Translations under genes and position numbers: made by a program
DNA from: Planctomycetaceae bacterium
GTDB lineage: Bacteria > Planctomycetota > Planctomycetia > Planctomycetales > Planctomycetaceae
NCBI GenBank assembly: GCA_021732845.1
Contig: JAKFUF010000023.1
Span: 62,001 to 126,000, forward strand
Reading direction: 5' to 3'
Length of the DNA: 64,000 bases
Notes under the pieces: generated by a model
The model's database searches: none
What the model saw: only the letters and a program-made list of their open reading frames with translations
Told to the model about the DNA's origin: nothing
Shown here: positions 1-64,000 of the stretch, piece after piece
Numbering within the stretch: position 1 is the stretch's first letter
How the letters are laid out: each line of letters opens with the position of its first letter

Positions 1-1
1 G

Positions 2-2011
2 GTGCAGTCCATCGGTGGTTCGGAGGCGTCGATCGACTGGCAGTTTCCACTGCTGGTGCCGGGACTGAAAGGTGACCGCGAAAAACTGGTCTCCGAGTGG
101 AACCTGCGCACCGAAGGCCGGCTCTCGGAAATTTTGGTGGGGCACCTCGTCCGCCAGCTTCGCACCTGGCGTCCCAGTGTCGTGGTTGTCGACCAGCCGA
201 CCGACACGGACGCCGTGGCCCTGGTCCTGCATCAAGCCACGCTGCTGGCGGTGGCCAAGGCGGCGGATCCAACGCAGTTTCCCGAACAACTGGCCGACGC
301 GGGGCTCAAGCCGTGGCAGGCAGAGCGGATCTGCGTGCGGCTTCCCAACGGCAGCCGCGGACCGATTACTCTCGACCCGCATCGCTATCTGCCCTTCACG
401 GGTCAGTCTTTGGAAATGGCGGTTTCGGCCGCTCAAGCCCGGCTTTCCATCGAGACGCCCGACGGTAACGCGGGTTTGAGTCTGACAGCCACGCCGTTGG
501 GACACCGGGAATCGTTTCGGGTCGATTGGACGCGGACTGGCGGACAGAAGGATCCAGAAGCCGCGGCTTATCAGGATTTCTTTTCCGGGATCTCGATCCA
601 GCCCGGCACGGAGGCCCGCCGGGCCTACCCGCCGCTCGATGAAACCCTCCTGGCAAAGAAGGCCGACATTGCCAAACGGCAGCGAAACTTTGCCGGCATT
701 GTTCAAACGTTTCTGACGGATGGCCGTCAGTCGGCCAACATGCTGGCCCAACTGGGCGAAGTCACCAGGAACATGCCCGAGGACCAGGCCGCGCTGCAGA
801 TGGCCCGGCTCGCGGAATCGCAACTGGCCATTGGCCAGTGGGAGCTGGCCGAGCTGACGATGCTGGAACTTGTCGCCAAATTTCCGGAGCAGCCGGTGGC
901 CATCCGGGCCGCATGGCGGTTGACGCAATTTTGGGGCGGAGCCGAAACGAGCTGGCGGCGGCTGCAATTGTCGACCATCCGCCACGCACAGATGCAGCCC
1001 ACCGGCGAATCCACCGTGCAGGCGATGCAGTCCCTGCTGTCGCAGCTCAATGCCCAGGACCAGCAGTTGCAGAAGGAGGGCCTGCCGTTTGGTCTGCCCG
1101 CTCTGGATTCCGAGAACCCGGTGAAAGTCCAGCAGGCCTCGGCGAAGACCGGCAGCCTGACGTCGCGCGGCCAGTTGTCGGCCAAGTTCAACTACTGGCA
1201 GGGCCAGTCCGTCAAAATGGCCAAGGACCTGGAAATCCGTGCGCCGGGACTGTTCGCCGATGCCGAGACTCAGTTCGCGCTGGCGGCCGTGTTCCGCGGA
1301 CGCGGTGCTCCGGAGAAGGCGAACGAAGTTTACCGCGAATTCGCCAAGGATCCGCAGCACCGCTGGCATCGGGCGGCAGCCGGCGAGCTGTGGGCCACGG
1401 CCCCCAACGGTCCGCCGGAGCGTGCGCTCTGCACCTGCAATTACACCGCCATCCGCCCGGTGCTGGACGGTCTGTTGTCGGACCAGTGCTGGCAGAACGC
1501 CGAGGAACTGCCGCTGCTGGAGTCTTCGGACAGCACCAAAGTCGAAAATCATGCCTTCGTGATGTTCTGCTCCGATCAGGAATACCTGTATCTGGCCGCC
1601 CGCATGCCGCGGCACCCGGCGGTCCGAACGGACCGCCCGCTGAAAACAGGCCGCAAACACGATGACAACCTCAACGACTTCGACCGGTTCACGTTCATGC
1701 TCGATGTCGACCGCGACTATGCCACCTGGTACCGGTTCTCGGTCGATCAGCGCGGCTGCACCGCGGAAGACTGCTGGGGTGACACCAGTTGGAATCCGAA
1801 ATGGTTCGTGGCGGCCGACGGCGATGAAGGCCACTGGCGCATCGAAGCCGCCATCCGCCTGGACGAACTGGTCCCCGTGGCTCCCGTCGAAGGCGCCCTG
1901 TGGAACCTGGGCGTGACCCGCACCATCCCCGCCGCCGCCGTGCAAAGCTGGACCCAGCCCGCCCACACGGCTCCGCACCCCGAGACTTTCGGACTGCTCC
2001 GCTTCAAATAG
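2..2011 (+). CDS. TPR-like protein with C-terminal CBM9-like domain (5' truncated)
   Basis: The reading frame is open from the window edge, so the true start probably lies upstream; the GTG at position 2 is only the first in-frame start codon. The first ~150 visible residues contain RTWRPSVVVVDQP and a later AKAADP, which faintly resemble the PIG-L/LmbE deacetylase fold; this is tentative. The middle (about residues 210-470) is helical and TPR-like. The last ~190 residues, with DRFTFMLDVDRDYATWYRFS and the closing SWTQP..H.PETFGLLRF, look like a family-9-type carbohydrate-binding (DOMON-like) domain seen at the end of secreted planctomycete proteins. A role in handling extracellular glycans is inference. 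scpB follows 72 bp downstream. Confidence 0.7.
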   Translation: MQSIGGSEASIDWQFPLLVPGLKGDREKLVSEWNLRTEGRLSEILVGHLVRQLRTWRPSVVVVDQPTDTDAVALVLHQATLLAVAKAADPTQFPEQLADAGLKPWQAERICVRLPNGSRGPITLDPHRYLPFTGQSLEMAVSAAQARLSIETPDGNAGLSLTATPLGHRESFRVDWTRTGGQKDPEAAAYQDFFSGISIQPGTEARRAYPPLDETLLAKKADIAKRQRNFAGIVQTFLTDGRQSANMLAQLGEVTRNMPEDQAALQMARLAESQLAIGQWELAELTMLELVAKFPEQPVAIRAAWRLTQFWGGAETSWRRLQLSTIRHAQMQPTGESTVQAMQSLLSQLNAQDQQLQKEGLPFGLPALDSENPVKVQQASAKTGSLTSRGQLSAKFNYWQGQSVKMAKDLEIRAPGLFADAETQFALAAVFRGRGAPEKANEVYREFAKDPQHRWHRAAAGELWATAPNGPPERALCTCNYTAIRPVLDGLLSDQCWQNAEELPLLESSDSTKVENHAFVMFCSDQEYLYLAARMPRHPAVRTDRPLKTGRKHDDNLNDFDRFTFMLDVDRDYATWYRFSVDQRGCTAEDCWGDTSWNPKWFVAADGDEGHWRIEAAIRLDELVPVAPVEGALWNLGVTRTIPAAAVQSWTQPAHTAPHPETFGLLRFK

Positions 2012-2083
2012 ATCGCTTCTTTTGTCGAAAAAGTCAAATTTGAAATTAATCCCACAGCCAGCCATTCGCAATCACGTGAGCCC

Positions 2084-2890
2084 ATGAGCGACCTTCCAGA
2101 ACTGGCCTTGCCCGAGTCCGAAGGCGATGAGATCGAGGCGGCGTATCTCAAAGCGCTCATGGCGAGTGAGGAATTGGACGCGCAGGAAACTGATGCGGAG
2201 CTGTCGACGGAGCCACAGGAACTGGAGGCTTCTCCATCCGCTCCGGCGGTGGCTGGCGTGGTGGCTGAATCGCCGACTCCCGAGTTGGCGGCGGCACCCG
2301 CGCCCGAACCAGTTGCCAAGACCGGCCCGATTCCGATTCCCTCCATCGTTTTGGACGATGATTCGGAGTCGCCGCTGTCGCCGGCGCAGGTGATCGAAGC
2401 CGCGCTGTTTGTGGGGGGGCAGCCACTGTCCTCCAAGCGGATCTGCGGCATGCTCCGCGGCAGCTTCACGCCGGAACTGGTGGAACAGTCGATCGAGGAA
2501 CTCAACGCCCTATATGCGGCACAGGGCCGGCCTTATGAGATTCGCCCCGGCGACGGGGGCTTCCGCCTCGATCTGCGACCCGAATTCGAAAAATATCGCA
2601 ACCGCGTCTATGGCACGGGGCCCCGCGAAGTGCGGCTGACCCAGGAGGTCCTCGAGGTCTTGGCAGTGGTGGCTTACAAACAGCCGATTGCCGCCGCCGA
2701 TGTGGAAGTGGCCCGCAAAGGTTCAGGCAACGCCCTGCGGCAACTCTTGCGCCGCGAATTGATTGGCCTGACACGCGGTGATGGCGGCCCCAAAGACATC
2801 CGCTACCACACCACGCCACGCTTCCTGCAACTGTTCGGCCTGGGCAGCCTGGCCGACCTGCCGCAAATGGAAGATGTGAGCCACAAGTAG
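2084..2890 (+). CDS. scpB: Segregation and condensation protein B
   Basis: ScpB is the kleisin-associated winged-helix subunit of the SMC-ScpA-ScpB condensin, which compacts and segregates the chromosome. The conserved part begins near residue 97 (SPAQVIEAALFVGGQPLS) and contains the typical block LTQEVLEVLAVVAYKQPI followed by the second winged helix ending in TTPRFLQLFGL. The preceding ~95 residues are an acidic, Ala/Pro/Glu-rich low-complexity extension not found in standard ScpB (about 170-200 aa), so the protein is long at 268 aa. scpA, often adjacent elsewhere, is not in this window. The gene is convergent with the kinase that ends at 2930. Confidence 0.95.
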   Translation: MSDLPELALPESEGDEIEAAYLKALMASEELDAQETDAELSTEPQELEASPSAPAVAGVVAESPTPELAAAPAPEPVAKTGPIPIPSIVLDDDSESPLSPAQVIEAALFVGGQPLSSKRICGMLRGSFTPELVEQSIEELNALYAAQGRPYEIRPGDGGFRLDLRPEFEKYRNRVYGTGPREVRLTQEVLEVLAVVAYKQPIAAADVEVARKGSGNALRQLLRRELIGLTRGDGGPKDIRYHTTPRFLQLFGLGSLADLPQMEDVSHK

Positions 2891-2893
2891 GGA

Positions 2894-2919
2894 CCGCGGC
2901 AACGGCTGACTTGCCGCGG
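2894..2919. terminator. Hairpin between convergent scpB and kinase genes
   Basis: CCGCGGCAA at 2894-2902 pairs perfectly with TTGCCGCGG at 2911-2919 around an 8-nt loop. It sits in the 39 bp between two convergent stop codons, so it could stop transcription from both sides. There is no clear T-run on either side, so it is a weak call as an intrinsic terminator. Confidence 0.4.
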
Positions 2920-2929
2920 CTCAATGCGG

Positions 2930-3898
2930 TCATCCCTCATTTGCCATTTGTTCATTGCTGCTCTCGACCCGCAAATCGGCCGTCAGCGCGGCCAATTCCA
3001 ACGCGATGATTTCCTGCATCAGCGAACGCGGTCCGGCGCTGCGGCGGAACGGTTGTTTGGAGAGGAGCCGTTCGGCAAAGTCCGCGACTTCGCGCGGAAC
3101 CTGGGGGGCGAGGCGGCGAATGGGCGGAGCATGGTCGTGCTGCTGCTGGTGCAGCACTTCGGCCAGGGTCTCACCCTGAAAGGGCAGCCGGCCGGTGAGC
3201 AGTCGATACAACACAATTCCCAAGCCGTACAGGTCTCGCGATGTGCCAGTCGGGTCGGCCGCTCCGGCACAGCCCGCCACCAGTTCTGGGGCGAGAAACT
3301 CTGGAGTGCCTGCCAGTTCTCCGGTGGAAGGGCTGGAAATGCGGCGGGCAAACCCCAGGTCGATCAGTTTGATCGTCCCGTCGTGCTGCACGAAGATATT
3401 GGCGGGTTTGATGTCCCCATGCAGAAAGCCGGCAGCCTCAAGGTCAATCAATCCTTGCAGGCACTGCCGAACCCGCCAGAGGGCGGCCGTGCAGCTCATG
3501 GGCTGATGCGAGAGCGTTGCCGCCAGCGTCGTCCCTTCGAGCCACTCCAGAACGACAAACCGCGGCGACCCATCCAGTTTGGCTTCGAGGACGCGAACAA
3601 TGTGCTGACTGTGAACCCGCTGGCCCACCTCAGCCTCGTTCTCCAGAATTCTGCGGGCAACTTCGCGGCTCTCCCATTCGGGGCGGATCTGTTTCAGCGC
3701 GAAGCATTTGCCCGATTCTGGCTCCCGCACCTTCCAAACCTCGGCAAACGTACCGCCTCCGACGCATTCCAGCGCCTCATACCCAAACGAGCGCGCTTGC
3801 GGCCGTGGCGGCAGCTTCCAGTGGCGAATTGGCGGATTTGTCGACTCGGGTTGGGGTTGAGCCACGGAATTGGCGGGTGCCGGACCGGCGTTGGACAT
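2930..3898 (-). CDS. Small soluble Ser/Thr protein kinase, atypical catalytic motifs
   Basis: This is a Hanks-type kinase of about 322 aa with no membrane segment. Counting from the ATG at 3898, the glycine loop is GGGTFAEVW, the ATP-binding lysine is K69 in FALKQI, the catalytic loop is HGDIKPAN with D162 and N167, and the metal-binding motif is DLG with D180. HGD in place of HRD and DLG in place of DFG mark it as a variant, but all catalytic residues are present, so it should be active. The APE region reads APEL. The ATG at 3898 is preceded by a GGGGGA stretch and is preferred over the upstream TTG at 3910. The last residues (NEQMANEG) are encoded by a TCATTTG-type repeat. Target unknown. 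Confidence 0.88.
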   Translation of the reverse strand: MSNAGPAPANSVAQPQPESTNPPIRHWKLPPRPQARSFGYEALECVGGGTFAEVWKVREPESGKCFALKQIRPEWESREVARRILENEAEVGQRVHSQHIVRVLEAKLDGSPRFVVLEWLEGTTLAATLSHQPMSCTAALWRVRQCLQGLIDLEAAGFLHGDIKPANIFVQHDGTIKLIDLGFARRISSPSTGELAGTPEFLAPELVAGCAGAADPTGTSRDLYGLGIVLYRLLTGRLPFQGETLAEVLHQQQHDHAPPIRRLAPQVPREVADFAERLLSKQPFRRSAGPRSLMQEIIALELAALTADLRVESSNEQMANEG

Positions 3899-4081
3899 GA
3901 ATTCCCCCAAACCACGAACCGCTGCTGAAGTTTGCGTGTCTCAGCGCGTGTGGCATTCCGAATGGTTGGCATTCGCCTGCCGGTTTGATACCATCCTCAC
4001 TCCCCGTGGGGAGGCACTTCCAGCAACCGGCCGCTGAAGGCCGCTGACGCAAGTCGGCGGCAGCCCGATTGGATGCAGATT

Positions 4082-4154
<73 letters not shown>

Positions 4155-4197
4155 TTCCAGCATCACACACAGCCGTGCCGTTGGGCATGCTACGGCA

Positions 4198-4225
4198 AAC
4201 AAGTCCCTCAAATCAGGGACTTGTT
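4198..4225. terminator. Bidirectional hairpin after tRNA-Lys and the lipoprotein gene
   Basis: AACAAGTCCCT (4198-4208) pairs perfectly with AGGGACTTGTT (4215-4225) around a 6-nt loop. It lies between the end of tRNA-Lys and the end of the convergent lipoprotein gene, so it probably ends both transcripts. The T-rich tails are weak on both sides. Confidence 0.6.
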
Positions 4226-4270
4226 GCGTTTCTGAACGCCATCTCCCTGCGCGGGATGCCGCGAATCCGT

Positions 4271-4753
4271 TTAGTAGCGGGGCTCTTGGTTTTGCATGAC
4301 CGAGATCACGGCATTGCTCACGCCGCGTTGCTGCAGAGCGATGATCGCCGAGGGCGAGGTGTCGAAGCGGCTTCCACGGGTCTGGATGGAATTGATGATC
4401 AGACTGTCCGAGACACCTTGCTGGACCATGTCGCAGACATCCCGATTGGTGATCGCCCGCTGCTCACGCACGCGCGACTGCGCCTGATACGCCGCCTGTT
4501 GGGCTTGGCGATCACGTTTTTCCGACTCGTCCTTGCTGTTGCCTGCCAACGCACCCACTGCGGTACCACCCAGACCACCGATCAGTGCACCCGCACCGGT
4601 CGCGCCAAACTGGTGTCCGACAATCGCTCCGAGACCCGCGCCGCCGGCAGCACCCAGGGCAGCACCCTTCTGGGTGTGATTCATGTTGCTGCATCCGGTG
4701 ACGGCCAGCAGACTTGCCAACCCGAGGGGAAGAAGAACGCGCGACTTTGGCAT
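4271..4753 (-). CDS. Glycine-zipper lipoprotein
   Basis: The protein (160 aa) starts at the ATG at 4753, which has GGAG about 6 nt upstream; an in-frame start at 4774 has no such site. It has a lysine-containing n-region, a hydrophobic stretch and lipobox LAVTGC, so it should be a lipid-anchored envelope protein. Residues about 30-75 are a glycine-zipper segment (repeated GxxxG and AxxxG, with GGAGLGAIVGHQFGATGAGA) of the kind that packs membrane helices. A charged linker (ESEKRDRQAQQAAYQAQ) and a short globular C-terminus follow. Similar architectures occur in small OmpA-zipper/SmpA-type envelope proteins, but I cannot assign a specific role. Confidence 0.85.
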   Translation of the reverse strand: MPKSRVLLPLGLASLLAVTGCSNMNHTQKGAALGAAGGAGLGAIVGHQFGATGAGALIGGLGGTAVGALAGNSKDESEKRDRQAQQAAYQAQSRVREQRAITNRDVCDMVQQGVSDSLIINSIQTRGSRFDTSPSAIIALQQRGVSNAVISVMQNQEPRY

Positions 4754-4979
4754 GGCTCGCTCCGTGAGACCCATTCGAAGTGTGTTTTTATTTGCGCATC
4801 ACAACGCTGCGGTATGATTCGCGATGGGATCCGCATTTCCGCGTCCAACGCGGAAACATGCGGAAAGCGAAGCAGGCGTGGGAGCGCACAACCAATTCGC
4901 ATCGTGTCAAGTTGTGCCGAACGCAACGGTTTCCTCATCAGTATCGACGTGGATTCAAAGAGAAATTGAGAGTTTCTCT

Positions 4980-6545
4980 TCAGGCCGCGCGACGGTTGGG
5001 GACCGAGTCTGCCTCTTTCGGCACTTCTTCAGAGATGTCCAGCGCATCACCGGGCTGCCACGCCACGTTGAGCCGGGCGGCTTGCCACAGTCCGGCCAGC
5101 GACAACAGCACAAACCAGGTGGGGACTCCGGCGATCAGCGCCGCGTAACCCCATTTGAGCCCCAGCACGTCCTTCACCGACAGCGGTCCCAGGAACAGCA
5201 GGCCGGCGAGAACTCCCTGAAGCCGCCAGTTTCGTGTCTGCCATGCGGCGTGGACCAACACCAGCATCGGCAGAATCATCACCACATAATGGGACTTGCT
5301 GCTTTGCGGGCTGAACAGCAGCATCAGACACAAGACCATCGACGCCTCCAGGCCCACGCGTGGCTCAGAATCAGTCACTGGCAAGCTCTGCTCGCTGCGG
5401 AACCCCTGGCGCGGATGGGTGGCTTGCGCCACCTGCTTCATCCGCTGTCGGGGTTCCTGGCTCTCTGGTAAGTTCTGCTCGCTATGGAACCCCTGGCGCG
5501 GATGGGTGGCTTGCGCCACCTGCTTCATCCGCTGTCGGGGTTCCTCGCTCGCGGGTAAGTAAAGACTGGGAAACGAGACTGCCTGGGCTGGCATCAAATT
5601 CTTGCGCCGCAGACTCAGCCAGCAGACGCCCACCAGCACTGCGGAAAGTCCCAAGCCGAGCCAGCGCCGGGGTCCAGGTTCATTGAGCCTCGCCGCAGTC
5701 GGTGAATTTGGAAACCAGGACACGCCCAGCGTCGAGGCGCGATGCACCAACCCGCCCAGCGACTGATTCAGGGGCTGTGCCTGCCCGCCATGGATCCACT
5801 GGCCAGGGGCCGTATGACTCGCGCGGTCGAGGACCTCCCGGTGCCAGTCTTCGAGGTGGGAGACCTGCGGCGTCCGGGGGAACACGAGATCGGGCACGAC
5901 ATTCCAGCAGATGGCCGTAAGGGCGAAGACCACTGCGGCCATCCGCTGGCCACGTCCCCACAGGTAGGGTCCGATGAGCCACGGCGTGCATTTCATGGAG
6001 GCCGCGGTACCGAGCCACATGGCCGACGGGTTTTCTTGCCGGCGCTGCAGGGCGACAAAGCCAAGCATCAGCATTGCGGCGATGACGGCGTCGAACTGGT
6101 GGTTTTCCAGCGGGCTGAGGAGGAACCGGCCGCCCAGGACCAGGGCTCCCGTCAGGATCGTCGCGTTCTGGCGTGACCAGCCACGGAGGCCAGCCAGGTG
6201 CCACGCACACCATACGGTGACGCCCAGCGCCGCCACACTGACGAGATACCAGGCGATGACCCCGGCGAAGGAGGGCAGAAGTGCCAGTGGGATGGACTGC
6301 ATCGCGATGGAGGGCGGATAGACGTACATGTCGACATCTGTGTGCCGGTACAACTGCTCACCGGCCATCAACCGGCGGGCGCTTGGCGCGAACATCGTTG
6401 TCCAGACCTTCACCGGCCAGTCCCGCAGGAACGCGGAGGAGTAGCCGCCGAGGAACAGCAACAACCCGAGAACCGTCAAGCACCAGCGCAGGTGCGTACG
6501 GCGACGCACCGCGGTTGCCACCGCTGCGGGGACACTCTGAGCCAT
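4980..6545 (-). CDS. GT87 (DUF2029) polytopic membrane glycosyltransferase carrying two in-frame palindromic repeats
   Basis: The ~521-aa protein has an N-terminal membrane segment followed by many more, and the family hallmark of an acidic/aromatic luminal loop then YPP (MYVYPPSIA). GT87 enzymes are thought to transfer mannose or similar sugars from polyprenyl-phosphate donors. The ATG at 6545 (MAQSVPA) is preferred; an upstream in-frame start at 6713 would add a non-hydrophobic leader and overlap the next gene. Between the last cytoplasmic/periplasmic loops, about residues 334-391, lies an unusual duplicated 29-residue segment (EPRQRMKQVAQATHPRQGF). The DNA encoding it is repeat family A, which is otherwise intergenic at 55.8-56.7 kb. 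The insertion keeps frame and lies in a loop between hydrophobic segments, so the enzyme may still work. Confidence 0.85.
   Translation of the reverse strand: MAQSVPAAVATAVRRRTHLRWCLTVLGLLLFLGGYSSAFLRDWPVKVWTTMFAPSARRLMAGEQLYRHTDVDMYVYPPSIAMQSIPLALLPSFAGVIAWYLVSVAALGVTVWCAWHLAGLRGWSRQNATILTGALVLGGRFLLSPLENHQFDAVIAAMLMLGFVALQRRQENPSAMWLGTAASMKCTPWLIGPYLWGRGQRMAAVVFALTAICWNVVPDLVFPRTPQVSHLEDWHREVLDRASHTAPGQWIHGGQAQPLNQSLGGLVHRASTLGVSWFPNSPTAARLNEPGPRRWLGLGLSAVLVGVCWLSLRRKNLMPAQAVSFPSLYLPASEEPRQRMKQVAQATHPRQGFHSEQNLPESQEPRQRMKQVAQATHPRQGFRSEQSLPVTDSEPRVGLEASMVLCLMLLFSPQSSKSHYVVMILPMLVLVHAAWQTRNWRLQGVLAGLLFLGPLSVKDVLGLKWGYAALIAGVPTWFVLLSLAGLWQAARLNVAWQPGDALDISEEVPKEADSVPNRRAA
5399..5457. repeat. 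Palindromic repeat family A, copy A1 (inside the GT87 gene)
   Basis: A 59-bp imperfect palindrome with outer arms GGAACCCC (5399-5406) and GGGGTTCC (5450-5457), a second pairing block CGGATG/CATCCG, and a central hairpin GGTGGC/GCCACC. It lies wholly inside coding sequence and is repeated 87 bp later as A2. Confidence 0.85.
5486..5544. repeat. Palindromic repeat family A, copy A2 (inside the GT87 gene)
   Basis: This is a second 59-bp copy with the same nested arms as A1. The A1-A2 spacing is exactly 87 bp (29 codons), so the pair adds a duplicated 29-residue peptide without breaking the frame. The intergenic copies are 58 bp because they lack one T in the central loop. Confidence 0.85.
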
Positions 6546-6709
6546 GAGGAAGCACCCTTGGCCACTGCCAAATTGTCGTCTGGGGAATGAGAGGCCGCGG
6601 ATGCTACGTTGCGGCGGGAATTGCCGCAACAGGGATTTGATGGGACTGAAAACTCGCAGCGGCGCGCCGGGTGACAGGCCGCGTCCGGTCCCGCAGGAAC
6701 TGGGGATCC

Positions 6710-6982
6710 TCACCAGAAATCAATGACACCTTCATTGACGAGGTACACCGAATGTTTGCCGCACCCCAGATTGGCATACTCAAGCAATCGCCACCGCACC
6801 ACTGCCGGAGCCCGCCGGTGCATCCATAGTAGGGGCGCATAGGCCAAATTGAGTGTTGGGCTCGGGCCGGACCCAAATCGCGAGTTCACCCAACACGCCG
6901 GGCCGAAGGACAGCAGATAGAGGAGCGACAGCGCCAGAGCGGCGAAGCCCCAGGCCATTGGAGAAGGACGAGGTTCACTCAT
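6710..6982 (-). CDS. Small membrane protein, unknown function
   Basis: A 90-residue protein beginning MSEPRPSPMAWG. One hydrophobic helix (about residues 9-30, FAALALSLLYLLSFGPACW) is followed by a short soluble part ending LLEYANLGCGKH..YLVNEGVIDFW. I do not recognise a family. An upstream in-frame start at 7108 exists, but the ATG at 6982 gives the compact N-terminus plus helix. It lies 164 bp upstream of the GT87 gene on the same strand and could be cotranscribed. Confidence 0.5.
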   Translation of the reverse strand: MSEPRPSPMAWGFAALALSLLYLLSFGPACWVNSRFGSGPSPTLNLAYAPLLWMHRRAPAVVRWRLLEYANLGCGKHSVYLVNEGVIDFW

Positions 6983-7321
6983 TTGGATTCCAGGCAATAG
7001 ATGGAACCATGGGGCAGCTTGGTGGGGGCATGCGAAAGGTGCCGTGGTGCCAACCGCCTTCCAACATGCACGCGGCCAGCAGAGTGATTGCACCGTCGCG
7101 GACAGCATACAGAACAGGACATGGACCGGTCATCAATGAGGATGAAGGCGGTGTTAAGCCTGAATGACATTCCCCATGAATCCGCGCCGCGCCCCTTGCC
7201 AAATTGATTGATGCGAGGCATTATTTTGATCCAATTCTGCCGTGGAGACAATCTCGCACTGGCATCGCTCGGTCTGAGTCTGTGAACACTTCCCAAAGGC
7301 TTCAATTTGAGGAGAGCAGGA
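6983..7321. other. Intergenic, no gene recognised
   Basis: About 340 bp between two divergent genes. It should contain both promoters, but I see no convincing -35/-10 pair, RNA gene or repeat. Confidence 0.4.
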
Positions 7322-7732
7322 ATGGCCAAGAAAAAAACAGCGGCACCGGAATCTGAAGTGGCTTCGACGGCGACTTCCAATCTCGGCATGGCAGGGGGTG
7401 CCGCGGCGGGAGCTGCCGCCGGTTCGCTGTTGGGGCCGCTCGGGGCGGCTGTTGGCGCGGTCGTCGGGGGCGTCGCCGCGGCGAACGCGGAAGTCATTGC
7501 CCGGAGCATGCCCTCGGCCAGCGACGTTTCAGCCACGGCGAAGAAGGCGGCGACATCCGTGAAGAAGGCCGTGGCCAGCGTCAAAAAAACGGTCGCTTCA
7601 TCGCCCCCCAAAGCCGCCAAAGCCACGACCAAGAAAGCTCCGGCGAAGAAGGCCGCCGCCAAGAAGACCGTCGTCAAGAAGGCGGCACCCGCCAAAAAGA
7701 CTGCCGCCAAAAAGTCGGCCCCCAAGAAATAG
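7322..7732 (+). CDS. Histone H1-like Lys/Ala-rich protein with central glycine zipper
   Basis: The ATG at 7322 (MAKKKTAAPE) is preceded by GGAG. The 136-aa protein has three parts. The first is a short basic N-terminus. The second is a hydrophobic glycine/alanine zipper at about residues 23-60 (GAAAGSLLGPLGAAVGAVVG). The third is a C-terminal ~75 residues of KKA/AAKK repeats such as KKAPAKKAAAKK, which resemble the eukaryotic histone H1 tail and bacterial H1-like proteins. The tail should bind DNA or another polyanion without sequence specificity. The zipper could insert in or associate with a membrane. The combination suggests a nucleoid-compaction or DNA-membrane tether role, which is inference. 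Confidence 0.75.
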   Translation: MAKKKTAAPESEVASTATSNLGMAGGAAAGAAAGSLLGPLGAAVGAVVGGVAAANAEVIARSMPSASDVSATAKKAATSVKKAVASVKKTVASSPPKAAKATTKKAPAKKAAAKKTVVKKAAPAKKTAAKKSAPKK

Positions 7733-7999
7733 TCGTCTGGCGGTTATGCCCCGCAATTGGGACGTCCTGGTTGCGGCATCGCCCTGGCAGCGGCAAATTT
7801 TTGCCCCCTGCCCTCAATCTGATACATCGGAGGATCAACGCGCGCCCGTCTGGCATCGGCAGGCATGAGTTCGCACACGTTGCGACAAGATCCAGTTCGC
7901 CAAGGCAGCACGATTTTTACACACACGCTGCATCGGATGGTGCCAATGCGTTAAAGTCGATGGTGCTGAACTCAATCGCGTTGCCGAAACAGGTTCCCC

Positions 8000-9439
8000 A
8001 TGCTGCACGAGACTGTGACTTCCAACTGCCCCGGTCGCAGGCCGCCACAGACTTCGCGGCGGGAGATGCTCCTTGCGACGGCGAATGGCTTTGGCATGCT
8101 GGCCCTGGCTGGGTTGATGGCCAACGATGCGCCGGCAGCTCCCGTGCGCAACATCGCCCTGCCACAGCGGCACTTCGCCCCCAAGGTGAAGAACGTCGTC
8201 TTCCTGTTCATGGATGGCGGCGTGTCACATGTCGACTCCTTCGACCCCAAACCGAAGCTGGACGAACTCGATACGAAGCCGTTCACGGAATCCAAGAACC
8301 CCACAGCCAATGGCAACCGGCAGTGGCTCAAAAGCCCGTGGGCCTTCAAGCCACGCGGCAAGTCGGGGATGCCCGTCAGTGACCTGTTTCCGCACATCGC
8401 CTCGTGTGCCGACGACCTGGCGGTCATTCGCTCCATGCAGGCGGAACTCCCGATCCATTCCACCGGCGTGCTGTTTCTGCACACGGGCAGCAACAATGCG
8501 GGCCGGCCCAGCATCGGCTCATGGGTCAATTACGGTCTGGGCAGCGAGAACCGCAACCTGCCGGGATTTGTCGTCCTGAGCTTCGGCGTCGTCCCCTGCG
8601 GCGGCCTGGAGAATTATTCCAACGGATTCCTGCCCGCCAGCCACCAGGCGACCCTGTTCCAGGCCGATGGCACGCCGATCGACAATATTCAGCCCGCCGA
8701 CAAGGACGCGCGGATTCAGCAAACCAAGCTGGCGCTCCTCCGGGGACAAGATTCGGCCTTCTCACAGACCCTGGGCGGCGACGACGCGGTCGAATCGGCG
8801 ATTCGCAACTACGAGATGGCCTACCGCATGCAGTCGCTGGTTCCCGATGTCCTCGATCTGGCAAAGGAGACCGAAGCCACGCAGAAGCTGTACGGCCTGG
8901 ACTCGACCATCCCCACCAAGCGGCTGTATGGCATTCAATGCCTCCGGGCGCGGCGGCTGATCGAGTCCGGCGTGCGGTTCGTGGAGATCACCTGCCCGCC
9001 AGGCGCCTCCAATGGCACCTGGGATCAGCATGGCAACCTGAAGGCCGGGCATGAGAAAAACGCCCTCGACACCGACCAGGCGATTGCGGGCCTCATCACC
9101 GACCTCAAAGCCCGTGGCTTGTTTGAAGAGACGCTGATCGTCTGGGCGGGAGAATTTGGCCGCACGCCCCACTCCGCCGGCCGGGATGGTCGCGACCACC
9201 ACCCCGAAGGGTTCAGCGTGTGGCTCGCTGGCGGCGGCGTCAAAGGCGGCACGATTTATGGAGCCACGGATGAACTGGGAATGCAGTCGGTGGAGAATAT
9301 CTGCACGATGCACGACCTGCATGCCACCATCCTGCATCTGCTCGGCCTGGACCACGAACGCCTCACCTACCGCTTTGGCGGGCGCGATTACCGGCTGACG
9401 GACGTGCATGGGCATGTAGTGCACGACATTTTGACATGA
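8000..9439 (+). CDS. DUF1501 protein with Tat signal (alkaline-phosphatase-superfamily-like)
   Basis: This 479-aa protein has an N-terminal twin-arginine signal (TSRREMLLATANGFGMLAL), so it should be exported folded. The body carries the DUF1501 hallmarks FLFMDGGVSHVDSFDPKP near the N-terminus, HSTGVLFLHTG, TWDQHGN, VWAGEFGRTPHS, GRDHHPEGFSVWLAGGG and a C-terminal HDLHATILHLLGLDHERLTYRF. DUF1501 proteins belong to the sulfatase/alkaline phosphatase superfamily and are numerous in planctomycetes, usually beside a DUF1549/DUF1553 cytochrome-like partner. No such partner is present here. The substrate is unknown. Downstream, 74 bp away, is the beta-helix gene. Confidence 0.93.
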   Translation: MLHETVTSNCPGRRPPQTSRREMLLATANGFGMLALAGLMANDAPAAPVRNIALPQRHFAPKVKNVVFLFMDGGVSHVDSFDPKPKLDELDTKPFTESKNPTANGNRQWLKSPWAFKPRGKSGMPVSDLFPHIASCADDLAVIRSMQAELPIHSTGVLFLHTGSNNAGRPSIGSWVNYGLGSENRNLPGFVVLSFGVVPCGGLENYSNGFLPASHQATLFQADGTPIDNIQPADKDARIQQTKLALLRGQDSAFSQTLGGDDAVESAIRNYEMAYRMQSLVPDVLDLAKETEATQKLYGLDSTIPTKRLYGIQCLRARRLIESGVRFVEITCPPGASNGTWDQHGNLKAGHEKNALDTDQAIAGLITDLKARGLFEETLIVWAGEFGRTPHSAGRDGRDHHPEGFSVWLAGGGVKGGTIYGATDELGMQSVENICTMHDLHATILHLLGLDHERLTYRFGGRDYRLTDVHGHVVHDILT

Positions 9440-9513
9440 CAGCCCCGGCGGAGTTCAGGCACAGCAACAAGCTGGACCTCTGCCAATGAGTTGTGAATTT
9501 GGAGAGACGGCAG

Positions 9514-11041
9514 ATGCTGCAACACCTCGCAATAGCCTTTGTGGTGTTCTTCGGGCTCGTCCGTTCCGCGGCCGCACAGAACCAGGGAAGTCCCGCCCCC
9601 CGAAACACCGGTCGCCCCGCCGCGGACTTCGTAGAGACGGCGCGTTACCCCTTGGAACTGGTCTTGCCGCGGGCGGCGGACAGTTCACCCTCGTCGGACG
9701 ATGGATCGCCGACGGTCAGCGGTGAACATCGGATTTTTCGCGCCTATCCCGCCATCGAATACAACATCCGTGCCGTTGTGCTCGGCGGATCGTATCCGTT
9801 TCGATTCCATCTCACGGACGCCCCGCCCGGCATGACGATCGATGCACGGACCGGAGAAATCCGCTGGCCGAATCCGACCGGCTCTCGCATCCGACCGACG
9901 ATCACGGTGACCGACGCCGAGGGAACCGAACGATCTTCCTCATGGGAAATCCGTGTTGGCACCGAGAGCTTCCGCTTCGTCGATGCCGTGCGCGGCGAAG
10001 ATTCCAATAATGGCACGCGCGAAAAACCGTGGAAGACGCTCGCAGCCGTCAAAGCCAATCCGTCGCAGGGGGGTGTCGTCTATTTTCGGGCCGGTACCTA
10101 CGACACGGCTGCCTTGCAGCCCACCGGCGACGATGAAGGAGGCTGGAAGCGCGCGGAATTCAACGGCCGCGTGCATCCCGTGCAATGGATCGCTTACCCG
10201 GGCGAGAAACCGGTGATCGACAGCGGCTATCGGAATGACTCGGAACGGGGCTGGTTCATCCGCCTTCAGGGGGCCGGGAACAATCCTGTCTATCTGGACG
10301 GGCTGGAGTTCGTGAAAGCCCGGCATATCGGCCTGCAGTTCGTCTCGGGCGTCGGTGACTTCGCCGTTTTCCGCCGACTCGCGATCCACCAGATCCACGA
10401 ATCCATCAACGGTGCGAATTCCGCGGGGATCATGACGCTGACCAACCCCCAGCGGCCTTCCTGGTATTCGGCCTTCCAGGACATCGATTTCCACCACAAC
10501 CCCTGTGGCGGCATCAAACAGTACTCGCAGCGCAAACTGCCGCTTCCGCGATTCGGGGATTGGCCCGGACCTGAAGGCGGATGTCTCGCGCTTCGAGGTC
10601 CGCCACTGCGAATTCCTCGGCAACTCGGAAATGAGGGCCGGTTTGTTTGGCAACATGCATCCCGCCCGTGGCCGGGACATTACCGGTGAAATTCGATTCA
10701 ATCGAATGATCTGCCGCGGCCCCGATCAGGTTGCGATGGAGGTGAATCAGGATGGACTGGCGAATGGAATTCATCTCTACCGGAACACGTTCATCGGCTC
10801 GGTGCGGGTTCGCAACACCGATAGCGAGGACGGCCCCTTTCGTTTCGAACGCAACGTCATCGTCAGTTCCGATTCCGGTCGCGACCGAATTGCGAGCGAA
10901 GGTGTGAGCGATCCGAGCCGCATCGTCACGACCGACAATCTGGCAGGTTCGCCTTCCGACCAGCTTGTCAATCCAGAAGGTAAACTGCTGGGCAAACACC
11001 GGTCCCTCGTCGGGCGACGCGGACATGAGACACAGCCATGA
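9514..11041 (+). pseudogene. Secreted Ig-like / right-handed beta-helix protein interrupted by a frameshift
   Basis: The ATG at 9514 follows GGAGAG and opens a signal peptide (LAIAFVVFFGLVRSAAAQ). A cadherin/putative-Ig-like domain follows (PPGMTIDARTGEIRWPNPTG, TITVTDAEG), then a right-handed beta-helix region with the entry motif DAVRGEDSNNGTREKPWKTL seen in pectate-lyase-like and DUF1565 proteins. In frame 1 the sequence becomes nonsensical after about 10530 and ends at 10689. The expected continuation (DLKADVSRFEVRHCEFLGN through NIVTT-type strands) is in frame 2, to the stop at 11041. A single +1 shift at about 10530-10560 joins them. It is either a real inactivation or an assembly error. 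The likely role is binding or cleavage of extracellular polysaccharide. Confidence 0.7.
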
Positions 11042-11372
11042 GCTTGCCATCGTGGCATGTTTTGACGGTCGCGAAGCCGGAGTGACATCGGCCTGTTGGC
11101 GACCTGTCGTCAGTTATGGCAACCACTTCTTACACGGCCGTCAGTGCTGAGGGTTTGCGAGTGCGGCCAACCCAGGCAGCGATGGAGTTCCTTCATCGTG
11201 GGGATCGCAGCGCGGAAGCGTTCGAGCGTGATGAGCGGCTCAGCACGGAAATATGACTTCGCCCTCGGGCCTCAGGGCCTCGGGCGCGAGAGACTGGCTG
11301 GCCTCGCCGCAGAGTCGGTACCATGTGCGGAGCCTGACAGAGGCAGCGGCACGCCGTAACAGGGGATGCGAC
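11042..11372. other. Intergenic, no gene recognised
   Basis: About 330 bp between the beta-helix gene and the next start. No RNA gene, repeat or convincing promoter was seen. The short open frames here do not resemble proteins. Confidence 0.4.
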
Positions 11373-12350
11373 ATGGTTGACGGAAACATCACGCGGCGGA
11401 CGTGTCTTGCCGGGCTGGCGGGACTCGGGGCGGCCATGGCTTTGAGTGTTGGCAAGTCCGCACCACGAGCCATCGCCGCCGAGTCCGCTGCCACGATTCC
11501 GCTGGGCTTCAGCCTGTACGGCATGAAGACGCTGTCGCTGGCCGACGGCCTGCGAGTTTGCGGTGAAATCGGATACGACGGCGTCGAGCTGGCGTTGATG
11601 CCAGACTGGCCGGCTGATCCAGAAAAATTGTCAGCCACGGCGCGGACAGAAGTCCGCCAGCAGTTGCAGGAACACCGGTTGCTGCTGTTGGCGTTGATGG
11701 AGAATCTGACACTCCTCGCGCCGGATCAGGGACATGCCGCCAATCTCGAGCGGCTGAAACGGGCCGCCGAACTGGGACACGACCTTGCTCCGGATTCCGT
11801 CCCTGTCATCGAAACCGTGCTGGGCGGTTCGCCCCCGCAGTGGGACTCCTTGAAGGAGCCGATGGCCGAGCGGCTGCTGGACTGGGCCAAAGTGGCCGAG
11901 GCGGCTGGTGTCACGCTGGCGGTCAAACCCCATGTCCGCAACGCGCTGCACACCCCGGAAGGAGCCGTGTGGCTCATGGACAAATTGCGCTCTCCGCATC
12001 TGAGACTCGCCTACGATTTCAGCCACCTGCAATTGCAGAAGTTCCCGCTCAAGGAGTCGCTGGAGAGCATGCTCCCCCTGTCGGCATTCATCCATGTGAA
12101 GGACGCACGCGGGACTGCGGACAAGTTTGAGTTTCTTCTGCCCGGCGAAACTGGGACGCCGGACTACGCGGCGTATCTGCGCGACGTCCAGCGGCTGGGG
12201 TATCGCGGGAGCGTGGTGGTTGAAGTCAGCGGGATGGTCAGCAGTCAGCCGAAGTACGACCCGGTGGCTGCGGCCAAGCTGTGCTACGAGAAGCTGAGCC
12301 CCGCGTGGACCGCCGCTGGCGTTGGGCGGACTCGTTCAGGAATGAAATGA
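11373..12350 (+). CDS. Sugar phosphate isomerase/epimerase-like protein (AP-endonuclease-2 fold), Tat-type signal
   Basis: The ATG at 11373 is preceded by AGGGG and starts MVDGNITRRTCLAGLAGLGA, a twin-arginine-like export signal. The ~325-aa protein then shows the xylose-isomerase-like TIM-barrel pattern: GFSLYGMKTLSLADGL, CGEIGYDGVELALMPDWPAD, VAEAAGVTLAVKPH, LRLAYDFSHLQL and FIHVKDARG, ending with an epimerase-like YRGSVVVEVSG strand. Such proteins bind a divalent metal and rearrange sugars, and are abundant in planctomycetes. Its stop lies 4 bp before the glycerate kinase start, so the two are probably an operon that processes a sugar acid; the substrate is unknown. Starts further upstream (11253) would bury the Tat signal. 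Confidence 0.88.
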   Translation: MVDGNITRRTCLAGLAGLGAAMALSVGKSAPRAIAAESAATIPLGFSLYGMKTLSLADGLRVCGEIGYDGVELALMPDWPADPEKLSATARTEVRQQLQEHRLLLLALMENLTLLAPDQGHAANLERLKRAAELGHDLAPDSVPVIETVLGGSPPQWDSLKEPMAERLLDWAKVAEAAGVTLAVKPHVRNALHTPEGAVWLMDKLRSPHLRLAYDFSHLQLQKFPLKESLESMLPLSAFIHVKDARGTADKFEFLLPGETGTPDYAAYLRDVQRLGYRGSVVVEVSGMVSSQPKYDPVAAAKLCYEKLSPAWTAAGVGRTRSGMK

Positions 12351-12372
12351 CCCAATGACCAATGAAACAATG
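12340..12372. repeat. CAATGACCAATGA-type repeat overlapping a start codon
   Basis: A run built on AATGACCAATGA/AATGACCAAATG. The same pattern appears at 15293-15320 and, inverted, at 32514-32546. Here it supplies the ATG and the first codons (MTNETMTK) of the glycerate kinase gene. Confidence 0.7.
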
Positions 12373-13746
12373 ACCAAATGTGGTGAGGCCACGGCGGACG
12401 CTTTGGCGATTTGGCAGGCGGGCGTGGAGGCGGTCCGTTCGGAGACGCTGGTCCGCAATTGTCTGAAAGTCGTTGGCAGCCAATTGGAGGTGGCCAGTCG
12501 CGTCTTTGATCTCACCTCGCTTGGTCGAATCGCCGTCGTTGGCGCGGGCAAGGCGGGGGCCGGGATGGCTGCCGCGGCGGAGGCCGCGCTGGGACCGCAG
12601 GTGGTGGCCGAGAAGGTGACCGGCTGGGTCAATGTTCCGGCAGATTGTGTACGGAAGTTGAGCAAGATTCACCTCCACGCCGCGCGTCCCGCTGGCGTCA
12701 ACGAACCGACACGGGAGGGGGTGGCAGGATCGGAGGCGATCCTGAATCTCGTTGGGAAGCTTGGACCGAGCGATTTGTGCCTGGTCCTGATCTCTGGTGG
12801 CGGAAGTGCCCTGCTGCCAGCTCCGGTGGATGGTGTCTCGCTGGCCGACAAAGCTGCCGTGACGCGATTGCTCATGCATCGCGGAGCCACCATCAACGAA
12901 TTGAACACGGTCCGGAAAAAGCTCTCGCGGATCAAGGGTGGAGGCCTCGCTCGGGCAACTCGGGCGGGGTCGATCATCACGCTGATCATCTCCGACGTGA
13001 TCGGCGACCCGCTGGATGTGATCGCCTCGGGACCGACGGTGGAAGACACCGCGTTCCCGAACGAGGCGCTTGAAGTTCTGCGACGGTTTGCCCCACAGGC
13101 GAATGATGTCCCTGCCAGTGTCTGGACCGCACTGGAGCGAGCTGCCAATCGTCCAGCAGCCATCCGGATCTCGGCGAAAGTCGAAAACATCGTCATCGGC
13201 AACAACGCCGTCGCCTTGGAAGCGGCCGCGCAGAAGGCGCGCGAACTGGGGTACGCCGTTCATTCCCTGGGTTCGAACAATCAGGGCGAAGCCGCCGAGG
13301 TTGGCCGGGATTTGTTGGAAGCTTGCCGGTCGATTCGTGACCAGCAGTCACCCGTGGCTCCGCCCTGCTGCGTCCTCAGCGGTGGCGAACCAATCGTGCA
13401 GCTTACCCAACACTCGGGGCCGCGCAAGGGCGGCCGCAATCAGCACCTGATCCTGGCCGCGGCCGACACCGCGTGGAACACCGGCCTGGAACGAATCGTC
13501 CTGCTGTCCGGCGGCACCGACGGTGAGGATGGACCCACCGACGCCGCCGGTGCCTGGGTCAATGACGACATCCTGGCCAATGCCCGCAAACTGCAGATTG
13601 CGCCCGCAACAGATTTGGCGATACACAACGCCTACCATTTCTTCGAGCAGGCGGGCGGACTCCTGAAGACCGGACCGACCCATACGAATGTGATGGATCT
13701 GCGGGTGGGAATTATCGGCTCTCGCTCATCGTCGACAAACGCTTAG
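12355..13746 (+). CDS. Glycerate 2-kinase, GckA/MOFRL family
   Basis: This enzyme phosphorylates D-glycerate to 2-phosphoglycerate and so feeds sugar acids or glyoxylate carbon into lower glycolysis. The 463-aa protein matches the family length. Its motifs are AVVGAGKAGAGMA near residue 65, LVLISGGGSALLPAP near 145, INTVRK-like INELNTVRKKLSRIKGGGLA, and SDVIGDPLDVIASGPTV. The C-terminal MOFRL domain contains VLSGGEPIVQL and LLSGGTDGEDGPTDAAGA. The start lies within the CAATGACC repeat, so the ATGs at 12355 and 12370 are both possible. The gene is 4 bp behind the isomerase-like gene and convergent with the GT87 gene. Confidence 0.93.
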   Translation: MTNETMTKCGEATADALAIWQAGVEAVRSETLVRNCLKVVGSQLEVASRVFDLTSLGRIAVVGAGKAGAGMAAAAEAALGPQVVAEKVTGWVNVPADCVRKLSKIHLHAARPAGVNEPTREGVAGSEAILNLVGKLGPSDLCLVLISGGGSALLPAPVDGVSLADKAAVTRLLMHRGATINELNTVRKKLSRIKGGGLARATRAGSIITLIISDVIGDPLDVIASGPTVEDTAFPNEALEVLRRFAPQANDVPASVWTALERAANRPAAIRISAKVENIVIGNNAVALEAAAQKARELGYAVHSLGSNNQGEAAEVGRDLLEACRSIRDQQSPVAPPCCVLSGGEPIVQLTQHSGPRKGGRNQHLILAAADTAWNTGLERIVLLSGGTDGEDGPTDAAGAWVNDDILANARKLQIAPATDLAIHNAYHFFEQAGGLLKTGPTHTNVMDLRVGIIGSRSSSTNA

Positions 13747-13801
13747 AGGACCTGTTTGTCACGGGACCGCGACCACTGCCGATTTCAGAGAGTCAGAGGG
13801 G

Positions 13802-15268
13802 TCAAGATTGAATGGCGCTGAGTTCGGTCATCGCTAGGTTCTCTCTGCTGAAATTGCGCGACACGCTGCGGCGTTTCCAGGACGGCCATGGAAGCACCAG
13901 GAGGCACGCCGCGGCGTACCACAGGGCGATTCCCAGGCCATACACGCCCAGTCGACCGGCAGAGTTGAGGAATAGATAGTGGAAAATGGTGAGGACGGCG
14001 GGAGCCCAGGCGGCAAAGCGGGCGGCGCGGCGGCGGCCCAGATTCCAGAGCCACAGCGGAATGAACAGGACCGCCGGCAGCAGCATCACAAAGTAGTGCC
14101 CGCGGGAGACCGGTGACACAATCAACGACGCGACACAGGCGAGTCCGAATCCGACGCCATAGGCCAGCGGTCGTCGTGAGAATGCCAGCACGGCGACGAC
14201 TCCGGCCAGCGCCGCGAGCAGGGCGGCGTTGATGCTGTCCGCCAGTTGATCGGCGAACTTGACCACAGGCAACGGTCCGATGCGTGGACGGTCGCCCCAG
14301 ACAATCGGCTTGCCATCGCGGCCGATGTCGGGCTTGTAGCTGAGCCACAGTCCGAGGCGGTAGACAGCGTTGTCCAGGCTCTGGTTCCGCGGCGAATCGA
14401 CTTCGCCGCCAAAATCATCGCCACGGACGTTGTTGAGTTTGAGCATCACCTTCGCCTGGAAGTCTCCCAGGCGGTCGATGTTGGCTTGCCAGCCGATCAG
14501 CAGCGCCGGAATCACGAACACCAGCACAAAGCCGCCGCACAGTGTGCCTGCACCGGCCCACAGCGCGCGGGGCAGTTCCCGCCGCCGGATCAAGGCGGGC
14601 AGTGTCAGCATCCCCAACAGGCAGGCCACTGGCAGCAGCGGCGTGAGCTTGAGCACAATGGGAACGGCAAGCGCGAAACCGCCAGCGAACCACGTCCGCC
14701 AGTTGCCGGTCTGCACCGAGGCAGTGACGAGGCGAAAGCCCAACAGCAGAAAGTACAATTGCGGGAGGCCGATTTGTCCCCGCTGCAGGCAGTTGAGCGT
14801 GGGGAAGGCGATGGCCGCCATCGCCAGCCAGCCCACCCAGAGACCGTCCGCCCGTGGTGCCGCGGAATCGTCGGAATTGGTTTCGTTCGACCAGCCGCGC
14901 CTCGCGAACTCCAGCAGATGACGGGTTTCGAAATAGCTCCCGAAGGCACACAGGCACGAAATGGCAAACCAGATGGACACCTGAATGCGGGGATTCAGCG
15001 CATGCAGGGGAGCCACGAGAAGTGCCAGGAGCGGCGGGTAGAGGTATCCCCAGCCGCGCGGGTTGGTGACTTCATACGGTTCGCGGCCGTCGTAGAAGGC
15101 CGCGCCGGCTTCCGTGTAGACGGTGAAGTCTGTCTTGTGCACATCCTCACGGACGGGATCGGTCCGCCCGCGGCGTTGCACATCCAGGGCGCACCACACC
15201 GCCAGGAGGAGACAGAGCCCCACAAAGACGGGCCAGTTCCGGTGAACGTCGTTGAGGGCACGATACAT
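13802..15268 (-). CDS. GT87 (DUF2029) polytopic membrane glycosyltransferase
   Basis: A second GT87-family protein, about 488 aa from the ATG at 15268 (MYRALNDVHRNWP). It has an N-terminal membrane helix, the family loop with D-F-T-V-Y-T-E-A-G and GYLYPPLLALL, and about ten further hydrophobic segments. These enzymes probably use polyprenyl-phosphate sugars on the outer face of the inner membrane. An upstream in-frame start at 15310 lies next to the CAATGACC repeat; neither start has a strong ribosome-binding site. The first GT87 gene (4980-6545) shares the fold but not the inserted repeats. Confidence 0.88.
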   Translation of the reverse strand: MYRALNDVHRNWPVFVGLCLLLAVWCALDVQRRGRTDPVREDVHKTDFTVYTEAGAAFYDGREPYEVTNPRGWGYLYPPLLALLVAPLHALNPRIQVSIWFAISCLCAFGSYFETRHLLEFARRGWSNETNSDDSAAPRADGLWVGWLAMAAIAFPTLNCLQRGQIGLPQLYFLLLGFRLVTASVQTGNWRTWFAGGFALAVPIVLKLTPLLPVACLLGMLTLPALIRRRELPRALWAGAGTLCGGFVLVFVIPALLIGWQANIDRLGDFQAKVMLKLNNVRGDDFGGEVDSPRNQSLDNAVYRLGLWLSYKPDIGRDGKPIVWGDRPRIGPLPVVKFADQLADSINAALLAALAGVVAVLAFSRRPLAYGVGFGLACVASLIVSPVSRGHYFVMLLPAVLFIPLWLWNLGRRRAARFAAWAPAVLTIFHYLFLNSAGRLGVYGLGIALWYAAACLLVLPWPSWKRRSVSRNFSRENLAMTELSAIQS

Positions 15269-15292
15269 GGCGAGGTGCTGGCGCAAAGGAAG

Positions 15293-15320
15293 CAATGACC
15301 AATGAAACAATGACCAATGG
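15293..15320. repeat. CAATGACCAATGA-type repeat, second copy
   Basis: The core AATGACCAATGAAACAATG is identical to part of the copy at 12340-12372. It lies between squalene-hopene cyclase and the GT87 gene, at or just before the latter's start. Confidence 0.7.
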
Positions 15321-15384
15321 TGCGTTCAACCTGCGTCAACTGGTCATTGGCATCCCGATCCTTGGGATCTTTTGAGGGCAGGTC

Positions 15385-17565
15385 TCACCCGAAGTCGACT
15401 TCATACTTCAGCACCCAGTCGCCGTGGCGAACACGGGCCAGACGGGCTAATGCCATCAGCGGGAAGTACGTCCGGTAGAGGTGATACTTGAGGTAAAACA
15501 CCTTGGGGAAACCGGTGCCGGTGAACGGTTCTTCGTCCCAGGTCCCGTTGTCGAGCTGGGTATTGAGCAGATACTGAATGCCGGCATCGACCGCGGCGCA
15601 CTCGGCTTCGCCGCCGGCGATCAGCCCCATCAGTGCCCAGGCGGTCTGCGAAGCGGTGGGAGCACCCTGTCCGCGGAGCGCGGGTTCATCGTACGACAGG
15701 GGAGTTTCGCCCCAGCCGCCACAGCTTTGCTGGGTGGTTTTGAGCCACGCCACGGCTTTTTTGACGCGAGGATCATCGGTGCGGACGCCAATGGCGGCCA
15801 GTCCGACCAGCACCTGCCAGGTGCCGTACAGATAGTTCACGCCCCAGCGGCCGAACCAGCAGTGATCGGATTCCTGTTCGCTCCAAACGAAACTGAGGGC
15901 CTTCTCGGCAATCGGGTGGGTCTTCGACATTCCCAGCCCGGCGTACATCTCCAGCATGCGGCCGGTGAGGTCGGCGGTGCTGGGATCGATCATGGCGTTG
16001 TGATCGGCGAAGGGCACCTGGGTGAACAGTTCGCGGTCGTTGTCGCGGTCGAACGCGCCCCAGCCACCGTCGCGGTTTTGCATGCCGGCAATCCAGCGGG
16101 CACCGCGGCCCATGGCCTGCAGGACGGGTTGAATGGCCTGCAATTCCTGCATCGATTCGGGCTTCATGCCGTCATGCGAGGTCAGCACCAACCCCAGACC
16201 GCCGCCCGTATGAGCGGCTGCCGGGTCTCCGGCGACCATCTCCACCCGCCATGTCCCGTCGGTGTCCGTCGGCAGGCTGCGGGCCAGCGCCATGACGACC
16301 ATGCAGGTGTCATCGACATCCGGATAAAACCGGTTTTCAAACTCGAAGAACCAGCCGCCCGGTTCTGCCCCCTTGCGGCGCGCGGCCCAGTCGCCGAGAT
16401 GGCGGACTTCCTTGGAGAGCAGCCAGTTCACCGACTGCTGAATGGCCGGATCGTCCGAGGGCACGCCCGCCTCGCGGAGGGCGATGGTGGCAATGGCGGT
16501 GTCCCAGACCGGCGACTTGCAGGGCTCCAGCCGCGTCGTCTCGCCTTCATGAATGCTCAGCTTTTCCAGTTCATTGAGCGCCCGCTGCACATCAGGCGAG
16601 TCTTCGGTGTGCCCCAGGCACTTCAGGCCGATGATGCTCCAGATGATTGGCGGGAAGATCGCGCCCAGCCCATCGCTGTTCTCGAACCGCTCCTGCATCC
16701 ACTTGGCACAGCGTTCGATGGCTCTTTTGCGCAACGGCAGCAGCCGGCTCCATTCCAGAAACTTCAGGCCCCGGTCAATGACGCTGAACACGCCATGCCA
16801 GTTGATCCACCGCTTTTTTGTGAGGCCATCGACCACTTCCGAGCGCGGCATGCACACCGGCAGCTCTTCCGGGGTCTTCAAAAACAGTTCCCGGATCTGA
16901 TGTTCCGCGGGCAGTTGGCAGCTTGGCCGGAAGGCCCACAGGAGGCTGAGCGGAATGATGATCGTCCGGGACCAGGCCGACATCTCATAGATGTTGAACG
17001 GCATCCACTCGGGCAGCAGGATGATTTCCGGCGGAACCGCCGGCACCTGGTTGTAGGACAGCAGCCCAAGCAGCGCCAGGTAATACCGCGTGAAGCTGTT
17101 CACCCGCTCCGCCCCGCCCGCCGCGCGGATCGCCTCGCGCGCCCGCAGCATGTAGTCGGCCGAAGGGTCGTGGCCCGTGATCTTCAGCGCCAGATAGGCT
17201 TTGACCGACGCACTGATTTCGAGCGGGGCGCCGGGGAACAAGCCCCAGCCGCCGCCGGGTTGTTGCTGCGTCAGAATGTATTTGGCGCAGCGTTTGGCAA
17301 TGTCGGATTGGCCGCGTCCGAGGAATGCCAGCAGGAGGATGTACTCCGACTCGAGGATGGTGTCGCCCTCAAGCTCTCCGACCCAATAGCCCTCGGAATG
17401 CTGCAGATTGAGCAGGTACTCGCGCGTCCGGTCGACTGCCGAGAGAAGCCGCTGTGCATCGGAGCCGTGCGTGCTGGAGGCGACGCGCGATCTGCCAAGC
17501 TGTGGCCCGCTGTGATGGGCACCGTCAAACCGAAACCGCCGCTCTTCCAGCCATCCGGAACTCAT
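15385..17565 (-). CDS. shc: Squalene-hopene cyclase
   Basis: The enzyme cyclises squalene to hopene, the first step to hopanoid membrane lipids, and acts as a monotopic membrane protein. From the ATG at 17565, which follows a GGGAGGG stretch, it is 726 aa and somewhat longer than the ~630-670 aa family norm because of an N-terminal extension. The catalytic acid motif DVDDT is at residues 416-420. QW repeats are visible as QQQPGGGWGLFPG, QNRDGGWGAFD and QQSCGGWGETPLS, and the C-terminal ASQTAWALMGL block is present. An in-frame start at 17598 adds 11 residues. No other hopanoid genes (hpn) or squalene synthase lie nearby. Confidence 0.96.
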   Translation of the reverse strand: MSSGWLEERRFRFDGAHHSGPQLGRSRVASSTHGSDAQRLLSAVDRTREYLLNLQHSEGYWVGELEGDTILESEYILLLAFLGRGQSDIAKRCAKYILTQQQPGGGWGLFPGAPLEISASVKAYLALKITGHDPSADYMLRAREAIRAAGGAERVNSFTRYYLALLGLLSYNQVPAVPPEIILLPEWMPFNIYEMSAWSRTIIIPLSLLWAFRPSCQLPAEHQIRELFLKTPEELPVCMPRSEVVDGLTKKRWINWHGVFSVIDRGLKFLEWSRLLPLRKRAIERCAKWMQERFENSDGLGAIFPPIIWSIIGLKCLGHTEDSPDVQRALNELEKLSIHEGETTRLEPCKSPVWDTAIATIALREAGVPSDDPAIQQSVNWLLSKEVRHLGDWAARRKGAEPGGWFFEFENRFYPDVDDTCMVVMALARSLPTDTDGTWRVEMVAGDPAAAHTGGGLGLVLTSHDGMKPESMQELQAIQPVLQAMGRGARWIAGMQNRDGGWGAFDRDNDRELFTQVPFADHNAMIDPSTADLTGRMLEMYAGLGMSKTHPIAEKALSFVWSEQESDHCWFGRWGVNYLYGTWQVLVGLAAIGVRTDDPRVKKAVAWLKTTQQSCGGWGETPLSYDEPALRGQGAPTASQTAWALMGLIAGGEAECAAVDAGIQYLLNTQLDNGTWDEEPFTGTGFPKVFYLKYHLYRTYFPLMALARLARVRHGDWVLKYEVDFG

Positions 17566-18112
17566 CTTGGCTCCCTCCCCCGTGTCCCCCTCCATCATGG
17601 AGGCTTCTGAAGGCTCAGGATGTTAAGTTCGGTCATGGATCTGTGCAATGGCATTCAGAAATCGATGGCCTTGGCGGGGGACTCAAACCCACACACCATT
17701 AAGGATCGCGGCAACAATAACATGGTGAAGTTGCTTGGGATGGACGCCGATTGAGGGCAGATTCATCAGCCGGCACGCGTTAGCGCGCGTTAGCGTCCGG
17801 TTCGTGGCGTTGGCGTCTTCCGATCATCCTCCAACCGGGGGCTAAGGCCGGCTAAGGCCCTCCGGCTCATTGGCTGTACGGCTTGTCAAAAGTCGACAGT
17901 TATTCTTGCCGCGGTCCTAAGGCGAATGGATTCCGAAACCAATTCACCTATTCCGCGAGGGGCAACTGACCGGAAAGACGGTTGTTCTTGGGGGGGAGGC
18001 ATATGGCGCGTCTCCCCCCTCGAAACCAACGAACCACTTGTGCCTGCCGGCTGTTTTGGCGGGTCTGTTGGTCACCCCTGCTGATGCACCATGCTTGCCG
18101 AGGATTCGTTCA
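17566..18112. other. Intergenic region with short GCGTTAGCG repeats
   Basis: About 550 bp between two divergent genes. At 17777-17796 there is a doubled GCGTTAGCG motif (CGCGTTAGCGCGCGTTAGCG), and at 17842-17864 a doubled GGCTAAGGCC-like motif. Both look like remnants of intergenic repeats. No RNA gene or protein was recognised. Confidence 0.4.
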
Positions 18113-19132
18113 ATGGTTCGATATTTCGCGACCGTCGTATTTTCTGGATTGGCACTGCTGAGTCTCGCCCTGATGCTTCACGGCACGATTGACGGCCGAC
18201 GGCTGAAGGACGAGTTGTTCAAGGCCAGGTTTCCGAAACTTGAAATTGCCTGGACGCCCGAAGATCAGGCGCGAATAAAAGCCGAAGACACCCGGCGGCT
18301 TGAACGCCACGGAGTTCTCGTCCGGGAAGCCCAATTCGCTGAACTCCGCGCGCGGTTCGGCATGGTGGGGTGTTTCGTGGGCGTGATCGCCGCTTTCCTG
18401 GCACTGCCCGGATTTGTGCGGCTTGGCAAGTTGAAAGATTCAACCGCCAAAACACCCCGGACCCTGTTTGTCAGCTATAACCACAAGAATCTGGATCTCG
18501 CGAAAGCGCTTCAAGAGGAGATCCGCGGTGCAGGCGTCGACGCTGAACTGATCGATGCCATTCTGGATGTTCAATCCGACGAGCAGTTGAAATCGATCCT
18601 CAGCACCCGAATTCTCAACCATCCAGCCGTCGTGGTTCTGCTCACTCCGGAGTCCCTGAAGTCCGACTGGGTGAGCTTCGAACGATCACTCGCCGACACC
18701 TCTCTCGTCTCGCTGATCTACGCGTGCAACCGAGTCTCACGGTTCAAGGCTCTCTGCACGACAAACTTCTCGCCCTCGAACAAGTCGTTTAGAGCCGTGA
18801 AGATGTTGAAGGCACAGCGGCGGTATGTGACGTATCCTTCCGATGGTGCCGGCAAGCTGATCCTCGGCCACGTCGAGATGGCCATCAACCTGGCCGACGG
18901 GATCAGTCCTGTTCGACAGTTCCTTGGGTCGTTCACCTCGATCGACCTGATTTTTTTCACCTGGTTATTCAACGCGATCGATACGAGGGTCATTCAGAAC
19001 AGAGAGTCAAGGACTTGGTGGTTCGCCCGCAAGGTCTGCATGGCCCTGCAAGTCTTCATTGTGCTCGCACCCGTTTTACTCTTTCTCGATTTTTTGCCCC
19101 AGATTATTGATTTCTTCGCAGGGGCTCAATGA
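18113..19132 (+). CDS. Membrane-anchored TIR-domain protein
   Basis: From the ATG at 18113 (MVRYFATVVFSGLALLSLAL) the protein is 339 aa. It has a membrane helix at about 5-24, a charged helical stretch at 30-80, a second hydrophobic helix at 84-104, then a TIR domain from about 117. The TIR shows the strand-1 box TLFVSYNHKNLDLAKAL, the core PAVVVLLTPESLKSDW and a WVSFE motif whose E190 aligns with the catalytic glutamate of NAD-cleaving TIR domains. A C-terminal hydrophobic region follows (about 272-290 and 308-335). TIR proteins signal or degrade NAD in immunity or act as adaptors. No neighbouring defence gene is present and proS follows, so its role is open. Confidence 0.8.
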   Translation: MVRYFATVVFSGLALLSLALMLHGTIDGRRLKDELFKARFPKLEIAWTPEDQARIKAEDTRRLERHGVLVREAQFAELRARFGMVGCFVGVIAAFLALPGFVRLGKLKDSTAKTPRTLFVSYNHKNLDLAKALQEEIRGAGVDAELIDAILDVQSDEQLKSILSTRILNHPAVVVLLTPESLKSDWVSFERSLADTSLVSLIYACNRVSRFKALCTTNFSPSNKSFRAVKMLKAQRRYVTYPSDGAGKLILGHVEMAINLADGISPVRQFLGSFTSIDLIFFTWLFNAIDTRVIQNRESRTWWFARKVCMALQVFIVLAPVLLFLDFLPQIIDFFAGAQ

Positions 19133-19384
19133 GTTGTCCGGCCTGTGCCACTGTGCCACTGGTGACCGAACAACTGTCGTCCAAATCATTGGTTTCTTAC
19201 CGCGCGGACCATCGACCGCGCCAACCTGCGACCCGTGCCAACCGCAGTTCTGCATGCATTTCCCCGAACCGCAGGATGAGTCGGACTGTCCACTGGCAGG
19301 GACTTCAAGCGACCTGTACCGGGTTGCTTGGGCTTCCTAAAATGCCCGGCGTCTTTAGCCACTCCTGAAATTTCACGGTCCGCC

Positions 19385-21145
19385 ATGCTCTGGTCAAAAT
19401 CGTTCATTCCCACGATGAAGGAAGTTCCCGCGGACGCGGAGATTCCCAGTCACCAGTTGATGCTGCGGGCCGGGATGATCCGGCAGTTGATGGCCGGGGC
19501 CTACACCTACCTGCCGCTGGGCTGGCGGGCGGTGCGGAAGGCGGAGGCGATTGTCCGTGAAGAGATGGATCGGGCTGGGGCGGTCGAACTGTTCATGCCG
19601 GCCCTGCAGCCGATCGACCTGTTCGAACGCACGGGCCGCAAAAGCGCCTTTGGAAACGTGCTGATCAACTTTCCGCTGCAGCGCGGTGACCGCAAGGTCC
19701 ACCTGGCACTGGGGCCGACGCACGAGGAAGTGGTCACCGACCTGATGGCGCGGCACATCAATTCCTACCGCCAACTGCCGCTGTGTGTCTATCAGATTCA
19801 AACGAAGTTTCGCAACGAAGAGCGCCCGCGGTTCGGCGTGCTGCGGACCAGCGAGTTCCTGATGAAGGATGCGTACAGCTTCGGCTCCAGCGTCGAGCAG
19901 CTCGATGAAGTCTACAAGGCAATGTACCACGCCTACTGCCGGATCTTCACCCGCTGTGGCCTGGACTTCGTTCCCGTCGAGGCCGAGAGCGGCCCGATCG
20001 GCGGCGATGCCTCCCACGAGTTCATGGTTCCGGCCAAGAACGGCGAAGACAACATCGTTCGTTCCACGACTGGGGCTTATGCCGCCAACCTGGAGCGGGC
20101 CGAAACCGGCCGCAAGCCGCCGGTCCTGACCACTCCCGCCGACGCCATCAAGCTGGACAAGGTTTCAACGCCCCGGGCCACCAGCATCGAACATGTCAGC
20201 AAACTGTTGAAGGTGGCTCCCGGCAACCTGGTCAAGACGCTGATCTACAAGGCTGACGACAAGCCGGTGGCGGTGCTGATCCGTGGCGACCATGAGGCGA
20301 ACGAAAACAAGATTCGCCGCGCGCTGGGTGCCAAAACATTGGAGCTGGCGGACGACAAGACGATTCAGGAGGTCACGGGGGCTCCGGTCGGGTTCGCCGG
20401 TCCGGTGGGCATCAAGTGCCCGATCATCGCCGACCATGACGTGCCGCTGGTGGTGAACGCGGTCGTCGGCGCGAACGAAGCTGACATGCACTACACCGGT
20501 GTGAATGTCGGCCGCGACTATCAGTTGGACACGACACACGACCTGCGCAACGCCGCGCATGGCGACCCCTGCCCGCGGTCCGAAGGCACGCTGGAGATGG
20601 TGCATGGCATTGAAATCGGCCATGTGTTCAAGCTCGGCACCAAGTACAGCGTTTCACTCGACGCCCAATTCCTGGATGAAAAGGAGCAACGCCACCCGCT
20701 CATCATGGGCTGCTACGGCATCGGCGTGAACCGCATCGTGGCTTCGCTGGCCGAGACCTGCAACGATGCCAACGGGCTCATCTGGCCGCTGGCCATCGCG
20801 CCCTACCAGGTCATTGTCGTTCCGATGAACGCCGACGATCCGGAGGTCATGCGCGTGGCTCTCCAATACCATGCCGAACTCGAACAAGCTGGCATTGACG
20901 TGCTGTGCGACGACCGCGACCAGCGGGCGGGCGTGAAGCTGAAGGATGCCGACCTGATCGGCATTCCGCTGCGGATCGTGGTCGGCGGCAAGGGGCTGCT
21001 GCACGGCATGGTGGAACTGAAATGGCGGACAGCCACCGAAGCCACCAAGGTGGCGATCGGCGATGCCGTCCCGACCGTGCTCCAATGGCTCGCCGAACGG
21101 CGCGCAGCGGACGCGGAGAAGATCCCCGCTGATCCGGTCAAGTGA
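19385..21145 (+). CDS. proS: Proline-tRNA ligase, bacterial type with editing insertion
   Basis: This enzyme charges tRNA-Pro. From the ATG at 19385 ([20 protein letters not shown]) it is 586 aa, the expected length of the bacterial type. Class II motif 1 lies in [18 protein letters not shown], motif 2 in [16 protein letters not shown] and motif 3 in GCYGIGVNR. Between motifs 2 and 3 (about residues 220-390) is the YbaK-like INS domain that hydrolyses mischarged Ala-tRNA-Pro ([21 protein letters not shown]). The C-terminal anticodon-binding domain ends with [14 protein letters not shown]. The in-frame start at 19328 would add a leader outside the family alignment. Confidence 0.97.
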
Positions 21146-21190
21146 CCGGGCGCGGCTTCGTTGGTTTTTCCGCTGCACAGGTTCACAATC

Positions 21191-21228
21191 CGTTCGCTGA
21201 GGTTGAAGCATTCAGCCTCAGCGAGCGG
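21191..21228. terminator. Hairpin between convergent proS and WD40 kinase
   Basis: CGTTCGCTGAGG (21191-21202) pairs with CCTCAGCGAGCG (21216-21227) with one G-T pair. It overlaps the last codon and stop of the kinase gene. There is no T-run, so it may be a bidirectional attenuator rather than a classical terminator. Confidence 0.4.
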
Positions 21229-24200
21229 ACGTGTCGACCCTTTCGTCGGGGGCATCAAGCACCAACAGTTGGAATGGGCGGCTTGAGACCAAGAGGTGCA
21301 GCCCGTCACGCGTGAAGTGGATCTCGCGCGGAACGTTGTCCGTGACGGCCAGCTCCAGCAGCTTGCGTCCCGAGCCAGCGTGCCAAAAGCGGAAGACGCC
21401 CCGTTCATCCGCGGTTGTCAGGGTGCGGCCATCCGCAGACCAGGCGGCGCAGTGTACCGCATGGGGGTGTCCAGCCAATGAATGGCGCAGTGCCCATTCA
21501 GCAGGCTTTTGTGGAGTGCGGCCCCAGACAATCGCCCGGCGGTCGTCGCCGATCGAGACCACGCTGTTGCCATCCGGGCTGATCTCCACGCCCTGAATTG
21601 TGGAGTAATGAGCCCGGCAAGTCTGGATCACGTCCAGGTTCGGTGACAAGATTTCCAGGTTGTTGGAAATGTTCTTCCCCGTGGCGATCCACTTTCCATC
21701 GGGAGCGACGGCGAACGTGGCACAGTCCGAACGGCGGGCCAGCTCTTTCAGCCCTGGAAAGCTCAAGATGAGCAGTTCATGGTCGTCATTCAGCACGGCC
21801 ACCCGATCGCCCTGGGGAAAAATCTTGATCGCATCGACCAGCCCAATTTCAAACACGTGCTTCCAGCGTGGAGCAGCATCGTTTTCGTCGGCAAACACGC
21901 CGACATTTCCGCGGGAGTCGGCACAAATCAACATTTTACCCAGCGTGTCGCAGGCAAAGACGTCCCGATCGGAAACCATCAATCGCGCCGGGGAACTGGC
22001 TTCGACATCCCAGCGTTCAACTCCCCAGGGACCGCTGCGGTAAAAAGATCCTGGCTCATCGGCCAAGGCGATCGCGCCGCTGGTTTGGGGCAGATGCATG
22101 CCTGGCCCGGCCAGCCGCCTTACAGCCGACTGCTTTTCGATGGACCACAGCCGAACGGTGCCATCCCGGGCGGCGGAGACGAGCGAATGTCCCACGGGGG
22201 CAAACGCCAGGGCATAGATTCGCTCGCCATGTCCAAGCCACTGCCTTTCCTGCTCCGGCTCCGGCAGTGGCTGCGGCATGGCCATGGATGGCATGCTCCA
22301 CAACGAGATGGCTCCTCCCTGGTCGCTGCAGGCCACCTGTCCGTCCGGGGCGATGGCCACCGCGAGCACGGCGTCCGGCCGCTTCAGTTCGAACAGTCGC
22401 TCACCGGTGAGGTTCCACACCACCGCGGAGCCATTGACGCCACCGAAGAGGAACCGCTGACTGTCCGCCGTGATGGCCACACAGGTGAGCCGCGAGGCAT
22501 GTGTCCGTGGCTTGAAAAGAGGCTTGTGGGTTGAGACATCCCAAACAACCGCCAGACGGTCCCCGCCGGCACTGGCCAGCCACTTGCCGTCAGGGGAAAT
22601 GGCAAGCGACTCCACCCCTTCGGTGTGCGCTCCGGTGAGCGTGGCAAGGCGTTTGCCCGTCTTGACACTCCAGATTGAGATTTCTGGGTTTAAGCCACAA
22701 ACGGCCAGACTCTCTCCGTCGGGGAAAAACTTGGCATGATGCATCCGCTCCTTCATCACGGGAATTTCATGAATTGTTTTCCCCGTGACGAGGTCCCAAA
22801 TTTTCACCATGCCATCGTCACCAGCGCTGGCCAGCAGGGAGCCATCGGGTGAGAAATCCACGCAGTTCAGCTCACCCTGTCCGGCGGGGATCTGCCGCAC
22901 GGAGGCAAGATTCGCGGTGTCGTAAATGCGGATTAGCCCCGCGCTGCCGCAGGTCGCCAGGTACCGGCCGTCGCGAGAATAGGTCGCATGCCAGATGGAC
23001 TCGTCATAGGCTCCAAGCAGTTGCCCTCGGTTTGAAACCTGGTCCTTGAGGTAGCGCCAGGTGAAATCCCGCAATGTTCGATCTGGATCGAGTTCCGCAC
23101 AACGGGCCAGGACGCTGGAGGCCTCCCGGGGATCGTTGGCGTTGGCCGCGGTTCCGGCCAGTTGCAGATCGGCCAGGAACAACATTTCCGTGGCTCTACG
23201 CGCGCTCGCCTCCGCCGCGCGCTGCAGCACCCGCGAAGATTGCAGGAAATACACCAGTCCCACCACCAACCCAATGGTGAGGGTCACGACACCTGCCAAA
23301 AGGCTGGCGACCATGCGGTTCCGGCGGCACCAGCGCCATGAATGCTGCCAGCGGGAGACGGGCAGTGCCAAGACCGGCCGGCCCTCCACGAACCGCTGCA
23401 AGTCCTGGCTGAAGGCCAGCGCGGTGGCATACCGCTTGGCGGGCTCTTTTTGCAGACACTTGAGACACATGGTTTCCAGATCGCGCGGCACGGCCGGGTT
23501 GAGTTCCCGCGGTGAGACGGGCTCGTGCTCCTGGACCTGACGCAGGGTTTCCACGGCGGTCTCTGCCCGAAAGGGCGGGCGTCCCACCAGCAGTTCATAC
23601 AGGATCGCACCGAGCGAGTAGACATCGCTGGCAATGCCGACCTCGTTGGCCAGGCCGCGTGTCTGCTCTGGCGACATGTAGCTGGGAGTTCCGAGAACCT
23701 GCCCGGTAAACGTGAGTTCGCTGGCACTCCGCAGCCGCTTGGCGATGCCAAAGTCGCCGACACAGGGGCGCCCGGTGGCACGGACAAGGATGTTCGACGG
23801 CTTCAGGTCGCGATGCAGAATTTCGCGCGAATGCGCGAAATGCACCGCTTCGGCCACGACAGACATCTGTTCGGCCGCTTGCAGCGGATTGAGCGGGTGC
23901 TCCCGAATGACCTGGCGGAGACTGGGACCGTCCACCAGCTCCATGGACAAGTACGGATTTCCGTCGGCCTCCCCCACCTCATAAATGGTCACGATGTCTT
24001 TGTGATGCACCTGCGCCATCAACTGCGCCTCGGCGCGAAACCGGTCCAGTGAGTCCGGCTCGGCGAGGTCACCCAGCAAGACCAGTTTCAGGGCCACGAT
24101 CCGGTTCAGGCTGAGCTGCCGTGCCTTGTAAACAATACCCATCCCGCCCCGGGCAATCCGCTCAAGAATCTCATAGTCACCGATGCGTGAAGGCAATTGC

Positions 24201-24541
24201 GGGAGCGGGGTCGATTCTGCCAGGGAGTCTGAATTTGTCCGGCTCACGGTGGGAGCCAGCGGGAGGCAGAGCGCCGCGCACAATGCCTGGTCACCCGAGA
24301 AGTATTCCTTTAAAGCGGCAGCATGTTCAGCGTGTTCAACGATGAGCCGTTCCAAGTCCAAAGGTTCGCCGCGGTCAACGCGGGCCAGAAGACTTGCCAG
24401 AAGCCTCAGAAACGGATCGTCGGCTGCCGCGGGACCTTCCATAAGGATCGTCGTTACCGGATGTTGCTGTGGCGACACGCGACGAAGTTGCCGGGTGGCG
24501 GGGATTGGAATAGTATTAACGATTCCGACATGGTATGACAT
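21218..24541 (-). CDS. Transmembrane Ser/Thr protein kinase with WD40-repeat sensor domain
   Basis: This is a 1107-aa planctomycete-type receptor kinase. After a ~118-residue N-terminal region comes a PknB-like kinase domain starting GDYEILERIARGGMGIVYKA. It has catalytic HRDLKPSN, DFG, and activation segment GTPSYMSPEQ, so it should be active. A membrane helix follows near residues 408-432 (MVASLLAGVVTLTIGLVVGL). The C-terminal ~600 residues are WD40 repeats, for example VDFSPDGSLLASAGDDGMVK and LAISPDGKWLASAGGDR, which form one or two beta-propellers. The propeller would lie outside the cytoplasm if the kinase is inside. The ligand and targets are unknown. It is divergently oriented to the PAS/GAF/receiver gene. 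Confidence 0.94.
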   Translation of the reverse strand: MSYHVGIVNTIPIPATRQLRRVSPQQHPVTTILMEGPAAADDPFLRLLASLLARVDRGEPLDLERLIVEHAEHAAALKEYFSGDQALCAALCLPLAPTVSRTNSDSLAESTPLPQLPSRIGDYEILERIARGGMGIVYKARQLSLNRIVALKLVLLGDLAEPDSLDRFRAEAQLMAQVHHKDIVTIYEVGEADGNPYLSMELVDGPSLRQVIREHPLNPLQAAEQMSVVAEAVHFAHSREILHRDLKPSNILVRATGRPCVGDFGIAKRLRSASELTFTGQVLGTPSYMSPEQTRGLANEVGIASDVYSLGAILYELLVGRPPFRAETAVETLRQVQEHEPVSPRELNPAVPRDLETMCLKCLQKEPAKRYATALAFSQDLQRFVEGRPVLALPVSRWQHSWRWCRRNRMVASLLAGVVTLTIGLVVGLVYFLQSSRVLQRAAEASARRATEMLFLADLQLAGTAANANDPREASSVLARCAELDPDRTLRDFTWRYLKDQVSNRGQLLGAYDESIWHATYSRDGRYLATCGSAGLIRIYDTANLASVRQIPAGQGELNCVDFSPDGSLLASAGDDGMVKIWDLVTGKTIHEIPVMKERMHHAKFFPDGESLAVCGLNPEISIWSVKTGKRLATLTGAHTEGVESLAISPDGKWLASAGGDRLAVVWDVSTHKPLFKPRTHASRLTCVAITADSQRFLFGGVNGSAVVWNLTGERLFELKRPDAVLAVAIAPDGQVACSDQGGAISLWSMPSMAMPQPLPEPEQERQWLGHGERIYALAFAPVGHSLVSAARDGTVRLWSIEKQSAVRRLAGPGMHLPQTSGAIALADEPGSFYRSGPWGVERWDVEASSPARLMVSDRDVFACDTLGKMLICADSRGNVGVFADENDAAPRWKHVFEIGLVDAIKIFPQGDRVAVLNDDHELLILSFPGLKELARRSDCATFAVAPDGKWIATGKNISNNLEILSPNLDVIQTCRAHYSTIQGVEISPDGNSVVSIGDDRRAIVWGRTPQKPAEWALRHSLAGHPHAVHCAAWSADGRTLTTADERGVFRFWHAGSGRKLLELAVTDNVPREIHFTRDGLHLLVSSRPFQLLVLDAPDERVDTSAR

Positions 24542-24744
24542 TTCAAATCATCCCTCGCAGGTTTCATTCCCCCAGTCGTGGTTTCGCACAACTCGTGCGG
24601 GTTTCATGGCAAACGCATTGAATGCCCCTGCAGACGCATCACGGCACGGACTCCGTGACTGTTGGAATCTGCCGAGATTCTGACAGTGACATTACGCCTA
24701 GCTGATGTCACCAACGACATCCGACCTTCCGGAGACTTGGAAAC

Positions 24745-26454
24745 GTGGCCTCGCTGCCTCAACTTCTCATCCTGAGCGGTGATTCGCAGCAGGTGAAGAC
24801 GGTCACGTTCAGTCTGGCGGATCAGCTTGAGTGCCACGCTGCCGTTTCCCTGGAGCAGGCCCTGCAGGCCCTTCGGGAAGGCTCCTACTCCGGCATCATC
24901 GTCTTCGACAACGACGCCCAAAAACTGAGCAATGCGGTGGTGATGCCGCTGGCCAGTGGATTGCTTGACCGCATCCCGGATGGCCTGGCACTGCTTGACC
25001 TGCAACTGCGGGTTCTGTGGTGCAATCCCCGCTTTCAGGAATTAACCAAACTCAACCAACCGGCGATCGGACTGACCTTTTACGACGCGTTTGGAACTCC
25101 GGAAATCCTCGGCCCCGATCTGAGCCCGTTTCATACGGCCCTTGGATCCGGGGCCGCTTCGCGGAGCAACCTGCGGGTGGGCGAACGGTCGTTCTTCCAG
25201 GTGGAGGCCACGCCCGCGGTGGCCGATGGCGACGAGCCGTCGCAGCATCTGGTCGTCACCGTCCGCGACATCTCGGTGGAGGTGCAGCAGCAGCAGAAAC
25301 TGAACGCGATCTACCAGGCCGGGCTCGAGCTGGGCGAACTCACCCCGGGCGACCTGCAGTTGATGTCGCTGCAGGACCGGGTCGACCTGTTGAAGTCCAA
25401 AATCATCCACTACACGCACGAACTGCTGGAGTATGAGACGGTTGAGATTCGGCTGCTGGACCGCACCACCCAGCGGCTGGAGCCACTGCTCGCCGTGGGG
25501 ATGGAGCCAGAAGCGTGCGGACGCGAACTTTTCGCCAATGTCAGTGGGAACGGTGTGACGGGTTTCGTGGCGGCCACCGGCAAGAGCTACCTCTGTGAAG
25601 ACACGACACACGATCCGCTGTATATCATGGGGGCGGCCAATGCCCGCAGTTCGCTCACGGTTCCCTTGATTCTGCATGAGCAGATTTTGGGAACCTTCAA
25701 TGTCGAGAGCGCGAAGCCGGGGGCGTTCAGCGACAGCGACCTGCAGTTTTTGGAACTGTTCAGCCGCGAAGTGGCCATTGCCCTGAACACACTGGAATTG
25801 CTGGTTGCCGAGAAGATGACCACCGCCAGCGAGAGTACCGAACTGCTCCTGCGCGAGGTGGCCAACCCGGTCGACGAAGTGCTGAATGACGCGGCCTGGG
25901 TCTTGGAACGGTACATCGGTCACGACCCGCACGTGTCCCAGCGCCTGCAGCGAATCTTGAAACATACGCGGGCGATCAAGCAGGTCATTCACAAGGTGGG
26001 CGAGGCGATCACACCCAAGGTCACGCACTCGCCGCTGCCGCCCAAACCCCAGCGGCCAAAGTTGCGGGCCAAGCGGATTCTGGTGGCGGACAGCGATGAA
26101 TCGGTCCGCAGCGCCGCCCACGAGCTGTTGGGAAAATTCGGCTGCGAGGTCGAAACAGCGCACAATGGCGAAGAAGCACTGGCCATGATTCGCAGCTTCC
26201 AGTACGACGCTGTGCTGGCCGACATTCGACTGCCCGACATGACAGGCTACGACTGCTTTTGTGCGATCCGCGACAGCCAGTTCGATGTTCCCGTCATCTT
26301 GATGACCGGATTCGGCTACGATCCCTCGCATTCGATCGTCAAAGCCCGTGAACGCGGTCTCAAGTCGGTGCTCTACAAGCCCTTCCGCATCACACAACTG
26401 CTCGACGAAGTCGAAAAAGCCGTGGCTCCCCAAACCGACGCTGTCACCGGTTGA
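24745..26454 (+). CDS. PAS-GAF-receiver signalling protein
   Basis: The GTG start at 24745 follows GGAG. The 569-aa protein has a degenerate receiver-like N-terminus (LPQLLILSGDSQQV). A PAS domain follows from about 75 (DRIPDGLALLDLQLRVLWCN), then a GAF domain at about 210-360 (VEIRLLDRTTQRLEPLLAVG, LTVPLILHEQILGTFNVES), a helical linker, and a C-terminal receiver domain. In the receiver, acidic residues are in DSDES, the phosphoacceptor is D493 in LADIRLPDM, and the conserved lysine is in LYKPF. There is no kinase catalytic domain and no DNA-binding output, so it probably acts as a phosphorelay sink or protein-protein switch. It lies divergent to the WD40 kinase; a functional link is speculation. 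Confidence 0.88.
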   Translation: MASLPQLLILSGDSQQVKTVTFSLADQLECHAAVSLEQALQALREGSYSGIIVFDNDAQKLSNAVVMPLASGLLDRIPDGLALLDLQLRVLWCNPRFQELTKLNQPAIGLTFYDAFGTPEILGPDLSPFHTALGSGAASRSNLRVGERSFFQVEATPAVADGDEPSQHLVVTVRDISVEVQQQQKLNAIYQAGLELGELTPGDLQLMSLQDRVDLLKSKIIHYTHELLEYETVEIRLLDRTTQRLEPLLAVGMEPEACGRELFANVSGNGVTGFVAATGKSYLCEDTTHDPLYIMGAANARSSLTVPLILHEQILGTFNVESAKPGAFSDSDLQFLELFSREVAIALNTLELLVAEKMTTASESTELLLREVANPVDEVLNDAAWVLERYIGHDPHVSQRLQRILKHTRAIKQVIHKVGEAITPKVTHSPLPPKPQRPKLRAKRILVADSDESVRSAAHELLGKFGCEVETAHNGEEALAMIRSFQYDAVLADIRLPDMTGYDCFCAIRDSQFDVPVILMTGFGYDPSHSIVKARERGLKSVLYKPFRITQLLDEVEKAVAPQTDAVTG

Positions 26455-27738
26455 ACCGTACAACGTTGGACGGAGGTCCCGGCACCGTGCCGTCTCCGGT
26501 CTCGTCTGGCGGGCCGCGCGAACTCCTCGTGTGGCAATATTGTCCAGCAAGAGCGGATCGATCGAACTGGCCGGTGCGCGTTGCCGCAAACCCGCCAAAT
26601 CGGCGGACAGACCGTACCCGTGCTGAGCCACGGGGTCGATTTTCGAGGGACCGGGTGCGAACACCCCATCACCACGGTCCAGGGGACTCGCCGTGAGAAG
26701 CTGTGTGGCTCACGAATGGGAACGGTCTGGCAGATTGTCGGAATCCGACGTTTTTTCGTAGCGTCTCCGACCAGATTTCCGTAGAGTCGTGTTTCTTCCT
26801 CAACGGGCAAGAGGGCGTCGTGATTTTACCGGGTGTGTCGCGTGTCGATGCGTTTCACCCGGCAGACTGCGGATCAGGTGGAGTTTGGCAGCGTTTTCCC
26901 TCGATTGTCGGGGATCCAGTGGAAGAAGATTAAATAATCAGTTGACTCCAACCGACATTCTTGCGGATAATTGGTGGCAGCTTTTGACAAGCCGGACCGC
27001 TGCTGGCACTTGCTGGCAATCAGTTCGTCAATCAGACCACCGGAAGGACTGCTGTAACACTTCGCTCTCCGTGACGCTTGAAACGCAAACTACGGTGTGT
27101 GATGCTGGATTGGTGTTTTCCTGAGCCGGTTGGTTGTGATCCGCAGGGATCTGAGATGCTTCAATGCCGTCCCTCGCGATGATTCGATGACGTGTCCGGA
27201 AAAATTTGTCAGGGGTGAACATTCGCGTCATAGGAATGGAAGCTGTTTGTACGTGAAGGGACACCCGGATCCTGGGACTCAGAGCCGATGCCTGACGGTC
27301 CTGTTGGTTTATCCTCGGAAGGATTCGCGATCAGTATTCGATTGGCTGAATTTTACCGTAGAAGTCTGATGCAAAAGATTCTGCAGCAATTTGCTGCGGG
27401 CTTGTCGGCGGATTTGCGGTAGGATTGAAGAAACGGATCGTCGAGTCTGCACTGAGGAACCACGGGACGCGCGAATCAACCACTCTCGAAATTGACGTTG
27501 CCGAGGGTTGCAGGTGTGGTTGAACATGATGCGGCAGACCATGTTTGTGGCTCTGCCGGATGAGGCGTGAAGTGACTGAGAGCGGGGTTTCAAGAGGGAG
27601 CCCGGTGCCGCCGTGTTGGCGGAGACCTGGTGACCATGCGCACGGGGACGAGCAATGGGCTCGGACCTGCCGCGGATACCCATGGGGGGGCCGCACACGG
27701 ACGTGCGATCTGTGACTTCTGTGATTTAGGAGTGTGAA
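26455..27738. other. Long leader/intergenic region upstream of the primary sigma factor
   Basis: This stretch of nearly 1.3 kb holds no open frame I can support. It contains one candidate sigma-70 promoter (26942-26971) and a GC-rich segment with several short complementary stretches near 27590-27710. I cannot identify a known structured RNA such as RNase P, tmRNA or 6S from the sequence alone. Confidence 0.5.
26942..26971 (+). promoter_or_regulatory. Candidate sigma-70 promoter
   Basis: TTGACT at 26942-26947 and GATAAT at 26966-26971 are separated by 18 bp. It is the best consensus-like pair noticed in the region upstream of the sigma factor gene, and it would give a 5' leader of about 760 nt. 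Promoters of planctomycetes are poorly characterised, so this is tentative. Confidence 0.35.
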
Positions 27739-29439
27739 GTGCATTTGCTTGATGAGGGTCTGGCGCAGCTACTGGCCAAGGGTAAGTCCCGTGGTCATGT
27801 CACGTTCCACGACGTGAATACATACCTCCCCGACGAAGGTGGGGATCCTTCGATGGTCGATCACCTCGTGCTCGCCCTCGAAGAAGAGCACATGAAGCTG
27901 ATCGATGTGCCTGATCAGGCCCCAGTGTCGAAGAAGAAGGAAACGATTGATCCCGAAGTCCGGCACGCCCAGGCAGTCGTGCAGGAATCGGTCTCGGTAC
28001 TGTCATCCCGCGACCCGGTCCGCATGTACCTGTCGCAGATGGGTGATATTCCTCTGCTGTCCCGCGAGCGGGAAATCTTCCTGGCAAAGCAGATTGAGGT
28101 CTCCCGCAAGCGTTTCCGCCGCAATGTGATGGAAAACGACTTTGCTCAGCAGGAAACCGTCGACATCCTGGAAAAGGTGGCTGCCGGCGAGCTGCCCTTT
28201 GAACGCACGTTGCGGACCTCGGAAACCGAGAATGTCCGCAAAGAGCAGATCATGGGGCGGATGCAGCACAATCTGAAGACGGTCAAACACCTGATGAGTC
28301 AGAATCCGGAGGATTTCCACCGGATGATTGACCCGAAAACGCCACCCGCGGAAAAAGAAGCGGCTCGGCATCGCATGGAAACACGCCGCCGGAAGACGGC
28401 CACACTGCTGGAAGAATTGAGCCTGCGGACGCAGCGCCTCCAGCCGATCATGAAACGTGTCGCCAGCATCCAGAAGCGGATGGAAGAACTCGAACAGCAG
28501 ATTGTCTCCCTCCGCCGCCACAAGTCCCGCGCTGACGAACTGCACCGCGCCGAGCGGGAACTGCAGGAATTCGTGGAGAAGACGCTGGAAACCCCGGCCA
28601 CGATGAAGGCCCGCGTCCGCGAGACGAAGGCCCGCTTCGCGATTTGGACCGAAGCCAAGCAGCAGCTGTCTGGCGGCAACCTGCGGCTGGTCGTGTCGAT
28701 CGCCAAGAAGTACCGCAACCGCGGCCTGTCATTCCTGGACCTGATTCAGGAAGGCAACGCCGGTCTGATGCGCGGCGTTGAAAAATACGAATATCGCCGG
28801 GGCTACAAGTTCAGCACCTACGCCACATGGTGGATTCGCCAGGCGATCACCCGGGCGGTGGCCGATCATGCCCGGACGATCCGCATCCCGGTCCACATGT
28901 TCCAAAGCATCTCGACCATGAAGGCCAAAAGCGAAGAGCTGCGGCAGAAGACTGGTCGCGAGCCGACGATGGAAGAACTCTCGGTGGCAGTTGGGCTCTC
29001 GCTGGAAGAAACCCAGCGGATCATGAAAACGTGGCGCCACCCGATCAGTCTCGACATCCCTGTCGGCGAAAGCGAAGACAGCAGCTTCGGCGATTTCCTC
29101 GAAGACAACTGCGAAAGCAGCCCGGCCGATTCGGCCATGCATCAGTTGCTTCGCGACAAGATTGACCAGGTGCTGAAGAGCCTGACGTACCGCGAACGTG
29201 AAATTATCAAGCTGCGTTATGGACTCGGCGACGGCTACAGCTACACGCTGGAAGAGACCGGACGCATCTTTAAGGTGACTCGCGAGCGAATTCGCCAGAT
29301 CGAATCCAAGGCTCTGCGCAAACTGCAGCACGCCACGCGCAGCACTCACCTGCGTGGATTCGTCGAATCCGGAGCGGACATCGAAGAAATCCCTGAGGAT
29401 GCGGAAGCTGAAGTTGTTGGCGTGGGTGCCGACGACTGA
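27739..29439 (+). CDS. rpoD: Primary RNA polymerase sigma-70 factor
   Basis: The GTG at 27739 follows AGGAG by 7 nt. The 566-aa protein has an N-terminal region 1.1-like part and region 1.2 ([20 protein letters not shown]). A ~170-aa non-conserved helical insertion follows. Region 2 ([37 protein letters not shown] and [18 protein letters not shown]) recognises the -10 element. Region 3 begins [10 protein letters not shown], and region 4 ([35 protein letters not shown]) recognises the -35 element. Regions 1.1 and 1.2 plus full regions 2-4 identify the housekeeping factor rather than an alternative one. A strong terminator follows. Confidence 0.95.
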
Positions 29440-29470
29440 TTGCGGCCAAGACGGAGCTCGACCACTGATC

Positions 29471-29505
29471 ACACGGGGCTGTCAAATAGCCCCGTGTTTT
29501 CTTTT
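29471..29505 (+). terminator. Rho-independent terminator of rpoD
   Basis: ACACGGGGCT (29471-29480) pairs perfectly with AGCCCCGTGT (29488-29497) around a 7-nt loop, followed by TTTCTTTT. It starts 32 bp after the rpoD stop. The rest of the gap to 29740 holds nothing recognisable. Confidence 0.9.
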
Positions 29506-29740
29506 GGCCGCCGTCCTCCGCCTCTCCTGGAAGTCTCCAAGAGTTCAATGTTGCTGCAAGCCCCCGGTGACCACCAGAAGGCCGCCCAGCGCGGTCTCAG
29601 CGGCTTGGCGCGGCATTTTGCGTCGTATAGAAAATTGAACAATTGCGGGAACTTTTCTTTTGACCACGGTCTTACGGGCTTCATAAACTTGGGAAAAGAG
29701 GCGAATTAACCACCCGATTGCTCTTCGTCAGAAAGCCGAC

Positions 29741-30796
29741 ATGAAGCCGATTGCCGTCGCCGTGCTGCTGGTTGCCTGCGGGTCGATTGCTTGGGGATCT
29801 GTCGTTCATGGACAAGAGGCGGACAACATCGACATGCTGATCCAGGGGCTGCAACATCAGGCTCCAGGGGTGCGCAAGCGGGCACAGGTTGAACTGACGA
29901 AGAATGTCAAAGCCGCCGACCCCTTGCTGAATAAGATTCGCTCGGGCCGTCTGCCCGAAGTGTTGCCCGTGGCCTACGTGTTGTCGACCAAGGGCGATCT
30001 GGGTGCCACTGCGGGAGACAAGCTCGCGGAGATCATCCGCGACCCAGCCACCGAAAGCTGGCGCTGGGATGTGGCCGTGCAACTCCTCAGGAAGGTGGCC
30101 CCGGGGCAGTTGGAAGCCGTGCTCCCGGAACTCATCGCTGCCCTTTCCCGCGATGCTCTCCGGATCCACTCTTCCCTCATGGCACTCCAGGATCTGGGAG
30201 CCAAGGCGACCAACGCTCAACTGCCACTGCTGCACCTCATGGAACGCCCGCACGATCCGCTGTCAGGGGTACTGATCAACGCCCTGTGCGTCGAGACGCA
30301 GTCTGTGGCTTCGACTCAGCCACAATGGCTCTACGACGACCTGCTGATTCTGGAAACGTTGAAGAAAGTTGGCGCGACCGATGAGATGCTGCTGCCCCGA
30401 TTGACTCGCCTGGCGAATTACGAGCACCGCAGTGTCCGCCTGCATGCGGCCCTGCAGTTGAGCCGTCTGGGCAAGGACGGGCAGCTCATTGCGGAGAAGA
30501 CGTTGATCCAACTCCTGAATGATGACCATGAAGGCATTCGCGAAGAGACCCTCAAGGGCCTCCGTCGGCTGAAAACCACTTCATCCGAAGCGGTCGCTGC
30601 CCTGATTCCGATGCTTTCGCGTCCGGAAGCCAGCGTCCGCCGGGCTGCGGTCTTCGTTCTGACGGACATGGGACCGGCGGCGAAGGACGCACTGCCTGCT
30701 CTGGAGCGGGCGACAGGTTTCCAAAACCTGATTGATCCCAACAGCGGCGACGCCCAACTCTACGACGCTGCCGTCAAGAGCGTGCAGGGGAAGTAG
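29741..30796 (+). CDS. Secreted HEAT-repeat protein
   Basis: The 351-aa protein starts with a signal peptide (MKPIAVAVLLVACGSIAWGS, cleavage probably after VVHGQ). The mature part is made of HEAT/PBS-like helical repeats, visible as GLQHQAPGVRKRAQVEL, YEHRSVRLHAALQLSRLGKD, DDHEGIREETLKGLRRLK and RPEASVRRAAVFVLTDMG. Such repeats form a curved scaffold for protein binding in the periplasm. No enzymatic motif was seen. Many planctomycete genomes carry such proteins, but a specific partner cannot be named from here. Confidence 0.85.
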   Translation: MKPIAVAVLLVACGSIAWGSVVHGQEADNIDMLIQGLQHQAPGVRKRAQVELTKNVKAADPLLNKIRSGRLPEVLPVAYVLSTKGDLGATAGDKLAEIIRDPATESWRWDVAVQLLRKVAPGQLEAVLPELIAALSRDALRIHSSLMALQDLGAKATNAQLPLLHLMERPHDPLSGVLINALCVETQSVASTQPQWLYDDLLILETLKKVGATDEMLLPRLTRLANYEHRSVRLHAALQLSRLGKDGQLIAEKTLIQLLNDDHEGIREETLKGLRRLKTTSSEAVAALIPMLSRPEASVRRAAVFVLTDMGPAAKDALPALERATGFQNLIDPNSGDAQLYDAAVKSVQGK

Positions 30797-30896
30797 TCAG
30801 GCCGATTCAGCCAGCCGATAAATAACGTCCTCCGGCTGATGTTCGGCTGGAATGCTGCGTCGGTCCGTGGCTCCGATTCCACGACAAGCAGCGCGT

Positions 30897-30924
30897 CCGG
30901 TGAATCTCCCAGGGGATTCACCGG
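30897..30924 (+). terminator. Candidate terminator hairpin after the HEAT gene
   Basis: CCGGTGAATC (30897-30906) pairs perfectly with GATTCACCGG (30915-30924) around an 8-nt loop. The following sequence is moderately T-rich (GGCTTTGATGGTTTT). The rest of the 338-bp gap (30797-31134) shows no gene. Confidence 0.5.
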
Positions 30925-31134
30925 AGGGCTTTGATGGTTTTCGGCTGTCGCGGCAAAAACCGCGCAACTTCAAAATTGACCCGTCGGGTTACCACTGAGT
31001 GACGGCACTTCTCAGATCGAGAAACTGGCCAGCCATGGTCGAATCGCCTGTGAACGTTGGCATGCCGCCCACTGCGGGATATGATCTTATCAAACGTACC
31101 CCATATGTCCTGCCATGTGTCGCGGAGTTCCTGA

Positions 31135-32421
31135 ATGTCTCAACCCACCACCGAAAACCCCAACCGCCGCGACTTTCTGCGTGGCTCAGCCGCAGTCGCC
31201 GCCGCGGGCGTGCTCGCCAGCCAGTACACGATCGCCCACGGTGCGTTTGCCCAAGGCAGTGACATTCTGAAAGTCGGTCTGGTGGGCTGCGGTGGACGCG
31301 GTTCGGGAGCAGCGGTGCAGGCGCTGAGCGCGGACCCGGGTGCGCGGCTCACCGCCATGGGCGATGCCTTCGCCGACCGCCTCGACGCCAGCCTCAAGAA
31401 CCTCAAGGAAACCGAAGTCGGCGACAAGGTCACCGTCGACCCCAGCATGCAGTTCATCGGCTTCGATGCCTACAAGCAGGTCATCGACAATGTCGACGTG
31501 GTGCTGCTCACTTCGCCGCCCGTGTTCCGTCCGGCGCAGCTTGCCTACGCAGTGGACCAGGGGAAACACATCTTCTGCGAAAAGCCGATCGCCGTGGATG
31601 CCCCCGGCGTGCGGCAGGTGTTCGCCATCAGCAACAAGGCCAAGGAAAAGAAGCTCTCGTTGGTTTCCGGTCTCTGCTGGCGGTACGACCATGGCATGCG
31701 GGCCACCTTCGAAAAGATCAAGGAGGGCGCGATCGGCGATGTCCGGCTTGTCCAGGCCACCTACAACACGTCGACGCTGAAAAAATTCCCGCGGCAGACC
31801 GGCTGGAGCGAGATGGAGTTCCAGCTCCGCAACTGGCAGCACTTCCACTGGTTGTCGGGCGATCACAACGTCGAACAGCATGTCCACAGCATCGACAAAG
31901 TCCTCTGGGCCATGCAGGACCAGGTTCCCGTGCGCTGCACGGGCACAGGCGGTCGCCAGGCGCGGACGGGCGAGGAATCGGGCAACGTGTTCGACCACTT
32001 CAGCGTGGTTTACGAGTTCGAGAACGGCGTGAAGGCGTTCACCTCCTGCCGCCAGATGGACGGCTGCGACGGCGATGTCTCCGACCATGTCTGGGGCAGC
32101 AAGGGTTACTGCGACATCTTCAAGCATCTCACCAAGGGTGAGACGAACTGGAAGTTCAACGGTGACAAGGGGAACATGTACCAGACGGAGCACAACGAGC
32201 TGTTCAAGAGCATCCGCACCGGACAGCCGATCAACAACGGCGACTACATGACCAAGAGCACCATGATGGCGATCATGGGCCGCATGTCCGCGTACACCGG
32301 CAAGATGCTCACCTGGGATCAGGCCCTCAACTCCAAGGAAAACCTGACCCCGGAAAAGTGGGAGTTTGGTCCCGGCCGCGAACCAGTCATCGCCACGCCC
32401 GGCGTGACGCGCTTCGTGTGA
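31135..32421 (+). CDS. Gfo/Idh/MocA-family oxidoreductase with Tat signal
   Basis: The ATG at 31135 follows GGAG. The protein (428 aa) begins with a twin-arginine signal (NPNRRDFLRGSAAVAAAG), so it is exported folded with its NAD(P) cofactor. The Rossmann fold starts ILKVGLVGCGGRGSGAA. The dinucleotide-domain signature CEKPIAVD and the C-terminal oxidoreductase domain (HWLSGDHNVEQHVHSIDKVL) fit the family, with H and D candidates for substrate binding. Members oxidise or epimerise sugars and inositols. Exported members are widespread in planctomycetes and are thought to act on polysaccharide-derived sugars. The substrate is unknown. It is followed by a strong terminator. Confidence 0.94.
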   Translation: MSQPTTENPNRRDFLRGSAAVAAAGVLASQYTIAHGAFAQGSDILKVGLVGCGGRGSGAAVQALSADPGARLTAMGDAFADRLDASLKNLKETEVGDKVTVDPSMQFIGFDAYKQVIDNVDVVLLTSPPVFRPAQLAYAVDQGKHIFCEKPIAVDAPGVRQVFAISNKAKEKKLSLVSGLCWRYDHGMRATFEKIKEGAIGDVRLVQATYNTSTLKKFPRQTGWSEMEFQLRNWQHFHWLSGDHNVEQHVHSIDKVLWAMQDQVPVRCTGTGGRQARTGEESGNVFDHFSVVYEFENGVKAFTSCRQMDGCDGDVSDHVWGSKGYCDIFKHLTKGETNWKFNGDKGNMYQTEHNELFKSIRTGQPINNGDYMTKSTMMAIMGRMSAYTGKMLTWDQALNSKENLTPEKWEFGPGREPVIATPGVTRFV

Positions 32422-32444
32422 AATAAGCTCTTTGCTGCCCCATT

Positions 32445-32470
32445 CACGGCCCGCCAATTGGCGGGCCGTG
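32445..32470 (+). terminator. Hairpin terminator after the oxidoreductase gene
   Basis: CACGGCCCGCC (32445-32455) pairs perfectly with GGCGGGCCGTG (32460-32470) around an AATT loop, 24 bp after the stop codon. It is followed by TTGCTTT. Confidence 0.8.
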
Positions 32471-32513
32471 TTGCTTTGGCCCCGCCAGTCATGTCGCGTC
32501 CCGCAACCAGTCC

Positions 32514-32546
32514 TTGGTCATTAATTCATTGGTCATTGGGTCATTG
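32514..32546. repeat. CAATGACC-type repeat, inverted copy
   Basis: TTGGTCATTAATTCATTGG continued by TCATTGGGTCATTG is the reverse complement of the repeats at 12340-12372 and 15293-15320. Here it is purely intergenic. The stretch from 32547 to about 32830 holds no recognisable gene. Confidence 0.65.
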
Positions 32547-32831
32547 TTTTCCGCCCTCGGAAGGTGCCTCAAGTGACTTCTTGTAACCCTTACAAAGCGA
32601 ATGAAAAATTGCCAAACAGCGATTGACGATTTCTCAAGAATCACGAGAATGCCGCCGCGTTGAACGAATCACCTCTCGCAGCCAACCCCAAACCAGCACA
32701 TCTCACCGCGGCCTTCAGCCCACCTGCCAGCCCACCGGCGAATGGACTCGTCCGGCCTGACAGTTTCCACCTTGGATTGTGAAGTCCGCGGTCACCCAGC
32801 GGCGGCGCACGGACGCCAACCGCCGCTGTTT

Positions 32832-33100
32832 CTTATTGCAGGAAATCATCACACCTGTCGTGGAGCGGCGACAAGTCGCTTCTTCGCTCCACTATCGGTG
32901 TGACGATTTCCTGCGAGGTTCTTATTGCGAAAATCTGTCACACCTGTCGTGGAGCGGCGACAAGTCGCTTTCTCGCTCTACTATCGGTGTGACAGATTCT
33001 CGCGAGGTTTTAATTGCAATAATCCGACACACACCTGTCGTGGAGCGGCGACAAGTCGCTCTCTCGCTCCACCATCGGCGTGCTGAATTATTGCGATATT
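32832..33100. repeat. Array of three ~90-bp nested hairpin units upstream of murE
   Basis: Three direct copies of a core starting ACACCTGTCGTGGAGCGGCG lie at 32851, 32940 and 33031 (spacing 89 and 91 bp). Each core contains nested complementary blocks (TGGAGCG with CGCTCCA; GCGA with TCGC). Each is enclosed by its own outer arms: 32838-32855 with 32897-32914, 32927-32944 with 32986-33003, and about 33014-33035 with 33077-33096. Outer arms differ in sequence between units, yet pair within each unit (17 of 18 positions in units 1 and 2; 8 consecutive bp GCAATAAT/ATTATTGC plus more in unit 3). Linkers share CTTATTGC/TAATTGC and GCGAGGTT. It ends ~100 bp before murE. Confidence 0.85.
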
Positions 33101-33203
33101 TTCACCACAAAAGCACTCACTTCGAGCAGTCGGCATTGAATACATCAGAGCAAACCTCTGACACTGCGATGCCCGACATTCCATCCACATCCTGAGCCAC
33201 GTT

Positions 33204-34721
33204 ATGAGTCGGTGGGTTCCCCACGTTCCGGCCGCGGTCAGCCTGCGGCGATTGTTCCCCTCGGCCAGCTTTGTTGGCTGCGGAGACATCGTCGCCCTGC
33301 ACGCGACAGACCGCAGCGGCGACTGTCGGCCACAGTCTCTGTTCGCGGTCATCCGGGGGCCACGGCATGACGGTCACAACTACATCGCCGAGGCGATCAG
33401 CCACGGGGCGAAGGCCCTCCTGGTCGACCGCCCGCAGCCCAATGTCAATGTCCTGCAGTGCATCGTGCCCGATGTGCGGCGGGCCTATGCCGAAGTTTGT
33501 GCAGCGATCATGTCGCACCCCTGCCGCCAGTTGGCGCTGGCGGGTGTGACCGGAACCAACGGCAAGACAACCACAACCTGGCTCATCCGTTCGATCCTGC
33601 AGGCCGCCGGCCAGCAGACCGGACTGTTGGGGACCATTGAATACCATGACGGAAAGAAGGGTGAAGCAGCGGCGTTGACCACTCCCGACAGCCGTTCCTT
33701 TTCGGACTGGCTGCGGCGGATGGTGGTGCAGGGCACGACGCATGCCGCAATGGAGCTTTCGAGCCACTCGCTGGATCAAAGGCGGACGGCGGGCACCCTG
33801 CTCGACGCCGCGGTGATCACCAACATCACACAAGACCACTTCGACTATCACGGAACCTACGAGAACTACCGCCGCTCCAAGCTGCGGATCTTTGATTACC
33901 TGAAGCCGGCCGGGATGGCGATCGTCAACGCCGACGATCCGGGCAGCCGCTCCTGCATGGAAGACGCGCCCAAGCGGGTGCTGTCGTTCGGCATGGATGA
34001 GCCCGCCGACGTTCAGGCGATGATTCAGGACGTGACGCTGGAAGGAAGCCGGTTTCGCCTGCGGATTGGCGTGGAATCCTGCGACGTGCAGACCCACCTG
34101 ATCGGCCGGCACAACATATCGAACTGCCTGGCGGCTGCCGCCGTCGCCGCGCATCTGGATGTTTCACTGGCGGAGATTGCTGAAGGCATCGAATCTCTCA
34201 CCCGTGTTCCCGGTCGCATGGATGCGGTCGGCCACGGGTCCTGCGGGACGGTTTTCATCGACTTCGCGCACACTCCGGACGCTCTCAACCGGGCTGTGCA
34301 GACCTTGAAGTCGCTGACAACCGGCAGGGTGTTCTGTGTCTTTGGCGCGGGTGGTGACCGGGACAAGACGAAACGCCCGTTGATGGGGAAGGCGGCCAGC
34401 GCCGCGGATGTCGTGGTGGTCACCAGCGACAATCCGCGGTCGGAAGACCCCGCCGAAATCGCCCGTGAAATTGTCGCGGGCTGCAACGAATGGCAGTCTC
34501 AACTGCCACGCGTGGAACTCGACCGCCGAGCGGCCATCCAGTGGGCGCTCAGTAATGCTCGCCCCGGGGACGCGGTGCTGATCGCCGGGAAGGGACACGA
34601 AACTGAACAGATCTGTGGAACCACAAGAACTCACTTCGACGACCGCGAGGTCGTGGAAGATTTTCTCAAGAGCCGTTCGATCATCTCGGCCCCACATGGG
34701 TTTCGCCGGGTGCATGCGTAG
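33204..34721 (+). CDS. murE: UDP-N-acetylmuramoyl-tripeptide synthetase, meso-DAP type
   Basis: MurE adds the third residue to the peptidoglycan stem peptide in the cytoplasm. The 505-aa protein has the ATP-binding GVTGTNGKTTTTW at about residue 113. It has Mur-ligase features TTPDS and HSLDQ-like ELSSHSLDQRR, and the carbamylated-lysine region NITQDHFDYHGTYENYRRSK. The specificity motif D409-N-P-R412 in TSDNPRSEDP selects meso-diaminopimelate over lysine. This supports a DAP-type peptidoglycan in the organism. The gene is followed after 218 bp by murF but is not in a full dcw cluster. The ATG at 33204 has only a weak ribosome-binding site. Confidence 0.96.
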   Translation: MSRWVPHVPAAVSLRRLFPSASFVGCGDIVALHATDRSGDCRPQSLFAVIRGPRHDGHNYIAEAISHGAKALLVDRPQPNVNVLQCIVPDVRRAYAEVCAAIMSHPCRQLALAGVTGTNGKTTTTWLIRSILQAAGQQTGLLGTIEYHDGKKGEAAALTTPDSRSFSDWLRRMVVQGTTHAAMELSSHSLDQRRTAGTLLDAAVITNITQDHFDYHGTYENYRRSKLRIFDYLKPAGMAIVNADDPGSRSCMEDAPKRVLSFGMDEPADVQAMIQDVTLEGSRFRLRIGVESCDVQTHLIGRHNISNCLAAAAVAAHLDVSLAEIAEGIESLTRVPGRMDAVGHGSCGTVFIDFAHTPDALNRAVQTLKSLTTGRVFCVFGAGGDRDKTKRPLMGKAASAADVVVVTSDNPRSEDPAEIAREIVAGCNEWQSQLPRVELDRRAAIQWALSNARPGDAVLIAGKGHETEQICGTTRTHFDDREVVEDFLKSRSIISAPHGFRRVHA

Positions 34722-34753
34722 AAGATCTCAAATGTGACGTGTCCGACAAAAGC

Positions 34754-34864
34754 CAATTTCAAATCTCAAATTTCAAATTTCACAGTGACGTTCGGCAAGC
34801 CTGCTCAGGGTGATGACCGGTCGCACCGTCAAATCGAAAATCACCAATCGAAAATCGAAAATTG
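34754..34864. repeat. AT-rich short repeats between murE and murF
   Basis: Two short simple-repeat blocks. At 34754-34782 the motif TTTCAAAT/CTCAAATT is repeated, and at 34831-34864 the motif AATCGAAA is repeated (AATCGAAAATCGAAAATTG). Both stand out as AT-rich in a GC-rich genome. The frames through them do not encode anything recognisable. Confidence 0.65.
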
Positions 34865-34939
34865 ACTCCGCCCGGCAACGTGCCCGGCCAGAAGATCACC
34901 GACGAACCATAACCTTTCGCCTCCGGCGCGGATCTCGCG

Positions 34940-36397
34940 ATGGAACCGGTCCACATCTTTGATCTGTTGGAAGCCACGCGTGGACAGGCCAGCGGCCTGG
35001 ACACCGAGGCTCAATTTTCGCGGGTCTGCACCGACTCCCGCGAACTCCGGCAGGGAGATGTGTTCTGGGCTCTGGAAGGCAAAAACTACGATGGACATGA
35101 TTTTGCCGCCGACGCGCTGCGCAAGGGCGCGGCGTTTTGTGTGGTGAGCCACGCGAAGACGGACAAGGTTCGTGGCCCGAAGGTGGCGGTGGACTCGACG
35201 CTGGCGGCACTGGGCGACCTGGCCCGCTGGTACCGGCATCACCGCGAGTCGCTGGTGATCGGCGTGACCGGCAGCGTGGGCAAGACCACGACCAAGGAAA
35301 TGATTCACGCGGCCCTGTCGGCGACGCACCACGGGGTTCGCAGCGAAAGAAGTTTCAACAATGACCTGGGTCTGCCGCTGAGCCTGCTGGGGCTGGAGGC
35401 CGACCATGAGTATGGCGTGTTTGAACTGGGTGCCTCGAAGATCGGCGACATCCGCAGCCTGTGTGAGATCGCCTGTCCGGAAGTCGGTGTGATCCCCCGC
35501 GTGGGAATCTCGCACCTCGCCAGTTTCGGCAGCCTCGACAACATCTATCAAGCCAAGGGTGAACTGTTGGAATCGCTGCCGCCGCACGGGTTCGCGGTGC
35601 TTGGCGGCGACGACGAACGCATGCGGCAGATGGCGCAGCGGGCGCTGTGTACCTCGATCCTGGTGGGTGAAAAGCAGGGCAGCCAGCTTCGGGCCACCGA
35701 GGTTGAGGTGACCGCCCAGCGGCTGCGGTTTGTCGCCGATCGTAAAAAGTTTGAGATTCCGGGTGCCAGCCGGCAGCACCTCACCGCCGCCCTGTGTGCC
35801 ATTGCCGTGGCGAAAGAAATCGGAGTCGAAATTCCGTCGATCATGGCCGGCCTGCAGAAATTCACCGTTCCGCCGGGACGCGGACGGATTGAAGCCTGCG
35901 GGTCCTGGACGCTGATTGATGACACGTACAACGCCAACCCGACGTCGATGCAGGCCGCCTGCCTGTCACTGGCCGAGTGGAAGGCTGACGGACCAAAAGT
36001 GTTTGTGACGGGGGACATGCTGGAACTGGGGCCGGACTCAGAGCGGTATCACGCCGAACTGGGGGCGCTGGCCGCCAGCCAGAAGGTCGACCATCTGCTG
36101 GCGTTCGGGCCACATGCCCGGAATGTCGCCCAGGGGGCGATCGCCGGCGGACTCTCGCCACACAGAATCGCCGAATGCACCGATCTTTCCATCCTGCAAC
36201 TGGCCCTGGAGTGCGTCCTGGAGCCGGGTGCCGTGATCACCGTCAAGGGGTCGCGGGGCATGCGGATGGAACGGGTCGTCGATTGGTTGAAACAGCAGCC
36301 GCAGCAAGGTCATGAAGTCATTCCCCCTCCCCATTCTGCCGGAAGAGCCGGAAGCGGCTCTGGCGGAAAGAACCCGGGCCGGAGGGCAGTCGCCTAG
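34940..36397 (+). CDS. murF: UDP-N-acetylmuramoyl-tripeptide--D-alanyl-D-alanine ligase
   Basis: MurF joins D-Ala-D-Ala to the UDP-MurNAc-tripeptide, the last cytoplasmic step of stem-peptide synthesis. The 485-aa protein has the N-terminal uridine-binding domain (CTDSRELRQGDVFWALEG) and ATP loop VIGVTGSVGKTTTKEM. The characteristic SFNNDLGLPLSLLGL, the EYGVFELGASKIGDI strand and the DDTYNANPTSM motif are also present. The C-terminal domain includes VFVTGDMLELG and ITVKGSRGMRMERVV. The last ~30 residues (Gly/Ser/Pro-rich) are an extra tail. It pairs with murE upstream; mraY, murD and ftsW are not in the window. Confidence 0.96.
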   Translation: MEPVHIFDLLEATRGQASGLDTEAQFSRVCTDSRELRQGDVFWALEGKNYDGHDFAADALRKGAAFCVVSHAKTDKVRGPKVAVDSTLAALGDLARWYRHHRESLVIGVTGSVGKTTTKEMIHAALSATHHGVRSERSFNNDLGLPLSLLGLEADHEYGVFELGASKIGDIRSLCEIACPEVGVIPRVGISHLASFGSLDNIYQAKGELLESLPPHGFAVLGGDDERMRQMAQRALCTSILVGEKQGSQLRATEVEVTAQRLRFVADRKKFEIPGASRQHLTAALCAIAVAKEIGVEIPSIMAGLQKFTVPPGRGRIEACGSWTLIDDTYNANPTSMQAACLSLAEWKADGPKVFVTGDMLELGPDSERYHAELGALAASQKVDHLLAFGPHARNVAQGAIAGGLSPHRIAECTDLSILQLALECVLEPGAVITVKGSRGMRMERVVDWLKQQPQQGHEVIPPPHSAGRAGSGSGGKNPGRRAVA

Positions 36398-36537
36398 CGT
36401 TTGAGTTCTACTGCGTGTCCCCAGGATTTGCGGGAATCCCAAGGCACTTACGGGCAACCGTCAGAAGCAACTACGGTATTTGGTTGTGGTTTCTGGGTCA
36501 ATCACTCCGAATATCGCTTCGCGGTAGAACTCTTTTG

Positions 36538-36579
36538 CCGGACGCTGGAGTTTCGACTCCAGCGTCCGGAGATTTTTTT
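36538..36579 (+). terminator. Strong UUCG-loop rho-independent terminator
   Basis: CCGGACGCTGGAGT (36538-36551) pairs perfectly with ACTCCAGCGTCCGG (36556-36569) around a TTCG tetraloop, followed by AGATTTTTTT. It lies 140 bp after the murF stop and should insulate the murE-murF transcript from the next gene. The rest of the gap 36398-36728 shows nothing else. Confidence 0.93.
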
Positions 36580-36728
36580 AACGACGTGCGCGATCGAAAA
36601 AGCGCTGTTGGAAGGTTTCACCAGACTGGGTAGGATTCGCCGGTTTTTTGGCGAACTTCGTGCTTGGCATGGTTGGATGACAGTTGGTGGAGACGTGGTT
36701 CGTGGACTTACTCTCCGGGGATTTGATC

Positions 36729-38138
36729 ATGCGCAATGGAGTGACCCCGGCCGATCGCCGAGCGCTCAAGGTGCATCCCGGCTTGAGCGTCCTGCTGGCC
36801 GGCCTGCTGCTGGCTGGACTGACCACCGGCTGCCGCAGCCCCCTGGACGCGCTCAAATCACGCGACATCGAAGGCAAACCGTTCGACCGTTATGGTGCCG
36901 TCGGGCCACTGGAGGGCCAGGACGAACTGGATGCCGCCAAGCGCGACTTCGAGATTGGCAAGTTCGCCGAAGCGGAAAAGGCCTTCAAAAAGGTCCGCAA
37001 GAAGTACAAGGACAAGCCCATTGAGGAAGATGCGATGTTCTACATTGGCGAATGCCAATACGAACAATCGCAATTCCCTGCCGCTCAAGACTCCTACGAC
37101 GAACTGCTCGACAAGTATACGTCGACGCGCTACGTCGAACCGATCACCCGCCGGCTGTATCACATCGCCAACACGTGGCTCGGAACCCCGAAGCCGGTCA
37201 GCGATGTTGAACTGGCGGCCTACATTGAAGGCGGCGACGAGAAGCAGTTTGAAGAGGTGAAACCGCCGCCGTACGCGCTGACGCTGCTGCCCAACTTCAC
37301 CAACAGAACGCGCCCGGTGTTTGACCCCGAAGGCCGTTCGCTGCAATGTCTCAAGTCGATCTGGCTGAAGGATCCCACGGGACCGCTGGCCGACGACGCC
37401 CTGCAGATGACCGCCACCTACTATCTGCGGCGGCAGGACTATCAGCAGGCTGACTACTACTTTGGCATCCTGCGGCAGGAGTATCCGCAAAGCGAGTTCA
37501 CCGCTTCGGCCTACATCCTGGGCTCGCATGTGAAGCTGGCCACCTATCAAGGTGCCGCCTACGACAGCAAGCAACTGGAAGAAGCCAAGAAGCTGGCGGA
37601 AAGCACCGTCCGTCTCTATCCCAACCTGCCGGAAACTCCGCGGCTGCGTGAAAAGCTCAGCGGCATGACCGACCAGACGGCCCAGCGGCAATGGGAGCGG
37701 GCGCAATTGTACGTCCGCAAGGGCAAACCGCTCTCCGCCGCGGTCTACTACAAGGAATTGGTTCAGTTCCACCCGGATTCGCAGTACGCCAAGATGGCTG
37801 AAGCGGAATTGGAAAAGATGCGGCCCAAGTCTCAGCAGGAAGTCGCCACCGATCGCGCCAAAAAGGGGTTCTTTGCCCGCCTGGCCGACCGCGGCAAGCC
37901 CACCAACAAGCCGACTGGCGACGCTGATGGCGAGGGATCAGACGTTCCCTCCCGGCAGGCACCAGTTCGTGGCACTGACGATGACGAAGTGCAGACCGCG
38001 GACATCAACGCAGACGAACCAGAGAACGGCAGCGGTGGCAGGCAGCCGGCGGAAATTGAAGACGAAGAGCCCGCCGAACCGGAAGAGTTTCGTGGCCCGT
38101 CGACACCGCTCCCAGCCCGGCCCAGACCACGTGGCTGA
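36729..38138 (+). CDS. BamD-like outer-membrane lipoprotein with TPR repeats
   Basis: From the ATG at 36729 (MRNGVTPADRRALKV) the protein is 469 aa with lipobox LTTGC, so it should be lipid-anchored. TPR-type repeats resembling BamD/ComL follow: AKRDFEIGKFAEAEKAFKKV, AMFYIGECQYEQSQFPAAQ and YYFGILRQEYPQSEFTASA. BamD is the essential lipoprotein partner of BamA in outer-membrane protein insertion. This protein is about twice the length of BamD (~245 aa) and ends in a ~120-residue acidic disordered tail. An LptE-like gene follows 54 bp downstream, so a shared outer-membrane-biogenesis transcript is likely. The start at 36684 would bury the signal. Confidence 0.85.
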   Translation: MRNGVTPADRRALKVHPGLSVLLAGLLLAGLTTGCRSPLDALKSRDIEGKPFDRYGAVGPLEGQDELDAAKRDFEIGKFAEAEKAFKKVRKKYKDKPIEEDAMFYIGECQYEQSQFPAAQDSYDELLDKYTSTRYVEPITRRLYHIANTWLGTPKPVSDVELAAYIEGGDEKQFEEVKPPPYALTLLPNFTNRTRPVFDPEGRSLQCLKSIWLKDPTGPLADDALQMTATYYLRRQDYQQADYYFGILRQEYPQSEFTASAYILGSHVKLATYQGAAYDSKQLEEAKKLAESTVRLYPNLPETPRLREKLSGMTDQTAQRQWERAQLYVRKGKPLSAAVYYKELVQFHPDSQYAKMAEAELEKMRPKSQQEVATDRAKKGFFARLADRGKPTNKPTGDADGEGSDVPSRQAPVRGTDDDEVQTADINADEPENGSGGRQPAEIEDEEPAEPEEFRGPSTPLPARPRPRG

Positions 38139-38192
38139 AACATGCTCAGCCTGAATCCAGCCTCTGCTCAGCCTGGCAAATGACACACTTCC

Positions 38193-38759
38193 ATGACAAT
38201 CCCGCGGCCAATCCGATCGCTCCGCCAACAAATGGCTCATTTGTCATTTGTCATTTGTCATTTGTCATTCCTGCTTGGGTCACTGCTCCTCTCCGGCTGT
38301 GGCTACGTCGTCGGTCCCTCGTACAGCGGCGAAGTCTGCACGGTTCACGTGCCCACCTTCACCAACACCACCTACCGCCGCGGCGTGGAATTTCAGTTGA
38401 CCGAGGCGGTGCAGAAGCAGATCCAGATGCGCTCGTCATTTCGCCTGGCCAAGGAAGGCGAAGCCGACACCCGGTTGACCGGTCGAATCGTGAACAACTT
38501 CAAAACCGTGCTGGGTGAAACCGGCGGTGATGATGCCCGCTCGCTCCAGGTCAATCTGCTGGTCGAACTCACCTGGGAAGACCTGCGGACCCAAAAGATC
38601 CTGATGGAACAGCGAATTCCCGTTGCGGCTGACAAGGTCCAGCAGGCCAGCCTGTCGGAGTTCGCCGTGGAAACCGGTGGCTCTCTGGCCACCGCCCAGC
38701 AGGACGCAATCGACCGCATGGCCCGGCAAATCGTCGAGCTGATGCAGGCCCCGTGGTAG
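38193..38759 (+). CDS. lptE: LptE-like LPS-assembly lipoprotein
   Basis: The 188-aa protein has lipobox LLLSGC and the post-signal pattern GYVVGPSYSGEVCTVHVPTF followed by TYRRGVEFQLTEAVQKQI. This is the LptE/YP_ fold typical of planctomycetes and other non-proteobacteria. LptE plugs the LptD barrel that inserts LPS into the outer leaflet. The signal-peptide core MAHLSFVICHLSFLLGSLLL is encoded by four tandem TCATTTG units at 38237-38264. The start may be ATG 38193, which gives a basic n-region RPIRSLRQQ, or ATG 38232 just before the repeat. The call to LptE rests on pattern and context and should be checked. Confidence 0.8.
   Translation: MTIPRPIRSLRQQMAHLSFVICHLSFLLGSLLLSGCGYVVGPSYSGEVCTVHVPTFTNTTYRRGVEFQLTEAVQKQIQMRSSFRLAKEGEADTRLTGRIVNNFKTVLGETGGDDARSLQVNLLVELTWEDLRTQKILMEQRIPVAADKVQQASLSEFAVETGGSLATAQQDAIDRMARQIVELMQAPW
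38237..38269 (+). repeat. TCATTTG tandem repeat encoding a signal peptide core
   Basis: Four perfect 7-bp units (38237-38243, 38244-38250, 38251-38257, 38258-38264) and a partial fifth. Three units equal 21 bp, so they cycle through all frames and encode HLSFVIC repeats. A related degenerate run (TCATTTGCCATTTGTTCATTG) is at 2938-2958, at the end of the small kinase gene. Confidence 0.8.
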
Positions 38760-38987
38760 CGCGCCGTAAGCGGCCGAAATCCGTCCGTGGTGCTGCTGCT
38801 TCCTCGACCGCGCTTGAAGCGCCACTTCCCGGCAGTCGCTCTGCCGTCTGTGCAAGGCAGTCTGCCGTGCATTCTCTCCCGTGGCGTTGCATTCCCGGAC
38901 GCCGCGTATTGAAATGAGCCCCGTTACAACTCGTCACCCGGCAGAACAGGCTGTTCGCCGGGAGTTCCACTTCCGCCCCCCTCGTGA

Positions 38988-40640
<1,653 letters not shown>

Positions 40641-40662
40641 GGGAGCTTTCCCAAGGCATTGA

Positions 40663-40817
40663 GACGTGGCGGGAGGGCGAGGCTCCTGCCGAGCCGCAGT
40701 CAACTGCGGACTCGGCACTTCCACGGTTCAATGCCCGAGACTCGACGTGGAACGATCCAGAGAACATGACACACTATAGACGGCGGCTCGGCAGGAGCTT
40801 CGCCCTCCCGCCACGTC
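40663..40817. repeat. 155-bp MITE-like element with 35-bp terminal inverted repeats
   Basis: The left end 40663-40697 and right end 40783-40817 are inverted copies of each other with 34 of 35 positions matching. Each includes GTGGCGGGAGGGCGA and CTCCTGCCGAGCCGC. The 85-bp centre encodes nothing. No clear target duplication was seen. The form suits a non-autonomous transposable element or a large hairpin between pgi and comB. Confidence 0.75.
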
Positions 40818-40854
40818 GCGCGTCCCATTAAAACCGCTCGTTTTCGCTTACGTC

Positions 40855-41598
40855 ATGCCCTCCGTCCGCGTCTATCTGCTCCCGTCGCACTGCGACCCCG
40901 ATGCGCTTCGCGGCGGGTGTGCCGTGATTCTCGATATTCTGCGGGCCTCGACGACGATCATTCAGGCGCTCGCATCAGGCGCGGAAGCGGTCGTCCCCTG
41001 CGAGGAGGTGGTGACAGCAAAAACGTTGGCTGCAGATGGTCATCGCAACGGAGTCAAGTTCCTGCTGGGCGGGGAGCGGGGTGGCATTCGGCTGCCCGGC
41101 TTTGACTTGGGGAATTCTCCGGCAGAGTACACTCCCGAACTTCTCCGTGGGCAGTTGCTCGTATTTACCACCACCAACGGCACGCGGGCGCTGCTGCGGG
41201 CACGCCAGGCGCGGCGGGTCTTGGTCGCCGGTTTCGTCAACCTGCGGGCTGTTGTCAACACGTTGGTCGCAGATGGCGGCGATGTACACATTCTCTGTGC
41301 CGGGACAGATGGGCAGATCTCGCTGGAGGACGTGTTGTGTGCCGGTGCAATCGTGTCTGGGCTCCCAGAACTAATTTCGTATTGGAATGACGAGGCCTAT
41401 CTCGCTGCCGCGACATGGGACAAGCATGGACGCGATCCAGCCAAAATCGAACAAGCCCTGCGAAACAGCCGCGGAGGCCAGAACCTCATCGCTCTCGGCC
41501 AGGAATCGGACATCGCCCTCGCAGCCGCCTGCGACATCCACACGCTTGTACCTTCATGGGATGTCGAGAGCGGGATGATCACACCCATCGCGTGGTGA
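40855..41598 (+). CDS. comB: 2-phosphosulfolactate phosphatase family protein
   Basis: ComB dephosphorylates 2-phosphosulfolactate to sulfolactate and was first described in methanogen coenzyme M synthesis, but it occurs in many bacteria. The 247-aa protein shows the family blocks VILDILRASTTIIQAL, LLGGERGGIRLPGFDLGNSP, VFTTTNGTRALL, CAGTDGQISLEDVLCAGAI, and an acidic C-terminus. The active-site cysteine is expected in the CAG block. In bacteria without coenzyme M the substrate is not established, so the name should be read as a family label. It is convergent with uvrA. Confidence 0.9.
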   Translation: MPSVRVYLLPSHCDPDALRGGCAVILDILRASTTIIQALASGAEAVVPCEEVVTAKTLAADGHRNGVKFLLGGERGGIRLPGFDLGNSPAEYTPELLRGQLLVFTTTNGTRALLRARQARRVLVAGFVNLRAVVNTLVADGGDVHILCAGTDGQISLEDVLCAGAIVSGLPELISYWNDEAYLAAATWDKHGRDPAKIEQALRNSRGGQNLIALGQESDIALAAACDIHTLVPSWDVESGMITPIAW

Positions 41599-41605
41599 TC
41601 GACAC

Positions 41606-41662
41606 AAAGTTGCCGAGTCACTCCGTGACTCGATTCCGGTCACGGAGTGACCGGGCAACTTT
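41606..41662. repeat. Palindromic repeat family B, copy B1
   Basis: A 57-bp palindrome: AAAGTTGC (41606-41613) pairs with GCAACTTT (41655-41662), and GTCACTCCGTGAC pairs within itself and with the right half. It lies between convergent comB and uvrA and could also act as a bidirectional terminator. Its left 27 bp recur inside uvrA. Confidence 0.8.
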
Positions 41663-41692
41663 AGTAGAGTTCCTATCGAGCCTCTAGATCCC

Positions 41693-44600
41693 TCAGTTCG
41701 AGGCATGTTCCCGCAAAAACTCGCGCAAGGCAGTCGTGACCTGTGCCGGGTCGTCAAACCGGATCTGCACCACTTCCCATCCGGGCTTGTCGGCAACCAG
41801 GTCGCGGGAGGCACCAAAGGTGCTGAAGCGGCCCAGGGCCACTTTTCCGGCGGGCGTGGTGAGCGAGAGGTCGATTCCCAGCCGTCGCTTTGTATGGAGC
41901 GCGGCCCAGACATCGGTCGTGGCGGGGCGGTTGAAGTAAGCCACGCTTTTGTTGGACCAGTCGATGACAGCGTTGGGTAGGGCCGTCTTCAGCGCGCTCT
42001 CCAATTCTTCCAGCAGTGCCGGGTCCCAAGCCACGCGTTTGTTGCTGGGGAAACCTTTGCGGGACAGGTGCCATTTGCGGCCGAGCACCTTCCATGGAGT
42101 CAGGTCCTGGATGTTGAGCTGCTGCATCTGCTCGGACTTGCCGCGGCACGACTCCAGCGCCGCCTTCAGGAAGGCCTTGAACTCCGGCGTGTCAATTTCC
42201 CGCAGCCAGTGGACGCTGATCGTGACTTCCTGTCCCGGCCCCTTCAGGTTTTCCACACGGACCCGGTCCGACCGACCGTAAACCGGCAGTTCGTCGAGGT
42301 CGTCCAGCGCGGTCAGGTTGAGCTGCTTTTGCAGCTCGGCCTCCTTGAAGGTGTTGCGGGCCACGCGGAACTTGAGGGTCAGCAGCCACTCGTCGCCGGT
42401 CAGGCCGTGAAAGAACCAGCCATCGCTCTGCCCCGTGGCTACCACCTCGATCACACTGCGGTCGTTCCAGTTGACCGGTTGGAAGCCACCGTCGGCGTCG
42501 ATGGCATCCACCACCAACTCCAGCGCCGTCCCCTCCCAACGGCATTTCGCCCCCGTGTGGCTCACGCGATCCTGCGTGTGCCAACGCCGGCCGTCGGTCT
42601 GCCAGGGCATCTTGGCCCCCTTGCCGACTTGCCGCAGGTCGAGGTCGCCCGCCTTCTTGCGTGAAGCCTCCTCGGCGTCGAACACTTCCCGCTCGCCGCG
42701 CGGCCCGGCTTCCAACACCGGAGCCAGCAACTCGCCCGTGTAAGACCGATAGAGTTGAGCCCCGATTTTTGTTTTGCCGTTCGTCTTTCCCGCGGCGGGA
42801 TCAACATACCGCGACGCCTGAGCCACCACGTCTTCGGGAGTGCCCTGCGCGACGATGCGTCCGCCCTCCTTGCCGGCTTCCGGGCCGACATCAATCACCC
42901 AGTCGGCGGTCTTGATCACGTCGAGATTGTGCTCGATGACCACCACCGAATTGCCCTGCTCGACCAGGCTGTGCAGCACCTTGAGCAGCTTGCGGATGTC
43001 GTCGAAATGCAGGCCGGTTGTGGGCTCGTCGAGCAGGTACAGCGTGCGCCCCGTTTGCGGTCGGGCCAGTTCCGCCGCCAGCTTCACGCGCTGCGCTTCG
43101 CCACCCGACAGAGTTGCCGCCGACTGTCCCAGCGTCAGGTAGCCCAGCCCCACGGCACTGAGCGTCGCCAAAATTCCCCGCACCTTAGGAATGTTCTTGA
43201 ACAGTTCCAGGGCGGTGTCGATCGGCATGTCCAGCACATCGGCGATCGACTTGTCGTGGAACTTCACAGCCAGAGTTTCAGCGTTGAACCGCTTGCCCCG
43301 GCAGACGTCGCACTCAACCCACACATCGGGCAGGAAGTGCATTTCGATTTTCTTCTGGCCGTTCCCTTCGCAGACTTCGCACCGGCCACCGGCGCGGTTG
43401 AAACTGAAGCGGGCGGGACGGTAGCCACGGATTTTGGCTTCGGGCAGGCGGCAAAACAGGTCGCGGATGTGCTCGAAGACACCGGTGTAGGTGGCGGGAT
43501 TGGAGGCCGGCGTGGAACCCAGCGGCTGCTGATCGACCTGGATCACCTTGTTGATGAACTCGACGCCGCGCAGTTCGTAATACGGCCCCGGCTGCTCGCG
43601 GGCGTGATGCAGCTTTTTGGCCACGGCCCGGGCCAGCGTCTCTTCGATCAGCGAACTCTTTCCGGAGCCAGACACGCCGGTGATGCAGGTCAGCGTCCCC
43701 AATGGGATCCGCAGCTCGACATCCCGCAGGTTGTGATGCCGCGCCCCGCGCAGTTCGAGCCACTGCAAAGTTGCCGAGTCACTCCGTGACTCGCTCCGCT
43801 CCCCCCCCGTCCGGCCACCAAAATCGGTCAGTGTCAAAATCCGCCGCGCGATCGGAACCGGAATCCCCTCGCGATTTGACAGATACTTGCCTGTCAGCGA
43901 CTGTGTCTGTTTCGACAACTGCTTCGGCGAGCCCTCGCCGACAATCGTCCCACCCAGCCGCCCCGCACCGGGGCCGAAATCGTAGAGCCGGTCAGCCGCT
44001 TCCAGCACTTCGCGGTCATGTTCCACCAGCACCAGCGTGTTGCCGAGGTCGCGCAGCTTTTGCAGTGCCTGGAGCAGTTTCCCATTGTCGCGCGGATGCA
44101 GCCCGATCGTGGGTTCATCCAGCACGTACAACACGCCCGTCAGCGCCCGGCCGATCTGTCCGGCCAGGCGGATCCGCTGGCTTTCGCCGCCCGACAGGGT
44201 CGGCATCGTCCGCGACAGCGTGAGATAGTGCAGGCCAACATTGACGAGGAACGACATCCGTCCCGTCAGTTCCTTGAGCAGATCCCCCGCAACCTTTTTC
44301 GCCGGCCCTTTGAGCTTCAACCCCTCCAGAAAGTCCAGGCATTCGCCCAGCGGCAACTCCGCCAGTTGCTGCAGCGTCTTGCCATAAAACTGCACGGCCG
44401 CGGCATCGCTCCGCAGGCGGCTCCCGTTGCAGACCGAGCACGCCACTTCGCCGGAGAGATGTTCCAGCCGCATGCGGTGCGACACCGACAGCCGCCCCGC
44501 CTCTTCCACGGCGGGGTACAGCCCCTTGTACTGAATCTTGAAGCCACCGGTCTGGTGACCCGCGCTGTCCGTCGCGCCCGGCACGTCAATCCAGCGTTCA

Positions 44601-47600
44601 CCAGCCCCATACAACACCACCCGCTGAAAGCGTGGCTCAAGCGCATCAAACGCGACATCCAGCGGCAGCCCCAACTGCTGCGACATCGCCCCAAAGATTC
44701 GCGCCATCAGCTCGTTTTGCCGTGGGTGCGGCAGCATCGCCACCGCTCCGTCACGCAGCGACAGCTTGGGGTCGGAGATCAGGACCGAGAGGTTCGTCCC
44801 CTGTTGAACGCCCAACCCTTCGCAGGCCGGGCACCAGCCCAGGGCACTGTTGAACGAGAAACTGTGCGGTGTGAGGTCGGGGAAACTCCGGCCACATTCA
44901 CGGCAGGCCTTGTGCAGGCTGAACGGCTCGACCCGCCATTGTTGTTCAGGCAGTGGCTCAGGCTGCGCGTCATCCACATGCACGACATGCATCCAGCCCT
45001 TGCCCAGATCCAGCGTCGACTCCACCGAATCCGCGAGCCTTCCGCGCGTGGCCCGATTGATCGACACGCGGTCCACGACAATCGCCACGTCGTGCTTGCT
45101 GCGGCGGTCCAGCTCCGGAACATCCTCCAGGTTGTACGTCTCGCCGTCCACCCGGACGCGGCGAAACCCCTGCAACTTCAGCCGCTCCCAGAGCTTTTCG
45201 TATGACTGCCCCACCTCAACCGTATGCGGTGCCGTGAGCAGCAGCCGGGTTCCCTGCGGCAGCGTCAGCAGCTTGTCGATGACCTCGTCGGTCGTTTGGG
45301 TCTTGACCGGGATGTTGCAATCGGGGCAGTACGCGTCACCCAACCGGGCAAACAAGATGCGGAAGTAATCATAGATCTCTGTGACAGTGCCAACCGTCGA
45401 GCGCGGGGTATGCCCGACCGTCTTCTGCTCAATGGCGATCGCCGGCGATAGGCCGCTGACATGCTCGACTTTCGGCTTGGGCATCTGCCCCAGGAACTGC
45501 CGGGCGTAACTGGAGAGCGACTCGACGTACCGCCGCTGCCCCTCGGCATACAGCGTGTCCATCGCCAGTGAACTCTTGCCGCTGCCGCTGGGGCCGCAAA
45601 ACACACTCATTTTGTGCCGCGGCAATTCCAGGTTCACGCCCTGCAAATTGTGCTGGGTGGCTCCCTGAATCACGATCGGCGCATCGACCCCCGCTCCCTG
45701 GCTGCGGTTCGCCCCCTTCACAAACGTGGAACTCGGCGGCCCCCCCTTGAGCACGCTCCGCAGCGCCCAGCCGGTATACGAAGCCTCACACTTGGCGATC
45801 TCTTCGGGCGTTCCCTGGGCGACGATCGTCCCGCCACCCGCTCCGCCTTCCGGCCCCAGGTCGATCACCCAGTCGGCGGTCTTGATCACATCCAGATTGT
45901 GCTCGATGACCAGCACTGTGTTGCCGGCCTCCACAAAGCCATGCAGCACATCCAGCAGCTTGTGGACGTCGGCAAAGTGGAGCCCGGTGGTGGGTTCATC
46001 CAGCAGATAAATCGTTCGTCCCGTGGCTCGCTTCCCCAACTCCCGCGCCAGCTTCACGCGCTGCGCCTCACCGCCAGAGAGCGTGGGAGAGGCCTGACCG
46101 AGCTTCAAATAATCCAGCCCCACATCGTGCAGGGTCTGCAGCATCGCCGCGATTTTGGGATGGTTGGCAAAGTGTTCCAGCCCCTGCTGGATGTCCAGCT
46201 CCAGCACGTCGGCGATGTTCAGCTCTTTGAAGCGGACCTCCAGCGTTTCGTGGCTGAAGCGGTGTCCGTTGCAGACCGGGCACGGCACCCACACGTCCGC
46301 GAGGAAATCCATCTCCAATTTGTTGGCCCCGTTACCTTCGCATGCCTCGCATCTGCCGCCGGGAACATTGAAGCTGAAACGGCCGGGTTTGTAGCCACGG
46401 AGCTTGGATTCGGGAAGTTCGGTGTACAGGTCGCGAATCAGGTCGAACAGTTTGACATACGTGGCGGGATTGGAGCGCGGGGTCCGCCCAATGGGCGACT
46501 GGTCGATGTCAATCGCCTTGTCGAGATGCTCCAGCCCCTTGATCTCCTTGTGCGCCCCGGGATTGCCATCGCCACCATTCAGCTCGCGATTCAAAACTTC
46601 CCACAGGATGTCGGTGACAAGCGAACTTTTACCTGAGCCACTGACGCCGGTGATGCAGACAAACCCTTCCAGCGGGATCGTGACGTCGATGTTCCGCAGG
46701 TTGTGCTGCCGGGCACCAACGATCTTGAGAGCCTTTTTGCCTTTGGGCCGCCGCTTCGTGGGCACAGCGATTTTGAGTTCGCCGGAGAGATATTTTCCGG
46801 TGATGCTGCGCGGGGAGTTGCGAATGTCATTGAGGTCGCCGTCGGCCACCACCTCGCCACCACGCACGCCGGGACCGGGGCCGAAGTCGACAATGTAGTC
46901 GGCCGCCAGCATCGTCTCTTCGTCATGCTCGACGACGATGACGGTATTCCCCTGATCGCGCAGGTCGAGCAGCGAATTCAGCAGTTTGTCATTGTCGCGC
47001 GGATGCAGGCCGATCGACGGTTCGTCCAGAATGTAAACGACACCCACCAAGCCACAGCCAATCTGACTGGCGAGCCGGATCCGCTGGGTTTCACCTCCGG
47101 AGAGGGTGGGGGCCGCGCGGTCGAGTGACAGGTAGTCCAAGCCACACTTCAGCAGGAAACCGAGCCGGCCGCGGATCTCCTTCAACACCTCTTCGGCGAT
47201 GAGCTGCCCCATCGCGTCCAACTGCAGTTCTTTGAAAAACTCGGCGGCATCGGCGATGGTCAGGGAACAGACATCGGTCAGGCTGAGGACCGATTTCGCC
47301 TGGGGATACTCAGGGCTGGCCGAGGTGAGCGTCACCGCCCGCGCCTGGGGGTTCAGCCGGCTTCCCGCGCAGGCCGCACAGCCGACGAACCGCAGATGCT
47401 TCTCCATCTGCTTCCGCCGCATTGGGTTCTTCGTCTTGCGGTACTCGTCCAGAAGTTCGGGGAGCAGGCCGATGAACACGCCGCCATGCTTCCACGCTCC
47501 CGCGCCATGGTTCCATGTGTAGGTGATGTTGCGGTCGCCGGTGCCGTACAGCCACTTCTGCCGCACCGCCTCGGGCATCGCCTTCCACGGCATGTCCAGC

Positions 47601-48745
47601 AGCGTGTTTGGCTTAAGCTTGAAATCCTTTTCGATGGCGTTGGCCACCCCTTCATAGAGATGCTGCCGCCAGCGGCCCATGTCCTCGAAGCTGCCCAACA
47701 GGGCCAGCGCCCCGTCATTCAGCGACAGCGACTCATCGGCGATCAGCGACGCCAGGTCGAAGTCGTGCCGCATCCCCAGCCCGTTGCATTCCAGACACAT
47801 CCCCTGCGGACTGTTGAAACTGAACAGTTGCGGAGACGGTGGCTCATAGCTGATGCCGCAGTGCGTGCAGGCGTAGCGCGAGCTGTAGAGCTTGTCCGTT
47901 GTAGCCGCCACTTCCGTGGCTCCGCTGTCTTCTTCGGAACCCGACTTCGCTTTCTTGCGCCGCTTCGGCGGAGCACCGTCCAGCGTAGGGTTCGCTTCGC
48001 GGACCGCCGATAAGCCGGCACCCTCCGCCTCAGTGGCAATCAACAGCGTTCCCTGGCCCAGCCGCAGCGCGGCCTCCACCGCCTCCGCCAACCGCGTGCG
48101 TTGTGCCGGGGCCGCCTTCAGCCGGTCGATCACCACTTCGATGGTGTGCCGCATCTGTTTGTCGAGCTGCAGGTTCTCGGTCAACTGCACCACGCGGCCG
48201 TCGACGCGTGCCCGCAGATACCCCTGCTTCAGCAGGTCTTCAAACAGATCCCGGTACTCGCCCTTCTGCCGCTGAATCATGGGCGCGAGAACCATGAACC
48301 GCGTGCCCTCGGGCAGCTTGAGCAGGCTTTCGATGATCTGCTCGGAACTTTGCGCCGTGATCGGCCGCTGGCACTTGGGGCAGGTTCCCTGTCCCACGCG
48401 GGCAAACAGCACGCGCAGGTAGTCATAGATCTCGGTGATCGTCCCCACCGTGCTGCGGGGATTGCGACCGCTGGTCTTCTGCTGGATGGAAATCGACGGG
48501 GCGAGCCCCGTGATCACATCGACTTCCGGCTTGGGCATCTGCCCCAAAAACTGCCGCGCGTAGCTCGACAGCGACTCGACATACCGCCGCTGTCCCTCCG
48601 CATACAACGTGTCGAATGCCAGCGAGCTTTTGCCCGACCCGCTGACCCCCGTCATCACAATGAGCTGGTTACGCGGCAGGGTGAGGCTGACGTCCCGCAA
48701 ATTATGCTCGCGGGCACCACGGATGACGATATCGCTGTCGGGCAT
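41693..48745 (-). CDS. uvrA: Double-length UvrA (two UvrA modules fused) with C-terminal duplicated domain
   Basis: UvrA recognises bulky DNA damage in nucleotide excision repair. This protein is 2350 aa from the ATG at 48745 ([16 protein letters not shown]). Module 1 spans about residues 1-1010 and module 2 about 1020-2020. Together they hold four Walker A loops (GVSGSGKSS, three times, and GPSGSGKSS), four LSGGE signatures and zinc-finger cysteine pairs in both halves. Both modules begin with similar [20 protein letters not shown] text. The fusion mimics the normal UvrA dimer in one chain. The last ~300 residues are an extra region with two related ~100-aa repeats ([10 protein letters not shown] and [10 protein letters not shown]). 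A 27-bp piece of repeat B lies in frame near residues 1651-1660. uvrB is not nearby. Confidence 0.93.
43766..43792. repeat. Half-copy of repeat family B inside uvrA
   Basis: This stretch is identical to 41606-41632, the left half of palindrome B1, including AAAGTTGC and CGAGTCACTCCGTGACTCG. It lies in the linker between the two halves of module 2 and adds [10 protein letters not shown] in the reading frame. Confidence 0.8.
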
Positions 48746-49147
48746 GAGGTCGCAGGGTGTGATACGTGGCACAAAGCGCATCGGAAACAAACAGCCAGCA
48801 CAGCACGCCGGCGGAAAGGACCGTCAGGCAGGGAGCTGGTGTACTTCCGACCGCAATCAATACCATACAAGTGTATACACCACTGCGCCGGGTGTCATGG
48901 GGAAAGGGCCGGAGAAAGAATAACTGTCGCAGGCTTTGAACGAATGACTCTCGCGGACGACGATGCCAACAGGTCATCCCAGTGCCGGACGCAAACTCGC
49001 CGAGTCACTCCGGCCGGGTTCGAGTCACGGAGTGACTCGCCTACTTTGTGACTCACGGCCGCCGCAACCGGTCCCTGCCACGCCCGCGTCCTCCACGACC
49101 CCACCGCGACTTGCGTTCAAGTTTTCCATCCCTATACTCGCCATGAG
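48746..49147. other. Intergenic region with repeat B3
   Basis: About 400 bp upstream of uvrA. It contains repeat copy B3 and, at its right edge, a hairpin (GTTGGACC 49147-49154 with GGTCCAAC 49159-49166) followed by CTTTTTT. No gene was recognised, though the promoter of uvrA should lie here. Confidence 0.45.
48994..49046. repeat. Palindromic repeat family B, copy B3
   Basis: CGAGTCACTC (49001-49010) faces GAGTGACTCG (49030-49039), flanked by degenerate AAACTCGC and CCTACTTT ends. It is a diverged copy of B1. Confidence 0.7.
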
Positions 49148-49159
49148 TTGGACCGCGAG

Positions 49160-49901
49160 GTCCAACTGCCGCTTTTTTCAGCCACGGATGACCCGTTCTT
49201 GCAAAATGGGTGGTCACCACTTCAAAGCGTGGTCCTTGGGGGCTCGAAGTACATTCGCACGACCAAACCCGAACTTTGCGACCTGCAGGCTGACCGCGGC
49301 GAACTTAAGAACCAGATTGAGAACTCGCCGGCCCAACGTGATGAGTTGAGCCTCAAGGATCGCAGCAAAAATCACTGTGACATTTGTCTCCCAATCCAGC
49401 AGCAAACGCCATCAGGCACAACGAATGAAGTTGGTGGTGAAGTCGACAGGCCTGGCAAAACGGGGCGGAAATCGTACGGTCATCAATTGAACCACGAATT
49501 GTCACGAATCTTACGAATGATCAACCGGCAAGGCTTCGCGGGTGATGGAATCCTGCTTGTTGCCATTCGTGACATTCGTCTTGTTCGTGAAAATTCGTGG
49601 TTCCCCCTTCTCGTTGCCTAAGACCGTCCTTCGGTCAGCATCTTGAAGCGAGCTTTATACTTTTTCCGGTCCGAAGTTGGATGCGTACTTCAAGACATTG
49701 TTCCCGCGAGAAACAACGTCTGTGCAGTTGTCGTCCGCAGAACGCCAGGCGTTGGAGAGCCTGGGATACCTCGGTGGCAGCAAAGAGCAGGCCACGGCGG
49801 GTGAAGAACTGCCGGACGTCAAAGCGATGTTGCCGTTCGATGTCGCGACCGAAGACGCTCGGGAGTTGCTGCAGAAGGCCCGCCAGCAGGCAGGCGATTG
49901 A
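49160..49901 (+). pseudogene. Decayed sulfatase-like gene (two C-terminal fragments)
   Basis: Two fragments of one likely parent gene are visible. In frame 2, from about 49170 to 49330, is NGWSPLQSVVLGGSKYIRTT followed by KPELCDLQADRGELKN, matching the region near the C-terminus of planctomycete TPR-sulfatases. In frame 3, 49697-49901, is SAERQALESLGYLGGSKEQA and then LPDVKAMLPFDVATEDAREL, which matches the post-catalytic tail of the same family. They are separated by about 360 bp that contain an inserted palindrome (49489-49603). The catalytic N-terminal part with the formylglycine motif is absent. The phosphotriesterase-like gene begins 86 bp downstream. Confidence 0.65.
49489..49603. repeat. 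115-bp palindromic repeat element within the sulfatase remnant
   Basis: Left arm 49489-49519 (GAACCACGAATTGTCACGAA...) faces right arm 49573-49603 ending TTCGTGGTTC, with about 6 mismatches in 31. Internal ATTCGTGACATTCGT motifs repeat. It looks like an intergenic mobile palindrome inserted between the two sulfatase fragments. Confidence 0.6.
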
Positions 49902-49987
49902 CCGAAGCCCACATTGAAGAGATTCTCGATCAGACGCTCTGCCGCGTAACCTGTCATCCCGTCCTCAACAAGGCCCAGCGAACACCG

Positions 49988-50938
49988 ATGAACAGCGAAC
50001 CGTCCGCACTCGAGGTGATCACCGTCCTCGGCACCATCAAACCCGAAGAGATGGGGCTCACCTACACGCACGAGCACCTGTTTCTCGACGCGATGGACCA
50101 CTACGGGGGCTATGAGTTCGTCATTGACGACGAGGAGATGATCGCCAAGGAGATGGAAGAGTTTGTGAGCCGCGGCGGCAAGACGATTTGTGACGTGACA
50201 TTGGAAGAAATCGGGCGGAATCCGCCGGCACTGGCGCGGCTCTCGAAACGCGTCGGCATTCACGTGCTCATGGGCTGTGGCTGGTACCGGGAGTTCGGCT
50301 ACCCGAAAATTGTCGGTGAACTCACCAGCCGCGAACTGGCCGATGTGCTGGTCAAGGAGATCGAAGTCGGCGTGGGTGACTCCGGCATTCGGGCCGGCTT
50401 CATCGGTGAAATCGGCACCGGACGGCACCACGTCAAGCCAGCCGAAGAACGTGTGTTTCGCGCGTCAGCCCTGGCCCAGAAACGGACCGGCGTGGTGATC
50501 ACCACCCACACCACGCGGTGGGGTTCATTGGCGATGGAACAGATCGCGATGCTCGAAGAGTTCGGGGCGGACCTGAAGAAGGTGATCATCGGCCACCTCG
50601 GCGACCGGATCGGCGTCCATCACATCCTGCCGATCGCCGAGAAGGGGGTGTATGTCGAAGTCGACAACATCGGCTACCTGGATTACCAGCCGGAGTGGGT
50701 GCGGGCCGACAATGTGGCGGCCCTCGTCAAGGAGGGGTTTGTCGACCAGGTGCTGCTGTCGGAAGACATCTGCATGCTGAACCATCTGAAGTATGCCGGC
50801 GGCAAGGGCTATGGCTACCTGCTTGAAACCTTCGTGCCGATGCTCAAGGAGCGCGGGATCACCGATGAGCAGATTCACCAAATGATGGTCAACAACCCGG
50901 CCCGCGCCTTCTCGCGGAGGTGCCGCCATGCCCAGTGA
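49988..50938 (+). CDS. Phosphotriesterase-family amidohydrolase
   Basis: From the ATG at 49988 (MNSEPSALEVITVLG) the protein is 316 aa, the usual length for phosphotriesterase-related proteins. Metal ligands are visible: H28 and H30 in THEHL, the bridging residue as Glu in GFIGEIGTG (lysine in true phosphotriesterase), H in TTHTT, H in IIGHLGD and D in LLSEDIC. Bridging Glu places it nearer to the phosphotriesterase-homology/lactonase-like members, which act on lactones or phosphorylated sugar lactones. Its end overlaps the next start by 11 bp, so the two are cotranscribed. Confidence 0.88.
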   Translation: MNSEPSALEVITVLGTIKPEEMGLTYTHEHLFLDAMDHYGGYEFVIDDEEMIAKEMEEFVSRGGKTICDVTLEEIGRNPPALARLSKRVGIHVLMGCGWYREFGYPKIVGELTSRELADVLVKEIEVGVGDSGIRAGFIGEIGTGRHHVKPAEERVFRASALAQKRTGVVITTHTTRWGSLAMEQIAMLEEFGADLKKVIIGHLGDRIGVHHILPIAEKGVYVEVDNIGYLDYQPEWVRADNVAALVKEGFVDQVLLSEDICMLNHLKYAGGKGYGYLLETFVPMLKERGITDEQIHQMMVNNPARAFSRRCRHAQ

Positions 50939-52154
50939 AGCCCAGCCCAAAGACATCTACGCGCATTTCGGCATCCAGCCGATTGTGAACGCCGTGGGCT
51001 ATGCCACGCGGGTGACGGGCAGTTGTCCGCATCCCGAAGTGGTGGCGGCGATGGCGGAGGCCAGCACCCGGTATGTGGAACTGGACGACCTGATCGCCGC
51101 TGCCAATACGCTGATTGCACGCTGCACCGGTGCCGAAGCGGGGATCATCACCTGCGGGGCCGGTGCCGCGTTGACGCTGGCGGCGGCCGCCTGCCTCGCG
51201 GGAAACAATCCCGAGATCATGGACCGGCTGCCGGACACGTCCGGCTGCGAACGCACGGAAATCATTTTTCCGGCTCCCGGACCGTTCGACTACGACCATG
51301 CCCTGCGGCTCTCGGGGGCCAAACTGATCCTCATTGATTACCGCGCGCCGGACGCATTCTCGCAAATCGAGATGGCGATCAATTCGCGGACGGCAGCCAT
51401 CGGCTATGTCTGGTACGGGACGAGAGAGAAGCCGGATTTGAAGGCGCTGGTCGAACTGGCACATCGGCACGGGCTGCCGGTGATCGCGGACTGCGCCTTC
51501 TCGATGCCGCCGCATGACAACCTGACGGCCATCAGCGCCACGGGGGCCGATCTCATCGCCTACAGCGGCGGCAAGCATCTCGGCGGGCCGCAGGCCTCGG
51601 GCATCCTGTGCGGGCGGGCCGATCTGATTCGCAGCGCCTGGGTGCAGATGGTTGACATGGATGTGCGGGCTGGGACCTGGTCTCTGCAGCACTGGGTGGA
51701 CAATGGCTGGATCTCGCGTTCGCCGCGGCATGGCATCGGCCGGTCGATGAAGATCAGCAAGGAAGGGATGATCGGCCTGATGGTTGCGCTGGAACGATTC
51801 TCGCGGCGCGATCCGGCCATCGAGTATGCCGCGTGGGAAAAAGTCGTCGACGAGATCTACGAGGGAATCAGCGACTTGGGCGTCCTGCGGGTGACGCGGC
51901 TGCTGCAGGCCCCCAATGGCCAGCCGTACCCGTTGCTGCAGATCGAAACAGGCACTCCGGCCACGGGATATGCCGTTCGTGACCTGATCCTGGCCCTGCG
52001 GGCACTGCCCCGAAAAATCATCCTGGCTGAAGATGAAGTCTCCCGAGACCGGGCGTATCTCTTTACCCAGTGCATGCAGCCGGGCGATGCGGAGTACGTC
52101 ATCGCTTCCATTCGTCAGGCGGTTTCAGAGCACCGCAAACTGTCGAAGAGTTGA
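50928..52154 (+). CDS. SelA-like PLP-dependent enzyme
   Basis: The ATG at 50928 is preceded by GGAGG inside the previous gene. The 408-aa protein has the fold of L-seryl-tRNA(Sec) selenium transferase relatives. Segments are IYAHFGIQPIVNAVGYATRV, CGAGAALTLAAAACLAG, IADCAFSMPP, and the PLP lysine K216 in YSGGKHLGGPQASG. Relatives include D-glucosaminate-6-phosphate ammonia-lyase (DgaE) and uncharacterised catabolic enzymes. No selenocysteine genes (selB, selC, selD) are in view, so a tRNA role is unlikely. The overlap with a lactonase-like gene points to amino-sugar-acid or hydroxy-acid catabolism (inference). Confidence 0.85.
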   Translation: MPSEAQPKDIYAHFGIQPIVNAVGYATRVTGSCPHPEVVAAMAEASTRYVELDDLIAAANTLIARCTGAEAGIITCGAGAALTLAAAACLAGNNPEIMDRLPDTSGCERTEIIFPAPGPFDYDHALRLSGAKLILIDYRAPDAFSQIEMAINSRTAAIGYVWYGTREKPDLKALVELAHRHGLPVIADCAFSMPPHDNLTAISATGADLIAYSGGKHLGGPQASGILCGRADLIRSAWVQMVDMDVRAGTWSLQHWVDNGWISRSPRHGIGRSMKISKEGMIGLMVALERFSRRDPAIEYAAWEKVVDEIYEGISDLGVLRVTRLLQAPNGQPYPLLQIETGTPATGYAVRDLILALRALPRKIILAEDEVSRDRAYLFTQCMQPGDAEYVIASIRQAVSEHRKLSKS

Positions 52155-52200
52155 CTGCCGTGCCAGAACTGAATGGCCGGTCAAAACGATTGAGGCGAAT

Positions 52201-52296
52201 GGACAGGATGAAAATGGATCCGAAAGGATTGGAAGGATCTGTTTGGACCGTCTTCCAGTGAGATCCTCTGTTATCCTGTCTCATCCTTTTCAATCC
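52201..52296. repeat. Inverted GACAGGATGA/GGATTGAAA repeat
   Basis: GGACAGGATGAAAATGG and AAAGGATTGGAAGGATC on the left face TATCCTGTCTCATCC and TTTTCAATCC on the right, giving an imperfect palindrome. It occupies most of the 304-bp gap between the SelA-like gene and the dehydrogenase gene. A short GTCCTGACAGGAC palindrome follows near 52365. Confidence 0.55.
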
Positions 52297-52458
52297 AGTC
52301 TCAGCTCCCACTTTCACCGTCAGGAAGTTGGAGATTTGAAATTGAACTCTGGGGGGACCTGTCCTGACAGGACTTCCAGTTCGGTTCTATAACACACGCT
52401 GCTTGGTTCGCTCCTTCGGCGAGCCCTTGTTGATCCTCCAGAATGTAGTTCGGTTCCC

Positions 52459-53505
52459 ATGCCTGACTCTCGTTTTCGTGTCGCCCTGACTGCCGACTTT
52501 TATGACGCCGAGGGCCGGCTCAAGTATCCGGACATCGGGCTGGACCTGATGCGGTCCGAGCCCCATGTGGAGGTGACACAGTTCGCCGTGCATGGTCCGG
52601 AGATTTCCGCCGACCAACTGGCCGGCATGAACGGGGCGATTGTGCTGACACCCCGTGTGACTGCGGCGAGTCTCAAAAACAGTGCGGATCTCTTGGCGTT
52701 GGGACGCTTTGGCGTCGGGTATGACAGCGTCGATGTGGCGGCCTGCACGGCGGCGGATGTGCTGCTTTACATCACTGCCGGCGCGGTTGACCATTCGGTG
52801 GCAGAGGCGACCGTGGGATGGATGCTGGCGCTGACACACCAGATGCGGGCCAAGGACAAACTGGTGCGTGAAGCCCGCTGGAACGACCGCGCGGGATACA
52901 TGGGGACCGAACTCCGCAGCCGCACGTTGGGAATCGTTGGCTTCGGCGGAATCGGAAAGGCGGTGCTGCGGATGCTCTCCGGCTTCGGCATGCAGCGGGC
53001 GCTGGTCTACGATCCGTTCGTCTCCGCCAAGTCCATCACCGATGCCGGAGCCCGTCCTGTTACCCTTGATGAACTTTTGAGCGCGGCCGATTTCGTCTCG
53101 CTCCACTGTCCGCTCAATGACAAGACCCGCAACCTGATCGGTGAGAAGGAACTGGCCCGGATGAAGCCCGGCGCGTGGCTGATCAACACGGCCCGCGGCG
53201 GGATTGTGAATGAACCCGCGCTGTTCGACGCCCTGAAGGCGCGCAAGATTGCCGGCGCGGCGATCGACTGCTTCGAGACTGAGCCACTGGTCGCGCCGCC
53301 GAAACTGGCGGAACTGGAAAACGTCCTCTTTGCCCCGCACTGCATCGCCTGGACGGATGAACTGTTCCGCGACATCGGCCGCGCCGCCTGCCAGGGAATG
53401 CTCGACTTGGCCCACGGCCGGCCCCCCAAAGGCCTCATCAATCCCGAGGTGCTGAACAGCCCGACGTTCAAGGCGAAATGGAAGCGGAACCTAAGGTCGT
53501 CCTGA
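52459..53505 (+). CDS. D-isomer-specific 2-hydroxyacid dehydrogenase (SerA-like)
   Basis: An NAD-dependent dehydrogenase of 348 aa, like D-3-phosphoglycerate dehydrogenase without the ACT domain. The NAD-binding fold is LGIVGFGGIGKAVLRML. Catalytic Arg and Glu lie in NTARGGIVNEPALFDAL and FETEPL, and the catalytic His is in APHCIAWTDE. It reduces a 2-keto acid or oxidises a D-2-hydroxyacid. Lack of the serine-regulatory domain and its place behind the phosphotriesterase/SelA-like pair favour a catabolic hydroxy acid over serine synthesis. It is convergent with zwf. Confidence 0.92.
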   Translation: MPDSRFRVALTADFYDAEGRLKYPDIGLDLMRSEPHVEVTQFAVHGPEISADQLAGMNGAIVLTPRVTAASLKNSADLLALGRFGVGYDSVDVAACTAADVLLYITAGAVDHSVAEATVGWMLALTHQMRAKDKLVREARWNDRAGYMGTELRSRTLGIVGFGGIGKAVLRMLSGFGMQRALVYDPFVSAKSITDAGARPVTLDELLSAADFVSLHCPLNDKTRNLIGEKELARMKPGAWLINTARGGIVNEPALFDALKARKIAGAAIDCFETEPLVAPPKLAELENVLFAPHCIAWTDELFRDIGRAACQGMLDLAHGRPPKGLINPEVLNSPTFKAKWKRNLRSS

Positions 53506-53525
53506 GATTCTGTACGCTCCGATGG

Positions 53526-53564
53526 CAAAGAAAGTGCCACTGGCCGTCAAGCAGCCAGTGGCAC
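53526..53564 (-). terminator. Terminator of zwf (minus strand)
   Basis: GTGCCACTGGC (53534-53544) pairs perfectly with GCCAGTGGCAC (53554-53564) around a 9-nt loop. Read on the minus strand the hairpin is followed by TTTCTTTG, so it best serves zwf; it may also stop the convergent dehydrogenase transcript. Confidence 0.75.
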
Positions 53565-53605
53565 ATGGAGGAATGATATTTCGCTGTTACGACGCGCTGC
53601 GTGGG

Positions 53606-55528
53606 TTACACGCGGGCCTTGCGGGCCATCGCCAGCACGCGGAGTTCGGCGTCGACCTTGGGGAAATCCTTGATGACCCGTTCGTAGTCTTCGTGCTTGA
53701 GCACGAACAGGGCACACTGGCGGGCGGCCTTGATCGTTGCCGTGCGTGGCTCATGCAGCAGCAGGCTGATCTCGCCGAAGAACTGACCTTCACCCAGCTT
53801 GGCGAACGACTTGCCATCGGTGCCGATGACATCCACTTCGCCGCGGCAGATGTAGTACATGTCGCGGCCGGTGTCGCCGGCGCTGAAGATGGTCTCCCCT
53901 GCGTCGATGGTCAGCGGGGTGAGACTCAGCGACAGGTTGTGCAGGAAGATCGGGCTGGCATCCTTGAGGATCGCGTTCCGCGCCAAGACTTCGCGGTTGA
54001 CGATTTCATGCCAGTAACGGCCGTCGCGGGTGAGCAGCTCGGAGGCCGCCCGTGGCCCCCAGGTGCCGGTGCTGTAATTGGGAAACTCGTCGGCCGGAGT
54101 GCTGACCCATTTGTCCAGCATCGGCTGGGCGATCCGCCAGGCGGCTTCGACGAAGTCGCTGCGGGAAAAGAGCGTCGCGTCGCCGTTCATGGCACTGTAC
54201 AGCAGCACTTCGTAGCCTGTGCCACGGGAGGCCTCGAAGGATTCGGAGTAGTCGAACCGCATGTCGACTTTCTGCAGCGACATCAGCGGTCCGGGCCGCT
54301 TCGCATGCACGCGGAACTCGACTGCCTGATCGGGCTGGATATGGAACACCAGCAGGTTCGAGCGGATGGTCCCGGCGGCGAGCGTGTCGCGGAACAGAAC
54401 TTCGGGGGCCTTCTTGAACTGAATCACGATTTCCGTGCCACGCTTCCAGAGCGATTTGCCGGATCGCAGGTAGACCGGCACGCCTTCCCAGCGCCAGTTG
54501 TCGAGGTGCAGCTTCAGGGCGGCGAAGGTTTCGGTCCGCGATTCAGGCGGGACGCTGGGCTCCTCCCGGTAGCCGAGGGTCGGCGTGCCGTCGGATTTGA
54601 CCCCCGGCCCGTATTGGCCGCGGACGGTGTCGTGAGCCACGTCGGGGATCCGCACGGCATGCAGCAGCTTGGCTTTTTCGTCGCGGATGGCGTCGGCCGA
54701 GAACGATGCGGGAGCCTCCATGCAGACGTAGGCCAGCATCTGGAACATGTGGTTCTGGATCATGTCCCGCAGCACGCCCGACGTGTCGTAATAGCCGCCG
54801 CGGCCTTCCACGCCGACCGTCTCCATGACCGAAATCTGGATATGGTCGATATGGTTCTTGTTCCACAGGGGCTCAAAGATCCCGTTCGCAAACCGGAACG
54901 TCAGCAGATTCTGGACAGTCTCTTTGCCGAGGTAATGGTCGATGCGGTAGATCTGGTCTTCGCGCCAGCGGGACAGCAGCGCCTTGTTTAGTTCGCGGGC
55001 CGACTGCAGATCCTTGCCGAACGGTTTTTCGACGATGATCCGGATCCAACCGGGCAGGTTCTTGAATCCACCTTCATCGAGCTGCGTCGTCACCAGCTCG
55101 AACAGCGAATTCGAAATTGCCAGGTAAATCAGCGTGTTTCCCTGCGACCCGAATTTCCCGCCGACATCCTGAACGATGGTTTTCAGGTTGGCGAAGGCCG
55201 CCGGATCGGAAAAGTTGCCGGCGGTGTAATGCAGCCGGGATTCCAGCCAGTCCCACTTGGCCTGATCGAATGTCTTGCGGGTCGAGAACTTCTGAATGGC
55301 CTCCCGCTGGTTGGCCCGAAACTCTTCAGTGGTTCTTGCCGAGGTTGCCATGCCGACGATGGCGAACCCTTCCGGCAGCAGTCCGTCGCACGCCAGATTG
55401 TAGAGAGCCGGCATCAACAGACGTTTGCACAGGTCTCCGGAGGCACCGAAGATGACCATGACGCAGGGAGACGCAATTTGTTCCTTGAGGGAAAGTTCAG
55501 GATTCTGCGATTCCGTCGTGACGATCAT
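53606..55528 (-). CDS. zwf: Glucose-6-phosphate 1-dehydrogenase fused to a cyclic-nucleotide-binding domain
   Basis: Zwf oxidises glucose-6-phosphate with NAD(P)+ to start the oxidative pentose phosphate pathway. The ATG at 55528 follows AGGAG by 8 nt and gives 640 aa. Residues 1-~510 are a full enzyme: cofactor loop VIFGASGDLCKRLLMPAL, active-site RIDHYLGKETVQNLL and substrate-binding IVEKPFGKDL. From about residue 523 to the end is a Crp-type cNMP-binding domain: GETIFSAGDTGRDMYYICRG, the phosphate-binding cassette GEGQFFGEISLLLHEPRTAT, and a helix with LFVLKHEDYERVIKDFP. The PBC keeps the FGE..LL....R.A pattern, so it may bind a nucleotide. This fusion suggests direct allosteric control. 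Confidence 0.93.
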   Translation of the reverse strand: MIVTTESQNPELSLKEQIASPCVMVIFGASGDLCKRLLMPALYNLACDGLLPEGFAIVGMATSARTTEEFRANQREAIQKFSTRKTFDQAKWDWLESRLHYTAGNFSDPAAFANLKTIVQDVGGKFGSQGNTLIYLAISNSLFELVTTQLDEGGFKNLPGWIRIIVEKPFGKDLQSARELNKALLSRWREDQIYRIDHYLGKETVQNLLTFRFANGIFEPLWNKNHIDHIQISVMETVGVEGRGGYYDTSGVLRDMIQNHMFQMLAYVCMEAPASFSADAIRDEKAKLLHAVRIPDVAHDTVRGQYGPGVKSDGTPTLGYREEPSVPPESRTETFAALKLHLDNWRWEGVPVYLRSGKSLWKRGTEIVIQFKKAPEVLFRDTLAAGTIRSNLLVFHIQPDQAVEFRVHAKRPGPLMSLQKVDMRFDYSESFEASRGTGYEVLLYSAMNGDATLFSRSDFVEAAWRIAQPMLDKWVSTPADEFPNYSTGTWGPRAASELLTRDGRYWHEIVNREVLARNAILKDASPIFLHNLSLSLTPLTIDAGETIFSAGDTGRDMYYICRGEVDVIGTDGKSFAKLGEGQFFGEISLLLHEPRTATIKAARQCALFVLKHEDYERVIKDFPKVDAELRVLAMARKARV

Positions 55529-55776
55529 GAACGACTCCTGTCGGTCTTCTGAATGATGCTGCCCAATCCGGCGGTAGTATGCGAGATTCCATCGGAACAT
55601 TCGAGGCTGCGCAACATCATTTTTTGAAAACCCCTCCCGTCCACCAATCGCTCTGATTGGGTTTTGAGAAAGTCTCAAGTTTGTGACAGAGTGCGTCGAA
55701 CTCCGCGCGTTATTCTCGCGGCCGGTGTCCGGAACACCGACGGCGAGAGGGCGACTGGTCAGTTTTTGCTCGCTGC

Positions 55777-55799
55777 GGAACCCCTGGCGTCGGGGTTCC
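55777..55799. repeat. Palindrome A, internally deleted copy A3
   Basis: Only GGAACCCC and GGGGTTCC remain with a short centre (23 bp instead of 58), as expected from deletion of the hairpin during replication. Confidence 0.75.
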
Positions 55800-55847
55800 T
55801 CGCTCGCGGGGGGGCTCTGTGGGGATGCGAAGCGTTGCGGGAAGCGT

Positions 55848-55904
55848 AAAGTCGTTCAGTCACTCCGCGCCTGGGTTCGAGTCACGGAGTGACTCGTCGA
55901 CTTT
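55848..55904. repeat. Palindromic repeat family B, copy B4
   Basis: AAAGTCG (55848-55854) faces CGACTTT (55898-55904), with the inner CAGTCACTCCG / CGGAGTGACTCG arms. It is the same family as B1 but with AAAGTCG ends. Confidence 0.75.
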
Positions 55905-55906
55905 GT

Positions 55907-55993
55907 AGCGGCTGGGCGCAAGCCCTCCGGTGACCGGTGACAAGCGCAGGGAATGCCGGAAACCCATCACCGGACGGCTCGCGCCGTGCCGCT
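55907..55993. repeat. Palindromic repeat family I, copy I1
   Basis: Left arm 55907-55933 (AGCGGCTGGGCGCAAGCC...) is complementary to right arm 55967-55993 at about 24 of 27 positions. A second copy, I2, is at 56247-56333. Confidence 0.7.
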
Positions 55994-56081
55994 CAAGACG
56001 TGGTGACGAGCCATCTCGGTGGTCAACGGGCCTTCGCACTACGCCGCGCGTGCCGCCGGACTGGTCAGTTTTACTCGCTGC

Positions 56082-56139
56082 GGAACCCTTGGCGCGGATG
56101 GGTGGCTGCGCCCCCTTCTTCATCCGCTGGCGGGGTTCC
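56082..56139. repeat. Palindrome A, copy A4
   Basis: A 58-bp copy with full arms GGAACCC...GGGTTCC. The central hairpin is partly degraded (GGTGGCTGCGCCCCC). Confidence 0.75.
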
Positions 56140-56187
56140 TCGCTCCCGGGGGGGCTCTGTGGGGATGCGAAGCGTTGCGGGAAGCGT

Positions 56188-56244
56188 AAAGTCGTTCAGT
56201 CACTCCGCGCCTGGGTTCGAGTCACGGAGTGACTCGTCGACTTT
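56188..56244. repeat. Palindromic repeat family B, copy B5
   Basis: Identical in layout to B4 and part of the second composite unit. Confidence 0.75.
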
Positions 56245-56246
56245 GT

Positions 56247-56333
56247 AGCGGCTGGGCGCAAGCCCTCCGGTGACCGGTGACAAGCGCAGGGAGTGCCGGA
56301 AACCCATCACCGGACGGCTCGCGCCGTGCCGCT
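56247..56333. repeat. Palindromic repeat family I, copy I2
   Basis: Second copy of the I palindrome, 340 bp after I1 and nearly identical to it. Confidence 0.7.
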
Positions 56334-56452
56334 CAAGACGCGGGGACAAGCCATCCCGACTTTCCACAACCCCACCGAGTTCACCTCGGTGGTCAACGGG
56401 CCTTCGCACTACGCCGCGCGTGCCGCCGGACTGGTCAGTTTTTGCTCGCTGC

Positions 56453-56689
56453 GGAACCCCTGGCGCGGATGGGTGGCTGCGCCACTTGCTTCATCCGCTG
56501 GCGGGGTTCCTCGCTCACTGGTAAGTTTTTGCTCGCTCCGGAACCCCTGGCGCGGATGGGTGGCTGCGCCACCTGCTTCATCCGCTATCGGGGTTCCTCG
56601 CTCGCGGGTAAGTGTCAGTTTTGCTCGCTGCGGAACCCTTGGCGCGGATGGGTGGCTGCGCCACCTGCTTCATCCGCTATCGGGGTTCC
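56453..56689. repeat. Three consecutive palindrome A copies (A5, A6, A7)
   Basis: Copies at 56453-56510, 56540-56597 and 56632-56689, each 58 bp, spaced 87 and 92 bp. The 87-bp spacing equals that of the two copies inside the GT87 gene. The last copy ends 18 bp before the GT2 stop codon. Confidence 0.8.
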
Positions 56690-56707
56690 TCGCTCGCGGG
56701 TGGTCGT

Positions 56708-57721
56708 TCAGCAAACCTTGCCGCTCAACACGCGCCGGAGAGTCAGGAGCGACCGCGCCCATGAACCGGGCATCGCCGCCAGCAGCCGGTAGGACAGGGG
56801 TGATTTCCGGGCCGCCGCCAGATCCTGGCGCGCCTCCTTCGTCAAGCCACGCACCAGATGCCAGCGGGCACGATGCAGGTGACTCTGCGATTTGAGCTCT
56901 TCGACCCGTTTGCCGTGCACCGCCATGAATTCCGCGTCCTGTCCCCAGATGCGGTCGAGCAAAACAATGCGCGAGGTTTCATAGATGAAGGCGTTGAGAT
57001 CGGTGACGCGCGGGCCGCTGTGACCCCACTGAATCGATGTTTCACAGCCGAAATAGGCACCTGGGCCGACCCGTGCGATTCGGCCGAAGCACTCCTTGTC
57101 TTCCGAGATCGGCAAATCTTCGGAGAAATGCAGCGCGGCACCCGCTTCTTCCCGCCGCACCATCAGGGTCGAAGTCGCCACATAGTTCGACTCCATCTCC
57201 GGAATGTACAGGCTCCCCACATGCACCGGGAAATCGGCCAGTTCGCCCCGGTCACCAAAGTCGGAGAACATCTGCGCCGGACCGAGAATCTCTTCCCACG
57301 TGCGAGAATCCTGATGCCAGTATTTCAGGAAAAAGTGGGACTCTTCGCCGTTCTCAAGTTTGGAGCAGAAGTCGCTGAAGCAGAACAGGACATCAGTTCG
57401 CCGTGCCATGAAGGCCCGCTGCACCTGGATCTTTCCCGGCAGCCATTCGTCGTCGGAATCGAGGAACGCGATCAGCGGGTTGACCGCGGCTTCGACACCC
57501 CGGTTTCGCGCCGCGCCGGCCCCGCCGTGAGCCACGCGAAGATAGCGGACACAGCCGCCAAAGGATTGGGCCAGTGCGGGGGTGTCGTCCGTGGAGGCAT
57601 CATCCACGATCAGGATTTCGTCACCGGGCTGAAGCTGTGGCAACGCGGAATGGACCGCGCGAGCCAGAAGGTGAGCCCGGTTGTAGGTGGGAATGATGAC
57701 ACTGATGCGGTGTTCGTTCAC
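56708..57721 (-). CDS. Family 2 glycosyltransferase
   Basis: A 337-aa GT-A enzyme without membrane segments. The start is GTG at 57721. The N-terminal fold is typical: RISVIIPTYNRAHLLARAV, ILIVDDASTDDTPALA, GGAGAARNRGVEAA, and the metal-binding AFLDSDDEWLPGK. The acceptor region contains SNYVATSTLMVRREE and FSEDLPISEDKECFGRIARV, where the ED pair may hold the catalytic base. It transfers a nucleotide-activated sugar, probably to a surface polysaccharide or lipid. It stands alone between the repeat island and apgM. Confidence 0.92.
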   Translation of the reverse strand: MNEHRISVIIPTYNRAHLLARAVHSALPQLQPGDEILIVDDASTDDTPALAQSFGGCVRYLRVAHGGAGAARNRGVEAAVNPLIAFLDSDDEWLPGKIQVQRAFMARRTDVLFCFSDFCSKLENGEESHFFLKYWHQDSRTWEEILGPAQMFSDFGDRGELADFPVHVGSLYIPEMESNYVATSTLMVRREEAGAALHFSEDLPISEDKECFGRIARVGPGAYFGCETSIQWGHSGPRVTDLNAFIYETSRIVLLDRIWGQDAEFMAVHGKRVEELKSQSHLHRARWHLVRGLTKEARQDLAAARKSPLSYRLLAAMPGSWARSLLTLRRVLSGKVC

Positions 57722-57993
57722 GGGTCGGACCTTGTTGATTGCAACGGTGGCGGTTGGCTAGTCGACACAAACAAGGGGTCTGAAAAGCAGTCTATACCAA
57801 TGAAGCAATTGCCCTTTGATGAGAGGGGCGGCGCGGAGTCGCCCGCCTGGGCACACCCTCGCAGCAGTGGACGAATCGCCACGCATGATGTCGATTCGCC
57901 ACAAAAGCGCCGTGGTGGCGTCAAAACTCTACAGAGCCATTGGACAAAAATTCGCAACGCTGAAACCTTCAGTTCAGCTTACGTCACGAATTC

Positions 57994-59187
57994 TTAGCTG
58001 CCCAAAAAATATGGCATCAGGTCGCTGCCCTTGTCGAACACCAGCGGCGACGCCGCGGCTGACCGTTCATCGTAGGTCGCGGCGGCACCCGGCGCAATGC
58101 CCGAGCCACACAGCGCGAACGGCACGTAGCCGTAGCTGTGCGTCTTGGTGCGCAGAAACGTGGGATGGTCGGGCGAGACGAGGATGCGATAGTCGCCCTG
58201 GGATTTGAGCCACGTGTGAAGGGGACCGACAATTTTGCGGTCAATCTGCTCCAGCGAGTCGATCTTGGCGTCGACATGACCCTCATGCGACGCCTCATCC
58301 GTGGCTTCCACATGGACCACCACAAAGTCGACTTCCTTCAGGGCTTCGATGGCGTAGCGGCCCTTGGCCGCGTAATCGGTGTCCAGATAGCCCGTCGCAC
58401 CCGGAACGGCGATGTTTTTCCAGCCGAGCAGCGCAGCCAGTCCCCGCAACAGGTCAACAGCCGTGATCATCGCCCCTGTTTTTCCGAATCGCTGCTGGAA
58501 ATTCTCCAAGGCGGGGCGCTGTCCCTGCCCCCACAGCCACGCCGTGGTTGCCGCCTTGTCGCCCCGGGCGCGGTTCTCTGGAACGCCATCAAACAGCTCG
58601 CGGCTGCGGTCCAGCAGATTTCGCAACAGATCTGCACCGGGGCCGGAAGGCAGGTTGGCCGCGACCGGTTTGTCTGTTAAGTCGTGGGGGGGAGTGGTTT
58701 GTGTTTGCGATGAGAACGGAGCCTTTCCCTCGCCAGGCCGGTAGACCATCAGGTTCCGGTAGCTGACGCCGGCGTGAAACTCCAGAGTTTCACTGCCTAG
58801 AGCCTGCTCCAGCTTCTGGATCAACAGGGCTCCGACGTCATTGGGAATTTGCCCGGCCGTGAAACTGGCCATGATCCCGTCACGGATCGTGACGAGATTG
58901 CAGCGGACGGCCCAATCATTCTCACCGAGTTCGATGCCCTGCGCGGCCGCCTCCAGCGGAGCCCGGCCGCTGTGGTACTTCAGGGCGTCGTAGCCGAACA
59001 GGTTCATCGTGGCGACATCACTGCCCGAGGGGAGTGACGGGGGAACGTTGTCGGCCCGCCCGACGACACCCAGCCGCACGATTTCGTCCATATTTGGAAC
59101 ATTCGCGGCCTGCAGCGGTGTCAGGCCGCCGCGGCTCGGCTGTGGTTCGTCGGCACATCCATCGGGAATAATCAGCGCGTATTTCAT
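57994..59187 (-). CDS. apgM: Cofactor-independent phosphoglycerate mutase, archaeal (ApgM) type
   Basis: The enzyme interconverts 3- and 2-phosphoglycerate using two metal ions and a phosphoserine intermediate. The 397-aa protein matches the ApgM family length (~400), shorter than bacterial GpmI (~510). The N-terminus KYALIIPDGCADEPQP gives the metal-binding Asp, SGSDVATMNLFGYD the catalytic Ser, VHVEATDEASHEGHVDAKI the metal ligands, and ILVSPDHPTF the C-terminal Asp/His pair. Glycerate kinase upstream in the window makes its substrate 2-phosphoglycerate. Confidence 0.93.
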   Translation of the reverse strand: MKYALIIPDGCADEPQPSRGGLTPLQAANVPNMDEIVRLGVVGRADNVPPSLPSGSDVATMNLFGYDALKYHSGRAPLEAAAQGIELGENDWAVRCNLVTIRDGIMASFTAGQIPNDVGALLIQKLEQALGSETLEFHAGVSYRNLMVYRPGEGKAPFSSQTQTTPPHDLTDKPVAANLPSGPGADLLRNLLDRSRELFDGVPENRARGDKAATTAWLWGQGQRPALENFQQRFGKTGAMITAVDLLRGLAALLGWKNIAVPGATGYLDTDYAAKGRYAIEALKEVDFVVVHVEATDEASHEGHVDAKIDSLEQIDRKIVGPLHTWLKSQGDYRILVSPDHPTFLRTKTHSYGYVPFALCGSGIAPGAAATYDERSAAASPLVFDKGSDLMPYFLGS

Positions 59188-59339
59188 GTCAGTTCATCGA
59201 GTCCCAAATCTGCCGACAACCGCCGCCCACCAAGAATCGTCCAGCATCGACGAATCGTGCAGTGTAAAGGATCGGCTGAAGTGACGGGAAGACTCGATTT
59301 TTGCAACTGCGGTCCGTGGGGCGGATTTTTATCCGTCTG

Positions 59340-59987
59340 CTAGAGAACGCCGGTGCCAAAGTTCTCTTCGCTGCCTTCAGGACGCTGGCGGTGCATGGCA
59401 TGGGCTTCATGCTGGGCAAGGCTGGGCAGCCCGCTCCCGTTGGTGGCTGCCGCATGGTTGACGTGTGGCGCGGGAATGTCGCCCGTTCCACCCGTCTCGA
59501 TGCGGTGCGTGATCCCCTTGCCGCCAAAGAATGTCGTCGACTGGTACTCTTCGTCGAGCGCCGCGTACCGGTCTTCGCCGTAGTCGTCGTAGGTGCAGAC
59601 GTAGCCAGGCTGCCGGGCTTTCACCTGTTCTTCCTGGAAGGCAAAAATGACCTTCGTCTGAATCAGTTCGCGGCAGCGCGAGTTGATCGGGTGGGCGATG
59701 TCGGCGTAGAGCTTCGCCCGGCCGTCATCGTCCTTGATCGCCCGGTCTTCCTGCAGCTTGGCGCCGCACTGGTTGCAGAACAGCGCCCGCAACTGGTTCT
59801 TGGTGTGGCACTGCGGACAGCGGTCCATCAGTTTGCGGCTGGGCATGGCGACGAAGGAGCCCTTCGCCCCTTCGATGATTTTCAGGTCACGGATGACGAA
59901 ACATTGATCGAAGGTGATTGAGCAGAAGGCCTGCAGTCGTTCCTGCGGATCATCCATGAGCTTGATGCGGACCTCGGTAATCTCCAT
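59340..59987 (-). CDS. spoVG: SpoVG-family protein with inserted zinc ribbon
   Basis: The ATG at 59987 follows AGGAG by 8 nt. The first ~55 residues and residues about 85-115 form a SpoVG fold ([50 protein letters not shown], then [17 protein letters not shown]). Between them sits a four-cysteine zinc ribbon, CPQC...CNQC, absent from the Bacillus protein (~97 aa). A ~100-residue tail of unclear fold makes 215 aa in total. SpoVG is an RNA/DNA-binding regulator of septation and virulence genes. It follows ispE by 154 bp on the same strand, recalling the ispE-purR-yabJ-spoVG order of Firmicutes. Confidence 0.9.
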
Positions 59988-60141
59988 GGCCCCGTACTCC
60001 TGAGTTGCCTTGCGTGATGCTGGAGACCGGCGTTGAAAGGAACAGGGCGAACGCCCGTCAAATCACCGTCGGTTTCCAGAATCACGCAGTTTTGACTTGG
60101 TGCTTCTCCATAAGCCTCTGCGGCAATGGGCCGCAGGCTGT

Positions 60142-61056
60142 CTAAACTCGACTGCCGACCACAAACACTTCGCCCAACCGTTCTGCCCGCAACCGACCCG
60201 CCACGCTCATTGCCTGCCGGCGATGGGCGCACACTCCGAAATAGCTTGTTCCACTGCCGCTCATCAGATGTCCCAACACCGGCTGCCGGGAAAAGGCTCG
60301 CGCAACTCGGCGAATGTCCGGGTTCAGTTCCATGGCTGGTGCCTGCAAGGTGTTGTGCCACCAGTCCCCCAGCGGATGCCGACCTTTCCGCAGGGCGTCG
60401 AGGAATTCTTCAGCCGAGAGCCCGACCTGTGTCGGCTGGCAATGGCGAAAGACCAGCGCCGTCGAGAGTCCCGAGGGTGGCTTCACCACCACCAGATGCA
60501 GGGGGCGGGGCAATTGGATTGGCTCGATCTGTTCGCCGCGTCCGCGACAGATCGCGGCCCCGGTGGGCGACAGGAAAAAGTTCACATCGCTGCCCAGTTT
60601 GGCGGCCAGGGCGTGCAATTCGTTCAGCGACAACCCCAAATTCCACAAGCGGTTCAGGCCCACGAGCGTGGCTGCCGCGTCGCTGGAGCCACCGGCCAGA
60701 CCGGCGGCCAACGGGATGCGTTTGGCCAAAGTGATGGCCGCACCGCGGTTAACCTTGGCGTATTCCCTGAGGAGTACGGCTGCCCGCAGCACGAGATTGT
60801 CCGGCCCGGACGAGAGCACCAGGGGGGGGCGAGGGGTGGGTGCAGACGCGAGACCGCCAGCGGTGTCGCGGCACTCGAGGGTCAAATTTCCGGAAGGGTC
60901 GTCGCGAAATTCGAGCGTGTCATACAGGCCGAGCGTCACCATTACGGATTCCAATTCATGGAATCCGTCCGTTCGCTTCCCAAGAATTTTGAGAAACAGG
61001 TTGACCTTTGCCGGAGCAAAGACCGTCAAATGATGATGTTGCTGACGGAACAGCAT
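60142..61056 (-). CDS. ispE: 4-diphosphocytidyl-2-C-methyl-D-erythritol kinase
   Basis: IspE phosphorylates CDP-methylerythritol in the MEP isoprenoid pathway, which would feed squalene for the hopanoid cyclase seen above. The 304-aa protein is a GHMP kinase: VFAPAKVNLFLKILGKRTDG with the conserved Lys and Asn, ATP loop PLAAGLAGGSSDAAATL, and GSDVNFFL. The C-terminal motif is GHLMSGSGTSYFGV. It precedes spoVG on the same strand. The ATG at 61056 is supported by the family N-terminus. Confidence 0.95.
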   Translation of the reverse strand: MLFRQQHHHLTVFAPAKVNLFLKILGKRTDGFHELESVMVTLGLYDTLEFRDDPSGNLTLECRDTAGGLASAPTPRPPLVLSSGPDNLVLRAAVLLREYAKVNRGAAITLAKRIPLAAGLAGGSSDAAATLVGLNRLWNLGLSLNELHALAAKLGSDVNFFLSPTGAAICRGRGEQIEPIQLPRPLHLVVVKPPSGLSTALVFRHCQPTQVGLSAEEFLDALRKGRHPLGDWWHNTLQAPAMELNPDIRRVARAFSRQPVLGHLMSGSGTSYFGVCAHRRQAMSVAGRLRAERLGEVFVVGSRV

Positions 61057-61264
61057 CGGTCACATCCTGTGAACCCGCCGAACCTGACCCGGAACGCTGA
61101 CCGAGGGATCGAAGCCGGCGTCCTGCCGGTTTTCCGCCACCGTTTCCGCGTATCTGGATTAAAAACGACCTGATGTGGACTTCAATTGTGCGTGACGAAT
61201 GTCTCTTGAACGTTAATCGCAGAGTCTTGAAGGGCGCGTCTGAACGCTGCGGTTATGGCGCAAG

Positions 61265-61567
61265 CTACTGAAAGGGCCAATCCGCGTCAATCCGAATCGG
61301 TGACTGTCGGTTCGCGGCGAGTCCAGAACTCGTCGAGGGTGAGGAGTGTTCAGGCAGTCGCCGCGGAGCTGGAGGACGGCGCTGACGCCGGGTGTTCCAG
61401 CGTTTTTCGGTCCCCTGCACGCCGTGGCTGAGCTGTTTGATCGTCGATTCCACCAGGCAGTTCTGGCCCAGTGTCTTGACCGCCGCGCGGATCTGCGCCG
61501 AGGCCGCCCACGCCTGGTTGAGGTCGACAGTGTTCTTTAAAAGTTCGATCTGGACAGCAAAGATCAT
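61265..61567 (-). CDS. Small hypothetical protein
   Basis: An open frame of 100 codons with GC-rich third positions, consistent with coding sequence, starting MIFAVQIELLKNTVDLNQAW. The first ~55 residues look helical (QIRAAVKTLGQNCLVESTIK); the rest is Arg/Pro/Ser-rich and looks disordered. I do not recognise a family. The rest of the gap 61057-61665 shows nothing else. Confidence 0.4.
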   Translation of the reverse strand: MIFAVQIELLKNTVDLNQAWAASAQIRAAVKTLGQNCLVESTIKQLSHGVQGTEKRWNTRRQRRPPAPRRLPEHSSPSTSSGLAANRQSPIRIDADWPFQ

Positions 61568-61665
61568 TTCCCATATCACACCGCCCCTCTCACTTTAGCC
61601 CAATTTCAAATTTCGCCACATTTCCTCAAAAGTCTCCGTCGCCCCGCGACCGGATTTAGGGATAC

Positions 61666-63750
61666 ATGCGCAGTTTCTGGATCACCAACAGCAACTTCCT
61701 GCTCCCGGTGCTCATCGTGGCCTCGGTGATGGTGATCATTGCGCCGCTGCCTCCGCTGCTGTTGGATCTCTTGTTGTCGGCGAACATTACGTTGTCGGTC
61801 GTGATCCTGCTGACCACGATTTACGTCAAAAAGCCGCTCGAATTCAGCGTCTTTCCGGCACTGCTGCTCAATACAACGCTCCTAAGGCTGGTCCTCAACG
61901 TCGCCTCGACACGCCTGATTCTGACGCGCGGAGCCACGGGTACAGCGGCCGCAGGCGGTGTGATCGAGTCGTTCGGCGAATTTGTGGCCGGTGGCTCAGT
62001 CGCCATTGGGCTGATTATGTTCGCCATTTTGATCGCCATCCAGTTTTTGGTGATCACCAAGGGAGCCACGCGCATCAGCGAAGTGGCGGCCCGGTTCGCC
62101 TTGGACGGCATGCCCGGCCGGCAAATGGCGATTGATGCCGATCTCAATGCCGGACTGCTCAAGCCCGAACAGGCACGGCAGCGGCGCGAAGAAGTGGCCC
62201 AGCAGGCCGATTTCTATGGGGCCATGGATGGTGCCAGCAAGTTCGTCCGCGGCGATGCGATTGCGAGCATCGTAATTACGCTGATCAACATTGCCGGCGG
62301 CATGTACATCGGCATGGTTGAAAACGGCATGACCGCCACCGATGCGGCCACCGTGTTCACCAAGCTGACCATTGGCGACGGCTTGGTCTCGCAAATCCCC
62401 GCACTGCTGATTTCACTCGCCTCCGGCCTGTTGGTGACCCGCACTTCGGTCGACAGCAACCTGCCGCGTGAAATCCTCACACAGGTTTTTGTCCATCCCG
62501 AAGCGTTGAGCATTGCGGCGGTGTTCACCTCGGCCCTGGCCTTCACCGGACTGCCGCGCATTCCGCTGCTGGCACTGGGCGGCGGGCTCAGTGCCATCGC
62601 CTACTTCATCTCGCAGGGAAAGAAAGAGGTCAAACAAAAGGCGGCGCAGACCGAGGCGGTGGAAGCCACGAAGCCCCCGGAGATCAAACCGGAAGACCTG
62701 CTGAGCGTGGATGCCATGACGCTCGAACTGGGCTATGGCCTGCTGAAGCTGGCCGACAAGGCTGTCGGCGGCACGCTGCTGGAAAGTGTCACCAAACTGC
62801 GCCACCGCATGGCCGAAGAGCTGGGAATCATCCTCCCGAGCATCCGCGTGCAAGACAGCATCCACATCGGCCCGCAACAATATCAGATTCGCGTTCAAAA
62901 CATCCCCATCGCCTGGGGTGAGGTGTATCCCGATGGCCTGATGGCAATCAACATCGGCACTGCCAGCGGGCATGTGCCGGGTATCGAAACCACGGATCCT
63001 TCGTTCGGGCTGCCAGCCGTCTGGATCGATCCGCAGGACCGCCCGCGGGCAGAACTGTATGGGTGGAAGATCACAGACCCCACAACGGTCATCATCACGC
63101 ACCTGACAGAGATCGTTCGCAAACACAGCGACGAACTCCTGTCGCGGCAGGCGGTGCATCAACTGCTGGACAACCTGAAGCAGTCGGCTCCCAAGCTCCT
63201 GGAAGAACTGATTCCTGAAGTGCTCAAGGTCTCGCAGATCCATCAGGTGCTCAACAATTTGCTGCGGGAGCGAGTACCAATTCGGAACCTGGCCAGCATC
63301 CTGGAATCGCTGGGCGACAACGGACTGCGAACCAAGGACATTGGCATTCTGACGGAATACGCCCGACATGCCCTTTCGCGGACGATTTGCCAGCAATACC
63401 GCGACCAGAACCGCGTGATGTGTGTGGTCACACTCGACCCGGCCCTGGAGGATGTGCTTTCCGCCGGCATCTCGCACACCGAACGCGGCATGGAAGTGAA
63501 GCTCTCACCGCAGGTTGCCGAAGCGGTGACCATCGGCATTGCCGAAATTCTCAAGAATTCGCTGCCGCCAGGCCGCTCGCCCGTGGTGCTGGTCAGCCCC
63601 CAGATCCGCCCAGGACTCAAGCAGATCACCTCCGCCGCCATCCCCAACCTGGCGGTGTTGGGAATGCACGAAGCCACCCGTGATACACAGGTCGAATCGA
63701 TTGGCCAGGTAGGAATTGAAGTGCTGGGACGGAAGATGCAAAGAACGTAG
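61666..63750 (+). CDS. flhA: Flagellar type III export protein FlhA
   Basis: FlhA is the export-gate membrane protein of the flagellar type III apparatus. The 694-aa protein has eight N-terminal hydrophobic segments (about residues 10-310) and the family signature LLLNTTLLRLVLNVASTRLI in the first third. The cytoplasmic loop conserves the FHIPEP-family text KGATRISEVAARFALDGMPG and AIDADLNAGLL. A cytoplasmic domain from about 340 includes LSVDAMTLELGYGLLKLAD. The ATG at 61666 follows AGGG. flhF begins 100 bp downstream, matching the flhA-flhF order of many bacteria. Confidence 0.97.
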   Translation: MRSFWITNSNFLLPVLIVASVMVIIAPLPPLLLDLLLSANITLSVVILLTTIYVKKPLEFSVFPALLLNTTLLRLVLNVASTRLILTRGATGTAAAGGVIESFGEFVAGGSVAIGLIMFAILIAIQFLVITKGATRISEVAARFALDGMPGRQMAIDADLNAGLLKPEQARQRREEVAQQADFYGAMDGASKFVRGDAIASIVITLINIAGGMYIGMVENGMTATDAATVFTKLTIGDGLVSQIPALLISLASGLLVTRTSVDSNLPREILTQVFVHPEALSIAAVFTSALAFTGLPRIPLLALGGGLSAIAYFISQGKKEVKQKAAQTEAVEATKPPEIKPEDLLSVDAMTLELGYGLLKLADKAVGGTLLESVTKLRHRMAEELGIILPSIRVQDSIHIGPQQYQIRVQNIPIAWGEVYPDGLMAINIGTASGHVPGIETTDPSFGLPAVWIDPQDRPRAELYGWKITDPTTVIITHLTEIVRKHSDELLSRQAVHQLLDNLKQSAPKLLEELIPEVLKVSQIHQVLNNLLRERVPIRNLASILESLGDNGLRTKDIGILTEYARHALSRTICQQYRDQNRVMCVVTLDPALEDVLSAGISHTERGMEVKLSPQVAEAVTIGIAEILKNSLPPGRSPVVLVSPQIRPGLKQITSAAIPNLAVLGMHEATRDTQVESIGQVGIEVLGRKMQRT

Positions 63751-63850
63751 GGTGTGGAGCGGAGCGCAACACACCGCGAATAACGGGTGACACAACAAAG
63801 TTAAGAACTTAGGAACCAGCAGCCCCGCGTAACATCCCCGGAACGATGCC

Positions 63851-64000
63851 ATGAGCGACACGGATGTCCGGACATTCAAGGCGGCTTCGATGCAGCAGGC
63901 CTTGGAGATCGTCCGCAAGGAACTTGGCCCCGATGCGGTGATCCTGCACACGCGGGAACTGCCACAGCCCAAGTTTCGGCTGTGGGGCACCAACAACGAG
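63851..64000 (+). CDS. flhF: Flagellar SRP-like GTPase FlhF (3' truncated)
   Basis: Only the first 50 codons are inside the window. They encode MSDTDVRTFKAASMQQALEI followed by VRKELGPDAVILHTRELPQP, the N-terminal B domain typical of FlhF. FlhF is an SRP-type GTPase that sets flagellum position and number. The N-terminal basic/helical pattern and its place directly behind flhA support the call; the GTPase domain lies beyond the window. Confidence 0.88.
   Translation, partial: MSDTDVRTFKAASMQQALEIVRKELGPDAVILHTRELPQPKFRLWGTNNE

Follow-up and report, generated by a model that had tools for sequence, protein, structure and literature searches.

The window analysed here, a 64,000-nt stretch of DNA, corresponds to positions 62001-126000 of contig C7 in the 9.25-Mb draft genome of an uncultured member of the Planctomycetaceae, which consists of 262 contigs. 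It contains a murE-type Mur ligase gene followed by a second, murF-like ligase gene (Table 1). Ahead of murE lies an array of three nested-hairpin units of ~90 bp each, which spans positions 32830-33098 (269 nt) with unit spacings of 89 and 91.

The array and the murE leader

The repeat search of the window recovered the three ~90-bp units with near-identical cores that a first-pass annotation of this DNA had reported. The outer arms are self-complementary yet different from unit to unit: on direct reading the 18-nt arms pair at 17/18 positions in unit 1 and at 17/18 in unit 2, as had been described, and those of unit 3 pair less well, with a 2-nt bulge. In unit 1 the hairpin (32838-32914) is preceded by the conserved 5' flank CTGTTTCTTATTGC and followed by the 3' flank GCGAGGTTC. 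The 19-nt core CTGTCGTGGAGCGGCGACA occurs three times in the window with up to three mismatches allowed, compared to 0.08 occurrences expected. Against dinucleotide shuffles, the folding of units 1, 2 and 3 reaches z scores of -8.3, -7.2 and -4.8 on the + strand and of -10.4, -8.6 and -6.3 on the - strand. The Rfam search of the array region returned no match above the gathering score (the best scored 20.9 bits, with a gathering score of 61), and no intrinsic terminator was called in the array. A 138-aa open reading frame running across it (32779-33195) was rejected as a gene, having no Pfam match and being left uncalled by the codon-usage gene finder.

The first-pass annotation had also proposed that alternative pairings inside the core could allow switching. 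The TGTCG/CGACA pairing is present in the three units of the array and in one further copy (C240, L003). Most copies of the genomic family to which the units belong, termed family A below, have the inner loop CGCTCGCTGGCGCTCAC and lack this pairing; with only four copies capable of it, it therefore does not constitute a conserved switch.

Table 1. Features of the window; R1, R2 and R3 denote the models of family A, family B and the murE leader hairpin, respectively.
Feature	Position	Strand	Evidence and remarks
Two tandem family-B elements	5380..5558	+	R2 matches G000:C7:67380-67471 and 67467-67558
Second leader hairpin, A-N-GGA-N hexaloop ATGGAC at 32742-32747	32735..32755	+	Comparison with relatives
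Conserved murE leader hairpin, separate from the array	32791..32834	+	R3 model, E 1.4e-10
Family-A element, unit 1	32826..32925	+	R1 match 93.0 bits, E 4e-20; boundaries from the 101-copy flank profile
Direct unit 1	32830-32918		Repeat search of the window
Core of unit 1, ACACC-TGTCG-TGGAGC ... GCTCCAC-TATCG-GTGT	32851..32901	+	Conserved columns of the family alignments
Inner mini-hairpin of unit 1, GCGAC-AA-GTCGC	32868..32879	+	Common to the three units and copy L003, not family-wide
Direct unit 2	32919-33007		Repeat search of the window
Family-A element, unit 2	32919..33013	+	Hairpin 32927-33003; direct repeat D1; fold z -7.2; R1 match G000:C7:94914-95010, 85.4 bits
Matching cores of units 2 and 3	32940-32990 and 33031-33081	+	Bounded by ACACC...GGTGT
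Family-A element, unit 3, arms more decayed	33003..33105	+	Hairpin 33016-33094; R1 69.6 bits, E 1.7e-14
Direct unit 3	33010-33098		Repeat search of the window
Mur ligase gene of murE type, 3' of the array	33204..34721	+	Pfam Mur_ligase domains
Second Mur ligase gene, murF-like, after murE	34940-36397	+	Pfam Mur_ligase domains
Four family-B elements	56063..56703	+	R2 matches 56063-56153, 56433-56524, 56520-56611 and 56613-56703

The array directly abuts a separate hairpin of the murE leader, with a stem formed by 32797-32805 and 32820-32828 and the loop ACGGAC at 32809-32814. The model of this hairpin matches upstream of murE in 10 relatives, and in these ten and the genome under study the loop has the form GC-AYGGAY-GC. 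The stem covaries, with a score of 0.39 reached in 0/500 shuffles and slid controls of 0.15 or less. Within its own genome the hairpin is single-copy (one match, best 150 of 6575 candidates scored); a match to the leader-loop motif at locus L131 lies in apparent coding sequence and was taken as chance.

In relatives, which lack the array, the hairpin stands ~60-135 nt ahead of murE. Measured from the loop, the distance to murE is 70-136 nt in nine relatives versus 397 nt here. The difference of 261-327 nt brackets the 269-nt length of the array, and is most simply read as an insertion of the array into the interval that separates murE from its leader hairpin. The conservation of the array before murE, to which the first-pass annotation had looked for support, is absent: R1 has no match upstream of murE in nine relatives, and the hairpin conserved there is the neighbouring one at 32797-32828. 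The Rfam search of the relatives' murE loci found nothing relevant.

A second leader hairpin, whose stem covaries too, is located ~65 nt upstream of the 32797-32828 hairpin, and the same kind of hexaloop is found in eight relatives as well as in the window. CsrA/RsmA has the A-N-GGA-N hexaloop as its motif in RNA, and one CsrA dimer is able to span a pair of sites separated by 10-63 nt (PMC7652899). We hypothesize from the sequence that the two-hairpin murE leader is a CsrA target; through its CsrA-like loops, it opens a cell-wall gene of the Planctomycetaceae to tests of post-transcriptional control. In several relatives the second stem is followed by T-rich sequence, so that termination or attenuation by the leader, or a decoy RNA of the CsrB/RsmZ kind with its end there, is also possible. 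The two-hairpin set comprises 32735-32755 and 32791-32834 in the window and the relatives' loci L159-L168 upstream of murE. At L160, L162, L163, L165 and L167, ~90-200 nt before murE, nested helices (CTCGATTCCC ... GGGAATCGA) enclose the first leader hairpin in an aptamer-like layout ahead of a terminator-like hairpin. Separate from the array, this leader is arguably the more interesting of the two.

Two dispersed families of palindromes

A whole-genome search of BLAST type gave 29 matches. The covariance model of family A, R1, which was built from 25 copies, gave about 148 matches at E<1e-3 among the best 150 candidates scored, a count that may be a lower bound. The copies follow one plan: flank - TTGC - variable arm - CACC - TGTCG - YGGATC - variable loop, followed by GATCCRC - TGKCG - GTG - variable complementary arm - GC - flank. 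The complete element measures ~100 bp: its nested hairpin takes up ~76 nt and is flanked by ~12 nt on the 5' side and ~11 nt on the 3' side. When 101 copies are aligned, the sequence around the hairpin is conserved from -12 (CTNTRTNANTTTGC) to about +11 (GCRRGGCYATTTNG). A possible decayed member of the family occupies positions 59999-60094 of the window (R1, E 0.037). A composite repeat of ~390 bp, present in well over ten near-identical copies (L065-L079, L081, L082), has inverted terminal segments of its own and one family-A element nested within.

Family B, a sister of family A, was first met as weak matches of R1 and was then given its own covariance model, R2. Its core, ACCCC-TGGCG-CGGATGG ... 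CATCCGC-TGTCG-GGGT, is laid out as in family A. At least 150 family-B matches were found in the same genome, many of them in head-to-tail arrays that reach about seven units and have ~87-bp spacing, and six copies fall in the window.

The nearest relatives by murE are Planctomycetaceae metagenome-assembled genomes with 60-67% protein identity, and the comparison is thus above genus level. R1 had 0 matches in 39 relatives and 0 in 169 genomes of the same family, with the best 24 candidates per genome scored. The core pattern shared by families A and B was found neither in the same 169 genomes nor in 391 other genomes of the phylum. A search of the GTDB contig collection and of IMG/VR, from which the genome under study is left out, gave no match to a stricter exact pattern. 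The search of planctomycete genomes for the core, suggested by the first-pass annotation, thus yielded no match beyond the genome itself: among the genomes searched, families A and B are restricted to their own lineage.

Upkeep, placement and spread

Across 101 family-A copies, 92.5% of cells form standard pairs and 18/25 pairs have changed on both sides. The covariation score is 0.263, compared to 0.127 in shuffled alignments, and was reached in 0/500 shuffles; slid-register controls gave 0.042-0.069. These two controls, shuffled and slid, bear out the compensatory arm changes expected from the first reading of the three units. When the arms are anchored on the core alone, the Watson-Crick fraction is 0.67 in register versus 0.56 expected from column composition, with no pairing excess out of register. 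Departures from Watson-Crick pairing on the element strand comprise 51 G-T and 80 A-C combinations, counts that do not point to selection at the RNA level there. With wobble pairs showing no preference for the element strand, the hairpin is most likely kept intact at the DNA level. The covariation pattern fits DNA hairpins that are selected as such or mended by template switching.

Template switching during replication also generates compensatory changes (PMC8794818); the compensatory change stands, but selection, to which the first-pass annotation ascribed it, is one of two processes that can give rise to it. We regard as somewhat unlikely the reading in which template switching in the replicating hairpin copies arm onto arm, the complementarity being mainly mutational and needing no function. 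The mechanism is published (PMC8794818), units 1 and 2 display matching shifts in both arms with the core barely altered, and the element strand shows no surplus of wobble pairs (G-T 51 vs A-C 80), as a DNA-level process predicts. However, single-sided changes are common among close copies, with 237 single-sided against 64 Watson-Crick double changes in pairs of family-A copies differing at one arm position, and the conservation of the core is left unexplained. The large number of copies offers material for deciding whether compensatory change stems from selection or from template switching. The case also shows that covariation seen within a single genome, even when strong, does not imply a regulatory RNA, which should be borne in mind when RNAs are sought by covariation.

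According to a codon-usage gene finder written for this analysis, 97/100 family-A copies are intergenic; they adjoin ~100 unrelated genes, in both orientations. For 78 single copies, 25 gene 3' ends were counted no more than 20 nt from the hairpin; copies placed uniformly in the same intergenic gaps would give 9.7 (p<1/5000). This agrees with the placement of REPs, which are mostly intergenic and in many cases <20 bp from gene 3' ends (PMC3733652). Gene starts near single copies show no excess: an enrichment near start codons at 30 nt vanishes at 20 nt, and it may be start miscalling because the reverse strand of the element can supply an ATG. With respect to co-directional neighbouring genes, the copies show no preferred orientation (26 vs 19, p 0.37), and 26/78 single copies are situated between divergent genes.

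The clear excess near gene 3' ends would suit domesticated, BIME-like 3'-end or nucleoid elements that serve as terminators, mRNA 3' stabilisers, or gyrase or nucleoid-protein sites. We nevertheless consider such a role improbable. The copies have no canonical terminator, as at least five T in the 8 nt past the stem are found in just 5/101 copies in the sense and 10/101 in the antisense direction; many copies are far from 3' ends, including the 26/78 between divergent genes, and the excess may equally show where insertions are tolerated.

The boundaries of the elements bear on a further explanation, in which a DDE transposase would move them as MITEs and the arms would be their terminal inverted repeats. 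Their ~30-bp imperfect inverted repeats and the copy nested in the ~390-bp composite element, itself repeated in near-identical copies, could be read in this way, but we hold it to be very unlikely: target-site duplications of sizes 2-9 are absent at every tested boundary outside arrays, and the arms vary among copies. The ends of MITEs are normally their conserved part. A few enriched duplication-like matches at boundaries were attributed to tandem arrays.

The first-pass annotation had entertained that the array might control murE, as a structured RNA leader, as a switch or as several small RNAs. The array does fold strongly and is found on the murE strand, 100-375 nt ahead of the gene, but such a role is exceedingly improbable, since ~148 copies lie beside unrelated genes, some 100 neighbours in all, their orientation is unbiased and independent of transcription, the wobble counts show no strand-specific RNA selection, the element is missing before murE of nine relatives, the alternative pairing is unconserved in family A and Rfam holds no match. 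The array is not a murE-specific RNA and belongs to a dispersed DNA repeat family; as regards murE, the cluster is most likely a neutral insertion. The annotation's other suggestion, a tandem REP-like element, agrees with the ~148 scattered intergenic copies, many of them within 20 nt of stop codons, and with the presence of other tandem arrays. We conclude that the array is probably a tandem cluster of a dispersed, lineage-specific, non-autonomous mobile palindrome of REP/REPIN-like type.

The mobility of the elements is well supported, if indirectly, by sequence comparison. An IS200-type Y1 transposase gene has its reading frame broken by a family-B copy (L033:1640-1715), and two family-B copies are found ~190-550 nt from a decayed RAYT remnant (L246). 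Y1 and RAYT-like genes are present in the genome; no family-A copy flanks any of those with readable flanks, and a draft of 262 contigs could miss some. The mobilising enzyme could plausibly be an HUH (Y1/RAYT-like) transposase, an assignment we make tentatively. In such a scheme, this transposase would act in trans on copies in the form of single-stranded DNA hairpins and so spread them, the conserved core and interior loop would serve as the recognition site with arms that need only pair, and tandem arrays would arise from slippage or recombination between neighbouring copies.

Several RAYT-like genes adjoin other repeats, with a GAGTCACGGAGTGACTC palindrome beside three. The RAYT-like genes at L243, L244 and L245 (and L242) adjoin this separate palindrome family with core GAGTCACGGAGTGACTC, which in L244 and L245 is found on both sides of the gene. 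They appear to be REPtrons belonging to a further REP family of this genome.

Comparison with known repeat systems

REPINs, the hairpin-forming REP doublets of Pseudomonas and E. coli, show compensatory stem changes and tandem arrays (PMC3116915). The elements described here similarly are scattered intergenic inverted pairs forming one long hairpin at high copy number, with compensatory changes in the stem and tandem arrays that take in the flanks (PMC3116915); each hairpin contains two inverted conserved units, and the hairpins are dispersed and often tandem. REPINs, however, conserve their two ends, the REP 16-mers, and vary in the middle (PMC3116915), whereas the elements described here do the opposite, with a conserved core in the middle and variability in the outer arms and the central loop. 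In REPIN/RAYT systems a RAYT gene has the same repeat at its flanks; among the RAYT-like genes checked in the draft assembly, none was found with family A in this position.

Like the GTAG/CGTC REP superfamilies, the elements are palindromic and mostly intergenic, with many <20 bp from gene 3' ends; the occasional provision of a stop codon and presence in the PVC superphylum are also shared (PMC3733652). In contrast to tagged REPs of 20-40 bp, they form a ~76-nt nested hairpin and carry no GTAG/CGTC tag (PMC3733652). At the two hairpin feet, GTAG occurs in 3/101 and 4/101 copies (background 0.03), GYAG in 14/101 and 16/101 (background 0.21) and CGTC in 3/101 at each foot (background 0.12). TGTC and CCTC reach at most 20/101 and 16/101, slightly over background, and the TGTC of family A sits within the conserved interior loop, not at the hairpin end. 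The self-complementary TIR families of TIRYT genes are also long, self-complementary and partly clustered, in genomes with Y1/RAYT-like genes (PMC3733652). Unlike these, family A bounds no transposase gene found. BIME, ERIC and MITE-type repeats are ~100-bp intergenic palindromes of high copy number; compared by description, not sequence, they resemble our elements in size, placement and copy number and differ from them in that the latter have no target-site duplication.

Families A and B are undescribed and very abundant, have no known REP tag and invert the conserved-ends pattern of REPINs. It is conceivable, if rather unlikely, that they represent a separate class of mobile single-stranded DNA hairpins, apart from tagged REPs and REPINs, with recognition through an internal core that bears a conserved asymmetric interior loop (TGTCG/TRTCG or TGKCG), and with outer arms free to diversify as long as they pair, moved by an HUH-type or other enzyme. 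If so, the two sister families of this class would jointly account for some 300 copies or more in a single planctomycete genome.
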